Shown here: positions 1-46,647 of the stretch, piece after piece | Layout: each line of letters opens with the position of its first letter | Numbering within the stretch: the stretch's first letter is position 1 | IMG/VR virus record: IMGVR_UViG_3300009509_000038 | Span: 1-46,647 of that record | Direction: 5' to 3' (one strand) | DNA length: 46,647 bases | From: a virus | Program-made: the position numbers and the translations under genes | Notes under the pieces: generated by a model | Database searches by the model: none | What the model was told of the DNA's origin: nothing | Seen by the model: the letters and a program-made list of their open reading frames with translations, nothing else

Positions 1-24
1 TAATTTAAGATATAGGTAAAAACA

Positions 25-604
25 ATGTCTCTTATCAACATAGTAGATGCGTTTTATTCAGACCCACACTTCGGACACAAAAACATCATTAAATACGCTA
101 ATAGGCCAGTTGCAGAATTGCAAAATATGCATAAAACCCTAATAAATTTCTATAATGCAACGGTAGCTGAAGATGAAATATGCTTATGGCTAGGAGATGC
201 CTTCTTCTGCAATGCTGATGAAGCTACAGCTATTCTGAGCGCCATGAATGGCAAGAAGCTAATAGTACGTGGCAATCATGATAAGAGCGCCAACTGGCTG
301 CTAAATGCCGGATTTGACATGGTGTTTGATAACTGGATTAGCATGAAAATCGGCGACGTGCGGCGACGTGCCAGTTCGCTGTTGCCATTATCCTTATAGA
401 TATAGTGGAGATAGGCATAGCGAAAAAGAGCAAAACCTGTATCCCACAAAACGTAAGGGCGAAATCCTAATTCATGGTCATAGCCATCTTAGAGAAATAT
501 TACATGGTAACCAGATTCATGTAGGTGTAGATGCTACAGGCTATATGCCATTAAGAACCGATGAAGTGTGGAGCTTAATAAAAAAGTGTAGAATTGCAAA
601 ATAA
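25..604 (+). pseudogene. Calcineurin-like metallophosphoesterase, frame broken by a 10-bp duplication
   Basis: The two halves together form a small phage-type metallophosphoesterase, a metal-dependent hydrolase of phosphoester bonds. Visible motifs are SDPHFGH (DxH), LGDAFF (GD), RGNHD (GNHD) and, in the second half, HGHSH (GHxH), which is the full dinuclear-metal set in family order. The first frame runs from ATG 25, after AGG in a weak ribosome site, and stops at 399; the second frame carries the rest to 604. A perfect 10-bp tandem duplication at 351-370 causes the shift. Removing one copy joins the parts as MKIGDVPVRCCHYPYR and gives an unbroken protein of 189 residues, a normal length for the family. 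As sequenced, the protein would lose its last metal-binding motif. The true substrate is unknown. The gene opens the accessory module, and a promoter starts directly behind it. Confidence 0.85.
351..370 (+). repeat. 10-bp perfect tandem duplication (CGGCGACGTG x2)
   Basis: Two identical adjacent copies of CGGCGACGTG lie inside the metallophosphoesterase gene. Because 10 is not a multiple of three, the second copy shifts the frame, and dropping either copy restores the protein. Slipped-strand replication is the simplest origin. An assembly artefact is also possible, though a 10-bp exact duplication is not a typical base-calling error. Confidence 0.9.
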
Positions 605-608
605 CTTC

Positions 609-636
609 TTGCATAGTAATACCAGTGTGCTACTAT
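609..636 (+). promoter_or_regulatory. Sigma70-like promoter, first of three alike
   Basis: TTGCAT at 609-614 and TACTAT at 631-636 are separated by exactly 16 nt, and the -10 is preceded by TGC, giving an extended -10. The first three spacer bases are AGT, as in the two sister promoters at 1660 and 2534. It lies between the broken phosphoesterase gene and the zinc-binding protein gene whose start is at 666. Transcription should start near 643. Confidence 0.75.
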
Positions 637-665
637 TAATTATGGACGCAGCAAGGAGCAAGAAG

Positions 666-1346
666 ATGGAAAAGGAAAAACATGCTTTCGAGATTGCAGG
701 ATTGGGATTAGCACCTTTCAAGTTTGTTGGAGTAGAAGAAAAAGTTCATGTGATTCCTGGAGTAGGCTCTAAGGCTGGTTCTAGCTGTGATTATTGCGGA
801 CATGCTATTCGCTGGGCTCATTGGATCGTATCTGCAGATGGCAAGCGCTTCAAGGTTGGATCTGAGTGCGTAGCAAAAACTGGAGATGAAGGACTTGTTT
901 CTGCTACTAAAGATGCTATCAAATTGGCTAAAAGGGCGATCAAAGCTAAAAAGCGCGAAGAAAAAATGCTAGAGGGTCAGCGCAATTGGTGTGAGAAGAA
1001 CGGTTTCGGTAGAATCACTTTTGCTGAGAAAGCAGAAATGCAGAAGAAAGAGCGCGAAGAAGCTAAAGCAAAATCTCAATATCTTGGAAATGTTGGAGAG
1101 AGAATTACAGTTACGGCTGAAATCCTTGCAATACCTAGCTGGGAAAATAACTGGGGTAGGCAATATTGCTTTATCATGAAAGATGCAGATGGTAACAAGC
1201 TTGTCTGGATTACTTCTTCAGGTTTTTATACAGAGGGATTTGCTGTGGGCTCTACCGTAAAATTCACTGCCACTGTAAAGAAGCATGAAATCAGAGATAA
1301 CGAAAAACAGACTGTTGTTTATAGAACTCGACAATTGGAGGTATAA
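666..1346 (+). CDS. Zinc-binding protein with possible C-terminal OB-like domain, unknown function
   Basis: This gene encodes 226 residues. The start at 666 is preferred because AAGGAG sits 7 nt upstream and the promoter at 609-636 would begin the message near 643; further upstream in-frame starts lie in or before the promoter. Residues 41-70 hold C41-x2-C44, a tryptophan-rich segment and C68 in the context VGSECV, which resembles a treble-clef or zinc-ribbon knuckle. Residues about 95-150 are a lysine/glutamate-rich helical linker. The last about 75 residues (from NVGERITVTAEIL) alternate in a beta pattern like an OB fold, suggesting nucleic acid binding. Related proteins occur in phages as hypotheticals, and I cannot name a function. 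Its stop codon overlaps the next ATG. Confidence 0.75.
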   Translation: MEKEKHAFEIAGLGLAPFKFVGVEEKVHVIPGVGSKAGSSCDYCGHAIRWAHWIVSADGKRFKVGSECVAKTGDEGLVSATKDAIKLAKRAIKAKKREEKMLEGQRNWCEKNGFGRITFAEKAEMQKKEREEAKAKSQYLGNVGERITVTAEILAIPSWENNWGRQYCFIMKDADGNKLVWITSSGFYTEGFAVGSTVKFTATVKKHEIRDNEKQTVVYRTRQLEV

Positions 1347-1657
1347 TGGTTTATCAGCAAGTAGCAGACAACGTTATTTTCCATCTGAAAAACAGAGATC
1401 AGATCCATGGCTCAGAAATCCATAATCTAGTTTTGGACTGGTATCATGGAAAATGCTTTGTTGATAGCTACACCACAGAACAAGTAATTCGCTATCTTGT
1501 TAGAGAAGGAATCTTAGAGCCATTGGAAGCAGCTCCAACCCATAGCCAAAAAGCTTTTACTGGTTTGCAGTTTTCGTCAAAAGGCTACAAAAATGCTGTA
1601 GCCAATTTCGATACAGCTTATGGGCTTCAAACTCATTTCTGGTTTAGAGTAAAATAG
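1346..1657 (+). CDS. Hypothetical protein, possible winged helix
   Basis: This gene encodes 103 residues, starting at an ATG that overlaps the previous stop (TAATG) and preceded by GGAGG. The segment around residues 40-60 (DSYTTEQVIRYLVREGILEPL) looks like the recognition-helix-plus-wing part of a small winged-helix domain. No catalytic motif is visible. It is translationally coupled to the zinc-binding protein and ends just before the second accessory promoter. A role in transcription control is only a guess. Confidence 0.65.
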   Translation: MVYQQVADNVIFHLKNRDQIHGSEIHNLVLDWYHGKCFVDSYTTEQVIRYLVREGILEPLEAAPTHSQKAFTGLQFSSKGYKNAVANFDTAYGLQTHFWFRVK

Positions 1658-1659
1658 TC

Positions 1660-1687
1660 TTGCAAAGTCACACTATCATGCTACAAT
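1660..1687 (+). promoter_or_regulatory. Sigma70-like promoter, second of three alike
   Basis: TTGCAA at 1660-1665, a 16-nt spacer beginning AGT and ending TGC, then TACAAT at 1682-1687. The 16-nt spacing and extended -10 match the promoters at 609 and 2534. The downstream ATAATATG is also shared with the third copy. The ATG in that string is too close to the predicted transcript start to be the translation start. Confidence 0.8.
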
Positions 1688-1710
1688 ATAATATGATAAA
1701 GGAAACACAG

Positions 1711-1992
1711 TTGAAACTCTCAAAAAACGAAATCAGGCAGTTGCTAGATAGCTTACACTCTGCCTACATGAGTGGCATTAGAACGCCAGAAGAATTTCTT
1801 AACTGGCTAGAAGTAGAGAGTAATCTTTATATTTGTCGCGCAAGAGAGAATGAGCGCAAATCTGCAGTTACAACAAAATCAATTAGGGCTAGAAGGATGT
1901 ATGTACAAGTAGCTAAAAGGCTTAGAAAAGCTGCTAGGATTACCAGGCGTATACATACTAAAGCCGTAGCTAATAGAAAGGTAGGACAATGA
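1711..1992 (+). CDS. Small basic hypothetical protein
   Basis: This gene encodes 93 residues. I place the start at TTG 1711, which follows AAAGGA with 7 nt spacing. In-frame starts further upstream (1660, 1678, 1693) lie inside the promoter or at the 5' end of its transcript. The same layout, promoter then AAAGGA then start, is seen at 2591. The protein is helical and strongly basic in its C-terminal half, with a run of Arg/Lys (about residues 50-90), so nucleic acid binding is plausible. No family was recognised. It overlaps the next gene at ATGA. Confidence 0.65.
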   Translation: MKLSKNEIRQLLDSLHSAYMSGIRTPEEFLNWLEVESNLYICRARENERKSAVTTKSIRARRMYVQVAKRLRKAARITRRIHTKAVANRKVGQ

Positions 1993-2177
1993 CACTAACA
2001 ATGAAGCAAGCAAGAAGAATGCATAGACAGCTCTTTAGAAAACGGGTTGAGAAGGGCAAACTGAGGGAGAAGCGAGACAACTACATATCGTTTAGAGAAT
2101 GGGCTAGAGGGGCTGTGAATACAATTAGCTATTCTGCTTATTCGCCAAAGCTACAGGAGATTCTGAAATGCAAATAA
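1989..2177 (+). CDS. Small basic hypothetical protein (62 aa)
   Basis: The start ATG overlaps the previous stop (ATGA) and has GGTAGG upstream. The first half is very rich in Arg and Lys (MKQARRMHRQLFRKRVEKG) and the second half is more mixed. It overlaps the next gene by 10 nt. No family was recognised, and its charge suggests contact with RNA or DNA. Confidence 0.6.
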   Translation: MTLTMKQARRMHRQLFRKRVEKGKLREKRDNYISFREWARGAVNTISYSAYSPKLQEILKCK

Positions 2178-2530
2178 CTGAAGAAATTAAGAAATTGGCT
2201 GTTAGAAATAACAAAAACAGTGGTATCCTACAGGCTTACAGAGAAATGAAAAAGCTTGAAGCTGAAGTTATGGCCGAAGCTAGAAGCAAATTAACTCCAG
2301 CTCAGCAGATGGATATCCTGAATTCAAAATTGGGACATGGCAAGGGAGCTAAAAAAGAAAGAGCTAGATTGCTACGACAGATGAAGGAAATGGGCTATAG
2401 CCAAGAAACGATCGACAAATATCGATTTGCTGGTAGGGATATGTATGCAATGGAGTTGCCAATAGCAAATAATCCAGGAATTGGGGATCATGAGAAGCGC
2501 ATAGAAAAATTTCAAAAAAGATCAAAATAG
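2168..2530 (+). CDS. Hypothetical helical charged protein
   Basis: This gene encodes 120 residues, with AGGAGA upstream of the ATG. Residues 1-80 are predicted largely helical and rich in Lys and Glu, and the C terminus ends in a basic tail (KRIEKFQKRSK). There are no recognisable motifs. It is the last gene of the transcript begun at the 1660 promoter, and the third promoter follows immediately. Confidence 0.6.
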   Translation: MQITEEIKKLAVRNNKNSGILQAYREMKKLEAEVMAEARSKLTPAQQMDILNSKLGHGKGAKKERARLLRQMKEMGYSQETIDKYRFAGRDMYAMELPIANNPGIGDHEKRIEKFQKRSK

Positions 2531-2533
2531 CTA

Positions 2534-2561
2534 TTGCATAGTAGCTAAGTAGTGCTACAAT
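2534..2561 (+). promoter_or_regulatory. Sigma70-like promoter, third of three alike
   Basis: TTGCAT at 2534-2539, a 16-nt spacer beginning AGT and ending TGC, then TACAAT at 2556-2561, followed by ATAATATGG. It matches the promoters at 609 and 1660 in spacing, extended -10 and flanks. It drives the gene starting at 2591, whose AAAGGA ribosome site lies about 20 nt into the expected transcript. Confidence 0.8.
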
Positions 2562-2590
2562 ATAATATGGCAACAACGAAAGGAAACAAA

Positions 2591-2884
2591 ATGGCAGACT
2601 TTACATATTACCAAACAGATACGGAAATTTCACATTGCGTACACGATCCATCAAGATATATACCATCTCACCTTGGTATATATCCTGCTAAAGCAGTATG
2701 CATTAAGGCTCAACACCCTTATAATGGTTGGTGGACATGGGCTGATATCTGTAGCTGGATTGAAAAGGTTGTATGGCCGCAAGATCGCGATAAAGTAGTG
2801 GTCAATATCCGAAAAGCTTTTGATGATTGCGATGCTTCTGGTGTTGGAACTTGCATGGTAGCTTACTTGCTGTGTGCTAGCTAA
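2591..2884 (+). CDS. Hypothetical protein, Trp-rich centre
   Basis: This gene encodes 97 residues. The start at 2591 has AAAGGA 7 nt upstream and lies downstream of a strong promoter; an in-frame ATG near the -10 is not usable. The middle has a tryptophan-rich stretch (NGWWTWADICSWIEKVVW) and several scattered cysteines. No family was recognised. The 68-nt gap that follows holds only the ribosome site of the next gene. Confidence 0.6.
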   Translation: MADFTYYQTDTEISHCVHDPSRYIPSHLGIYPAKAVCIKAQHPYNGWWTWADICSWIEKVVWPQDRDKVVVNIRKAFDDCDASGVGTCMVAYLLCAS

Positions 2885-2952
2885 TCCTAGCTCTTAGCTC
2901 GCTGCTATATGCGACGGGCCTAGACATAGAGATTAGCTATAAGGAGCCAAAA

Positions 2953-3213
2953 ATGCAAAAAGAAGATAGATTCTGGCTGGATATGATGCAAATACCAAGG
3001 ATATTTCCTGAGCATGTCTATGAAATTCTGGATATCATGGAACCAGAGCACAGACCAACCAGGCCAGAGCAGCTAAAAGCTATTGTTCTGGTTCCAGAAG
3101 GAGCTAGAGGGTCACATCTTAATTGCTGTCCTCCACCCGCTCCAGAGCATAAATTGCCACGGGTCTATACAACTGTGGGACAAACAATTCCATGTAGGAA
3201 GAAAGGAAAGTAA
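2953..3213 (+). CDS. Hypothetical protein (86 aa)
   Basis: The start has AAGGAG upstream with good spacing. The protein is rich in proline and glutamate, with CCPPPAPEHK near residue 57. No domain was recognised. It is followed after one base by the ATG of the interrupted L7/L12-like gene, so the two are probably co-translated. Confidence 0.55.
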   Translation: MQKEDRFWLDMMQIPRIFPEHVYEILDIMEPEHRPTRPEQLKAIVLVPEGARGSHLNCCPPPAPEHKLPRVYTTVGQTIPCRKKGK

Positions 3214-3214
3214 G

Positions 3215-3623
3215 ATGTTTATTACGGTTACAGATTATTTCGGGTGGGTCTAAGTTAATTGTCAATACAGATGATATAAGTTCATTCTTACAGTCTGATG
3301 ACAAAACAGAAATTCAATGGAAATCTGATAGGGCTAATACGCTTATTCAGGAGTCATCTGAATTGGTTGGATACGCTGTTAATTCAGTAAAAGTGTATTG
3401 TGAAACTTATAAGGTTGTGTTGAGTGCTTATCCCAAAAATAATAAAATAAAGGTCATCAAGAGAATTCGTCAATTTCTTTCTCTTGGACTTAAAGAAGCT
3501 AAGGATCTTTCTGAGTCGCTACCGGCAATTTTGGAAACTTCTTGCAATCTTGAAAAAGCTAAAGAAATAGCTGAATCTTTTGATGGTATTGGCACAGTAT
3601 ATACATACAGGAATGAAAAATGA
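3215..3623 (+). pseudogene. Ribosomal protein bL12 C-terminal-domain-like protein, single-base frameshift
   Basis: Reading from ATG 3215 (AAAGGA upstream) gives MFITVTDYFG and then a stop at 3251. Skipping one base in the G-rich stretch near 3241-3248 moves into a frame open to 3623 and yields about 135 residues. The N-terminal part (VTDYFGGSKLIVNTDDIS up to TLIQESSEL) resembles the short FlbD-like phage domain. The C-terminal 70 residues match the ribosomal bL12 C-terminal domain: VVL, then KIKVIKRIR, then LGLKEAKDL, then a final beta strand. In bL12 this surface recruits translation GTPases. The bL12 dimerisation domain is absent. Downstream of the indel the frame has no good start except TTG 3363, so the gene is broken, frameshifted or mis-sequenced. 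Confidence 0.7.
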
Positions 3624-3847
3624 AGCTATTTGACCTTAAGAAAGACGACTATTTCTGCTTTGCAGAAGATTTGAGAACAGAGTTGGTTCTTCCGGTTTAC
3701 AGGGTAATACGAGAACGTGATAACGCACGTATCTTAGATGTTCAATTCTTTAATGTAAGAACCGGAATTAATCTATACTTAGGCGCAAATAAAGAAGTTC
3801 ATAAGCTAAATCTAGAGCTAAAATGGAGGTTTCATGATAACGGCTAA
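3620..3847 (+). CDS. Hypothetical protein (75 aa)
   Basis: The ATG overlaps the previous stop (ATGA), so translation is coupled to the L7/L12-like gene. The sequence alternates hydrophobic and charged residues in a beta-rich pattern (DYFCFAEDLRTELVLPVYRVI). No motifs or family were recognised. Confidence 0.55.
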   Translation: MKLFDLKKDDYFCFAEDLRTELVLPVYRVIRERDNARILDVQFFNVRTGINLYLGANKEVHKLNLELKWRFHDNG

Positions 3848-4031
3848 ACAGGCAGCTACGGAAATTGTAGATGTTATGAATTCAAGAGAAGTAATCAACT
3901 ACGATCGCGAATCATGGGGCTATGCGGTTTCTGATGTGATTAAGATTGAAGGCAGTTGGCAACATTTGGTTAAAGATGAAGTGCTAGACGCTATTGAAGA
4001 TATCATTTTCTATGAAAGGTATTGTAACTAA
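3834..4031 (+). CDS. Hypothetical protein (65 aa)
   Basis: It overlaps the preceding gene by 14 nt and has a strong GGAGG ribosome site. The product is small and acidic, with an N-terminal helix (TAKQAATEIVDVMNSRE). No family was recognised. Its stop overlaps the ATG of the receiver-domain gene. Confidence 0.55.
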   Translation: MITAKQAATEIVDVMNSREVINYDRESWGYAVSDVIKIEGSWQHLVKDEVLDAIEDIIFYERYCN

Positions 4032-4384
4032 TGACTTGGGTACTATGGTTAGATGATGTAAGAGATCCGACTTGGAGACAAGAGCGTGAGAAGTGGGATT
4101 ATGAATGTGAAGAGATCTATCCTCCACCCTTTTGGTGTAGGGATTATGCTACAGCTGTAGCTATGATAAATCTTCATGGTCTTCCAATAATGATGTATCT
4201 CGATCATGATCTTGGATATAAAGAAACTGGGATGAATTTTCTTAAGTATTTGCAAGAAAAATTTGCAGATCAGAAGCCACCAGAATACTATCTGCTTACA
4301 GCTAATGTAGTAGCCTGGAAAAATATGGAATCTTTTATGGAATCGTGGTTAAAGGTTTGGGAAAACGAACAGAAAGAAGGTTAA
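4031..4384 (+). CDS. cREC-type receiver-domain protein
   Basis: This gene encodes 117 residues. The N terminus WVLWLDDVRDP and the later YLDHDLG...TGMNFLKYL are the hallmark motifs of the small cyclic-phosphate-processing receiver domain (cREC_REC family), a relative of response-regulator receivers that keeps acidic metal-site residues. Such proteins are common in phages and are thought to act on cyclic phosphates; this function is family knowledge and not proven here. There is no DNA-binding output domain. The gene is coupled by TAATG to the gene before it and lies directly before a ribbon-helix-helix gene. A counter-defence role, for example against cyclic nucleotide signalling, is speculation. 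Confidence 0.7.
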   Translation: MTWVLWLDDVRDPTWRQEREKWDYECEEIYPPPFWCRDYATAVAMINLHGLPIMMYLDHDLGYKETGMNFLKYLQEKFADQKPPEYYLLTANVVAWKNMESFMESWLKVWENEQKEG

Positions 4385-4386
4385 TT

Positions 4387-4557
4387 ATGAAAAGCAATGA
4401 GACAAAAACAAGACCAGTATCGATAAGGCTTTCCGATGAAGAATTCAAAGCTTTAGACAAAAAGGCCAAAAAAGCTGGAGTCAAAAGGCATCGGCTTATG
4501 AAAGAGATCATTCGTAAAGCTGTGGGCCTGGCAACTGTAACGGACGTGACAGAGTGA
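4387..4557 (+). CDS. Ribbon-helix-helix DNA-binding protein
   Basis: This gene encodes 56 residues, starting at ATG 4387 behind GAAGG; an upstream in-frame start lies within the previous gene and is less likely. The beta strand RPVSIRLSDEEF followed by KALDKKAKKAGVKRHRLMKEII is a standard ribbon-helix-helix (Arc/MetJ/CopG class) layout. Such proteins bind DNA as dimers and usually repress nearby promoters. It is the only clear transcription regulator seen in the window, so it may control the accessory promoters, though no operator was identified. Confidence 0.75.
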   Translation: MKSNETKTRPVSIRLSDEEFKALDKKAKKAGVKRHRLMKEIIRKAVGLATVTDVTE

Positions 4558-4560
4558 AAC

Positions 4561-4782
4561 ATGAAAGCTGGAGACATAGTAGAGATCTATGATGATCCTC
4601 TTACCAGAAGACATTCTCAGGGCTTAGCTAAGCTTATTCGCTTATTACATGTAATCTATGAGGGAGAAACGGAATATTGGAAAGTGCGATTCTTGAAAAC
4701 TAATAAAGTAGCCGATCGCACGATCTATATAATTGAAAGGAAACAAGATGAAGGAAATAGAATTTCAAAAACTGTACCATGA
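4561..4782 (+). CDS. Small beta-rich hypothetical protein
   Basis: This gene encodes 73 residues, starting three bases after the preceding TGA. The opening MKAGDIVEIYDDP and the later YWKVRFL resemble small SH3-like barrels found in phage early genes. There are no catalytic residues. Its 3' end overlaps the next gene by 35 nt in another frame. Confidence 0.55.
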   Translation: MKAGDIVEIYDDPLTRRHSQGLAKLIRLLHVIYEGETEYWKVRFLKTNKVADRTIYIIERKQDEGNRISKTVP

Positions 4783-4954
4783 ATACCAACAAGCTGGAGA
4801 TAATTTGCTAGCTTGCCCGGTATGCTCTAAATCGGCTGAGCAATGTAGCAATCGCTGTACTGACAAATTCACCATAGCTTTTGCTGAGTTCAAAGCTATT
4901 CCTGGTGGCTATGGCTATGAGCATAGGGTCAGGATCTTGAAAGGAAACAAATGA
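4748..4954 (+). CDS. Small zinc-finger-like hypothetical protein
   Basis: This gene encodes 68 residues. The start at 4748 has GAAAGGA 6-7 nt upstream. CPVCSKSAEQCSNRC near residues 23-37 gives CxxC plus CxxxC, a possible zinc knuckle. The rest has no recognised fold. It overlaps the neighbouring genes on both sides. Confidence 0.55.
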   Translation: MKEIEFQKLYHEYQQAGDNLLACPVCSKSAEQCSNRCTDKFTIAFAEFKAIPGGYGYEHRVRILKGNK

Positions 4955-5193
4955 AAATTACATTTGAAGTAAAATCGGTTGATATACTACGTGGCAAATT
5001 TGTAGACACTATTGTTTTTCGTGTATCAGATAGTACTACGCCATTCCCAGAAAAGTCTGTGGCTATGAAAATGTACATTGAGCCCAAACTACAGATAGAA
5101 ACAGAAGCTGGGTTTGCAGAAATCTGGCTAAAGCAAAATTGGATTAACTGTGATGTCAATGTAATTGATACTGTAAATTGGAGAGTAAAATGA
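4951..5193 (+). CDS. Hypothetical protein (80 aa)
   Basis: The ATG overlaps the previous stop (ATGA), with AAAGGA upstream. The sequence is beta-rich and weakly acidic (ITFEVKSVDILRGKFVDTIVF). No family was recognised. It overlaps the start of the lipoprotein gene by four bases. Confidence 0.55.
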   Translation: MKITFEVKSVDILRGKFVDTIVFRVSDSTTPFPEKSVAMKMYIEPKLQIETEAGFAEIWLKQNWINCDVNVIDTVNWRVK

Positions 5194-5807
5194 AAAAAAT
5201 AACAATCTTATTACTATTCTTGAATAGCTGCTACATGAGCTACATACCTGAAGATGAAGCTAAAGTAGAAGATGAAGCTACATCTGATAGCTATTTTGTT
5301 ATAGAAGCGGACTCACAAACAGAAGTTACTGTTGATTCTGGCATAGTTGATATTGAAATTGAGCCAGTTGATATTGAAAAAGAATCAGAAACAGCTTCAA
5401 CCGAAGCTAAACCAAGCAACAAATCGGCTAAGCAAGAGTTACAAGAGCCAATTCTTTATGATATAGTGCCTAAGCAGGGTTGCATAAATAAAGATACAGA
5501 AATCTATCTTGTAGGAATGCACATACACTGGGAAGCTTCTATTCGGATAAAATATCAAAAAGACGCAGAATTCACAACCTTTGATCAAAAGCTGGTAGAT
5601 GAATGCAATAGATCCTTGATAGATTGGTATGATGTTATAATGATAAGTTTCAGAACCAGGCCAGATCTTATTCTAAATGACGAATATGGCTTTCTCAGTG
5701 GGGAATATAAGCTAATAGTTGTTAATCCAGATAGTAAAGAATCTAACGAGATAGGGCTTAGCTTAAAGTATTGTGGTAATGAAGTTGAAGAGATAGAAGG
5801 TTGCTAG
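5190..5807 (+). CDS. Phage-encoded lipoprotein with IPT/TIG-like domain
   Basis: This gene encodes 205 residues, starting at 5190 behind GGAGAG. The N terminus is a short lipoprotein signal: MKK, a hydrophobic run and the lipobox LNSC with the modified cysteine at residue 14. Residues about 20-90 form an acidic Ser/Thr/Glu-rich tether. Residues about 95-205 look like one immunoglobulin-like IPT/TIG domain, with PxQGCINKDTEIYLVGMHI at its start and GEYKLIVVNPDSKESNEI at its end. The product should be lipid-anchored at the host cell envelope. Phage lipoproteins of this kind often block superinfection or change the cell surface. It is the last gene of the accessory block, next to the packaging genes. 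Confidence 0.75.
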   Translation: MKKITILLLFLNSCYMSYIPEDEAKVEDEATSDSYFVIEADSQTEVTVDSGIVDIEIEPVDIEKESETASTEAKPSNKSAKQELQEPILYDIVPKQGCINKDTEIYLVGMHIHWEASIRIKYQKDAEFTTFDQKLVDECNRSLIDWYDVIMISFRTRPDLILNDEYGFLSGEYKLIVVNPDSKESNEIGLSLKYCGNEVEEIEGC

Positions 5808-5814
5808 CCGTAAT

Positions 5815-5845
5815 TCAATATCAATAGTTACAATCTCAATATCAA
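5815..5845 (+). repeat. Direct repeat TCAATATCAA upstream of terminase small subunit
   Basis: TCAATATCAA occurs at 5815-5824 and again at 5836-5845, so the copies start 21 bp apart, about two helical turns. It lies in the 86-nt gap between the lipoprotein gene and the putative small terminase gene. Such repeats can be protein binding sites, and a terminase recognition site at this position is conceivable but unproven. Confidence 0.4.
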
Positions 5846-5893
5846 ATTACACAAAAGCTAGACACATGGTTCTACTAGTGGCATATTTTTCCT

Positions 5894-6544
5894 ATGTCGC
5901 TGGTATTACGGGGAAAAGAACTACGTTCAGCTTTTGCCAAATTAAAAGCTTTAATTACAGAGGGGTATTCCGATGAAGAGATAGCCTCAGAACAATTGGG
6001 CATCTCATTCGAAGAATTTGAAGATCTAAAGCAAAAATATTTAGATCACGAAGTTGATATTGCTCTAAAGAAGCCATCCGAGCATACCTATGTTGAGTAT
6101 GTCCTGGAGCAACAACGCTGCATAAGCGATCTAGACAATCTCATCAAAAGCTTTGGGCTAGTGGAAGATGAGATTGATGATGATCTAGATGAATCGTATA
6201 GCCATCGCAAACAGCCTAAAGCTAGGAACATAGCTGGTTATGTAGGGGCTGTTAGGGCAAAGTCAGATATAATCGATAAAATAGTCAAAACTGGGCAAGA
6301 GTTTGGACTAATCGAACAAAAAGATAAAGCTAAAGCCAATCCTGGAGATGTGATCTTCAACATGTCTAAAGTTGAGATCATACAGTATCTTACCAGCGAG
6401 ATGAAGTGCTTTTCTGAAACCATGATGAGATATGGCGATAGGGATATTACCACCCTTGATGTAGGCCCTATCCATCAACCAATTCCTAAAGTTCCAATGC
6501 TTAAGGATAAGCAAAAGAAAAGGAAACCAAAAACTAATGGTTAA
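5894..6544 (+). CDS. Putative terminase small subunit
   Basis: This gene encodes 216 residues. Position near the large terminase gene and the N-terminal pattern (AFAKLKALITEGYSDEEIASEQLGISFEEFEDLKQKYLDH), typical of a helix-turn-helix, support a DNA-recognition subunit for packaging. The central part is helical and acidic, and the C terminus is basic (KDKQKKRKPKTNG), as expected for contact with the motor or DNA. No ribosome binding site is visible before ATG 5894, so the start is uncertain. It could instead be another DNA-binding packaging protein. Confidence 0.6.
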   Translation: MSLVLRGKELRSAFAKLKALITEGYSDEEIASEQLGISFEEFEDLKQKYLDHEVDIALKKPSEHTYVEYVLEQQRCISDLDNLIKSFGLVEDEIDDDLDESYSHRKQPKARNIAGYVGAVRAKSDIIDKIVKTGQEFGLIEQKDKAKANPGDVIFNMSKVEIIQYLTSEMKCFSETMMRYGDRDITTLDVGPIHQPIPKVPMLKDKQKKRKPKTNG

Positions 6545-6641
6545 CGCGCTCCAGTTTCATGGTGAAACAGGCTATTTGGTTCTTGCTGGTCATATAGTTG
6601 TCAAGAGCGCTTCACAGGAGGTGAAAAATGGCAAGTGGTAA
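6537..6641 (+). CDS. Possible 34-aa overlapping ORF
   Basis: ATG 6537 lies inside the end of the small terminase gene, with AGGA about 12 nt upstream, and the frame runs into the next gene. The product (starting MVNALQFHGETGYLVLAGHI) looks protein-like but is very short. It fills the 83-nt gap before 6628. It may be chance. Confidence 0.25.
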   Translation: MVNALQFHGETGYLVLAGHIVVKSASQEVKNGKW

Positions 6642-6939
6642 AAATAGAGTAATGGTAGGTAGTGTGTATGGCACTGGTTCTGCAATCAATGTTACGACTT
6701 TGAGTTTCAGGCCACGGCTTGTACGGCTATTCAATCTTGGTGGAAATGCTCAGGCATATTGGAATCGTGAAATGCCAGATGCAGCGATGCAAAAGGTTGT
6801 TGATTCTGGAGTTGGCACTTCAGATATTTCTTATGTGACTTCCAATGGTATTACTCCCCTTTCAAATGGTTTTACTATTGGCGCTGATGCAGATCTTAAC
6901 GCTTCTGCTGAATTGCTAGTTTGGGAGGCATTCGATTAG
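6628..6939 (+). CDS. Small virion protein, probable
   Basis: This gene encodes 103 residues behind one of the strongest ribosome sites in the window (AGGAGGTG), consistent with high expression. The pattern of beta strands with FRPRLVRLFNLGGNAQAYWNREM is typical of small phage particle proteins in which a conserved phrase on rendering position precedes an aromatic W-N/E motif. The product is small and glycine-rich, with no enzyme motif. A decoration or fibre-associated role is the best guess. It is followed at once by a strong terminator, which also fits a highly expressed separate unit. Confidence 0.5.
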   Translation: MASGKNRVMVGSVYGTGSAINVTTLSFRPRLVRLFNLGGNAQAYWNREMPDAAMQKVVDSGVGTSDISYVTSNGITPLSNGFTIGADADLNASAELLVWEAFD

Positions 6940-6956
6940 GTCGTAACTCGCATGGT

Positions 6957-6990
6957 GCTAGGTAGTGGCTTAGCTGCTACCTAGCTTTTT
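6957..6990 (+). terminator. Intrinsic terminator
   Basis: A 13-bp stem (GCTAGGTAGTGGC at 6957-6969 pairing with 6973-6985, two G-U pairs) with a TTA loop is followed by TTTTT at 6986-6990. It is the clearest rho-independent terminator in the window. It ends the unit of the small virion protein just 3 nt before the ATG of the large terminase gene. Confidence 0.85.
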
Positions 6991-6993
6991 AAT

Positions 6994-8499
6994 ATGGGCA
7001 AAACCAACATAGTTCCATTATATCGCGGGGTAGCTAAGAAGCTTGACAAGATGGAAAGATCTGAGCTTCAGCTGGTATACCAACAGCAAAAAACCGCGAT
7101 GAATAATTGGATCAGAACTCAGGTTATAGAAAATAATCGGGTTGACATACTTGCTAAAGAGGTTCTTGGCTATACGGTAAAACCATTTCATCTAAAAATG
7201 ATGCAGTGGCAATTTCTTCATCCCGACAATTTACAGCTTGTTTTTCGTGGATCTGGCAAAACAACTATCTGCACAGTAACTAGATCAATATTTCATATTA
7301 TCAAAAATAGAAATATTAGAATGCTTTTCTGTAGCAAAAGCAAAACCAATTCTGAAGGCTTTCTTAGAGAGGTAAAGTCACAGCTTGTTGGCAACGAGAA
7401 TCTGATAGAGATATTTGGTGAATTCTATGATCCTAGAAAAGTAGAGAAGTGGGATAATTCTGAGATAATGGTTTTAGGTAGAACACAAGTAGCTAAAGAA
7501 TCTACTATAACCTGTGTTGGTGAAGATAGCACAATTACTTCTAAGCATTTCGATATAGCTTTTATAGATGATCTCATTACTGAAGAAAACGCTAGAACAT
7601 CAGTAATGAGAGATAAAACCAAGACCTATTACTATAAAACTATTATACCAATGATAGAGCAACCAGATCCAGATGTCCCACATAGAGGTGAAAGCCATAA
7701 GCAAGGAACACGTTATCATTTTGAAGATTTGTACGGTCATCTAGAAGCTAATGAGCTTAAGAATCATACTCAGGTAATTCCAGCTCTTGATGAAATGGGC
7801 AATTCGCCATGGCCTGAGAAATTTCCACCATCCAGATTTAAAGAGATTAGGCAAAATTCTGGATTGATAATTTTTGCAAGTCAGTATCAATGTTCAACAG
7901 AGGAAATGAAGGGCGAAATTTTCAAGTATGACAATTGTATAGAATTAGAAGATAAAGATTTTCCTAAAGCTAATGATCTAAAAGTGTTCATGGGGGTTGA
8001 TCTTGCTTCAACCGAAAAAGAAATTAATGATAAATTTGCTATAGCTGTAGTTGGCATTAGAGGCAATATCAGAAAAGATGATTTCTATGTCTATCTATTA
8101 GACTATTATCTTGGACATCTTAGGCCAACTAAGCAACCAGATAAATTTGTAGAATTCTATCTTAAGTGGGATCCAATTTATGCTGGTATAGAATCTAATC
8201 AGTATCAAGATTCACTTCGGCAAATCATAAAAGAGAAGCATCCAAATTTTAGAATTTATAAAAGGCAAACCAGCAAGGATAAGATTTCTAGAGCATGGAA
8301 ATTAGCAGGTTCTGTTTTTGATAATAAGCGAATGTATTTTAGAAAAGGTGTACACCATGAGCCAATAGAAAATCTAGTTCTTATTCAGCCGAATTCTAAA
8401 AAGCATTGGGACTTTTTTGATGCGCTTAATCACGCAATTGGTTCTGCAAAAAGAAGAGTTGGCAAAAGAAAAAAGCGTAAAGCATTTGGAGTATTATAG
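6994..8499 (+). CDS. Terminase large subunit
   Basis: This 501-residue protein is the ATP-driven DNA packaging motor with a C-terminal nuclease. Walker A is FRGSGKTT (residues 84-91) and Walker B is FDIAFIDD (186-193). The RNase H-like nuclease has D336 in VFMGVDLAS, E400 in YAGIESNQ and D476 in FFDALNHA. The last residues are very basic. The start at 6994 has no visible ribosome site and sits 3 nt after a terminator T-tract; ATG 7051 is an alternative. Expression must come from read-through or an unseen promoter. Portal and head genes follow directly. Confidence 0.93.
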   Translation: MGKTNIVPLYRGVAKKLDKMERSELQLVYQQQKTAMNNWIRTQVIENNRVDILAKEVLGYTVKPFHLKMMQWQFLHPDNLQLVFRGSGKTTICTVTRSIFHIIKNRNIRMLFCSKSKTNSEGFLREVKSQLVGNENLIEIFGEFYDPRKVEKWDNSEIMVLGRTQVAKESTITCVGEDSTITSKHFDIAFIDDLITEENARTSVMRDKTKTYYYKTIIPMIEQPDPDVPHRGESHKQGTRYHFEDLYGHLEANELKNHTQVIPALDEMGNSPWPEKFPPSRFKEIRQNSGLIIFASQYQCSTEEMKGEIFKYDNCIELEDKDFPKANDLKVFMGVDLASTEKEINDKFAIAVVGIRGNIRKDDFYVYLLDYYLGHLRPTKQPDKFVEFYLKWDPIYAGIESNQYQDSLRQIIKEKHPNFRIYKRQTSKDKISRAWKLAGSVFDNKRMYFRKGVHHEPIENLVLIQPNSKKHWDFFDALNHAIGSAKRRVGKRKKRKAFGVL

Positions 8500-8506
8500 G
8501 TGAAAC

Positions 8507-10207
8507 ATGGAAAGCACTAATCAGGTAGTAGATAGCAAAAAGAAGGTTAGAAAAGTTAGGGCTATTGTCCTTAAGGCAGCTACAGAACCAGGAAAATCAA
8601 AACAGCTTCCAGAAGATGATCCATTTACTCAACTTACAGAGATGGGTAGAATTCTATCTCCACCAATTGATCTATACTATTTGGTTACTCTTGAAGAAAG
8701 AAATACAGAGCTTAGATCTTGCTTTGATGCTATGGCTACAAATATTGATGGCTTTGGGCACTACTTTGTTTCCAGGCTTAACAATGATGTAGAAATACCA
8801 GAAGACATTAAGAAAAAAGCCGAACTAGAAAGAATTAAATTAGAGAACTTTTTCTTATATGCTGGAATGGAAGATTGTTTTGTTGATCTTAGGAAAGCTA
8901 CTAGAAATGATTTGGAATCTACAGGTAATGCATATTGGGAAATTATTAGAGATTCAGCTGGTAAAATTCAGTATTTTCAATTAATGAGACCACATGAGGT
9001 TAGACTTGGAAGGCTTGATCGAGAGCCCTATTTAGTAGAGGTTCCAATTCTACAACTTAATGAAGATAAAAGCGTAACAATTGAGAAAATACCAGTTTGG
9101 AAACGATTTAGACGCTATGTAAATAGCATATATGTTGGTATTAGAGAATTTGAAACAAAAACTTATAAAACAAAATGGTTTAAGGAATTTGGCGATCCAA
9201 GAACATATGATATAGAAACCGGTGAATTGGTTTCTGAAGAAAAGCTGATGGATTGGGATGGCAAAGGTAACCCAATGCCAGAAGATAGAAAGGCAAATGA
9301 AGTTAAGCATTGGAGATTATATTCTTCTAGAAGTTCATATGGGCTACCTAGATTTATGGGGTGCATAGTAGATATAGAGGGAGATAGAAAAGCTTCTGAA
9401 GTAAACTTTATAACTCTTACCAATAACAATATCCCTAGCAAAGTTATCATGGTAAGTAATGGTCAACTTACTCAAGAAACAGTTGACAGAATTCAGGAAT
9501 TTATCACAAAGCTACAGGGAGATGATAATAGATCTAAGGTTTTGGTTGTTGAAGCTGAATCACTTGGAGAAGAGGGAGAAGACTCGGGACAGGTTAAGGT
9601 TGATATCAAATCATTAACAGATGAAACTTTAACCGATGCTATGTATAAAGAATATTCTGCAGCAAATAGAGAAAAGGTACGTTCGTCTTTTAGGCTACCA
9701 CCCATATTCCTTGGTGGAAGTCAAGACTATACTAGATCAACAGCTGAAACTTCTAGAAGGTTGGCTGATGAGCAAGTATTTGCACCTGAAAGAAATTCAT
9801 TTGATAATTGGATCAATAGAATTCTATTTCCGCATATGGGAATTGTTTATCATAAATTCAAGAGTAATAGCCCCAACACCACAGACAATTCAGAACTTGT
9901 CAAGATATTAGCTGGAGCTGAAAAAACTGGTGGTATGACTCCAAGAAGGGCAGACATGGTTCTTCAGGATATTCTTGGACAAGAGCTACCGCCATTTGCT
10001 GATGATCCTAGATTCAATCCAGATCTACCATTTAGCTTGTCTATGGCTGAAGCCGTCAAGAATATGGCTAATGCTTCTGAGCCAGGGCAACAGGTAACAG
10101 CCTTAAAGAGATTGGGGTACAAGGAATACGTTGAAGAATTGTTTGAATTGAGAAAACAGCTTGAAGAAGATTGGGTTAATGAGTTGAAAGGTGAAGATGA
10201 TCTGTAG
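8507..10207 (+). CDS. Portal protein (PBSX-type)
   Basis: This 566-residue protein forms the dodecameric portal through which DNA enters and leaves the head. Support comes from its place between large terminase and the Mu F-like gene, its length, and typical portal stretches: SYGLPRFMGCIVDIEGDRKA, NNNIPSKVIMVSNGQL, and the C-terminal RLPPIFLGG and TAETSRRLADEQVFAPER, as in PBSX-family portals. AGGTGA precedes the ATG. The 3' end overlaps the next gene by about 11 nt. Confidence 0.9.
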   Translation: MESTNQVVDSKKKVRKVRAIVLKAATEPGKSKQLPEDDPFTQLTEMGRILSPPIDLYYLVTLEERNTELRSCFDAMATNIDGFGHYFVSRLNNDVEIPEDIKKKAELERIKLENFFLYAGMEDCFVDLRKATRNDLESTGNAYWEIIRDSAGKIQYFQLMRPHEVRLGRLDREPYLVEVPILQLNEDKSVTIEKIPVWKRFRRYVNSIYVGIREFETKTYKTKWFKEFGDPRTYDIETGELVSEEKLMDWDGKGNPMPEDRKANEVKHWRLYSSRSSYGLPRFMGCIVDIEGDRKASEVNFITLTNNNIPSKVIMVSNGQLTQETVDRIQEFITKLQGDDNRSKVLVVEAESLGEEGEDSGQVKVDIKSLTDETLTDAMYKEYSAANREKVRSSFRLPPIFLGGSQDYTRSTAETSRRLADEQVFAPERNSFDNWINRILFPHMGIVYHKFKSNSPNTTDNSELVKILAGAEKTGGMTPRRADMVLQDILGQELPPFADDPRFNPDLPFSLSMAEAVKNMANASEPGQQVTALKRLGYKEYVEELFELRKQLEEDWVNELKGEDDL

Positions 10208-11267
10208 TTGCGGACATAACGATCATTACTTTGATAGAATATCGGCTGTTGATTATCTAATAGCTAAAGCTGTATCTAATGATGAGCTAATTCAGGCAGC
10301 TAAGATAGAGAAAAATCTTCATACCTATATTAATAGACAATGGGATACAATATCTAATGATGCAGCTAAAGAAGCAGCTAGTGTTATAAAGAATGGCAAA
10401 TCAGAAGAAATAACGGATACAGAAATTGATAGAATGCTAAAGAAAATAGCATCTGTTATGGCTAAATGGCCTAAAGCTATAGATAGCAGGTTTGCAAAAG
10501 AGATAGAGAGAATCTATGAATTGGCTCATATGGCTGCTAGAAAACGCGCATATGGTACCAGAAAAAAGCCAATGACATTCGATTCTGGAACTTTTGTTAC
10601 AAAACAGGAAATAACTGTCAAGCCAGATTTGACACTTGCCGATGCAAAAGCAATTGATGCACTAAACGATCATCAAGTATTCTGGATTGGAGAGCACTAT
10701 GAAAATAATGTATCTCCCTATATAGCTGAAACAACAAAAAGACAGATTATAGAGCTTGGAAGAAATAGAACTGCAGCTGGTAGGGTAATGGAAAGGGTTG
10801 TTAGGCTAGCCCTTAAAGAAGCTAGGGTTCCTGGTGGCTTCAACGGAACTAATGAAAAGTATTTTGAAGGGCTTGTGGCTAATGCTGCAACTTCAGCAAG
10901 ATCAACTACACAGCTTAGAGAATTCTCAAAGGTTGGGTATACGGTAATTGAAGTTATTAACCCAATGGATCACAGAACTTGCGAAAGGTGCCAGTATCTT
11001 GATGGCAAGCAATTCTATGTATCTGATGCCCAATCGCAATTGGGCAATATCCTTGGAGCTAAAAATCCTACAGCCATAAAAACAATTCAGCCATGGAAAT
11101 CAGTTAAAGAAATAAAGTCACTAGCTGGTAAAACTGGCAAGGTTGGCCCACGAGGTACGAGAAGTTTGTCTGGGGCTAATGTAATTATGCCACCATTCCA
11201 TTATTTATGTCGTTGCAATTTAGACGTTACACAAGAAGAAATTGATTCAGTTTTGCCAAATCTTTAG
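10197..11267 (+). CDS. Mu gpF-like head morphogenesis protein
   Basis: This gene encodes 356 residues from ATG 10197, which is better placed after AAAGG than the GTG six bases earlier. The C-terminal third shows the Mu F-like signature: MDHRTCERCQYLDGKQF and then PPFHYLCRCNLDV, a cysteine/histidine motif that probably binds metal. The N terminus has CSCGH, also possibly metal-binding. In relatives this minor head protein is packed inside the procapsid. It overlaps the portal gene, the standard order for Mu/PBSX-like heads. Confidence 0.88.
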   Translation: MICSCGHNDHYFDRISAVDYLIAKAVSNDELIQAAKIEKNLHTYINRQWDTISNDAAKEAASVIKNGKSEEITDTEIDRMLKKIASVMAKWPKAIDSRFAKEIERIYELAHMAARKRAYGTRKKPMTFDSGTFVTKQEITVKPDLTLADAKAIDALNDHQVFWIGEHYENNVSPYIAETTKRQIIELGRNRTAAGRVMERVVRLALKEARVPGGFNGTNEKYFEGLVANAATSARSTTQLREFSKVGYTVIEVINPMDHRTCERCQYLDGKQFYVSDAQSQLGNILGAKNPTAIKTIQPWKSVKEIKSLAGKTGKVGPRGTRSLSGANVIMPPFHYLCRCNLDVTQEEIDSVLPNL

Positions 11268-11275
11268 GAGGCAGC

Positions 11276-14104
11276 ATGAAAAAAGAAAAATCAGTCACAT
11301 CAACCGTTTTAGAAGATGGCGGAAAGCTATATCCTGCTAGTGGCTATAAAAGTAGGCTGCTACCAGAAGAAGGTATAAAGATAACGCCACCTAAGATAGC
11401 AAAATCAATTGTAAATTGTGAAGCAAATTTGTTTGTTAGAACAGCTTCTTCCAATTGTAACGATATAGATGGAAAAAACTTGCTACTTCTTAGCATGGAT
11501 AAGGCTCTTGGTATTGTGAAATTTGGCAAATCATTCATGATTGAGCCAAGTGATTTTGCAAAATATGAAGAGAAGCATCTTATAACCGAAGAGATGCAAA
11601 AGGAATGGGGGGAAGTGCAGCCATCCTGGAACTACGGGCCATATGTTGCGTGGGAAGTTGAATTTATTGAAAAGTTTGATGAACCGCTAGAATGCAAATA
11701 TGACAGAAGCTCACTAGAAATTATGGTGAATAAAATCTGGGTTAGCGAACCAGTTAAGGCAGAAGTTGAAGAACCCAAAGAAGAAATTGAAGAATTTCCG
11801 ATAGAAGAAATAGCTAATGAGCCAATTGAAGTAAGACAAATAGAAATCACCAATAGCCTAAATCCAGAAAGTCTTACCACAGAAGAATTGGTGGATGTTC
11901 ATTTTAATTTACATAAAGCATATCAGAAAAGTGAAACGCTCAGTACAGAAGAATTAATGAATTTGCATTCATTGGTTGTTGATGAACTATATGTAAGAAA
12001 TGAGCCACATCCGGTTCCACCAGATAACGGACTAGATCAAGAATCTTATGACTTTGAGCTATATGCTGAAAAGCAAAATAAATGGTTTGAATTAAATAAA
12101 GCTGTTTGGTCAACAGCATATATCAATACATTACCCGATAGCGCTTTCCTATATGTTGAAAGCGGTGGAAAGAAGGATGAAGAGGGCAAAACTGTACCTA
12201 GAACGCTAAGGCACTTCCCCTATAAAGACGCAAGTGGCAAGGTTGATTTACCTCATCTAAGGAATGCTATAGCTAGAATTCCTCAAAGCAAAATAGGCTT
12301 ATCAGCAGATCAGCTTGAAAGCTTACAGAATAAAGCAAGAAAAATTCTTGAAGATGAGAATAAGAAGGTGGAGAGAAAATTTATTGATGAATTGGCAGAT
12401 CTATATGCTTCTCCACCAAAAGAAGGACAAACCTATAAGTATGTTGTACAACAACACTGGCGCGGCAAGTCGGTTCATTCTGATATTAGAATGAGCTATG
12501 ATCCTGGCAAAAAGCTTATTGGCTGGACACTAAATACTCAGGTTCCTGGAGCTGTAAAAGAGCCAGTTATAACATTAGATCAAGCTGAAAAATTGGCTAA
12601 AAATCTGTCCAAAATAAGCAAAATTGATTGGAATAATGACCAATGGAGTAAATCTGAAATTCTATCTGAGAAAAAAGCCCAAATGCCTTGGGAATGGATC
12701 AATGTAGAAGGCAAGATAGAAAAGCCAGAGCCAAATGAACCAGTTCCAGCTGGAGCTACCAGAGAATATCCAGGTATCATTGATATAGTTGCTAAGGGAA
12801 CATTTGAATACGGGGCTCAAAAGAATGATTTTCATGAGTATTTCTTTAAAGGAACTGGATTAAATTCAAGGGTGGTTTTTAGGCAGTTAAACATAAAGAA
12901 GAGTGAATCTACAATTTGCAGTGGGTGTGGTTCTGAAGAAGAGATACTTGATGTCTCATGGTCGGGAAGCAATGAGATATCTTGCATGTGTGAAAAGTGT
13001 TTTGTTGAATTTATGAAAGCTCAAGGTGTATTCTCTTCTGTCCAAAAAGCAGAGAAAAGGGTTACATGGCTAGCAATACGACCAGAAGATCAAACACCAT
13101 ATGCCATAAGCGATAGAGCTGTTAGCAAAAGCTGGATGCCACAAGCAGGTTATTCAGCACTTCCTTCAGAAATTAGGAAGCAGATTCCAGAGAAATTCCA
13201 ATACTGGAATGAAACAGAAGGAGCTAAAGCAACAAGGGATGAATTGGTCAAAGCTATCAAAAATGGCGAAGTTGATATTGATTTTTCAGCCCCATACAAA
13301 AAGTCAACTACGCTTTCTAAAGCTAATGCTAAATTCGTTTTACAGAAACAATCTTTTGGAGATGAAGGTAAAAATAATATTAGGATAGATGTAGGCAATG
13401 ACTTTGTTACTGTATTAGATCTATCTGATAATCCAATAGGCAATGATGTAATTAATACAACAATCTGGAGAGATAAACATAAAGACTCAATGGATATTGA
13501 TGGAAGAACTAGCCCTAAGCATTATATCAATAAGGGTGTTGGTTCAGCTTCAGATATCACCACTCTGGATAGTGGCAATGCAACAATTATATCAGAAACA
13601 GACGAATTAATAGAGGTTATTTTCAAGGGTAAATTGCTAAATGGTCTTTATAAAATAGAGAAAATTGAAGATATCTGGAGCCTTTCAAGAGCTGGAAACT
13701 TTAATGATTTCAACCTATCTATTGAAAAGCACGAATTGAAGAAAGCTGAAGATGGTAAAGAGCTTAGGCTAGTTACTGGAATAGTATTAGAGCCTAATGA
13801 GGTTGATGCGCATAACGATTATGAAAAGCCTGAAACTATTCGCAAAACAGCACATAAGTTTCTATCTAACTATAATAAAGATACGAGAATGGGATTAATG
13901 CATTCAGAATTTGATAATATAGGGATAGAATTAGTAGAGTCCTACATTGCACCTGTAAAACTTACACTGAATAAAAAAAATATAAAAAAGGGCAGTTGGG
14001 TGATGACAGTGCACGTTTCCAGTGATAGTGTATGGAATAAGGTGAAGAGTGGCGAACTGACAGGTTTTAGTATTGGCGGAATAGCCACAGTAGAAGGTAA
14101 ATAA
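11276..14104 (+). CDS. Multidomain head protein with C-terminal XkdF-like prohead protease
   Basis: This 942-residue protein begins behind AGGAGGC. Residues about 275-360 carry a conserved phage module (AYINTLPDSAFLYVE, then VPRTLRHFPYKD and DLPHLRNAIARIPQ). Residues about 385-450 resemble the LigD-type 3'-phosphoesterase fold (KYVVQQHWRGKSVHSDIRM, then LIGWTL). Residues 548-575 hold a likely zinc finger (CSGC and CMCEKC). Residues about 595-670 are another conserved stretch (WMPQAGYSALPSEIRKQIP). Residues about 825-942 match the XkdF-like S78 protease: TGIVLEPNEVDAHND, H876 in LMHSEFD, then GELTGFSIGG with S932. The protease should mature the head. The long N-terminal part is unusual compared with simple XkdF proteins. 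The stop overlaps the scaffold gene start. Confidence 0.85.
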   Translation: MKKEKSVTSTVLEDGGKLYPASGYKSRLLPEEGIKITPPKIAKSIVNCEANLFVRTASSNCNDIDGKNLLLLSMDKALGIVKFGKSFMIEPSDFAKYEEKHLITEEMQKEWGEVQPSWNYGPYVAWEVEFIEKFDEPLECKYDRSSLEIMVNKIWVSEPVKAEVEEPKEEIEEFPIEEIANEPIEVRQIEITNSLNPESLTTEELVDVHFNLHKAYQKSETLSTEELMNLHSLVVDELYVRNEPHPVPPDNGLDQESYDFELYAEKQNKWFELNKAVWSTAYINTLPDSAFLYVESGGKKDEEGKTVPRTLRHFPYKDASGKVDLPHLRNAIARIPQSKIGLSADQLESLQNKARKILEDENKKVERKFIDELADLYASPPKEGQTYKYVVQQHWRGKSVHSDIRMSYDPGKKLIGWTLNTQVPGAVKEPVITLDQAEKLAKNLSKISKIDWNNDQWSKSEILSEKKAQMPWEWINVEGKIEKPEPNEPVPAGATREYPGIIDIVAKGTFEYGAQKNDFHEYFFKGTGLNSRVVFRQLNIKKSESTICSGCGSEEEILDVSWSGSNEISCMCEKCFVEFMKAQGVFSSVQKAEKRVTWLAIRPEDQTPYAISDRAVSKSWMPQAGYSALPSEIRKQIPEKFQYWNETEGAKATRDELVKAIKNGEVDIDFSAPYKKSTTLSKANAKFVLQKQSFGDEGKNNIRIDVGNDFVTVLDLSDNPIGNDVINTTIWRDKHKDSMDIDGRTSPKHYINKGVGSASDITTLDSGNATIISETDELIEVIFKGKLLNGLYKIEKIEDIWSLSRAGNFNDFNLSIEKHELKKAEDGKELRLVTGIVLEPNEVDAHNDYEKPETIRKTAHKFLSNYNKDTRMGLMHSEFDNIGIELVESYIAPVKLTLNKKNIKKGSWVMTVHVSSDSVWNKVKSGELTGFSIGGIATVEGK

Positions 14105-14757
14105 TGTCAGAATCTGGTATTGATAACGTAGAAAATATATCAGAAAAACCAAGAGAAATAAAAGCATTAGATACTAAAGAAGTATCTATTGTTGATAAAC
14201 CTGCAATTTTGCGTGAATTTATAATTTACAGGAGGCAAGACATGGGAGTATTTGATCCTGAAAAGGACGAAACAAAAGAACCTACTCAAAAGGCTGAAGA
14301 GACGCCAGAGAAGAAAGAGCCAGAAGCATCTCAGGAAACCGTAACCGAAGAGCCAAAAAATGAAGCTGTTCTGAAGGTTTATGAGGATGGCAACATTGAA
14401 TTTGATAATGAAAAAGTGGAAAAAGGAAAAAGGTTTACGACCAATAGAATTTCTGCTTTGACAAAATCTGTTCAGGAGCTTCTTGGTGTTTTGGCTAGTG
14501 TCGATCTAGAAGCCACTAAGAACATCATAGAGGGCATTAGTAAAGAAATGTTTCCTGTAGACAAAGCAGAAGAAAGCAAAGTTGCCGATTCAGCTGATGT
14601 GAAAAAGGCTGTTGAGGAAGCTATAGGCGGAAAATTTGAGTCTCTTGAGAAACGCCTTGAGGCAATTGAAGGAACCAGGAAAGAGGCGCAATCTAAAGAA
14701 GATTCTGTCGAGAAAAAACTTGATAAAGATGAACCTATATTCAAGGGCGTCTTATAA
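14104..14757 (+). CDS. Putative scaffolding protein
   Basis: This 217-residue protein is coupled to the protease gene by TAATG. Residues 20-44 (KALDTKEVSIVDKPAILREF) are the phrase usually found at or after the end of XkdF-type proteases. The rest is strongly charged and helical, rich in Glu, Lys and Ala, with a likely coiled coil near residues 160-205, as is usual for internal scaffolds. It lies directly before the major capsid gene. A protease target site between the two parts is likely but not identified. Confidence 0.75.
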   Translation: MSESGIDNVENISEKPREIKALDTKEVSIVDKPAILREFIIYRRQDMGVFDPEKDETKEPTQKAEETPEKKEPEASQETVTEEPKNEAVLKVYEDGNIEFDNEKVEKGKRFTTNRISALTKSVQELLGVLASVDLEATKNIIEGISKEMFPVDKAEESKVADSADVKKAVEEAIGGKFESLEKRLEAIEGTRKEAQSKEDSVEKKLDKDEPIFKGVL

Positions 14758-14801
14758 GAGAGCGGCCTACTATCGCTCCCTAACAATAGGAGGAATTAAT
14801 A

Positions 14802-15998
14802 ATGGGAATGACCAATGATGAAATAATCAAGTCTGCTATCACGGCCGCTGACGCGTTGGCTTCGTATGGTAAGCTCAACCCAAGGCAAGCTGATACGTGG
14901 ATTGACTATGTGGTTGATGAATCGTTTTTGAAGGACAATGCTAGAATTGTTAAGTTCAGAAATGAGCAGTTTGATATTGATAAGATCGGTATTGGCGCAC
15001 GGGTTATGCAACCAGCAACTGAGATGGTTGCTCCTAGTAATCGGCGTGGCGTTACTACTTCCAAGATTAGCCTTAACCCCAAGGAAGTTATACTACCTTG
15101 GGAAATCTCGGACTCTTTCTTGGAGCTGAGTATTGAAGGCGCAAAGGGCGAAGATCACATTATGCGTATGTTTGCTAAGCAGGCTGCTAATGATCTTGAG
15201 CATCTATGCCTACGTGGTGATACTCTTGGAGAAGCTGGTCTTGAGGGTGATTTATGGGAAGGCGGATCTACATCGCAATATGTTAAGGATCCTCTACTCT
15301 CCTTGTATCAGGGTTGGTTACGACTTGCCGATGCAGGTCATACTCTAAATGTAGCTGGAGCCGATATATCACCAACTGTTTTTAGTGATATGATCAATTC
15401 GCTACCAACAAAATTCCGTAGGAATAAGCGGAATCTTCGATTCTTCATGTCTCCAAATTTGGCTCAATTGTATATTGAGAAGATTTCTTCGCGTGAAGAT
15501 GGAAAGGGCGTTCGGGCTCTTGATGGCGAAATCCAAACTCCATTTGGTATTTCCATTGTTGAGGTTCCCCTGATGGAGTTCCAGCCAACTGTTGTTGAGC
15601 ATGTTGTTCTTCCTGGAACCACAGCTGTTAGTCTTAGGTATGCGCCTATTGTTAGTGGAGCTGAGGTTGTTACCCCAAGCACTCTTGGAACTACGCCAAC
15701 TACGCCATATGTTGAGGGTTCAGACTATGATATGAACTACACTAATGGCACAATCGCCCGTAATGGTGGTGGTGTTATTGGTGATGGCGCAACTGTTAAG
15801 ATTACCTACAAGGCGTATCCACAGATTATCCTTACCCATATGGATAACTACATTGTTGGTGTTGGTCGGGATATGACCATGGAAAAACAGCGCGATATCT
15901 ACAAGCGTGGCAATGAGTATGTCATGCATATGAAGATTTCCTGTCAGGTTGAAGAGACAGATGCGCTTGTAAAAGCCTACAATATCAATCTCACATAA
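14802..15998 (+). CDS. Major capsid protein (HK97 fold, XkdG-like)
   Basis: This 398-residue protein has a strong ribosome site (AGGAGGAA), and a short hairpin (GAGCG/CGCTC, 14760-14778) sits in its leader. Position after scaffold and protease, length, and motifs such as NPKEVILPWEISDSFLEL, ANDLEHLCLRGDTLG and RNLRFFMSPNLAQLYI match PBSX-type capsid subunits. It should form the icosahedral shell. A stem-loop follows the stop. It is expected to be the most abundant head protein. Confidence 0.9.
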   Translation: MGMTNDEIIKSAITAADALASYGKLNPRQADTWIDYVVDESFLKDNARIVKFRNEQFDIDKIGIGARVMQPATEMVAPSNRRGVTTSKISLNPKEVILPWEISDSFLELSIEGAKGEDHIMRMFAKQAANDLEHLCLRGDTLGEAGLEGDLWEGGSTSQYVKDPLLSLYQGWLRLADAGHTLNVAGADISPTVFSDMINSLPTKFRRNKRNLRFFMSPNLAQLYIEKISSREDGKGVRALDGEIQTPFGISIVEVPLMEFQPTVVEHVVLPGTTAVSLRYAPIVSGAEVVTPSTLGTTPTTPYVEGSDYDMNYTNGTIARNGGGVIGDGATVKITYKAYPQIILTHMDNYIVGVGRDMTMEKQRDIYKRGNEYVMHMKISCQVEETDALVKAYNINLT

Positions 15999-16009
15999 AC
16001 TATTAGATA

Positions 16010-16043
16010 TAGCCCGTATGTAGCATGGTGTGCATACGGGCTA
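16010..16043 (+). terminator. Stem-loop after major capsid gene (weak terminator or processing site)
   Basis: TAGCCCGTATG (16010-16020) pairs perfectly with CATACGGGCTA (16033-16043) around a 12-nt loop. Only a poor T-run follows (ATCTT), so it is not a standard intrinsic terminator. Its place after the capsid gene suggests partial termination or 3'-end protection of the capsid message. Confidence 0.6.
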
Positions 16044-16075
16044 ATCTTAAACCCATGTGTTTGGAGGACTCAAGC

Positions 16076-16393
16076 ATGGAAACTGTAAGAATAGAACTCA
16101 ATGGCGGAATAAGATCCCACACCTGTAAGGCTGTTGGTATCAATATTAAGCATGGACAGCGTATAACCACTAGCAATCCAGAGCTAATTAAATATTGTAG
16201 AAGGTATCCTGAAAAATTCAGTGTCACGCTACTTAGTGTTAGCTCGGAAGAAGTAGAGGACAATAAACAGGTGTCGTCTCAACACGTGGAAAAAGAACTC
16301 GATTCTCTTGAGGTTGTATCGGTAGAAAAGAAACCTAAAAAGCGTGGTAGGAAAAAAGTAGAAAGAAAGGCTGTAATGGTTGATAATGATTAA
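16076..16393 (+). CDS. Hypothetical structural-module protein with basic tail
   Basis: This gene encodes 105 residues. The start at 16076 follows GGAGGA; an in-frame ATG at 16025 lies inside the capsid hairpin and is rejected. The N-terminal 60 residues are beta-rich, with GQRITTSNPELIKYCRRYPEKF, a pattern that recurs in the next gene product. The C terminus is basic (KKPKKRGRKKVERK), reminiscent of an AT-hook. The function is unknown. It sits in the head-completion position. Confidence 0.6.
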   Translation: METVRIELNGGIRSHTCKAVGINIKHGQRITTSNPELIKYCRRYPEKFSVTLLSVSSEEVEDNKQVSSQHVEKELDSLEVVSVEKKPKKRGRKKVERKAVMVDND

Positions 16394-16757
16394 TGCAATA
16401 GTTTCAAAATTTATTAGCCCTTGCCAAATTGATTTTCCTGATTCTGTAGCTCGTTCAGTTAAGGGTTCTATTCATTTTAGGCCCGGTGCTACTGTTTCTA
16501 TGACCGATGAAGAATTTGAGTATCTAAAAGAGCAATATCCTGAGTTTGCTAAAAAGCTAAAGACCATTGAGAAAAAGAAAGCTGTAAAGAAAGAAGCAAA
16601 AGCTTTTTCTATGAATGATGTAAAGCTAAGAGTAGATGAAGATATTTTTTCACAGCAATTATTGAATTTTGATTCTGAAGATACAAGAAAAATCGGCCGT
16701 AAAAGAAAGAAGAAGGATAAAGGCATTGAAAGCGAGGGCGAAACTAGCAGCGATTAG
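16386..16757 (+). CDS. Hypothetical structural-module protein, similar in layout to its neighbour
   Basis: This gene encodes 123 residues from ATG 16386 (ATG 16380 is also possible). Residues about 30-60 (GATVSMTDEEFEYLKEQYPEFAKKL) repeat the layout of the preceding protein, so the two may be diverged paralogues. Like it, this one ends in a basic stretch (RKIGRKRKKKDKG). A short inverted repeat (GATTAG/CTAATC, 16752-16770) covers its stop codon. The function is unknown. Confidence 0.6.
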   Translation: MINAIVSKFISPCQIDFPDSVARSVKGSIHFRPGATVSMTDEEFEYLKEQYPEFAKKLKTIEKKKAVKKEAKAFSMNDVKLRVDEDIFSQQLLNFDSEDTRKIGRKRKKKDKGIESEGETSSD

Positions 16758-16800
16758 CATATTACTAATCTCCTGTTTGGTCTTTTCTCAAAGGGGATCA

Positions 16801-17163
16801 ATGCTTCATGTACATCTAAATGATGGCAAAACTTTACGGTTTGATCTAGAGGATAAGTCGCAATGTGAAAAATGGATTAATTCTTGTAAGGATGCCAAAT
16901 TTCAGAAGCTAATTACTGCACTAACCATTGTGTATGATGGTGTGCAGTATTCTATTACTAGGCCAGATAGCTATAAGAATACTTTCATGTATGCAGAACA
17001 TCTTGATAGCATTTCTGAGAAGAAATTCAAGGGTGGTAAAAGACTTATTGTTCAGGCTGATGATACTAGATTAGCCGTAATGATTCATTTAGCGCAGAAA
17101 GCTTCAAGGATAACACTTAATAAGACTGGTACTTCTGTTTTTAATCCGATAGTGAGGTTATAA
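16801..17163 (+). CDS. Hypothetical structural-module protein (120 aa)
   Basis: The start at 16801 is chosen because AAGGGG lies 5 nt upstream; the frame is open further left with a hydrophobic stretch but has only a TTG start there. The product is mixed alpha/beta, starting MLHVHLNDGKTLRFDLEDKS. No family was recognised. Its stop overlaps the next ATG, and it lies between capsid and large fibre-like genes. Confidence 0.6.
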   Translation: MLHVHLNDGKTLRFDLEDKSQCEKWINSCKDAKFQKLITALTIVYDGVQYSITRPDSYKNTFMYAEHLDSISEKKFKGGKRLIVQADDTRLAVMIHLAQKASRITLNKTGTSVFNPIVRL

Positions 17164-19367
17164 TGGCAATAGGCTTCAAAAGGTTGCGGCAAATAGCTAA
17201 ACCAGATGACTTTACCGACTCGCTAACGGGACTACAAGTGTCTGGAATTGAAGCTTCAGCAACAGATTTATCCGATTTCTTTACAGGGCTATTAAGTCAA
17301 TTCAAGAGACTTATCCACGGCAACGATCCTGGCAACTGGTCTGATGATCCAGCTTCTGTTTTTGGTAGTGATGCATCACTTAAAGCTTTATACTATGGGG
17401 CTGTTGGCGGTGGAATTGGTGGCACTATAGCAAATAATCAAGTAGCTGTTGGATCTGGAGCTAATATTGTAGAAGGCTTTGATAGTCTTACTGTCTATGA
17501 GCCAGTATCTCCACCCAACATGCACGCCCTATCCATAGGCGAGGTTGGCTCAGAATATTATACTACTATCTTGGGTGGGGCTACAAAAGCAGCTATGGAA
17601 TTTAGCAATTCTGTAGGTAGCACATTGCTTTCAATTGGTAATATCTCTAGTATTGGCAATGAGATAAAGACCCATGGGCAAAACTTAAGTATTAAAGGCA
17701 ATAGCACAGAAAGAGTTCTTGTAAATAACGTTGATCTTATAACATCTGGCTCAGGAAATTTAGCTCTATTAGATGATGGTACATATGGTAGTGTTGGCGG
17801 TGGTGGTGTAGGTGGCAGTGGCTGGGTGTATATCACGGATGCAGATGTTCAGGTTTCTGGAACCATAAGCAATAAGGTCTATCAGGATGCTGGCAATACG
17901 GTTCTTCAGTCCTTTACCACTAGCACGGTAGATATAACTCTTTCCATTAGATCTAGCTATCCAAAAATTACCGTAGATGGCAATCCATTTGAACTTACTA
18001 GAGATGTAGGTGGTGGCTATTATGAGGGTGATACTGATATAACCATAGCCGCTAGTGGCAATATAAGTGTAGTAATCAAAACAGCAGATGATGAAAATGG
18101 AGCTAGTGACACAGTAGCTATTACTTTAGCTGCACCGCCAGAGCTATTAACTCTATCTTTTACCGGTGGTTATCCTGGTAGTCAAACAGAACTTAAAGAA
18201 GATGATAATTACGGCATAACGGGCACTACAGATAAAGCTATTGATGCTATAGAAGTTTATGATTATGAAGCTGGAAAATATGAGCTTATAACCGGGCTGT
18301 CTGGAACATCATTTTCTGAGGCTATAACCGTAGCTGATAGAGGCAATTCAGCTGTTTTGCGCCCAGCTAGAGTGAGAGCTAGAGATGCAGTAACTGGAGC
18401 ATGGGGGCCAACTAGAGATACGGATTTTGGTGGTGGATCTACAGAGGGTGTTCATGTTGTAAATTGTAATAACCTACATCCAAGTGTTTCTATAGGTTCT
18501 ATCACATATCCTGGTGGTCAAGGAGGATTGAAAGGATCTGAATCAGCCAGTGTAGCTAATACATGTTCTGACTTTGACACAATCCTTTACTCTGATCCAA
18601 CGGCTACAGAATTAAGTATATCAAACACAACTACATATGAGGCTTCTAAAAATGTATCTAGAATTGGTGGTACATATAATGTATCTGCTACAAACTTTAG
18701 GATCACAGCAAATAGAGCTGCCAATGATGCAGATACGATTGCTAACACTACTGTCAATATAGCTAATGTTGCAGCTCAAATCACGGTAGCTGAACCAGCT
18801 GCTAGACTTAGATCTGGTGGTAATGATGGAACCACCATACAGAATCATACCATTACGCTAACTAGCAATCAGCAATTGCTATCAGCTCCTTCCTTATCTG
18901 AAGATACTGGTGGTGGTACATTTATTGGCTCATGGTCAGGTGGTCCAACTGTTTACACTAGAGTATTACAAGTACATGATGATGATGTAAAAGCTACCTA
19001 CAATTGGCAAAGTCTATCAGCTACAAACTTAGCTGGAATTGTGACTACAGCTATAACTGGAGATGATAGCTATGTGCTAGGTGGTTTTGTGGCAAGAACC
19101 CTAACTTTTGCAGCCTATAGCCAAACTACAACTCTTAATGTAGCAGTTGTAACTTATACTAAAGTTCAAGCTGGAATATTTACATCGACAAACCAACCAG
19201 CTGTGCGGCATACACCGCAAGGAGATCACGCTGATGCAGCTAATGAATACACGATTGATTCACCGCTGAATACAAATCCTCAAACACTTTGGTGGAACGA
19301 TGTAGCTGCAGCTGGAGCTAATAGTACAGGCACTGCACAAATTACAGATGTAGAGGAGACTGTATAA
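17163..19367 (+). CDS. Large virion surface protein with Ig-like regions
   Basis: This 734-residue protein has a low-charge, Thr/Ser/Gly/Ala-rich beta composition. A glycine linker (GGGGVGG, residues about 212-218) separates an N-terminal domain of about 210 residues from several Ig-like beta segments (for example SSYPKITVDGNPFELTRDVGG and SFTGGYPGSQTELKEDD). There is no enzyme motif. Its position among head and connector genes suggests a head fibre or other surface appendage rather than a tail fibre. The HNH gene on the opposite strand ends 9 nt beyond its stop. Confidence 0.6.
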   Translation: MAIGFKRLRQIAKPDDFTDSLTGLQVSGIEASATDLSDFFTGLLSQFKRLIHGNDPGNWSDDPASVFGSDASLKALYYGAVGGGIGGTIANNQVAVGSGANIVEGFDSLTVYEPVSPPNMHALSIGEVGSEYYTTILGGATKAAMEFSNSVGSTLLSIGNISSIGNEIKTHGQNLSIKGNSTERVLVNNVDLITSGSGNLALLDDGTYGSVGGGGVGGSGWVYITDADVQVSGTISNKVYQDAGNTVLQSFTTSTVDITLSIRSSYPKITVDGNPFELTRDVGGGYYEGDTDITIAASGNISVVIKTADDENGASDTVAITLAAPPELLTLSFTGGYPGSQTELKEDDNYGITGTTDKAIDAIEVYDYEAGKYELITGLSGTSFSEAITVADRGNSAVLRPARVRARDAVTGAWGPTRDTDFGGGSTEGVHVVNCNNLHPSVSIGSITYPGGQGGLKGSESASVANTCSDFDTILYSDPTATELSISNTTTYEASKNVSRIGGTYNVSATNFRITANRAANDADTIANTTVNIANVAAQITVAEPAARLRSGGNDGTTIQNHTITLTSNQQLLSAPSLSEDTGGGTFIGSWSGGPTVYTRVLQVHDDDVKATYNWQSLSATNLAGIVTTAITGDDSYVLGGFVARTLTFAAYSQTTTLNVAVVTYTKVQAGIFTSTNQPAVRHTPQGDHADAANEYTIDSPLNTNPQTLWWNDVAAAGANSTGTAQITDVEETV

Positions 19368-19375
19368 TGAGTGGA

Positions 19376-20029
19376 TTATACAACATGTTTCCACAATCTT
19401 CTGTGAATTATAGCAAGAATAACTTGTTTGGATACACCAAACATTTTAGAAAGTTTGCCAGCACTTATACCGGTTGGATACAATTTTCTAATTTCTTTAA
19501 TATCAATCTCAGTAAGCTTCGATCTTGGATTGTTTTCACCTCTTACTGCTTCTGGGTGTTGTTGATGAAATTTCTTTATTGCATCACTTTTTTTCTTCTT
19601 TATTTCTGGCTTATCATGAATTTGGTACCATCGCTTACCTCTAACAGTAGATTCTGGTTTTGTGTTTTTGCCATTGTTTTTCCCTCTGCGTTTGTGTCCG
19701 CCACCACGATTTTTTTGATCTCTATCCTGTATATTTTCTATTTGCGTACCAGAAAACAAATGATCGGGATTAACACAGCTCGGATTATCACATTTATGAC
19801 AACATACTTCATCAGGTTGTTTCCCGTATTCAAGAAAATAAGATATACGGTGGGACAAGTATGTTTTAGTAATGCCATTATGGGTAACACCAAAAGATCC
19901 GTACCCCTTACTAGTACCACCAATCCATTTCCAACAATCTCTGTTTGGACCATATCCTGGCGCTTTATTAATTTTGTTATAAAAATCTATTCTACGTTTT
20001 CTAGAAAGTGGAGGAATTTCTCTATTCAT
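19376..20029 (-). CDS. Free-standing HNH homing endonuclease
   Basis: This 217-residue protein is the only clear reverse-strand gene. The start at 20029 has AAAGG upstream; an in-frame ATG at 20071 overlaps the promoter. The HNH_3-type core is HRISYFLEYGKQPDEVCCHK, then CDNPSCVNPDHLFSGTQIEN, with H78, H90 and N99 and zinc-binding cysteines. A basic linker follows, then a C-terminal helix-turn-helix (SKLTEIDIKEIRKLYPTGIS to FGVSKQVI) for DNA recognition. It sits neatly between two structural genes and runs against them, as expected for a mobile endonuclease gene. Its target is probably in or near the adjacent appendage genes. Confidence 0.92.
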   Translation of the reverse strand: MNREIPPLSRKRRIDFYNKINKAPGYGPNRDCWKWIGGTSKGYGSFGVTHNGITKTYLSHRISYFLEYGKQPDEVCCHKCDNPSCVNPDHLFSGTQIENIQDRDQKNRGGGHKRRGKNNGKNTKPESTVRGKRWYQIHDKPEIKKKKSDAIKKFHQQHPEAVRGENNPRSKLTEIDIKEIRKLYPTGISAGKLSKMFGVSKQVILAIIHRRLWKHVV

Positions 20030-20069
20030 AGCTTCAAACCTTTCATATTTAAAAATAATAATAAATTGC

Positions 20070-20097
20070 AATATAGCACTGAAATATTAGGTGTCAA
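20070..20097 (-). promoter_or_regulatory. Near-consensus promoter for the HNH gene
   Basis: On the minus strand, TTGACA (20097-20092), a 16-nt spacer ending TGC, and TATATT (20075-20070). This is the same geometry as the accessory promoters, with a consensus -35. It gives the HNH gene a leader of about 35 nt. The -35 box ends 3 nt from the ATG of the oppositely oriented appendage gene at 20101. Confidence 0.8.
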
Positions 20098-20100
20098 GTC

Positions 20101-21726
20101 ATGACTGCGTTCGAAGATTACCTCCAGGCCGAATTACCCAAGAGAAGTGCTCTAGAGACATATGAAACTGTTAGTTACGATGGAGACCCAAATAGTGGAT
20201 CGGCTCCAGCTGCTTTGCAAGGTGCACCAAAAGGAACTTGGTTTTTGCAGCAAACTGGTACTATTTTTTGGCGCAAAAGAACATCTGCAGCTAACTCTTG
20301 GATAATAGCCAGTATAAATGAAACATATGAGGAAATGGATATCTATGTTAGAGCTGCAGATGGTAGCGATAGCAACCTTGGTACTATCTCTGAGCCTTTA
20401 GCTACACTCACAGAAGCCGTCAACAGAATTCCATTTCATGTCAATCATACAATTAGGATTCATGTCGGACCTCATACGGGTTCTGGATATCAGCGACCAA
20501 CCATTTCACAAAAAGCACTTAATGAAAACATTTATATTATTGGTGATGGCGGTGGTGGTGTAACAGATGGTTTTACAGAAATTCTTAGTTCAACTGCAGC
20601 CTTAGCTGGTAGTACTGATCGTATAGTTAAATCTTCTGGTTTAAGCACTAGCCAATACGGTGGTTTTGGGCAATATTGGGGTGCAACAATTGAAATTCTT
20701 TCTGGAGCTGCAGCTGGAGATAGAAGGACAATTCTTAACAATACAGCTACAGATATAGTTCCCAATGCTCCATTCACAGCTGCAATTGGGACAGGAGATT
20801 TATATAGAATCGTAACACCAGAAACAACTATTTATTATACAGATCAAAACAATACTATTCTGTGTTCTGGTTTGGGAGTATTTATTGATGAGCAATTTGC
20901 AGAAAGCAGAGGGAAATCCTTATTTCTTATTAATTTCAAAGTAGATACCAATCAATCTGTTCTTAAGCTTTCTATGTATAATTCTTCCGTAATATTTCTT
21001 GGTGTTGAGTTATCCAAGAAATCCAATTTACTAATTTCTAGTGGTACAGCAATTTCTGGGATTGAAAGTGTAAATGGTATAACAGACTATAACATACTAT
21101 CAGTAGTTGCCGATTTAGGAGTACCAAATCAAAAAAGCTGGGCGGGATGGGGTATGTCAATTCGCAATCAAACTGCTGCTAATGGATATTTATATCTATA
21201 TGGATACGGGCTATTTTTTGGTTCATTAAATGTTCAAGAATTGGCAAATGTGAGATGTAGGGTTGATTTGTTTTTTGGTTCTATTTGGCGAGGTGATTTT
21301 AGCGCACTATCGAATGGAGATGAATCCATCATTACTATTGCGCCTATTTTTATGGATATTAAAATAGGAAGCTTAACAACAAGCCCAAAAGGAATAGTAA
21401 ATAGTGGAAACCTAAAAGTATTTTCTTTTGGTTCTAACACACTATATGTAAAATCAAGTGGGAATGGGTTAGAATGTGATTCAAATGGTTTAACTTTACT
21501 AAATATACTTATAGCCGGTGGATTGAATATAGAGACCTCTTCTGGAATTGGCATGTTGACTAAAACACATGGGAAAATTCGAGCTTCTAGTAATCCCCCA
21601 GTAATCTCAGCTTCTGGAAATGATTTTAGTGAAGATAATGGAACGACTATTAGAGCTATATCTGTATTAGCACTTAATACTTCTTTTTCACACTTATTTC
21701 ATGGCTCAATCTATAGAGGTTTTTAA
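20101..21726 (+). CDS. Beta-helix-like appendage protein, copy 1
   Basis: This 541-residue protein has a first 79 residues that are unique and include GAPKGTWFLQQTGTIFWRK, a phrase common at the N terminus of virion appendages. From residue 80 (DIYVRAADGSDSN) onward it is a clear paralogue of the next gene product: shared stretches include IHVGPHTG, NIYIIG, GLSTSxYGGFG, WGATIEIL and GAAAGDRRTI. The repetitive Gly/Ser/Asn beta pattern and the PATLxEA-type opening fit a right-handed beta-helix spike. No catalytic residues could be assigned. It lies directly behind the HNH insertion. Confidence 0.65.
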   Translation: MTAFEDYLQAELPKRSALETYETVSYDGDPNSGSAPAALQGAPKGTWFLQQTGTIFWRKRTSAANSWIIASINETYEEMDIYVRAADGSDSNLGTISEPLATLTEAVNRIPFHVNHTIRIHVGPHTGSGYQRPTISQKALNENIYIIGDGGGGVTDGFTEILSSTAALAGSTDRIVKSSGLSTSQYGGFGQYWGATIEILSGAAAGDRRTILNNTATDIVPNAPFTAAIGTGDLYRIVTPETTIYYTDQNNTILCSGLGVFIDEQFAESRGKSLFLINFKVDTNQSVLKLSMYNSSVIFLGVELSKKSNLLISSGTAISGIESVNGITDYNILSVVADLGVPNQKSWAGWGMSIRNQTAANGYLYLYGYGLFFGSLNVQELANVRCRVDLFFGSIWRGDFSALSNGDESIITIAPIFMDIKIGSLTTSPKGIVNSGNLKVFSFGSNTLYVKSSGNGLECDSNGLTLLNILIAGGLNIETSSGIGMLTKTHGKIRASSNPPVISASGNDFSEDNGTTIRAISVLALNTSFSHLFHGSIYRGF

Positions 21727-21729
21727 ATA

Positions 21730-23286
21730 GTGACAGCTAAAATAAACATAGAAAATGATAAAATTGTAATTGATGGTGATTCTAATTCAATAGATATAGG
21801 GATGGGTTCAACTACACAGGTAGATATCGGTAGCAACATTATTCTCAATGGTATTTCTTTTGCTACAATCGAAGATATGGATATCTACGTTAGAGCCGCA
21901 GATGGATCTGATAGCAATCCTGGCACTAGCTCTGAACCATTAGCAACACTGGTTGAAGCTGAAGCTAGAATACCAATAAATGTATTACACACAATTAAAA
22001 TTCACGTTGGACCACATACTGGTAATGGCTACACAGTACCTTCTTTCAGAAAAAGATATCTTGAAGCAAATATTTATATAATAGGTAATGGTGGCGGCGG
22101 TGGCACAGATGGATTCACAGAAATTATAAGCTCAACTGCGGCTGGTTCTGGGAGTAACAATGAATTAATTGTAACTTCTGGTTTAAGCACAAGCGAATAC
22201 GGTGGTTTTGGCGAATTGTGGGGTGCTACAATAGAAATTCTTACGGGAGCTGCAGCTGGAGATAGAAGGACAATTAGAAACAATACGGCTACAGGAATTT
22301 ATCCAAACTCGCAATTTACAGCCACTGTTTCTTCTGGCGATCTTTACAGGGTTGTAAAGCCAGAAACAACAATTTATTATAATACAGTTGACTATAACAC
22401 AATAATTTCTAACGGCTGTGGCTCACAGTTAAACGTGCGTAGTACACACACAATTGTTCCAAAATTGTGGCTTATTAACTTTAGACTTACTAAGGGAACA
22501 TCCCAAGGATATTGGGATTTTGTTTCAAATAATAGTTCCATTGTATTAATGGGTGTTATCTCCACAGAAGAAATTCAATTCAAGTTGGGCAATTGTTCAT
22601 TGTATGGTGGTATGGAAAGATATCAACAAACACCAGACGACATAATTGTTGATTCTGTTGTTTCTGATTTGTCTGTGCCAAATAACAAAAGCTGGGTAGG
22701 GTGGGGATTAACCGTTGAAAGTCAAACGCCAAATCAAGCTACAATATACGTAAGGGGTAGTGACGATTCTATTGTAAGCGGTTCATTTAATGCAGAACAA
22801 TTTGCAGCTGTAAATGGATTATCAAATGTTTATTTTGGTTCTTGTTGGGGAGGTATTTATGCAATTTCTCAAGTTAGTAGGGGCGCTAAATTATATATAT
22901 ATCCGATAGATATGGATATAGTGTGGGGCGCTTTAACTGTGAGTGGAATTGGCATAGAAAATAGTGGCAATTTAGATATTCTTGCAAGAGGTGGTACAAA
23001 TAGAAGGTTTTTTATATACAGTTCTGGAAATACAATCTCCTGTAATGATACTGGATTAGCTATATTAATTAGTTTTTCAAGCGGAATTAATATACAAAGC
23101 AATTCTGGAATAGGCTTGTTAACAATTGGCGGTGGGAAAATTATATCAGTGGGTGAAAATCCTATAATAACAGCAAGCAGTGGAGATTTTAGTCAAGACA
23201 ATGGGGTAACAACGCATAACATATCTGAATTAATAGCCAATTCTGTTTTTTCTAGTTCTGTTCATGGATCTATAAGGAAGGCATAA
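21730..23286 (+). CDS. Beta-helix-like appendage protein, copy 2
   Basis: This 518-residue protein starts at GTG 21730 after AGAGG. Residues 1-34 (INIENDKIVIDGDSNS, then GSTTQVDIG) are shared with the next, much shorter gene. From residue about 49 (MDIYVRAADGSDSN) to the end it is a paralogue of the preceding protein, ending in a similar HGSI motif. So it combines the docking segment of one neighbour with the beta-helix of the other. It probably forms or joins a trimeric surface spike. Confidence 0.65.
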   Translation: MTAKINIENDKIVIDGDSNSIDIGMGSTTQVDIGSNIILNGISFATIEDMDIYVRAADGSDSNPGTSSEPLATLVEAEARIPINVLHTIKIHVGPHTGNGYTVPSFRKRYLEANIYIIGNGGGGGTDGFTEIISSTAAGSGSNNELIVTSGLSTSEYGGFGELWGATIEILTGAAAGDRRTIRNNTATGIYPNSQFTATVSSGDLYRVVKPETTIYYNTVDYNTIISNGCGSQLNVRSTHTIVPKLWLINFRLTKGTSQGYWDFVSNNSSIVLMGVISTEEIQFKLGNCSLYGGMERYQQTPDDIIVDSVVSDLSVPNNKSWVGWGLTVESQTPNQATIYVRGSDDSIVSGSFNAEQFAAVNGLSNVYFGSCWGGIYAISQVSRGAKLYIYPIDMDIVWGALTVSGIGIENSGNLDILARGGTNRRFFIYSSGNTISCNDTGLAILISFSSGINIQSNSGIGLLTIGGGKIISVGENPIITASSGDFSQDNGVTTHNISELIANSVFSSSVHGSIRKA

Positions 23287-23287
23287 A

Positions 23288-23728
23288 ATGGTTGGCAAAC
23301 TAAATATAGAAAACACAAAAGTAGCCATTGATGGTGATTCAGATACTGTAGAAATTGGCAAGGGCTCAACCACTCAGGTAGACATAGAAAAAGCTGGAGC
23401 CATATCGCATAAAGCTATACCTACAGTTTCTTCTTCTAGTGGGGCTGCTACTTTTGACTATAGTGGGACAAACTATCTAAAGATTACTCTTACAGAAAAC
23501 GTTACAGCCCCAGCTTTTACAGATCCAGCTGGACCATGTAGAATTGTGCTAATAGTTGTTCAAGATGCAACAACGCCTTACAATATTACAAATTATCCAG
23601 CAAAAATAAAATGGGCTGGTGGTGGAACGCCACCAACAATATCTGTTGGAGCCAACGCTGTAGACAAAATTTATGGAGATTTTGATGGTACAAATTGGCT
23701 ATTAGACATTAAGCCAGATTATCAGTAG
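23288..23728 (+). CDS. Short appendage protein sharing the docking segment
   Basis: This gene encodes 146 residues. The N-terminal 34 residues (LNIENTKVAIDGDSDT, then GSTTQVDIE) match those of the preceding protein. The remaining about 110 residues are a separate compact beta domain (YLKITLTENVTAPAFTDPAG to AVDKIYGDFDGTNWLLD), typical of phage fibre tips or knob domains. The shared segment suggests that both attach to the same virion site. Confidence 0.6.
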   Translation: MVGKLNIENTKVAIDGDSDTVEIGKGSTTQVDIEKAGAISHKAIPTVSSSSGAATFDYSGTNYLKITLTENVTAPAFTDPAGPCRIVLIVVQDATTPYNITNYPAKIKWAGGGTPPTISVGANAVDKIYGDFDGTNWLLDIKPDYQ

Positions 23729-23734
23729 GTTATT

Positions 23735-24004
23735 ATGGCATCAGTAATTGTAGAATTAATAGGAACAGTAGATGGAGTAAATACTGTATTTACAACTCCA
23801 GAAGCATTTCTTGCTGGTAGCTTTAGGCCAGTGATAAACGGCTCTGTCTATGAGCAATCTGATACTCGCTTTGGCTGTGTGGAAGATAGCGAAACTCAAG
23901 TAACCATGACTACAGCACCTTTGACAGGAGATGTAGTTCAAGGGTTCTATGTGGAGAAAGATGCAGAAGGTTCACCATTTGATCCAGATGGTGCAATTCC
24001 GTAG
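23735..24004 (+). CDS. Small virion protein, GTVDGVNTVF type
   Basis: This 89-residue protein matches the opening of a widespread small phage structural domain (LIGTVDGVNTVFTTPEAF, then RPVINGSVY), often found fused to fibres or as a stand-alone gene next to connectors. It is beta-rich and acidic. The exact role is not known. Confidence 0.55.
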   Translation: MASVIVELIGTVDGVNTVFTTPEAFLAGSFRPVINGSVYEQSDTRFGCVEDSETQVTMTTAPLTGDVVQGFYVEKDAEGSPFDPDGAIP

Positions 24005-24011
24005 GTAAAAT

Positions 24012-25112
24012 ATGCCAAGAATAGCTAGAGAAGAAGAAAATACAACTAGTAACATTAATTGGTTTACAACACTTAATGGTGTTAAGACCGATATGTACTC
24101 GGTTGAATTTCAGATCTTTAGAATTGAAGATGGGCTACCCGGCACACAAATATTTCCATTATCTGGGTGGGAAGATGTTTCTGCAGCACCTGGCAAATTT
24201 GATACAGGCTCATATTATGCTTACGACAATGCTAATTCTGTTGGTTGGACGCCAGAAGCTGATGCTTGGACAGGAACCCATAGAATATATTGGCGTTGGA
24301 TGTATCAATCTACATCTTCATATAAATATAACGCTGAAGATTTTGAGTTAGTATCTGTAGATGGGGTTCCAACAGATACATACATAACTGTTGAAGATGT
24401 AAAAGAAGCTCTTGGCTCTGCTAGTGGCGATTTTGCTGATAGCGCTATAGAAGCAGCAATTGTTATGTGGCAACAAGCTCTTGATAGAATGTGTAGGCAG
24501 TGGTTTAATTCTAGAGCATTAACGATAAATTTTGATGGAGACAATACGGATACCATTCATCTTGGAGTTCCAATTATAACATGTGATTATCTAAGGATCA
24601 ACAACTCTCCTGATAATTTAGATACATCTTTATATAGGGTTTATAATTCTAGAACCTATCCTGATGATAGACGAAACCCTAAAATTAGACTTAGAAGAAG
24701 TACAGATACCAGAAGAAGCCTATTTGTATCTCCATATAGCAGATATCCAATAGTTTTTGAAAAAGGCTATCAGAATCATGTTGTTAGTGGCACATTTGGC
24801 TTTACAGAACCAGATGGTACAACACCTGCATTAATTCAAAGAGCATTGCTAAAGCTTGTAATTGAAAAGCTTACGAATCCTGTTTATATAGCTCCTGGAG
24901 ATCCAGTTCCAGCTCCACCACCATTGGTTATAGCTGGGGTGGTAATTGAGGAAAAAACAGATGGACATTCGATTAAATATGGTAATGCAGATTTTGTAGA
25001 TAGGCGTGTTGGTCTTAGCGGTATTACTCAGGATCAAGAAATTCTTGATATTGTAAAACTCTATAAAGCTCCAATCGGAATAGCTACCCCTAGCCATTGG
25101 AGATATTACTAA
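24012..25112 (+). CDS. Head-tail connector protein (gp6-like domain)
   Basis: This gene encodes 366 residues. Residues about 1-115 are a beta-rich N-terminal domain with several Trp residues. From about residue 123 (YITVEDVKEALGSASGDFAD) the helical pattern, followed by EAAIVMWQQALDRMCRQWF, matches head-tail connector proteins of the HK97 gp6/SPP1 gp15 class, which bind below the portal. The N-terminal extension is unusual for that family. It is coupled by TAATG to the next joining gene. Confidence 0.65.
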   Translation: MPRIAREEENTTSNINWFTTLNGVKTDMYSVEFQIFRIEDGLPGTQIFPLSGWEDVSAAPGKFDTGSYYAYDNANSVGWTPEADAWTGTHRIYWRWMYQSTSSYKYNAEDFELVSVDGVPTDTYITVEDVKEALGSASGDFADSAIEAAIVMWQQALDRMCRQWFNSRALTINFDGDNTDTIHLGVPIITCDYLRINNSPDNLDTSLYRVYNSRTYPDDRRNPKIRLRRSTDTRRSLFVSPYSRYPIVFEKGYQNHVVSGTFGFTEPDGTTPALIQRALLKLVIEKLTNPVYIAPGDPVPAPPPLVIAGVVIEEKTDGHSIKYGNADFVDRRVGLSGITQDQEILDIVKLYKAPIGIATPSHWRYY

Positions 25113-25510
25113 TGCCTTATCCTAGATTACTACATCCAGTAAATGTGCAAATTGAGCAAATTAATTATAGTGAAACAGTCTATGATGAAGATGCTAGAGA
25201 AGCAATTCAGCAAGCTGCTAGAAATAGCTCTATAACACTTTCTGGACAAGTAAAATACGGCTCTAGCAAGGAGCAATCTTACCATACTGGCGGCGTACAA
25301 GAAAATGAAAGGGGCTATGTGCTATTTAGACAGAGAGATCTAGATGGAGCTAGTGTTACAATTAGACCAAATGATAGAATTACATCAATAGGCAATATAG
25401 CCCATGACTCTTACATTTCTCGCATAGAGCCAATGGGACATTATCCTGCTTTTGGACACACGCTACTTAAATGCTATTTTGCAGATCGGCAACCAGCTAA
25501 ACATGGCTAG
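25112..25510 (+). CDS. Probable head closure or joining protein
   Basis: This gene encodes 132 residues from ATG 25112, which overlaps the previous stop. It is a small beta-barrel-like sequence (LSGQVKYGS, RGYVLFRQRDLD, SYISRIEPMGHYPAFGHTLL). Length and position after the connector fit a head closure or stopper protein. No firm family match is visible. Confidence 0.55.
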   Translation: MPYPRLLHPVNVQIEQINYSETVYDEDAREAIQQAARNSSITLSGQVKYGSSKEQSYHTGGVQENERGYVLFRQRDLDGASVTIRPNDRITSIGNIAHDSYISRIEPMGHYPAFGHTLLKCYFADRQPAKHG

Positions 25511-26153
25511 CGTATCAATAAAATTAGATGATAATTGGAGAGTCCTAATTGATGGTCTTTCTCCAAAAACATTAATGAGAGGGATGCAAAAGCATATCAA
25601 AAGAGGTACTACAAAAAACGCTATAGCCATTAGGAGACAGATAAGACAAGAGATAAAGAAGGGTATCCCACCTAGAAATGCAGAACTCACAAAAGCTATC
25701 AAGGGTGGCAATAAGCCAATAGTTGGAACAGCTGGAGCTGATATGTTTAATGCCATTACCTATTCAGTTATAGCGTGGGATAAAGCTTTTGTTGGACTTC
25801 TTAGAACAGATAAAAACTACAATGTAGGGAAGGCTGTACATAATGGAGTTACCATTAAGGTTACTAAAAAAATGAGAACCATGTTTTGGTATTTATGGCA
25901 AGTATCAATTGGGTCAATGTCTTCAAAGCAATTAACTGGTAGAGCCAAAGCTATTTGGGAAATGTCAAAAACCAAAAAATTCTATCCCCTAAAAGCTTCA
26001 ACTAAAGCAATAGTTATTCCTAAAAGACCATTTATACGATATGCAATGCAAGAACCTAGCCTTAAGAAAATAGCTGAAGCAAATTGGCTAAAGTCAATTG
26101 GTGATGGCTTTAAAGAATTGGCTGAGCGTGGCAAGAAAACCAAACTAAGATAA
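25503..26153 (+). CDS. Probable tail completion / virion morphogenesis protein
   Basis: This gene encodes 216 residues from ATG 25503, overlapping the previous gene by 8 nt. It is a basic, helical protein with RRQIRQEIKKGIPP near residues 40-60 and a terminal RPFIRYAMQEPSLKKIAEAN, patterns found in gpG/gpS-type tail completion proteins. It should act at the head-tail junction. The assignment rests mainly on position and composition. Confidence 0.55.
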   Translation: MASVSIKLDDNWRVLIDGLSPKTLMRGMQKHIKRGTTKNAIAIRRQIRQEIKKGIPPRNAELTKAIKGGNKPIVGTAGADMFNAITYSVIAWDKAFVGLLRTDKNYNVGKAVHNGVTIKVTKKMRTMFWYLWQVSIGSMSSKQLTGRAKAIWEMSKTKKFYPLKASTKAIVIPKRPFIRYAMQEPSLKKIAEANWLKSIGDGFKELAERGKKTKLR

Positions 26154-27394
26154 TGGAATTAAGAACTTACATAAAGCATTTTACATTCGAAGAAGCCGAT
26201 AGGGCTAGGGTAGAACTAGGTCCAAATACTAGAATTAATCCAAAAACCCATAGAGCACAATTGGGAACATATGGCTCAAACATATATCCTACAGCTACCA
26301 ACCTATATGTAAAATCGTGGATAGCTAATCCAGATGCAGTAAGGGAATGGCAAGGTTTTGACGCAGAAATTTTGCATAAAAAAGTTAATGGAGAAATTGT
26401 AACATCTGCTTATTTCAGGCTTGGGGATGGAACCAACGAATACTACTGGAATGGTTCTTCATGGGCGATAAGCACATCTCTCTGGAATACAGAAGAAGAA
26501 ATAGCCAATAACATATCTTCTTTCCCTACTACAGAAAGAAAGCTACAGGTAATAGTTAATCTCAGAACTTCTAATTCAACTGTGACTCCAGAATTGATAG
26601 AAATTAGAGTGGCTTATGGGGCTCTTCTTGATTCTGAAGAAGAAGATATGATTCTAAGAACTATTGTCAGAAGCTTAAGGGAAAATATTAGGCCAATAAG
26701 TAGAATTAGTTTGGCTCAGCAAAATTCTGGTACTTCTTTTGACATGAATGTAGAAATTGATACTGATTACAACATAGTTGATATTGACTCTGTATTCAAT
26801 CATACTACAGATCCAGATCATAATAACGATATCTTCAGTAGCTATAACCCAACTACCAAAATATTGACACTTTCAGCTTCTGTATTGGCTGGTCAATTAA
26901 TGTGGATCAGGTTTAGGTATGAGCCAATTGTAGCTATTTCAACCAGTAGAGACTGGTATGAAGTAGAAAAAATTCCATCATTGATACTAGAAGATGTTAG
27001 TTTTACGGATGCAGTACAGTGGTACACAGAAGACTATGTAGGTAAAAAATCAGATGGAACAGCTAAAGTTTTACCAGGGCCTATACAGGGGAATCTAAAT
27101 TTCACTATTCGAGGTATAACCGATAAACAAGTAGATCATCTTCGTCTCACATCTGCTGTTAAGCGGTATTTCGCGAATAATTTAGTCATTGTATCGACAG
27201 GATTAGATGAACGTTATAGGCTATGGTTAGTAGAGGAATACGAGCAATCAAATTCCGAGGAAGAAAAAGATTTGCATTCTTGGGTCGCAACGTTCCGAAT
27301 CCCTAATTTCTGTGTATGGGCAAAAGATGCCTATGATGGAAATATTGTGACTCAGTTTGATATTGGAGGCGATTTAGACGTAGAAGTCCAATAA
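26153..27394 (+). CDS. Tail structural protein upstream of sheath, possible tail terminator region
   Basis: This gene encodes 413 residues, coupled to the previous gene by TAATG. Residues about 70-160 are a beta domain (YFRLGDGTNEYYWNGSSW), and the C-terminal third holds a neck/terminator-like segment (IRGITDKQVDHLRLTSAVKR). It is larger than simple tail terminators. No family was recognised with certainty, and its place immediately before the sheath suggests work at the tail top. Confidence 0.5.
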   Translation: MELRTYIKHFTFEEADRARVELGPNTRINPKTHRAQLGTYGSNIYPTATNLYVKSWIANPDAVREWQGFDAEILHKKVNGEIVTSAYFRLGDGTNEYYWNGSSWAISTSLWNTEEEIANNISSFPTTERKLQVIVNLRTSNSTVTPELIEIRVAYGALLDSEEEDMILRTIVRSLRENIRPISRISLAQQNSGTSFDMNVEIDTDYNIVDIDSVFNHTTDPDHNNDIFSSYNPTTKILTLSASVLAGQLMWIRFRYEPIVAISTSRDWYEVEKIPSLILEDVSFTDAVQWYTEDYVGKKSDGTAKVLPGPIQGNLNFTIRGITDKQVDHLRLTSAVKRYFANNLVIVSTGLDERYRLWLVEEYEQSNSEEEKDLHSWVATFRIPNFCVWAKDAYDGNIVTQFDIGGDLDVEVQ

Positions 27395-27403
27395 GGAGGA
27401 ATT

Positions 27404-29734
27404 ATGGCAACTAAAGTTTATGGGCCTATTTTTGGAGCAGGAACGCAGATTCAGGAATTGGAGGGAGAGAAGCAGATTTCTCCAGGCGCTCTTGGATGGG
27501 CGGGTTATGGCGGAATTCTTGAAAAAGGTCCGGTTGGTGAGTTAATTTTTGCTGGAACTAGCAAATTAGCACAGCGTAGGGTTGGAAGCTATCTAGATGA
27601 TAGCCTATGCCCAGATGCAATTTATGAGTATTACAAAAATGCTAATGGCGCTGGTGGCTTAGTTCTTGTACGTGTTACTGATGGCAATGAGCTACAAGCT
27701 TCAATGAAACTATATGCTCGCATGTCTTCAGCTCTGACACATGTGGGTAACATTAAGGCTCATAATGGCGGTAGATGGGGCGGTAAACTAAAGAGATATA
27801 CAACTCTCTTAAGTGCTGTTGGGCAAGTAACCGAAACTGTTCTTTCACTAGGTGCCTCTGAAACTCCAACCGTTGTTGAAACTTCTTTTGAAAAAGATGA
27901 ATACAAGGGTGGATATATTCAGTTTGGTGAAGTTGGAACCACACAGTATAAGATCCTTAGCAATGTCTGGAACTCAGGAACCAGTGAATGGGACTTTACT
28001 GTTGAACCAGATCTTACTATGGCTACTGATCTTGGAGCTACTCCAACCGATCTTCAGGTTTATATCACTCGCGAGAATGAGAGTAAAGCTGTTAGCATCA
28101 AAATCAGGAATGGTGAAGAAAATCCAGATACCGAATTTGCATTGGACGTATATGTTGATGGAGATCTAATTACTAGCTATCCAAACCTTTCTATGGATCC
28201 TGCATCCTCAAGATACTGGGTAGACATAATCAACAATGATTCTGCGAATTATGAGATTGTAGCAGAAAATGTTTGGGTTGGATCTATTACTAGCGCTATT
28301 CGACCGGCTAATATCTATGGCAAGAATTCTGCAGTAACAGCTCTGACTTTGACAGCAGAAATATCAGATTTTACCGTAAATTCTCCTACTGGTGGGGATC
28401 CAACATTTGTATTGGGAACTACAACTGACTTGATGGTAGCTCAGAAGATTACTGTAACTATGACATCACCTACGGCTGGAGATGCGGTTAGTGATAAGTT
28501 TGGAGCACTAGGCTCTATCACATTAGGATCGCTATTCACCCCAGCTATCTGGTGGGCTCCACCGTTTACGGTTACAGCTGGAGCTACTCCGCTAGTGGCT
28601 ACTGATACTCTGGTTATCAACTATAAGCCTTTTGTGGCTGATTCCTTAATTGGTGGATATTTATTCCCAGATCAAACCAATTCTGCTGATAGAAATCAGA
28701 AGTTTAGGATAGTGGATAACACCCACGCAATTATCACTGTAGCTGATGGTTCTGACATGACACTGGTTGCAACCACTGCAGATGACTTTCGTGTTGAAGC
28801 AGCTCTTGAGCTTGAAGGCGGTAGAGATGGAAATTCTGATGTTGTAGATGCTAACTATAACCAACAGCTATGGGACGTAGATTCTAGTCCATTCAATCGT
28901 GTTCTTGGACTTAACATAGGGCTTCTAAAGTTAGCTACTCCTGGTGTGAATTCTACTGCAGTACAGAAAGCTGGTATAGCTTATGCTGATGCTAAGAATC
29001 ATCAGTATAGAGTAGAATTCCCAAGCAATGTTACCACTGAAGATGCAGCTATTGACTATATCAATGACACAATTGGTAGAAGCCATTATTCAGCTACAAT
29101 CTTTCCAAGCTATGCTTACATGGCAGATCCACAAGGTAACGGAGAAGGCAAATTAAAGCTAGTCCCTGTTACTGGAATGGTTCATGGTAGAGAGGCTAGA
29201 ATAGCTGTTGATAACTTTGGCTATCATAAAGCTGAAGCTGGTGTTGATGCAACACTACCAGCTATTCTAAAGCTACCGACGGGAGATGCTATTCTAAATC
29301 AAGAACTTCTTAATCCAAAGGGAATTCCTATTATCATAAAGAAGCAGGGTAACTTTGTTATCTGGGGTGATCGGCTACCTGCTACTGATCCTACTTGGAG
29401 ATGGAAGCATCAACGTGAAGCCATGAGCTACTATGAGCATGTTTTACAAGAGAGTTATGATTGGATCATATTTGCTCTCAACAATGTTAGAACACAGCAA
29501 TTGGCACTAGCTTCATTGCGTGGCTTCTTCCAGGTGGAGTATAACAATGGTGCTTTTGATGATGCATATCCATTTGACGAAGCAGTTATTATTAAGCTTG
29601 ATGATGAGCTTAATACACCACTAACCAAAGAGAATGGCGATCTAATAGCTGAAGTACAGCTTAGATTTGTTAACACTGTTGAAAGATTTATTATTCGCAT
29701 GGGCAAAGCTGGCATTTTTGAAGCAGCTGTATAG
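27404..29734 (+). CDS. Contractile tail sheath protein
   Basis: This 776-residue protein is preceded by AGGAGGAA. The N terminus (GPIFGAGTQIQELEGEKQIS) and the conserved C-terminal part (residues about 640-776), including GNFVIWGDRL, then LRGFFQVEYNNGAFDDAYPF and ending in NTVERFIIRMGKAGIFE, are typical of phage sheath subunits. The central about 350 residues are a variable insertion. Sheath contraction drives the tube through the envelope. Presence of this gene assigns the phage to the contractile-tail (myovirus) type. Confidence 0.9.
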   Translation: MATKVYGPIFGAGTQIQELEGEKQISPGALGWAGYGGILEKGPVGELIFAGTSKLAQRRVGSYLDDSLCPDAIYEYYKNANGAGGLVLVRVTDGNELQASMKLYARMSSALTHVGNIKAHNGGRWGGKLKRYTTLLSAVGQVTETVLSLGASETPTVVETSFEKDEYKGGYIQFGEVGTTQYKILSNVWNSGTSEWDFTVEPDLTMATDLGATPTDLQVYITRENESKAVSIKIRNGEENPDTEFALDVYVDGDLITSYPNLSMDPASSRYWVDIINNDSANYEIVAENVWVGSITSAIRPANIYGKNSAVTALTLTAEISDFTVNSPTGGDPTFVLGTTTDLMVAQKITVTMTSPTAGDAVSDKFGALGSITLGSLFTPAIWWAPPFTVTAGATPLVATDTLVINYKPFVADSLIGGYLFPDQTNSADRNQKFRIVDNTHAIITVADGSDMTLVATTADDFRVEAALELEGGRDGNSDVVDANYNQQLWDVDSSPFNRVLGLNIGLLKLATPGVNSTAVQKAGIAYADAKNHQYRVEFPSNVTTEDAAIDYINDTIGRSHYSATIFPSYAYMADPQGNGEGKLKLVPVTGMVHGREARIAVDNFGYHKAEAGVDATLPAILKLPTGDAILNQELLNPKGIPIIIKKQGNFVIWGDRLPATDPTWRWKHQREAMSYYEHVLQESYDWIIFALNNVRTQQLALASLRGFFQVEYNNGAFDDAYPFDEAVIIKLDDELNTPLTKENGDLIAEVQLRFVNTVERFIIRMGKAGIFEAAV

Positions 29735-29775
29735 TGATAGACACTGTTACTGAGTGAACTAGCTAGGAGGAAAAC

Positions 29776-30216
29776 ATGGGTTTAAAGGGTAAAATTAAAG
29801 AGAATCACATACCTCTTCATAACTTTGAATTGGTAGTTCCTGGAGTGGTGCCTTTGACACTGCTTACGTCCGATGACATTGAGGAAAGACTTAATGTTGT
29901 TGAAATGCCAGATCGAACCAAAAGAAGCTCTGGAGAAAAAGTGGCAGTAGCTTTTACTGGAGCTATCCCAATGCATCATGATGTTGAAGCTGCATCTTTA
30001 GAAGCTTGGTATAAGCAATGTCAAGCTCCAGTGGATCCAGCTTATAGAAAAGCCGGTTCCATGGTTTTTTATCGATTAGATGGAACGCCTAGAACATTTT
30101 CGCTAGTGAATCTATGGATCTCTGGTAGAACTGTTCCTGGTGGTGCTATGGATAATGAGGGTGAACCCGCAATGCTTACATACTTTTTTGAAGCCGATGA
30201 GGTTAACCCGGTATAA
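29776..30216 (+). CDS. Tail tube protein
   Basis: This 146-residue protein directly follows the sheath and has AGGAGG upstream. The length and beta-rich sequence (HNFELVVPGVVPLTLLTSDDI, MDNEGEPAMLTYFFEADEV) fit tube subunits of contractile phages. It forms the inner tube that carries DNA and that the sheath surrounds. Order sheath-tube-chaperone-tape measure is the family standard. Confidence 0.88.
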   Translation: MGLKGKIKENHIPLHNFELVVPGVVPLTLLTSDDIEERLNVVEMPDRTKRSSGEKVAVAFTGAIPMHHDVEAASLEAWYKQCQAPVDPAYRKAGSMVFYRLDGTPRTFSLVNLWISGRTVPGGAMDNEGEPAMLTYFFEADEVNPV

Positions 30217-30267
30217 TAACGCCCATACAGCAGGGCCTATCAAGGATAATCCGATTGGAGGTGTGCT

Positions 30268-31074
30268 GTGACGAAACTTAAGACAACAGATTTAAAAGAA
30301 TATGGCACTAAGCTAGCTTTAGGAATTGTTGATAAAGCTGGTCATTATCATAAAGATTTAGCATTCAGACGATGGACGCTAAAGATGAATGAAGAATTAA
30401 AGCGTAAGCAGCGGCAAAAAGGCAAAGGTGCTCTTACATTCTTCCAGTATGTAGCTGTAGTTTTATCTGAAATGTGTACTAGAATTGGGTCACACGATTT
30501 CACACAGATGGAAGAAAAAGAGCGATTAGCTATGATTTATCAGATGTATTATGGCGATGTAATGCAAGCTTACGTTCTTCTTCGCTATGAGACAATGGGA
30601 GAAGATATAGATGTAAATCTAGTTTGTCCTAGATGTAATGGCAAAACTTCATTCTGTGGCGATCTTGGAACGCTTCCAATTCGATCAGCTGATAAAGTTG
30701 AAGATGTAGAATGGGAATATAAGCTTAGAGAGCCATTTGAGGTAAGGGGGGAATTAGCGGAAACATTTTTATTCTCTCCTATTCGCTGGTCATCTTTCAA
30801 AAAGCTAAATGCTGATAAGCTGGAAAAGATGGAATCTTCAATTGTGCTTGGATCCATAAAGTCTATCAATGGTAAAGATGTAGCCCTTGTTGATGGCGAA
30901 TTGGATGAGATGGGCAAAAGGGATTTTGAGACAATTCTGAATTTGATAAACGATAATTCTTTAGGCCCAGATATGAGCATAGACGCGGTTTGTGATAAAG
31001 CTATTTGCAATAATGAATGGAAAGTACCCATAGATTGGACATACGATAATTTTTTCTCAGTTACTTCCCGCTAA
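30268..31074 (+). CDS. Tail assembly chaperone, short form (zinc-binding, T4 gp26-like)
   Basis: This 268-residue protein starts at GTG behind GGAGGTG. C120-x2-C123 and C242-x4-C247 form a likely zinc site, and the end WKVPIDWTYDNFFSVTS is the typical close of the T4 baseplate/tail chaperone family that lies between tube and tape measure genes in myophages. The short form is the main translation product. A slippery heptamer near its end gives the long form. Confidence 0.8.
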   Translation: MTKLKTTDLKEYGTKLALGIVDKAGHYHKDLAFRRWTLKMNEELKRKQRQKGKGALTFFQYVAVVLSEMCTRIGSHDFTQMEEKERLAMIYQMYYGDVMQAYVLLRYETMGEDIDVNLVCPRCNGKTSFCGDLGTLPIRSADKVEDVEWEYKLREPFEVRGELAETFLFSPIRWSSFKKLNADKLEKMESSIVLGSIKSINGKDVALVDGELDEMGKRDFETILNLINDNSLGPDMSIDAVCDKAICNNEWKVPIDWTYDNFFSVTSR

Positions 31075-31238
31075 TCAATGACAAGGAGGTTCATGATAAC
31101 ATTTTTGCTATAACATTTCACTCTAAGGGCGGAGTTAATTTTGGTGAAGCCATGAATATGGAATTCAAATATATGGAAGAGTACCTAAACAGAATGGCTA
31201 AATATTACGAAGAAAAGAAGAAAGCTATGGAGATATAA
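30268..31238 (+). CDS. Tail assembly chaperone, -1 frameshift product (long form)
   Basis: Reading normally to 31056 and then slipping -1 at TTTTTTC gives a fusion of 263 + 60 = 323 residues. The extension (LSYFPLINDKEV to ...KYYEEKKKAMEI) has no start or ribosome site of its own in that frame near its beginning, and it stays open until its stop overlaps the tape measure ATG. This is the gpG/gpGT arrangement of long-tailed phages, in which the long form brings the tape measure and tube subunits together. The extension ends in a helical charged segment, as in relatives. Confidence 0.8.
31050..31056 (+). other. Programmed -1 frameshift slippery site TTTTTTC
   Basis: The heptamer T TTT TTC is in the correct phase for the zero frame (AAT TTT TTC), six codons before the zero-frame stop. 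After a -1 slip both tRNAs re-pair well. The -1 frame is open to 31238. Position in the gene and in the genome matches known tail chaperone frameshift cassettes. Confidence 0.82.
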
Positions 31239-33565
31239 TGGCATTAGAATCCATGGGGCTAGGAGCATTACTTACCCTTAATCCAACTCAGATGGAAGCT
31301 GGAGCAAGCAGGGGTAAACGTGCAATTTCTGGCCTTGAACAGTCCACCAGAAAAGCTGGTTCTGGCATGGATTCTAGTATGTCAAATGCTTTTAAAAGCA
31401 TTGGCAGGGGTGCTCAAACTACAGCTAAGGGGCTTACGGAAATAAGCAAGGTAATGTTGCCATTAACTGCAGCTATGGGCTTCGGGATAATGAAGTCTGT
31501 AGAATATGAAAAAGAGCTTTCTAACATTAAAGCTGTGATGAGAGGTATTAGCGACGAAGAATATAAAATGCTAGTTGATAAAACTAGGCAGCTAGGTATT
31601 GAATCTGTATTCTCAGCTACACAATCAGCTCAGGCAATAAAAGAATTGGGTGTTTTGGGCTTTGATACGGGCCAGATTATGGAGGCTATAGGCCCTACCA
31701 TGGATGCAGCTGCAGTAGCTGGTATTGGGCTTGGCGAAGCAGCTCAACACGTTGGTGGTGTAACTAGAGCTATGGGGCTAGAAATGTCAGAAGCGGCTAG
31801 GGTTTCAGATGTGTTGACAGTAGCTGGACAGAAATCAGCTACTACCCTACCAGAAATGTCTGAAGCTATGGCTTATGGTGCTTCATCTGCACAGAGATGG
31901 GGGATGACACTTGAAGAAACTACAGCTATTTTAGGGCAATTGGCTAATAGAATGCATAAAGGTTCCACCGGTGGTATGTTGATGATGAACCTTGTTAATG
32001 CCTTGGTTTCTCCAAGTAAACAAGCTGCTAAAGCCATGGAAAAATTAGGGGTTAGTCTTATTAGAGCAGATGGAAAAGGCTTTAGACCACTTATTGATGT
32101 GGTTACAGATTATAGAAAAGCATTAGATGGAATTCCAGATCTTGCCAAAAGAGCAGAAATTGAATCTATTATATTCCCACAAAGAGCTTCTAGGGCTTTT
32201 GCTGCATTAGCAGATGCAGGTGTAGAATCTACAAATACGCTTAGGGACGCATTAATAGGATCTGTTGGTGCTGCATCTGAAGCAGCTCAAACAAGATTAG
32301 ATAATCTTGCTGGTGCTTTTACCTTATTCATGTCTTCAATGGAGAGTTTAGCTATTGAGATATTCTTGCCATTCCAAGAAGCTGGTAAAGGTGCGTTTCA
32401 AGCAGTAACCGAATCACTTAATAATTTCCTTTATGCCGTTCGTGCAATAAGAGATATCAGAAAAGCTGGAGCAGATTTTGATAAGCTTAGAGAAGCTGGA
32501 GACAAATTTGGCTGGGACATGGTGGCTATAGCTCAGGGCTTTGATGACGCCATGAATAATATAGCTAATTCATTTAGGACTATCCATAGTGTTTTGTTTC
32601 AATGGGGGTTAGCTGGAGATTCAGCTTTTGGGCCAGATGCTAAAAGAAAGCTTAGCGAATATATTTTTACATTTATGGGCTTTGGAGCAATGATGCCAAT
32701 ATTCGGTATAGCTCTTAAGGGTATAGGTATGCTTTTCAAAGGAATAGGGTGGACTCTTTCTGGTTTACTACCGGTATTAAATGTTTTTGTTAAAATGCTT
32801 ATGTGGGCTGGATCAAGATTTTTGCTAGCAGTTCCAGCAATTAAAGCTTTTGGGTTGGGAATTTTGGCTTTATCTGGACCTATTCTGATTTTGATAGGAG
32901 CTTTAGCTGCAGTTGGAGTAGCCGTATTAGCTCTCAAAAGACCAGGGCAAAGCCTAGTTAATTTCTATCAAGAAATTGTAGGCCATATAGCTACGGCTTT
33001 TGAAACCTTGTTTAATGGTATTATCAATTTAGCTAAAAGCACTGTTGGCTGGGTTGTTAAGGGGTTAGAATTTGCTGGAGTTAAAGCTCCTGAATCCTGG
33101 AAAAAATGGTCAGAAGAATTAGCTAAGCCGATAATTGTTAGAAAAGCTGTTTCCATGGAAGAAAGAGAAGCGGCTGGCTTGCTAGGGCCTGAAGAAGCTA
33201 AAGCTAAAAGAGCGCCACAAATAGCCGCAATTCAGAAAAAGGGTATGCAAATGGATCAGGAAATGATCCAGAAGTATATAGCTGAAGCTGAATCTGGAAA
33301 TTCTAAATTTATGCAGGATTTTGCTAAACAAATGACTATGACATCAGAAAATCTTGCAGAAGTAGCTGGAGAAACTAAGAATGCAGCAATACAGGCGGCT
33401 GATGCAGTTAGTAAGGATAAATGTACCAAGGTCAATATTGATGGTAGAGAAGTAGCCAAAGCTAATTCAAAAGCAGAAAGAGAGATACAGCGTAGGGGCG
33501 GTAAGGAAAAACCTTGGCAACCGGGAATAGTAGCATATCATGGCGCAATGCCAGTAAGTAGGTAA
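31238..33565 (+). CDS. Tail tape measure protein
   Basis: This 775-residue protein has an N-terminal half that matches the TP901-type tape measure core (EYEKELSNIKAVMRGISDEE, then ESVFSATQSAQAIKELGVLGF and TGGMLMMNLVNAL). Hydrophobic segments lie near residues 480-570 (FGAMMPIFGIALKGIGMLF and PILILIGALAAVGVAVLAL), as usual for this protein, which is also ejected into the envelope. The C terminus is helical. At about 1.5 angstrom per residue it would set a tail of roughly 115 nm; this is a rule-of-thumb inference. Confidence 0.9.
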   Translation: MALESMGLGALLTLNPTQMEAGASRGKRAISGLEQSTRKAGSGMDSSMSNAFKSIGRGAQTTAKGLTEISKVMLPLTAAMGFGIMKSVEYEKELSNIKAVMRGISDEEYKMLVDKTRQLGIESVFSATQSAQAIKELGVLGFDTGQIMEAIGPTMDAAAVAGIGLGEAAQHVGGVTRAMGLEMSEAARVSDVLTVAGQKSATTLPEMSEAMAYGASSAQRWGMTLEETTAILGQLANRMHKGSTGGMLMMNLVNALVSPSKQAAKAMEKLGVSLIRADGKGFRPLIDVVTDYRKALDGIPDLAKRAEIESIIFPQRASRAFAALADAGVESTNTLRDALIGSVGAASEAAQTRLDNLAGAFTLFMSSMESLAIEIFLPFQEAGKGAFQAVTESLNNFLYAVRAIRDIRKAGADFDKLREAGDKFGWDMVAIAQGFDDAMNNIANSFRTIHSVLFQWGLAGDSAFGPDAKRKLSEYIFTFMGFGAMMPIFGIALKGIGMLFKGIGWTLSGLLPVLNVFVKMLMWAGSRFLLAVPAIKAFGLGILALSGPILILIGALAAVGVAVLALKRPGQSLVNFYQEIVGHIATAFETLFNGIINLAKSTVGWVVKGLEFAGVKAPESWKKWSEELAKPIIVRKAVSMEEREAAGLLGPEEAKAKRAPQIAAIQKKGMQMDQEMIQKYIAEAESGNSKFMQDFAKQMTMTSENLAEVAGETKNAAIQAADAVSKDKCTKVNIDGREVAKANSKAEREIQRRGGKEKPWQPGIVAYHGAMPVSR

Positions 33566-33567
33566 GT

Positions 33568-34476
33568 ATGGCAATAGGTAGAACGATAGCACAAGTAGCA
33601 GCTGGACCAATAGCATCGGCTGTAAATAAGCTATTGGCTGATGAGCCTATCGTATGGACAATTAAGAATGTAGATACCGATGAAGAGCCTATTAGCGGGC
33701 AGTTTGGGCCAATAGATCTTACCGAAAATGTTGGATCTGAATGGGTTGAACATACTTCCCTTAACCGTACCAACCCAATAACTCAATACTTGCGTGGCAC
33801 ACCAGATACCATAACCTTTGGAGCTTTCTTCTTCGCTAATCACGAAGGTCCACCCACAGATGTTGTTAGTGGCATAGCTGCAGCTGCTACATTTAGTGTC
33901 GAAAGCTTTGTAGCTTCTGATGATACTTCTCCTGGAGATAAGATAGCTAAGCTTAAAGAGTGGGTTAAAAAAGATGATTCTCTAGGTAGACCACCATATG
34001 TATCTTTTGAATATGGCGACGGCAATATTAATTTAGCTCGTGGCAGAATGAGCTTAGGCGAAATTCGCTATTTCCGCTTTCCTAAAAAGGATGGTGGTAT
34101 CCGAGGCGTCCAATGTGCTATTACTATTAGAGCAGTTGAGGAATTTAGCTTAGAGCCAAAGCCATTTCCATTAACTAGATATCATAGGGCTAAAGAGGGT
34201 GATTACTATGAAATGCTTGCTTATCGAGAATATGGAGATCCTAAGCTAGGAGATGTAATCAGGAGGCTACATCCCGATAAGCAGGTTATAGCTGAAGGCG
34301 ATGTTATAATGCTTCCATCAGCTGGAGCTATTAAGCGAGAAGTTATAGAGCCTAAATCAACTACATTCAAAAATAGCTTTGGCACTAAAGATACGCCACA
34401 GAGAAATCTTAGAAATGAAACTTTTGAAAGAACAAACCAACCATACTTTTCTGTGTTAGTTCCTATAGGATTATAA
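33568..34476 (+). CDS. LysM-containing tail hub protein
   Basis: This 302-residue protein has a C-terminal LysM-like segment, residues about 205-253 (HRAKEGDYYEMLAYREYGDP, then LGDVIRRLHPDK and GDVIMLP), as in XkdP/gp53-type proteins located behind the tape measure gene. The N-terminal 200 residues are beta-rich and probably bind the tube or hub. It links the tube to the baseplate. The stop overlaps the next ATG. Confidence 0.8.
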   Translation: MAIGRTIAQVAAGPIASAVNKLLADEPIVWTIKNVDTDEEPISGQFGPIDLTENVGSEWVEHTSLNRTNPITQYLRGTPDTITFGAFFFANHEGPPTDVVSGIAAAATFSVESFVASDDTSPGDKIAKLKEWVKKDDSLGRPPYVSFEYGDGNINLARGRMSLGEIRYFRFPKKDGGIRGVQCAITIRAVEEFSLEPKPFPLTRYHRAKEGDYYEMLAYREYGDPKLGDVIRRLHPDKQVIAEGDVIMLPSAGAIKREVIEPKSTTFKNSFGTKDTPQRNLRNETFERTNQPYFSVLVPIGL

Positions 34477-35666
34477 TGGTAGCACTTGGAGACATAGCTA
34501 GTTCATTACTAGGAGAAAAAACAGATTTCTCAGCTCCCAATTTTGATATCACTGTTGAAGGTGTAGAAATAGGTGTGAATCTTAGTAAATTTGTACAAGA
34601 ATTGGAATATGAAAGTGCTGATGGGATAGCTGATGAGGCTAGGCTAAAATTGATTAATCCTGACTTTATGCTTAGTGACTCTAAGCTTTGGCAACCTGGC
34701 AATGAGCTAGGTATCTACTTCGGTTATGGGCCATCTGTGAGTGAAGTTGGCAGGGCAATTATAACCAATGTGCGTATAAATTATCCGCAAGACGGGTTTC
34801 CAACAATTGATATAGTAGCTAATACTGCAGATTTTCTTATGATGCAAAATCGACCCCCACAGCAAAAAGCTAAAGATAGAATTGTAGAAGAAAGCATATT
34901 AATTCATGAAGCGGTAGAAAACGTTGCCAATAGAGATCCATATTCGTTTTCAAATCTTGATATAGATGAAACTCCAGGGAGATATTCTTCACCTCAAAAA
35001 GCTGATATGAGCGACTATGAATTTGTTGATGCCTTAGCCAATCTTATGGGCTATAGCTTTTGGGTTGATTATGATGGGGGATGGGCACTTCATTTTAAAG
35101 ATCCAGCCAATTTAGCTCTTGAGCAAGAAGGAAATAAGTATACATTTCAATACTTTGCTGGAAATAAGGGAACTCTATTAGATTTTGTTCCAGAAATGGC
35201 TTTGCAAGGTGCGATTACCAGATTGCAAGTACAGGGCAGAATTCCTGGAACGGATAAATCTCCACCACAAACGGTTCTTGAAGAATTCGATGATACAGAA
35301 TCAGTGCCAGATGTAAAATATACAGGCGATGCAAGTGAAACAATTGGGGAAACTCATACGACTGGTGGAGCTGTCATGAAACTATTTTTTGGAGATTACG
35401 CTATAGAAGTAGTTAGTGACATCAAATTTAAAACAGCTACAGAAGCAAAACTATGGGCTCAAATGTGGTGGAATAAAAGAAGAGAAAACTTTATTGTTGG
35501 TAGGGGAACTACAATAGGGGTGCCAGATGTATTTGCTAGACAAATTCACAAGATTGAGGTTCCAGATGTGGGGCTTAGTGGTGATTACTATTTTGCTAGG
35601 GTTAGACACGTATTCAATCCCACTACTGGATACCTTATAGATTTTACGGCTAGAAAAGTAATATGA
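34476..35666 (+). CDS. Baseplate hub protein (gpD/gp27-like)
   Basis: This 396-residue protein is a late control gpD-like hub (VNLSKFVQELEYESADGIAD, then SDYEFVDALANLMGYSFWVD and a central beta domain to DYYFARVRHVFNP). The family forms a trimeric ring between tube and spike. Neighbours are the LysM hub gene and the spike gene, with short overlaps. Confidence 0.82.
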   Translation: MVALGDIASSLLGEKTDFSAPNFDITVEGVEIGVNLSKFVQELEYESADGIADEARLKLINPDFMLSDSKLWQPGNELGIYFGYGPSVSEVGRAIITNVRINYPQDGFPTIDIVANTADFLMMQNRPPQQKAKDRIVEESILIHEAVENVANRDPYSFSNLDIDETPGRYSSPQKADMSDYEFVDALANLMGYSFWVDYDGGWALHFKDPANLALEQEGNKYTFQYFAGNKGTLLDFVPEMALQGAITRLQVQGRIPGTDKSPPQTVLEEFDDTESVPDVKYTGDASETIGETHTTGGAVMKLFFGDYAIEVVSDIKFKTATEAKLWAQMWWNKRRENFIVGRGTTIGVPDVFARQIHKIEVPDVGLSGDYYFARVRHVFNPTTGYLIDFTARKVI

Positions 35667-36265
35667 ATCTAACAGAAAAATTTCCTGCTACAGTAGTAGA
35701 CAATCAGGATCCTGAAACTAGGGGTAGAATACAGGTTTCTTGTATAGGGCTACTTGGCTCAGACGAAATCAAATATAACAAATGGATTGATCCAAGATTT
35801 GATTGGGGCTGGTTTTACGTTCCAGATATTGGCGAAGAAGTTGAAATTGTTGTAGCCACTAGCAACGATAAAGATCAATCCTATGGTCAAGGATTTATTC
35901 AGGCTCCAGATATACACTGGGAGGGGAAAAGAGAATATAATTCAGATACGCCTATTAATGATGAATTCAAAAGCAACTACGGTAAAAGACGTGGTTTTGC
36001 ATCTCCAGCTGGAAATGTAATCATGTTTGACGATAGCACAGGTCAAGAAAAAATTTCTATATCGCTGAAAAACGGTGATATTAGGATAGACATGCAAAAC
36101 GGAATTATTCAGTTGGGAGAAGGAGCTATAGAGCCTGTGGTTTTAGGCACTTCATTTAAGGCTACTTATGACACACATGTTCATCCAGGTCCGATGGGCA
36201 ATACTGGTGTACCAATAGTTCCACTACCAGCAAATAATTTATCAACAGAGGTATTTAGTAAATAA
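35663..36265 (+). CDS. Baseplate spike protein (gpV/gp5 OB-fold type)
   Basis: This 200-residue protein has an N-terminal OB fold, FPATVVDNQDPETRGRIQVS, typical of gpV and VgrG-like proteins. Residues about 110-160 resemble the start of a beta-helix (GNVIMFDDSTGQEKISISL). The end has THVHPGPMGNTGVPIVP, a common spike tail phrase with possible metal-binding histidines. It forms the membrane-piercing needle at the tail tip. Confidence 0.85.
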   Translation: MNLTEKFPATVVDNQDPETRGRIQVSCIGLLGSDEIKYNKWIDPRFDWGWFYVPDIGEEVEIVVATSNDKDQSYGQGFIQAPDIHWEGKREYNSDTPINDEFKSNYGKRRGFASPAGNVIMFDDSTGQEKISISLKNGDIRIDMQNGIIQLGEGAIEPVVLGTSFKATYDTHVHPGPMGNTGVPIVPLPANNLSTEVFSK

Positions 36266-36747
36266 TGTTAGATCCAATACAATTAAGAACTAATTTGTAT
36301 GAATTATGTGAATGCCCAGCAAATTGCGCAGTATGTGAAAATTATGAAGAGTGCGAAATGCGTAATGAAAATTATTGTCAAGCTTGTAAATTTGCAGAGG
36401 CTATGAGGGTATATTCTACAAATATTATTCCTGCTTCAACAACTGTAGATAGTGCTGCTTCTAGTTTAGAAACAGAATTAATGGCAACGTTTATATTACA
36501 GGTTGAAGCCTCAGCTGAAATGGAATTAGCTTTTGCAAATTTTGCTAATGCAATAGCTACCGGTATGTTGCCAGCATATGTTGGAACTCCACCATCTGGA
36601 TCGGTTGGCTTTTACAATCTATTTACAATGATATTTCCAGATACATGGGCAGAAGGTGCGCAGCGATTTGCATCAGCTATTGACAATTGGATGAAAACAG
36701 GGACGGCTACACCTAGCGGAGGGGGTAGTCCAATTAATTGGTCATAA
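36265..36747 (+). CDS. Baseplate-module protein with unusual cysteine-rich N terminus
   Basis: This 160-residue protein is coupled to the spike gene by TAATG. Seven cysteines fall within residues 15-41 (C15, C17, C21, C24, C30, C38, C41), enough for one or two zinc or iron-sulfur sites. The C-terminal about 100 residues (GMLPAYVGTPPSGSVGFYNL) resemble small unknown phage structural proteins of the tail tip. A cysteine cluster of this density is not seen in other virion proteins here. The role is unknown. Confidence 0.65.
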   Translation: MLDPIQLRTNLYELCECPANCAVCENYEECEMRNENYCQACKFAEAMRVYSTNIIPASTTVDSAASSLETELMATFILQVEASAEMELAFANFANAIATGMLPAYVGTPPSGSVGFYNLFTMIFPDTWAEGAQRFASAIDNWMKTGTATPSGGGSPINWS

Positions 36748-36748
36748 C

Positions 36749-37129
36749 ATGGCAAAAGGCTTAAAAATACCGGTTGGAGTAGATAATTTAGGTGGATCCG
36801 AAATTGTTGAAAGCGATGAACAAGCTATCAAAATTATCAAAACAGCTCTTGGCTCTGGCTACAATGACAATGCTTATCAGCAAGATATATCTTTGGGCGA
36901 ATCCATGATTTTTGGATCAAACACTAATCAGCTTAGAGCAGATATAACACGTAGGCTATACAAGATCTTTAAAGAATTTGAAGATGATTTGTTATATAAG
37001 CTTGCACGTAATACAATTAAGTGGTCTAGAGATGTTTCAAGACAAGAGCTTATATTAGAATTTCAATTTATCAATTTGGAAAGTGATACTCCAACAGTGT
37101 TTAGGCAAGCTTTCAGAGTAGGAGCATAG
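36749..37129 (+). CDS. Baseplate wedge protein gp25-like
   Basis: This 126-residue protein contains the gp25/W-type pattern: an N-terminal GSEIVESDEQAIKIIKTALG and a C-terminal SRQELILEFQFINLESDTP. Although called lysozyme-like, this family is structural and connects the wedge to the sheath. It sits directly before gpJ as expected. Confidence 0.85.
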   Translation: MAKGLKIPVGVDNLGGSEIVESDEQAIKIIKTALGSGYNDNAYQQDISLGESMIFGSNTNQLRADITRRLYKIFKEFEDDLLYKLARNTIKWSRDVSRQELILEFQFINLESDTPTVFRQAFRVGA

Positions 37130-37130
37130 A

Positions 37131-39314
37131 ATGGCAAATATTGAAATTCCTAGTTTTGATTGGTCTGCCTTTTATTATCCGCAAATACTAGAGCAGTTAA
37201 TTCAATTTAAGCGCATAAATGTAGCCGAATTGACAGATGAGTCTGTTCACGAGCCACTAATTCAATTGCTTAGGGCTTTTGCTTTAGTTGGACATCTCAA
37301 CAATACTTATGCTGATATGCTAGCTAACGAGAACACAATAGTTACAGCTAGATTGGCTGAAAATATTCGCAATATGTTGAGGTTAATTGATTATGAGTTA
37401 TCATCCGCTTCTCCAGCTCAGGTTGATATTGTATTTAAACTAACTCAGCCATTAGCTATAGCCACACAAATTATAGCTCAATATTCTCAGGTTGCTACTA
37501 GATCACAAGCAACAGGAACAGTAATTACTTTTGAAGTGTTGGAAGCACTAACAGCAGAAGCAAGTAGCGAAGGTGATATAACCAAAGTATTTGCATATGA
37601 TAATAGTACAACCACATATACAGATTATACAAGTGAGGCTAATAGCGCTCCTGGAGATGACTTTACACCATGGGCTAGCCCTGCAGCTAGAGATATATTG
37701 TATGTGGGTCATGATAGTGTTATGTGGGACAAGCTCAACATAGCTTTAGATACAGCTGGATCTGGGCTAACTGGAATTTGGGAATTTTATGATGGCAATT
37801 TGTTAGATGGGCATCCCAACTCTGTAGCAATTGTTGGATCAACCTTGAGGTTTGAAATAAATAATCTACTAGGTACTAGCGATAGATCTGGAACATTAAT
37901 GAGGGTTCAGCTAGATCAAAGTGGCTCATTTGAAGAAAATATAGTTTCTGAATGGGCTGATTACGGAAGCGGAAATAAGAATTATATAACCACATCAACA
38001 CTTTTAGGGCAACAGGTTGGAGACTGGGATAATGACCCAAATCACTATACGGCTGGTAGACCTTGGAAAGAGCTATCTGTATCTGGAGCTGCCATAAATT
38101 TAGCTGCAGCTGGAGACGTTGATTATGCATTACCAGAAACATTGACTTTAGAGTGGGCTCAGGGCGAAGTCAACAATGAAACAAACTATTGGCTTAGGTA
38201 TAGGATTATATCTGTAAGCACACCTACAGCTCCTGTAATAGATCAACTTAGAATTGATACTGGAAACCAATATGTAAAAGCTGTAGCTACACAGGGTAAA
38301 TTACAGCAAGAATTATCATTGGGTATATCTGATGGTTCTGCAAATCAAGAATTTCAAACAGCTAGAGAAGGGGTAATAGATGATTCTCAGGTTATCACTG
38401 TTAATGGTGTAGAATGGCAAGCGGTTGAAAACTTTCTACAAAGCACTGCTACCAACTTACACTATACATTTAAGCTTGGAGAAAACGATAGGGGGTTTAT
38501 CAAATTTGGAGATGGAATTCGCGGCCTAATTCCTGGTAGTGGGCAAACAATTGCTGCATCGTATAGATATGGGGTAGATACCAACGGGATAGTCGGAGAA
38601 AATTCTATAACGGTCGATAAATCTGGACTTGTAAATGTATCAACGCTTTGGAACCCTAGACCGTCTGTTGGTTGGCAAGAATCTCAAAGCGCTAGTGAAG
38701 AAAGCCTTGAAGAAGCTAAAATACTTGGACCAGCATCATTGCGTGTTACTACTGTAGCTCTTGGTCCTAGAGACGTAGAGATACTTACAGAAGCATATAC
38801 AGATCCAGCAACAGGTAGTAGAATTTTTTCTCGTGCTTTTGCAAATGAGGGTGGTGCGGGTTGCAAAACTACAGAAATAATTGTTGTAGCTGCAGGAAGT
38901 ACACCAGCTTCTACAGAACAGCTAGAAGCTTTAGAATTATATTTCAATGGTGACAAATATGTATATCCACCCGTACCCAAAAAACTAGTAGCAAACCAAG
39001 AAGTTGCAGCAACAAATTATGAACCAAAAATAGTAAATATATCTGCTACTGTCTATGGTGCAACAAGCATTGATGCTATTGAAGATTCATTAACAGCATT
39101 ACTAAATCCAGAAGCTAAACAAGAAGATGGAATTACTTTTGAGTGGGAATTTGGGGGTACTATTTTCTTATCTGACATGATACACAAAATACATCTTACA
39201 GATTCAAATATAACTAAGGTTGATAATTTATTAATTAATGGAGTTGCTTCAGATCTTTCATTAGAATTAAGGCAATTGCCACTAGCTGGAACCATTGTAA
39301 TCACAGCGGGATAA
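37131..39314 (+). CDS. Baseplate protein J (gp6-like wedge)
   Basis: This 727-residue protein has an N terminus (FDWSAFYYPQILEQLIQFKR, then LIQLLRAFALVGHLNNTYAD) and a C-terminal half (VTTVALGPRDVEILTEAYTD, then AATNYEPKIVNISATVYGA) that are characteristic of baseplate J family proteins. A beta-rich insertion of about 200 residues (about 180-390) is longer than in small phage J proteins and may be a sugar-binding or F5/8-like module. It forms the wedge ring. Confidence 0.85.
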   Translation: MANIEIPSFDWSAFYYPQILEQLIQFKRINVAELTDESVHEPLIQLLRAFALVGHLNNTYADMLANENTIVTARLAENIRNMLRLIDYELSSASPAQVDIVFKLTQPLAIATQIIAQYSQVATRSQATGTVITFEVLEALTAEASSEGDITKVFAYDNSTTTYTDYTSEANSAPGDDFTPWASPAARDILYVGHDSVMWDKLNIALDTAGSGLTGIWEFYDGNLLDGHPNSVAIVGSTLRFEINNLLGTSDRSGTLMRVQLDQSGSFEENIVSEWADYGSGNKNYITTSTLLGQQVGDWDNDPNHYTAGRPWKELSVSGAAINLAAAGDVDYALPETLTLEWAQGEVNNETNYWLRYRIISVSTPTAPVIDQLRIDTGNQYVKAVATQGKLQQELSLGISDGSANQEFQTAREGVIDDSQVITVNGVEWQAVENFLQSTATNLHYTFKLGENDRGFIKFGDGIRGLIPGSGQTIAASYRYGVDTNGIVGENSITVDKSGLVNVSTLWNPRPSVGWQESQSASEESLEEAKILGPASLRVTTVALGPRDVEILTEAYTDPATGSRIFSRAFANEGGAGCKTTEIIVVAAGSTPASTEQLEALELYFNGDKYVYPPVPKKLVANQEVAATNYEPKIVNISATVYGATSIDAIEDSLTALLNPEAKQEDGITFEWEFGGTIFLSDMIHKIHLTDSNITKVDNLLINGVASDLSLELRQLPLAGTIVITAG

Positions 39315-39315
39315 A

Positions 39316-41640
39316 ATGGCGGTACCAACACAAATATATAATTTTCTAATTGAAGAAATAAGAAAGCTTGATCAACAAGAAGGTCATCGGTTTGTTGAGC
39401 GATATTTGATAGGGCCACAAACAATTTGGGAAACAAATTCTGAAATTTTACAAACAATTCCTAATATTTGGTCTATTACGGAATGCCCAAATAGATTATT
39501 GCAATATCTAAAAAACATTGTTGGGTGGACATCGGACTTAGACTACATAACAGACGAATTAGATTATGATACACTTAGAAGGTTGATATCTGTATCTGTA
39601 AGGCTTTGGAAGGATCGAGGGCCAGAAGACACAATTAATGATATTATTTATTTTACATTTGATTCTAGAAATAGAATATGGAATTGGTTTGATTTTAGAT
39701 GGGTTCTTGATGAAACACAACTTGGAGAAGATCATCAAGGATTAGATCCATGGATAATAGATCTGCCAGATCCCACAATTTCTGGAGCAGAAAACGTATC
39801 TAATTTGCGAGTGGTAGAACCAGAATCTAAAATAGCTCTTGAAGGAATTGTTGAATTGATGAGAGCCTTAAATGAGGTTATCGAAATAACCTACCTGAAA
39901 TTTTTAGATCAATTTCTAATTGAAGGTGATCTAACACAATGGCAAGATCCAACAACATATAATTTGCATGTTGAAGATGGTGTTTTAAAAGTTGGAGATT
40001 CATCTTCTACCCTTGAATTGGCATGGGCTAATCAACTAGATACAAGCTGGATTAATCAAGTAGTATATTTTAGGGTTAGATTTTGGAGTAATGGTGGATC
40101 GCCAACAGTAACCATTACTCCTTATGGATGGTATTCTGCGCCTTTTATTTTTGGATATACAATAAGCTATAATTTTACTGGTTTAATTACCGTATATGGT
40201 CCATATGGCTTAATTGGTTCTTTTACTTATACACTAAATGAAGGTATTTGGTATGGATTTAGATTTGATATATCTCTACAGGAAGGATCGGTAATATTCA
40301 AGGTTTATATTGATGGCAATTTAGAATATACGGCAATAGATGGATCTATATCCACTTCACCTGGCGCTCCAGCATTTTCATTGTATTATGCATATTTGGA
40401 ATGTAGTGAAATAGAAACCATGTATCCAAATGAAATGTCAGAACCATATGCCAAATTTAGTAATATGAGCTATGAAAATGCCAGTACTCAAGATCGATTT
40501 TCTTTAGGGCCTGGTGGTATTTATGGTGGAAAATATGATACAGATGAATTTGTACCACGAAGAATTTTAGATAGAAGTTGTATATCTGTAGAAAGTAGGA
40601 TAACAGATTATGCTGAATTTAGTAGTAGCTTAAATCTATATAGTAAAACACAAGCCAATGATATAGTTACATCTAACGCAATCCAGGATCCAACAATATA
40701 TTTTGGATCAAATACAGCAGAGCTTCTTACCCCTAGCACTGACAATTCAACACATCGACTATATAGAAATGCTAATTCTGTAACATCTGGTAAATACTAT
40801 ATACTAAATGTATGTGTTAAGGATAATGGTTCTAGATATGTAAACCTATATCTTCCATCGTCTCATTTTTATGAACCATTAATGACAGGTGCCCCACTTG
40901 TTAGATTTGATCTTGAGGATGGAAGCGTTGTAACATCCAATACTAAAAGCCTAATTAAGCAATTGCAAAAAGATTGGTGGCATATTGCTATACTTGGTAT
41001 TTGTACATCTACAGATACAGAAGTTCCATTTTATCTTGGAGCTAGTAGCGCAACCAGTGAAACATATGCTGGAGATGGAAGTAGTGGATTGTATTTTTGG
41101 CTTACTAGTTTGCAAGAAGGCTATGGAACTAATCAAGCTACATTCTTAACTTCTCCTATGGAGAATGTATCTACATCTATGGAAAGAAGAGAAAGCAAAT
41201 GTGTATGGTCGCCCGGTAACTATTCAACAGAAATTGCTTCTAAGAAACATTCGCTCATATGGGCACCGCATTGGGGAACAGACGATATTTTACTTAATGA
41301 TTCTGTTATTTATGACTTATACTTATCTCCTACAGAACGCATTACAGTATTATATGACTATGTAAATAAGCGTGTATGCGTAAAAAGAAATTGGACACAG
41401 CTATTAGCTAGAACAACAACTATAACATTTGGACCACAGGAAGCCAAAATAATAAACTTGGATCCATTTGATGGTACTGTCGAAGTGTTAGGAGCTACAA
41501 CCGGTGGAATTTCAGCTATAACTGGTTCTTGGAATCAATATTTCATACCAACAATGACACTATTTCTTGGACATGAATACGATTACAATTTGGCAACTTA
41601 TCTTAATGGCAATATCTCTGAAATTTATCCTACAGAATAG
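39316..41640 (+). CDS. gpI-like baseplate protein fused to lectin-like domains
   Basis: This gene encodes 774 residues. Residues 1-200 match tail protein I (LLQYLKNIVGWTSDLDYITD, then LWKDRGPEDTINDIIYFTF), which attaches fibres to the wedge. Beyond that come two beta-sandwich regions of LamG/concanavalin type: residues about 205-380 (TINGLW-type pattern FKVYIDGNLEYTAIDGS) and about 610-774 (ILLNDSVIYDLYLSPTERIT to VCVKRNW and YLNGNISEIYP). Such domains usually bind glycans, so the protein probably contributes to adsorption. Confidence 0.7.
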   Translation: MAVPTQIYNFLIEEIRKLDQQEGHRFVERYLIGPQTIWETNSEILQTIPNIWSITECPNRLLQYLKNIVGWTSDLDYITDELDYDTLRRLISVSVRLWKDRGPEDTINDIIYFTFDSRNRIWNWFDFRWVLDETQLGEDHQGLDPWIIDLPDPTISGAENVSNLRVVEPESKIALEGIVELMRALNEVIEITYLKFLDQFLIEGDLTQWQDPTTYNLHVEDGVLKVGDSSSTLELAWANQLDTSWINQVVYFRVRFWSNGGSPTVTITPYGWYSAPFIFGYTISYNFTGLITVYGPYGLIGSFTYTLNEGIWYGFRFDISLQEGSVIFKVYIDGNLEYTAIDGSISTSPGAPAFSLYYAYLECSEIETMYPNEMSEPYAKFSNMSYENASTQDRFSLGPGGIYGGKYDTDEFVPRRILDRSCISVESRITDYAEFSSSLNLYSKTQANDIVTSNAIQDPTIYFGSNTAELLTPSTDNSTHRLYRNANSVTSGKYYILNVCVKDNGSRYVNLYLPSSHFYEPLMTGAPLVRFDLEDGSVVTSNTKSLIKQLQKDWWHIAILGICTSTDTEVPFYLGASSATSETYAGDGSSGLYFWLTSLQEGYGTNQATFLTSPMENVSTSMERRESKCVWSPGNYSTEIASKKHSLIWAPHWGTDDILLNDSVIYDLYLSPTERITVLYDYVNKRVCVKRNWTQLLARTTTITFGPQEAKIINLDPFDGTVEVLGATTGGISAITGSWNQYFIPTMTLFLGHEYDYNLATYLNGNISEIYPTE

Positions 41641-41650
41641 GAGAAAAAAA

Positions 41651-42013
41651 ATGTACGGAATTACAGATGGTTATCTTTTCGATATAAAAAATCCAACTGG
41701 AGATTTAGAAAGTCCCGTTATAGATGCTAGAGCTGTAAATAGCATTAGCGTAATTTATAAATGGCTTGGAAATCTAATTGGTAGTTTTGAAATTTGGACT
41801 ACCAATGATGAAGATCCAGCTGGTGATCCAATTGGTTGGTGGGAAACAGCTGCAACTTTTACTACTAATCCAGCTGGTACTCTCGGAACAGCTGAACAAA
41901 GTATTAATACTCCAAACAAGTATTATAAAATTCGGTTTGATTTTACTTCTGGAACGGCGCCTACCGCATTATATATGAGTTTGTCTATAAAGAAATTGCC
42001 AAAACAGTACTAG
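41651..42013 (+). CDS. Small tail-associated beta protein
   Basis: This gene encodes 120 residues from ATG 41651 behind GGAGAAA; an upstream in-frame ATG lies inside the previous gene. It is a compact beta-sandwich pattern (VNSISVIYKWLGNLIGSFEI, then YYKIRFDFTSGT) resembling small carbohydrate-binding or fibre-associated modules. The role is probably in the adsorption apparatus. Confidence 0.55.
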   Translation: MYGITDGYLFDIKNPTGDLESPVIDARAVNSISVIYKWLGNLIGSFEIWTTNDEDPAGDPIGWWETAATFTTNPAGTLGTAEQSINTPNKYYKIRFDFTSGTAPTALYMSLSIKKLPKQY

Positions 42014-42025
42014 AAAGAGGTTGCT

Positions 42026-43939
42026 ATGGCTACCGACGATAAGTATGTAAACATATTACCTACACGGCTATTAGGATCAACGTCATTTAAGGATTATTTT
42101 CTAGATTATTTATCGCAATCCTTAGTTGATCTTGTAGCATCAATTTATAATAAAGATGCTACAATTGATCCAGTTTCTAAGGTGATAATCAGCGCTTCTG
42201 GCGCTAACGAATTTGATCTTACGGCTGATAAAAAGGGTACAGATGGATCTGGTCATTTATTAATCACAGATGATACTTATTGTGCTAATGTGCAATTTCA
42301 AAACACAAATGCTATTTTATATAATGTTGCTTTAAAATATGCCATAAAGCCAGAAGGAATAGTGCCAAATCCAAGAACTGGTTATCCTGAATTTGATAGA
42401 TGGGTTGAGTTTTTTGGTGAATCAGATGCTCCTACATCTGTTGTAGATAATACTACATATATTACATTTAATGTTAATTCTGTATGTCCAGATAGCTCTG
42501 AAAGTCATGCTGGTAGAAAATGTCTTGTATGGAAAAACACACCAGCTTTAGGTGCTACATCTGAAGCTTTAGCTTATGAGATATGTACCGTATATTATTC
42601 TGGTGGCAACAATCTTATAGACACAAGTACATCTGGAATTATGGGACAAACAGCTGTTAGTACTACAGCTTCTGACTATACTGTTCTAATGTTAGGGCCT
42701 TCAGTGGCTAGAGTTAGTAGCGTTGATTTTGAGCCATTAGATGATTACTGGTTTATTGGAACACTTACCGGAGCTGGATCGGGCAATCCACCAACAATTC
42801 CTGGTACATCTATTGACAATCAGCGATTAGCTCAATTTAGTTTATCAGATGTGTTAACTAACTTTGTAAGCAATAATGATTTATTCGAATTGGCTATTAA
42901 GAATTGGACAGCATTTAACACAGATAACGTAAATGGTCCATTTTACGATATAACATCTGGATATTCTACAAATGGCACAGACAATTGGGAGTTTTTTGTA
43001 GCTGTTGGTACATATGTAACTGGCGCTGCAGAATTATGGATATCTAAAGAGGGAAAACAATGGTGTGATGTAAACTCTGGAACTAGCGTTTACGATCTAT
43101 ATGGGGTTTGCTTTGATGCAAACATAGATAGTGGCAAATGGGTAGCTGTTGGAGAATATAGAACTGGTACGGCCATGACGGTTGTTACATATGATTATAA
43201 TTTAGGAATAAACGATCAGGAAGGACCAGCTGGAACATGGACGTTAAGAACATGTAACGCTCCATCTGGAACTCCAAGTCTACGATCTATTGCATCTAAT
43301 GGAACCACTTTTGTGGCTGTTGGTACGGCTGATGGATCTGGATATGCGGTTATCATGACAAGTACAGCAGTAGCTACTTGGACAGATCGTGGAACAGCTG
43401 CAGCTATTACGGGTCAATTTGCTAAAATATGCTATGGGAATGGTTTATTTGTAGCTGTTGGTGATAATGCTGGAGCCCCAATTATAGCAACTAGCGTTAA
43501 CGGAACCAGTGGATGGACATCTCGCACCCCAGCTTCTGGTACAACACAACCACTTAGAGCAGTATGTTGGAATGGTACTGTTTTTGTAGCTACTGCTGAT
43601 AATGGAGAAATTCAAACAAGTCCAGATGGTATTACATGGACAAAAAGACGAGATTCAACTTTTACAACCCAAGATTTACTAGGTGTAGCTAGCGACAATG
43701 ATGGAAATCTTGTAGCGACGGCCTATGATGGAAATGGCGGTAGAATTATATATTCTATAGACAATGGTATTACTTGGAAAGAATTTATAGGCATAGATAC
43801 ATCTGCAACAGACAATGCTCAAAGCTATACTGCAATTCCTTATGGCATATGTTTTGGGCATGATAAATTTGTTATGTGTGGTGACAGCACAGAAACAACT
43901 GGTTCTCACCTATGGGCATCAATGAGGCTACCGGAATAA
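42026..43939 (+). CDS. Tail fibre/receptor-binding protein with beta-propeller repeats
   Basis: This gene encodes 637 residues. The first about 300 residues look like a baseplate attachment part. Residues about 310-637 hold repeats of the form GNGLFVAVGD, WNGTVFVATA, SPDGITWTKR and YSIDNGITWKEF, which are BNR/sialidase-type beta-propeller blades, each with an Asp-box-like S-x-D/N-G-x-T-W. Propellers of this kind at a fibre end bind cell-surface sugars, but enzyme activity cannot be inferred. It directly precedes the endolysin gene. Confidence 0.7.
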   Translation: MATDDKYVNILPTRLLGSTSFKDYFLDYLSQSLVDLVASIYNKDATIDPVSKVIISASGANEFDLTADKKGTDGSGHLLITDDTYCANVQFQNTNAILYNVALKYAIKPEGIVPNPRTGYPEFDRWVEFFGESDAPTSVVDNTTYITFNVNSVCPDSSESHAGRKCLVWKNTPALGATSEALAYEICTVYYSGGNNLIDTSTSGIMGQTAVSTTASDYTVLMLGPSVARVSSVDFEPLDDYWFIGTLTGAGSGNPPTIPGTSIDNQRLAQFSLSDVLTNFVSNNDLFELAIKNWTAFNTDNVNGPFYDITSGYSTNGTDNWEFFVAVGTYVTGAAELWISKEGKQWCDVNSGTSVYDLYGVCFDANIDSGKWVAVGEYRTGTAMTVVTYDYNLGINDQEGPAGTWTLRTCNAPSGTPSLRSIASNGTTFVAVGTADGSGYAVIMTSTAVATWTDRGTAAAITGQFAKICYGNGLFVAVGDNAGAPIIATSVNGTSGWTSRTPASGTTQPLRAVCWNGTVFVATADNGEIQTSPDGITWTKRRDSTFTTQDLLGVASDNDGNLVATAYDGNGGRIIYSIDNGITWKEFIGIDTSATDNAQSYTAIPYGICFGHDKFVMCGDSTETTGSHLWASMRLPE

Positions 43940-43946
43940 ACCATTT

Positions 43947-44618
43947 ATGAAATTTTTAGCTATAGGTGATAAAGGTAAAGAAGTTGAAGAAATTCAGCTT
44001 AAGCTAAAAAGGCTTGGTTACTATAAAGCTAAGATAGATGGAGATTTTGGGCCAATAACAAAAGCAGCTGTGGCTAATTTTCAACAAGACATATTGGTTA
44101 CGGGCTGTGTTGATGAGATTACACATATAGCATTGCAAAATGAACATGATAAAGTAGCTCTTGATACGCCAATACCCAAAAGCAAAAAAGAAGTAATTGA
44201 AATTTTTGGTAAAATAGAATATAAGGATTCAACTAATGGTAATATCATAATTACTAACGATTGGGCAAAAGACAATATGATAAAAATTGATTTGCCAATA
44301 GTACGAAAGAAATGGATACATAAGAAATTGGTTAATGCTTTTACTGATGCTTTATCTCAAATAGAAGAAATGGGTTTAGCCAAGGAGATCTATCAATTTG
44401 GAACATGGGCTCCAAGGCACATGCTGCGTAACATAAATAGGCCATTATCATTACATTCTTGGGGAATAGCTTGTGATATTAATTGGTCTCAAAATAGATA
44501 TGGGACAGATGGCAATTTGCATCCAGACATTATTACTGCTTTTGAGAAACATGGATTTAGCTGGGGAGGAAGATGGCGAACTAAAGATCCAATGCATTTT
44601 GAATATTATGAGAGGTAA
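43947..44618 (+). CDS. Endolysin: peptidoglycan-binding domain plus M15 peptidase
   Basis: This gene encodes 223 residues. Residues about 5-65 are a PG_binding_1 domain (KGKEVEEIQLKLKRLGYYK, then DGDFGPITKAAVANFQQ). Residues about 115-223 form an M15 (VanY/L-Ala-D-Glu) peptidase with the zinc motif H170-x6-D177 in SLHSWGIACD and D214-x2-H217 in KDPMHFEY. It should cut the peptide cross-bridges of host peptidoglycan at the end of infection. It has no signal peptide, so release needs the neighbouring membrane protein or another holin. Confidence 0.92.
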   Translation: MKFLAIGDKGKEVEEIQLKLKRLGYYKAKIDGDFGPITKAAVANFQQDILVTGCVDEITHIALQNEHDKVALDTPIPKSKKEVIEIFGKIEYKDSTNGNIIITNDWAKDNMIKIDLPIVRKKWIHKKLVNAFTDALSQIEEMGLAKEIYQFGTWAPRHMLRNINRPLSLHSWGIACDINWSQNRYGTDGNLHPDIITAFEKHGFSWGGRWRTKDPMHFEYYER

Positions 44619-44620
44619 CT

Positions 44621-45076
44621 ATGGCAAGCATTCCACCAACAATAAAAATATTTGAGCTAAACGGAAATCATGTAACAACGAATTGGAAGGTGGTAATCAC
44701 TTTTCTTATGGTTCTAATTGGTGGAACTGGTGGTTATGCTGGTTTTAGGCTAGTCTCTTACGCTGAAGCTGAAGAAATGATATCGAAGGCTCAAAAAGAA
44801 ACCGATGATAAATACGACTCACTATCCAAAAATGTTAATAGTAATACAGAAACAATAGGCAAGGTGTTAATTGTTGTTCAGGATGTGCAAGAAAGACAAC
44901 ATGAAGACATAGCTAGTAGAGAAGCTAGAAGGCTTGTACAAGAAATAGAATGTAAGAAGTGGGATAGAGACTGTGAGCATAAAAAAGATCAGGCTCGTGA
45001 CCGTATAAGGCGAATAAATAAGAATAGACTTAGAGATAAAAAAGAGCTTTGCGCAACAATTAACTGCGCTAACTAA
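44621..45076 (+). CDS. Single-pass membrane protein, candidate holin or spanin
   Basis: This 151-residue protein follows the endolysin gene after one base. One transmembrane helix spans about residues 22-45 (NWKVVITFLMVLIGGTGGYA). The rest is a long charged coiled coil (about 50-140) with cysteines at C116, C122 and near the end. One helix plus a coiled coil suits an i-spanin or an atypical holin. No partner o-spanin gene was seen nearby. It probably works in lysis, but the exact class is uncertain. Confidence 0.6.
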   Translation: MASIPPTIKIFELNGNHVTTNWKVVITFLMVLIGGTGGYAGFRLVSYAEAEEMISKAQKETDDKYDSLSKNVNSNTETIGKVLIVVQDVQERQHEDIASREARRLVQEIECKKWDRDCEHKKDQARDRIRRINKNRLRDKKELCATINCAN

Positions 45077-45086
45077 TTTCATATAA

Positions 45087-45100
45087 TTGTAAATTTACAA
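45087..45100. promoter_or_regulatory. 14-bp perfect palindrome upstream of helicase gene
   Basis: TTGTAAATTTACAA is a perfect inverted repeat in the short gap before the helicase gene, 24 nt upstream of the predicted -35. Its place suggests an operator for a dimeric regulator, such as the ribbon-helix-helix protein of the accessory module, but no second copy was noticed. Confidence 0.45.
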
Positions 45101-45123
45101 ATCTATTATACTAGAAATAGTAG

Positions 45124-45152
45124 TTGATATTGTATCTCAATTGCTCTATTAT
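45124..45152 (+). promoter_or_regulatory. Promoter of helicase gene, leaderless start
   Basis: TTGATA (45124-45129), 17 nt, TATTAT (45147-45152). The helicase ATG at 45158 is 6 nt beyond the -10, so the message should begin at or next to the start codon. No ribosome binding site is visible. Confidence 0.55.
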
Positions 45153-45157
45153 ATGGC

Positions 45158-46647
45158 ATGATATCTATAACGCTAGACAACAATTATGTTTATATCCGAA
45201 ATGTGCCACCAGCTTTATTTGGCCTTCTGCGTGAAAAAACAAGCTATCGTGTAGCTGGCTATCAGCACACAACAGCTTACCAAGAAGGCAGATGGGATGG
45301 AAAAAAATATTTACTAACCTACTCTAAAGCTGAAAAAGTATTTAAAGCTCCAGCTGGATTAGCTGAAAAAATAGTTGGAATAATTGAAAATAATGGAATT
45401 AAGTGGGAATTAACAGATCTAAGAATTTATCCCAAATACAATCTTGAATTTAATCAAGTTACTGGCTTACGACCCTACCAGCAAGAAGCCTTAGCCTTAG
45501 CTACAGAAGAATACGGAATTACCAAGTCTATTGGTAGGGGCATTATAAAGATCCCACCAAGGGGAGGGAAGACGCTAATTGCTTCTGCCATAGTTGCAAG
45601 GTTAGGGGTTAGAACGCTATTTATAGTACCTTCCCAATTACTACTCTACCAAAGCCAGAAAGCCTTATCTAAGGCTCTAGAAACAGAAATAGGTATATTG
45701 GGCGATGGAGTATGGGAACCGTCTAATATAACCGTTTCTACAGCTCAGACACTATTAGCAAAACGCAATACTCCAGAATATCACAATGTTATAAACAATG
45801 TTGATCTTATGCTTGTTGATGAATGTTTTCCAGCTGGAACAATAATTGATGAAAGGCCAATAGAATCAATTAAGGTTGGTGAATATGTAACATCTTATAA
45901 TGAAAACACAAAAAAAATAGAAAAACAAAAGGTAATCAACATCTTTCGCAATAAATGCAAACAATTGGTAATAATCAAAACAGATAATAAAGTTCTAACC
46001 TGTACACCAACACATCCAATTTTTACACAAACAGGTTGGAAAAACGCTATTGATTTGACAACCAGTGATATGGTGCTATACACCACATATGAAAAAAGAA
46101 ATAAAAACAAATTGTTTTTGGTGCAAAAAAGAAATATTTGTAAGTGGATGCAAATTAGATCAATTAAGAAGATATGGTCACGCCTATTGTTCAAAAGAAT
46201 GTTCAAAAGCATATCGAAGCAAACGTTCTTCAGAAACAATGGCAAAAACAAACAAGAAATATGCATCAGAAAGAATGAAAAAAAACAATCCAATGAAAAG
46301 ACCAGAAATACGAGCAAAGGTTTCTACAATACACAGAATAAATGGATGGAAGCCGCCAATTCAAGGTGGAAATGGGAGAGGGCCAACGCTGCCCCAACTA
46401 CTATTGGCAACAACACTTGGGTGGAAAATGGAATTTATTCTTCCAACGAAATGTGGTGTAAAGGGTGGATTACCGAGTCATTACAAGATAGACATTGCGA
46501 ACCCAATATTAAAAATTGCGATAGAGGTAGACGGTTCAAGTCACAATACTTTAAGGGTAAAAGCTGCGGATCGAAGGAAAGACAATTTCTTAATTGGTCA
46601 AGGGTGGAAAGTGTTGAGATTCTCAAATCAAGAAGTTCTGACAAATG
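45158..46647 (+). CDS. SF2 DNA helicase (UvsW-like), interrupted by an intein, cut by window end
   Basis: The frame is open from ATG 45158 to the window edge. Residues 1-100 resemble the N-terminal domain of T4 UvsW-type helicases (SYRVAGYQHTTAYQEGRWDG). LRPYQQEAL (Q motif-like) and KIPPRGGKTLIASAI (motif I, Walker A) follow near residues 104-145, then VSTAQTLL. Motif II is reached at VDLMLVDE (215-222), where C223 begins the intein. The host protein's remaining motifs lie beyond the window. UvsW-type enzymes unwind branched DNA in phage replication and recombination. No ribosome site was found, and the start is probably leaderless. Confidence 0.85.
   Translation, partial: MISITLDNNYVYIRNVPPALFGLLREKTSYRVAGYQHTTAYQEGRWDGKKYLLTYSKAEKVFKAPAGLAEKIVGIIENNGIKWELTDLRIYPKYNLEFNQVTGLRPYQQEALALATEEYGITKSIGRGIIKIPPRGGKTLIASAIVARLGVRTLFIVPSQLLLYQSQKALSKALETEIGILGDGVWEPSNITVSTAQTLLAKRNTPEYHNVINNVDLMLVDECFPAGTIIDERPIESIKVGEYVTSYNENTKKIEKQKVINIFRNKCKQLVIIKTDNKVLTCTPTHPIFTQTGWKNAIDLTTSDMVLYTTYEKRNKNKLFLVQKRNICKWMQIRSIKKIWSRLLFKRMFKSISKQTFFRNNGKNKQEICIRKNEKKQSNEKTRNTSKGFYNTQNKWMEAANSRWKWERANAAPTTIGNNTWVENGIYSSNEMWCKGWITESLQDRHCEPNIKNCDRGRRFKSQYFKGKSCGSKERQFLNWSRVESVEILKSRSSDK
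46055..46082 (+). promoter_or_regulatory. Promoter inside the intein for the nested endonuclease gene
   Basis: TTGACA (46055-46060), a 16-nt spacer ending TGC, then TATACA (46077-46082). The geometry equals that of the HNH promoter and the three accessory promoters. The endonuclease ATG at 46089 is 7 nt beyond the -10, so its message should be leaderless. The promoter is written within codons of the intein splicing domain. Confidence 0.7.
46089..46647 (+). CDS. Homing endonuclease (Vsr/DUF559, EDxHD-like), nested out of frame in the intein, cut by window end
   Basis: At least 186 residues are visible in a frame different from helicase and intein. C9-x2-C12 and C34-x3-C38 (YCSKEC) form an N-terminal zinc finger. 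NNPMKRPEIRAKVS (66-79) resembles a NUMOD3-type DNA-binding motif. The nuclease core is YKIDIANP with D135, then AIEVDGSSH with E146, D148 and H152, then AADRRKD with D161 and D165, ending QGWKVLRFSNQEV. This is the Vsr-like fold known in EDxHD homing enzymes, several of which lie between split-intein halves. No ribosome site is visible before ATG 46089, but a promoter is placed for a leaderless start. The stop lies outside the window. Confidence 0.85.
   Translation, partial: MKKEIKTNCFWCKKEIFVSGCKLDQLRRYGHAYCSKECSKAYRSKRSSETMAKTNKKYASERMKKNNPMKRPEIRAKVSTIHRINGWKPPIQGGNGRGPTLPQLLLATTLGWKMEFILPTKCGVKGGLPSHYKIDIANPILKIAIEVDGSSHNTLRVKAADRRKDNFLIGQGWKVLRFSNQEVLTN

Follow-up and report, generated by a model that had tools for sequence, protein, structure and literature searches.

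Two open frames at the end of a phage contig

Can a single stretch of phage DNA encode both a contiguous intein and, in another frame, the homing endonuclease (HEN) of that same intein? The question was raised by a sequence-only reading of the IMG/VR virus record IMGVR_UViG_3300009509_000038, positions 1-46,647 (the whole stretch of 46,647 nucleotides analysed here, referred to as the window), which ends at 46647, inside the feature, and where two frames were claimed to be open together for about 560 nt at the contig end. An ORF scan to the window end agreed with this claim, as the helicase/intein frame (45158-46645) contains no stop, the HEN frame contains none from its ATG at 46089 through the window end, whereas 17 stops interrupt the third frame. 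In our interpretation, which we hold with high confidence, the locus carries a class-1-type intein at the Walker B site of a helicase together with a HEN overprinted in the +1 frame, and would combine a cis-splicing precursor, a separate and internally initiated HEN, homing, selected avoidance of stops and a dual-coded tail. The features of the locus are the following.

45158..45823, + strand: N-extein, an SF2 helicase (UvsW_N and ResIII) up to the Asp-Glu of motif II/Walker B, which is the intein insertion point (Pfam ResIII 1e-12, UvsW_N 6e-6)
45760..45823, + strand: probable co-conversion tract (sliding identity against the relative L002; last extein mismatch at 45772)
45824..46090, + strand: N-terminal splicing domain of the intein, with Cys1 at 45824 and block B T-P-T-H at 46004-46015 (Pfam Intein_splicing/PT-HINT)
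46089..46647, + strand: overprinted HEN ORF in the +1 frame, with its ATG at 46089 and open at the window end; N-terminal zinc knuckle and DUF559 nuclease (ORF; DUF559 3.4e-10)
46091..46645, + strand: intein-frame reading of the HEN DNA, a stop-free linker, predicted to be disordered, bridging N- and C-intein (0 stops; AlphaFold)
46482..46544, + strand: HEN nuclease motif Y-K-I-D-I-A-N ... I-E-V-D-G-S-S-H (alignment A1)
46577..46645, + strand: dual-coding tail, read as GWKVLRFSNQEV in the HEN and as RVESVEILK, the start of the C-terminal splicing half, in the intein (continuation in L002; rates; AlphaFold)

The intein frame is contiguous in a nearly identical relative

Because the contig breaks off ahead of the C-intein, this part of the reading rests on L002, an IMG/VR relative on a 90-kb contig whose intein is 99.9% identical to that of the window. 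In L002 the helicase, N-intein, HEN-overlapped segment, C-intein and helicase C-terminus form a single unbroken ORF, and the intein frame reaches block F/G, ending VYNLEVENTHTYFANKILVHN|C, before passing into the helicase C-domain (Pfam Helicase_C 7.5e-17; Intein_splicing 2e-12, spanning the entire intein). The continuation into blocks F/G and the helicase C-domain, which the sequence-only reading had proposed to look for beyond the contig end, was thus found, and neither a split intein nor a stop just past the window end, either of which it had named as contrary to its view, is present in this relative. The L002 HEN is complete in the +1 frame and DUF559/EDxHD-like, with its stop at the equivalent of window position 46685, 50 nt short of the intein end.

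Comparison of the two loci over 45824-46646 revealed one mismatch within the intein (46425), plus the final base of the window. The helicase exteins upstream are mostly 68-92% identical per 50-nt block, and identity climbs to 98-100% in the last ~60 nt before 45824. Near-identical inteins in divergent exteins are probably the signature of recent homing with a short co-conversion tract.

Stop codons are avoided in the intein frame

In the phase observed, an intein codon consists of position 3 of one HEN codon and positions 1 and 2 of the next, and only NNT followed by AA, AG or GA in the HEN frame creates an intein-frame stop. Such stops are averted in the window by C-ending HEN codons at 46124, 46151, 46220, 46253, 46286, 46334, 46484, 46544 and 46583. 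Our recount confirmed the earlier hand count of C at sensitive codons, giving 9 of 9 versus 8 of 52 at the others (earlier 8 of 50; Fisher p=1.4e-6), and the other genes of the window showed no effect in the same contexts (24% versus 22% C). Extending the analysis to 86 non-redundant overprinted HENs yielded 1408 C and 0 T at sensitive sites and 2396 C and 3437 T at other pyrimidine-ending codons; with 125 non-redundant HENs (28,127 codons) the figures were 2059 C and 0 T, and 3858 C and 4798 T elsewhere (45% C). With more than 2000 sites and no exception, this signal is among the clearest for gene overprinting, and it bears out the earlier view of an intein frame held open by selection.

A second frame might also be open by accident, through low use of T-ending codons, or appear so through an assembly error. 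Synonymous resampling with local codon usage predicted ~6-27 stops per HEN, and the GC-rich members, for which few (5-7) are expected, lend this alternative some support. However, all 711 control 555-nt segments taken from the window's own genes are interrupted in that phase, by 22 stops on average and never fewer than 12; C is about equally frequent in both contexts in control genes of the first loci examined (49.5% versus 49.8%); and four same-family HENs that are not overprinted carry 28 C and 95 T at the sensitive sites. The absence of bias in control genes and non-overprinted relatives, the same arrangement in isolate phage genomes, and the invariant C at sensitive sites refute chance statistically and leave it a negligible probability. 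Selected stop avoidance also fits the phase itself: all stops of the phase in use are synonymously removable, unlike those of the other phase, which are unavoidable in 80 of 86 HENs, and this explains the choice of phase.

Overprinting is the rule in a large intein family

Relatives of the HEN were gathered from IMG/VR, GTDB genomes and phage isolates. The profile search of viral contigs used an alignment narrower than that of 34 HENs described below, whose members were too diverse, and queries with single members added few loci; IMG/VR holds at least 370 relatives. In more than 100 phage loci, isolate genomes included, the same phase was observed with a stop-free intein frame. Across the HEN, the intein frame had no stop in 41 of the first 41 loci, the remaining frame having as many as 31, and 70 of 74 further loci were overprinted in the identical phase without an intein-frame stop. 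The isolates with this arrangement comprise Vibrio phages CP-T1, K391, 159E43-1b, 104E43.1, 1.194.O and 1.088.O, Corynebacterium phi673 and Pseudomonas MR14. In their records one annotated protein, the helicase CDS, covers the entire locus and the HEN is unannotated, so that a whole endonuclease family, missed by annotators, is hidden in 'helicase' annotations of cultured phages.

A survey based on the N-intein gave the same picture, with HEN sequence in the +1 frame and no intein-frame stop in 76 of 79 DECFPAG-type inteins; of the others, two are mini-inteins that lack a HEN (130 and 135 aa) and the third is truncated by the end of its contig. Every HEN-bearing intein of this type thus has its HEN in +1 relative to the intein (76/76), and no in-frame HEN or split intein was found among the 79. 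As the same phase recurs in more than 100 loci, including isolate genomes, a one-base sequencing error near 46091-46098, the other contrary finding named at the outset, is excluded. The search for homologous loci therefore showed that the arrangement, far from being a singleton, is what a large intein family normally has. L002 and these loci together support an unbroken intein in which the insert is its own HEN gene read in another frame.

The endonuclease frame is conserved

All 34 HENs aligned (alignment A1) were assigned to DUF559 and share an invariant Y, D, E, D, G, H motif and a further conserved D. An AlphaFold model of the HEN reached a pLDDT of 91.8, and when used in Foldseek its top match was I-Bth0305I (PDB 3r3p; probability 1.0, TM-score on target 0.65); sequence-based relatives in the PDB were 3hrl (E=5e-10) and I-Bth0305I 3r3p (E=0.05). 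The model thus predicts a PD-(D/E)xK-type core as in I-Bth0305I, and the nuclease is classed as EDxHD-like by fold and family.

If only the intein frame were functional, the HEN frame would be a decayed pseudogene riding along, and indeed six loci have lost most or all of the HEN (L173, L174, L182, L207, L183 and L206). The intact HENs nevertheless change mainly at third positions: in the middle of the gene, the rates at codon positions 1, 2 and 3 were 0.106, 0.078 and 0.268 (15 independent pairs), and because change concentrates at HEN third positions the HEN is the constrained frame in this part of the overlap. Conservation of the catalytic motifs at 35-55% identity, the confidently predicted fold and the recent intein transfer between the window and L002 likewise argue against decay, which we consider very unlikely; an intact, separately constrained HEN is the reading followed below.

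Probable expression of the endonuclease

HEN starts were assigned independently of the SD, as the nearest start codon upstream of the first zinc-knuckle CxxC (84% ATG). The SD at 81 such starts averaged -5.0 kcal/mol, compared with -2.3 kcal/mol at out-of-frame starts of the same genes (p=8e-13), and strong SDs were present at 51% of HEN starts versus 8.5% of out-of-frame starts. In many cases the DNA of the SD site is read in the N-intein as D-D-E-V or K-G-D. Furthermore, in 31% of loci the HEN frame is closed by a stop no more than five codons before the start, and in L003 the stop directly precedes it.

These observations bear on whether the HEN could instead be made as an N-extein/N-intein/HEN fusion, by a programmed +1 frameshift near the N-intein/HEN junction. 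Such a fusion would accord with the HEN frame being always +1 to the intein and with the SD being weak at the start in the window and L002 (-2.8 kcal/mol) and not strong at about half of the loci. It is opposed by the marked SD enrichment at HEN starts, and the HEN-frame stop just upstream of the start in nearly a third of the loci leaves little room for it. We regard the fusion as improbable and internal initiation as the better account for the family, although frameshifting or another signal is possible at the window, as its own SD is weak.

The splicing domain and its dual-coded tail

Cys1, T67/H70 and HNC are conserved or invariant among the inteins (alignments A4 and A6), the block A Cys and block B His being invariant in A6; the window shows Cys1 and TPTH, and HN|C is read in L002. 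In the AlphaFold model of the intein-frame precursor the two Hint halves have a pLDDT of 92-97, and the overprinted insert (residues 102-257) one of about 40, i.e. it is predicted to be disordered. Foldseek with the intein model matched the DnaB, RecA, RadA and NrdJ-1 inteins. By its catalytic residues and Hint fold the element is placed among the class 1 inteins, with splicing predicted.

In the HEN tail lying over the C-intein, one piece of DNA is read both as the motif GWxVLRF of the HEN and as the strand RVxSVE of the intein. The third-position rate falls there to 0.113, versus 0.268 in the middle (p=2e-15), and a slowing at positions 1 and 2 parallels this in part (ratio p=0.03). Moreover, in L173, L174, L182 and L207 most of the HEN was removed by in-frame deletion and exactly the HEN tail was kept, as expected if the splicing domain needs that tail; in L174, for example, the HEN tail WKVLRFTNKQV... 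is overprinted with intein EKVESVTIHKQTS...VYNIEVE. The whole HEN has been lost by in-frame deletion in L183 and L206, leaving mini-inteins of 130-135 aa, and all six deletion loci are possible ready-made mini-inteins. Stop avoidance, the HEN rates, the dual-coded tail and its retention indicate that both frames are constrained beyond chance, as in an overprinted gene pair.

Exceptions, split forms and negative controls

Overprinting is absent from four HENs that belong to the same family. One of them, L141, is a true fractured gene with an N-intein ORF (194-814), a HEN (699-1469) and a C-intein/C-extein ORF (1334-2452), and has 26 stops; the others (L082, L092 and L126) are free-standing HENs with 29, 31 and 9 stops, respectively. 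In the HEN tree these four nest among the overprinted ones and require three changes (midpoint root, modest support), which is consistent with, although it does not prove, a derivation of split and free-standing forms from overprinted ancestors. The sequence-only reading had pointed out that known fractured genes have a stop before their free-standing HEN; in L141 the N-intein ORF closes a little way past the HEN start. Split and free-standing forms are rare nested exceptions in the present HEN family.

The existence of L141 also gives some ground for supposing that the intein frame at the window is really broken, with the C-intein translated separately as part of a split intein. Contiguity in L002, whose intein is nearly identical, refutes this there, and the contiguous DECFPAG-type inteins of the survey, together with all isolate loci, make a split at the window a most improbable explanation compared with a contiguous intein.

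In L092 (4391-4440), the free-standing HEN lies just 5' of a helicase in which the reading frame changes right at the motif II insertion point (ORFs 4054-4428 and 4391-5581); this change may be a scar left by repair of the homing site, or an error in the sequence. Two candidates were rejected as family members and served as negative controls, namely L034, a free-standing nuclease gene (21 stops), and L036, with an in-frame HEN and the C-intein in another ORF (25 stops). In L036 (2547-5764) a different nuclease is in frame with the N-intein, the ORF closes beyond the nuclease, and a different frame encodes the C-intein VYNLGVAEDMTYFANGILVHNC, which is a second kind of fractured arrangement.

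Insertion target and mobility

With few exceptions the inteins are inserted at the DE|C of Walker B/motif II, where the residue after Cys+1 is usually His. Their host genes are as different as ResIII/UvsW and SNF2 helicases, clamp-loader genes (L016 and L130) and a putative helicase-methylase (L017). This is consistent with recognition by the HEN of the DNA of a motif common to these hosts, and suggests spread between unrelated NTPase genes via one common target motif. In L039, L122 and L138, which carry the same overprinted HEN family, insertion is after DEGH/DEAH (DE-x-H|C), two codons downstream of DE|C. Mantel correlations were 0.59 for HEN and intein, 0.44 for HEN and extein, and 0.27 for intein and extein; HEN and intein distances correlate more strongly than those of intein and extein, as for a unit travelling together, but mobility is not everywhere independent of the host lineage, because the HEN-intein correlation is partly shared with the exteins.

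Proposed mechanism

In the model we propose, the class-1-type intein occupies the Walker B (DE|C-H) codons of the phage helicase, with the HEN overprinted in its +1 frame. Translation from the helicase start would give a single precursor of N-extein, N-intein, disordered linker, C-intein and C-extein, the linker being the out-of-frame reading of the HEN gene, and the intein, judging from its catalytic residues and fold, would excise itself in cis, leaving an intact helicase. Ribosomes would also start internally at the HEN codon, at many loci presumably via an SD inside N-intein codons, yielding a separate zinc-knuckle DUF559/EDxHD-like endonuclease. This enzyme may cut intein-less DE-C-H alleles and so cause the element to be copied by homing, of which the recent transfer between the window and L002 would be a visible instance. 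Selection forces C wherever a synonymous T would interrupt the intein frame with a stop, and the 3' portion of the HEN gene also encodes the first beta-strand of the C-intein.

We see about even chances that these loci make up a large undescribed class of mobile inteins entangled with their HEN, in which the gene is overprinted, its tail DNA is that of the C-terminal beta-strand of the splicing domain, initiation is internal and uses an SD concealed within splicing-domain codons, and fractured genes, split inteins and mini-inteins arise upon a stop or an internal deletion. The family suggests a testable route between contiguous, split and mini-inteins. It would also represent a new encoding solution for the intein/HEN partnership, in which a single DNA segment yields both an independent endonuclease and an unbroken intein that splices in cis, and offers synthetic biology a natural model of gene entanglement in the compact dual-use design of a selfish gene.

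Relation to known systems

With canonical large inteins carrying in-frame LAGLIDADG or HNH nucleases, the present elements share the Hint domain, Cys1, TxxH and the terminal His-Asn/Cys+1, as well as the position of the nuclease between the splicing halves and insertion in a conserved nucleotide-binding motif. They differ in that the HEN is not in frame but in +1, would be a separate protein, and leaves a disordered linker as the in-frame insert. Fractured genes with split inteins and a free-standing endonuclease between N- and C-intein are known from phage and metagenome sequences, the nuclease reportedly being of the Vsr-like/EDxHD family. In these genes the HEN is likewise separately encoded between N- and C-intein, but the intein is in two ORFs, a separation that we found in this HEN family only in L141, whereas here one contiguous ORF runs through the HEN with stops actively avoided.

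The closest precedent is the ShiLan domain, an out-of-frame HNH endonuclease in a phage methylase with the host frame open, without an intein and with apparent active homing, where the in-frame product remains in the protein and no RBS is detectable (Arsenault, Gosselin and Gogarten 2025, PMC11855218). An out-of-frame endonuclease within an insertion that leaves the host frame open is common to both systems. ShiLan has no splicing element, whereas here splicing domains flank the HEN and a complete intein is predicted to remove the insert; its nuclease is HNH without a detectable RBS, whereas here it is DUF559/EDxHD-like, many loci have SDs and stop avoidance is quantified (PMC11855218). I-Bth0305I (EDxHD, PDB 3r3p) shares the fold of the catalytic domain and the phage homing context, but is intron-encoded, only weakly similar in sequence (E=0.05) and has other accessory DNA-binding parts.

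Actinobacteriophage inteins of 'non-canonical architecture' (Gosselin et al., preprint, bioRxiv 2025.01.02.630785) and the non-canonical inteins of Gorbalenya 1998 are cited for overlapping frames in PMC11855218 and, as far as that citation goes, may include related arrangements. In the open literature searched, with Dassa et al. 2009 on fractured genes (doi 10.1093/nar/gkp095), Gorbalenya 1998 and Gosselin 2025 outside its reach, no other description of an overprinted intein HEN was found. The novelty claimed by the sequence-only reading accordingly appears to stand for a contiguous intein with an alternate-frame HEN and avoided stops, but not for an out-of-frame endonuclease as such, for which the HNH in the methylase is a precedent (PMC11855218).

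Other features of the window

A 942-aa ORF in the window (11276-14104) has a prohead protease domain (Peptidase_S78_2) confined to the 120 residues at its C-terminal end; neither Pfam nor PHROGs has a match to its first 810 residues. The contig as a whole is a myovirus-like phage fragment encoding a terminase large subunit, portal, tail sheath, tape measure and baseplate, and an endolysin gene lies immediately 5' of the helicase.
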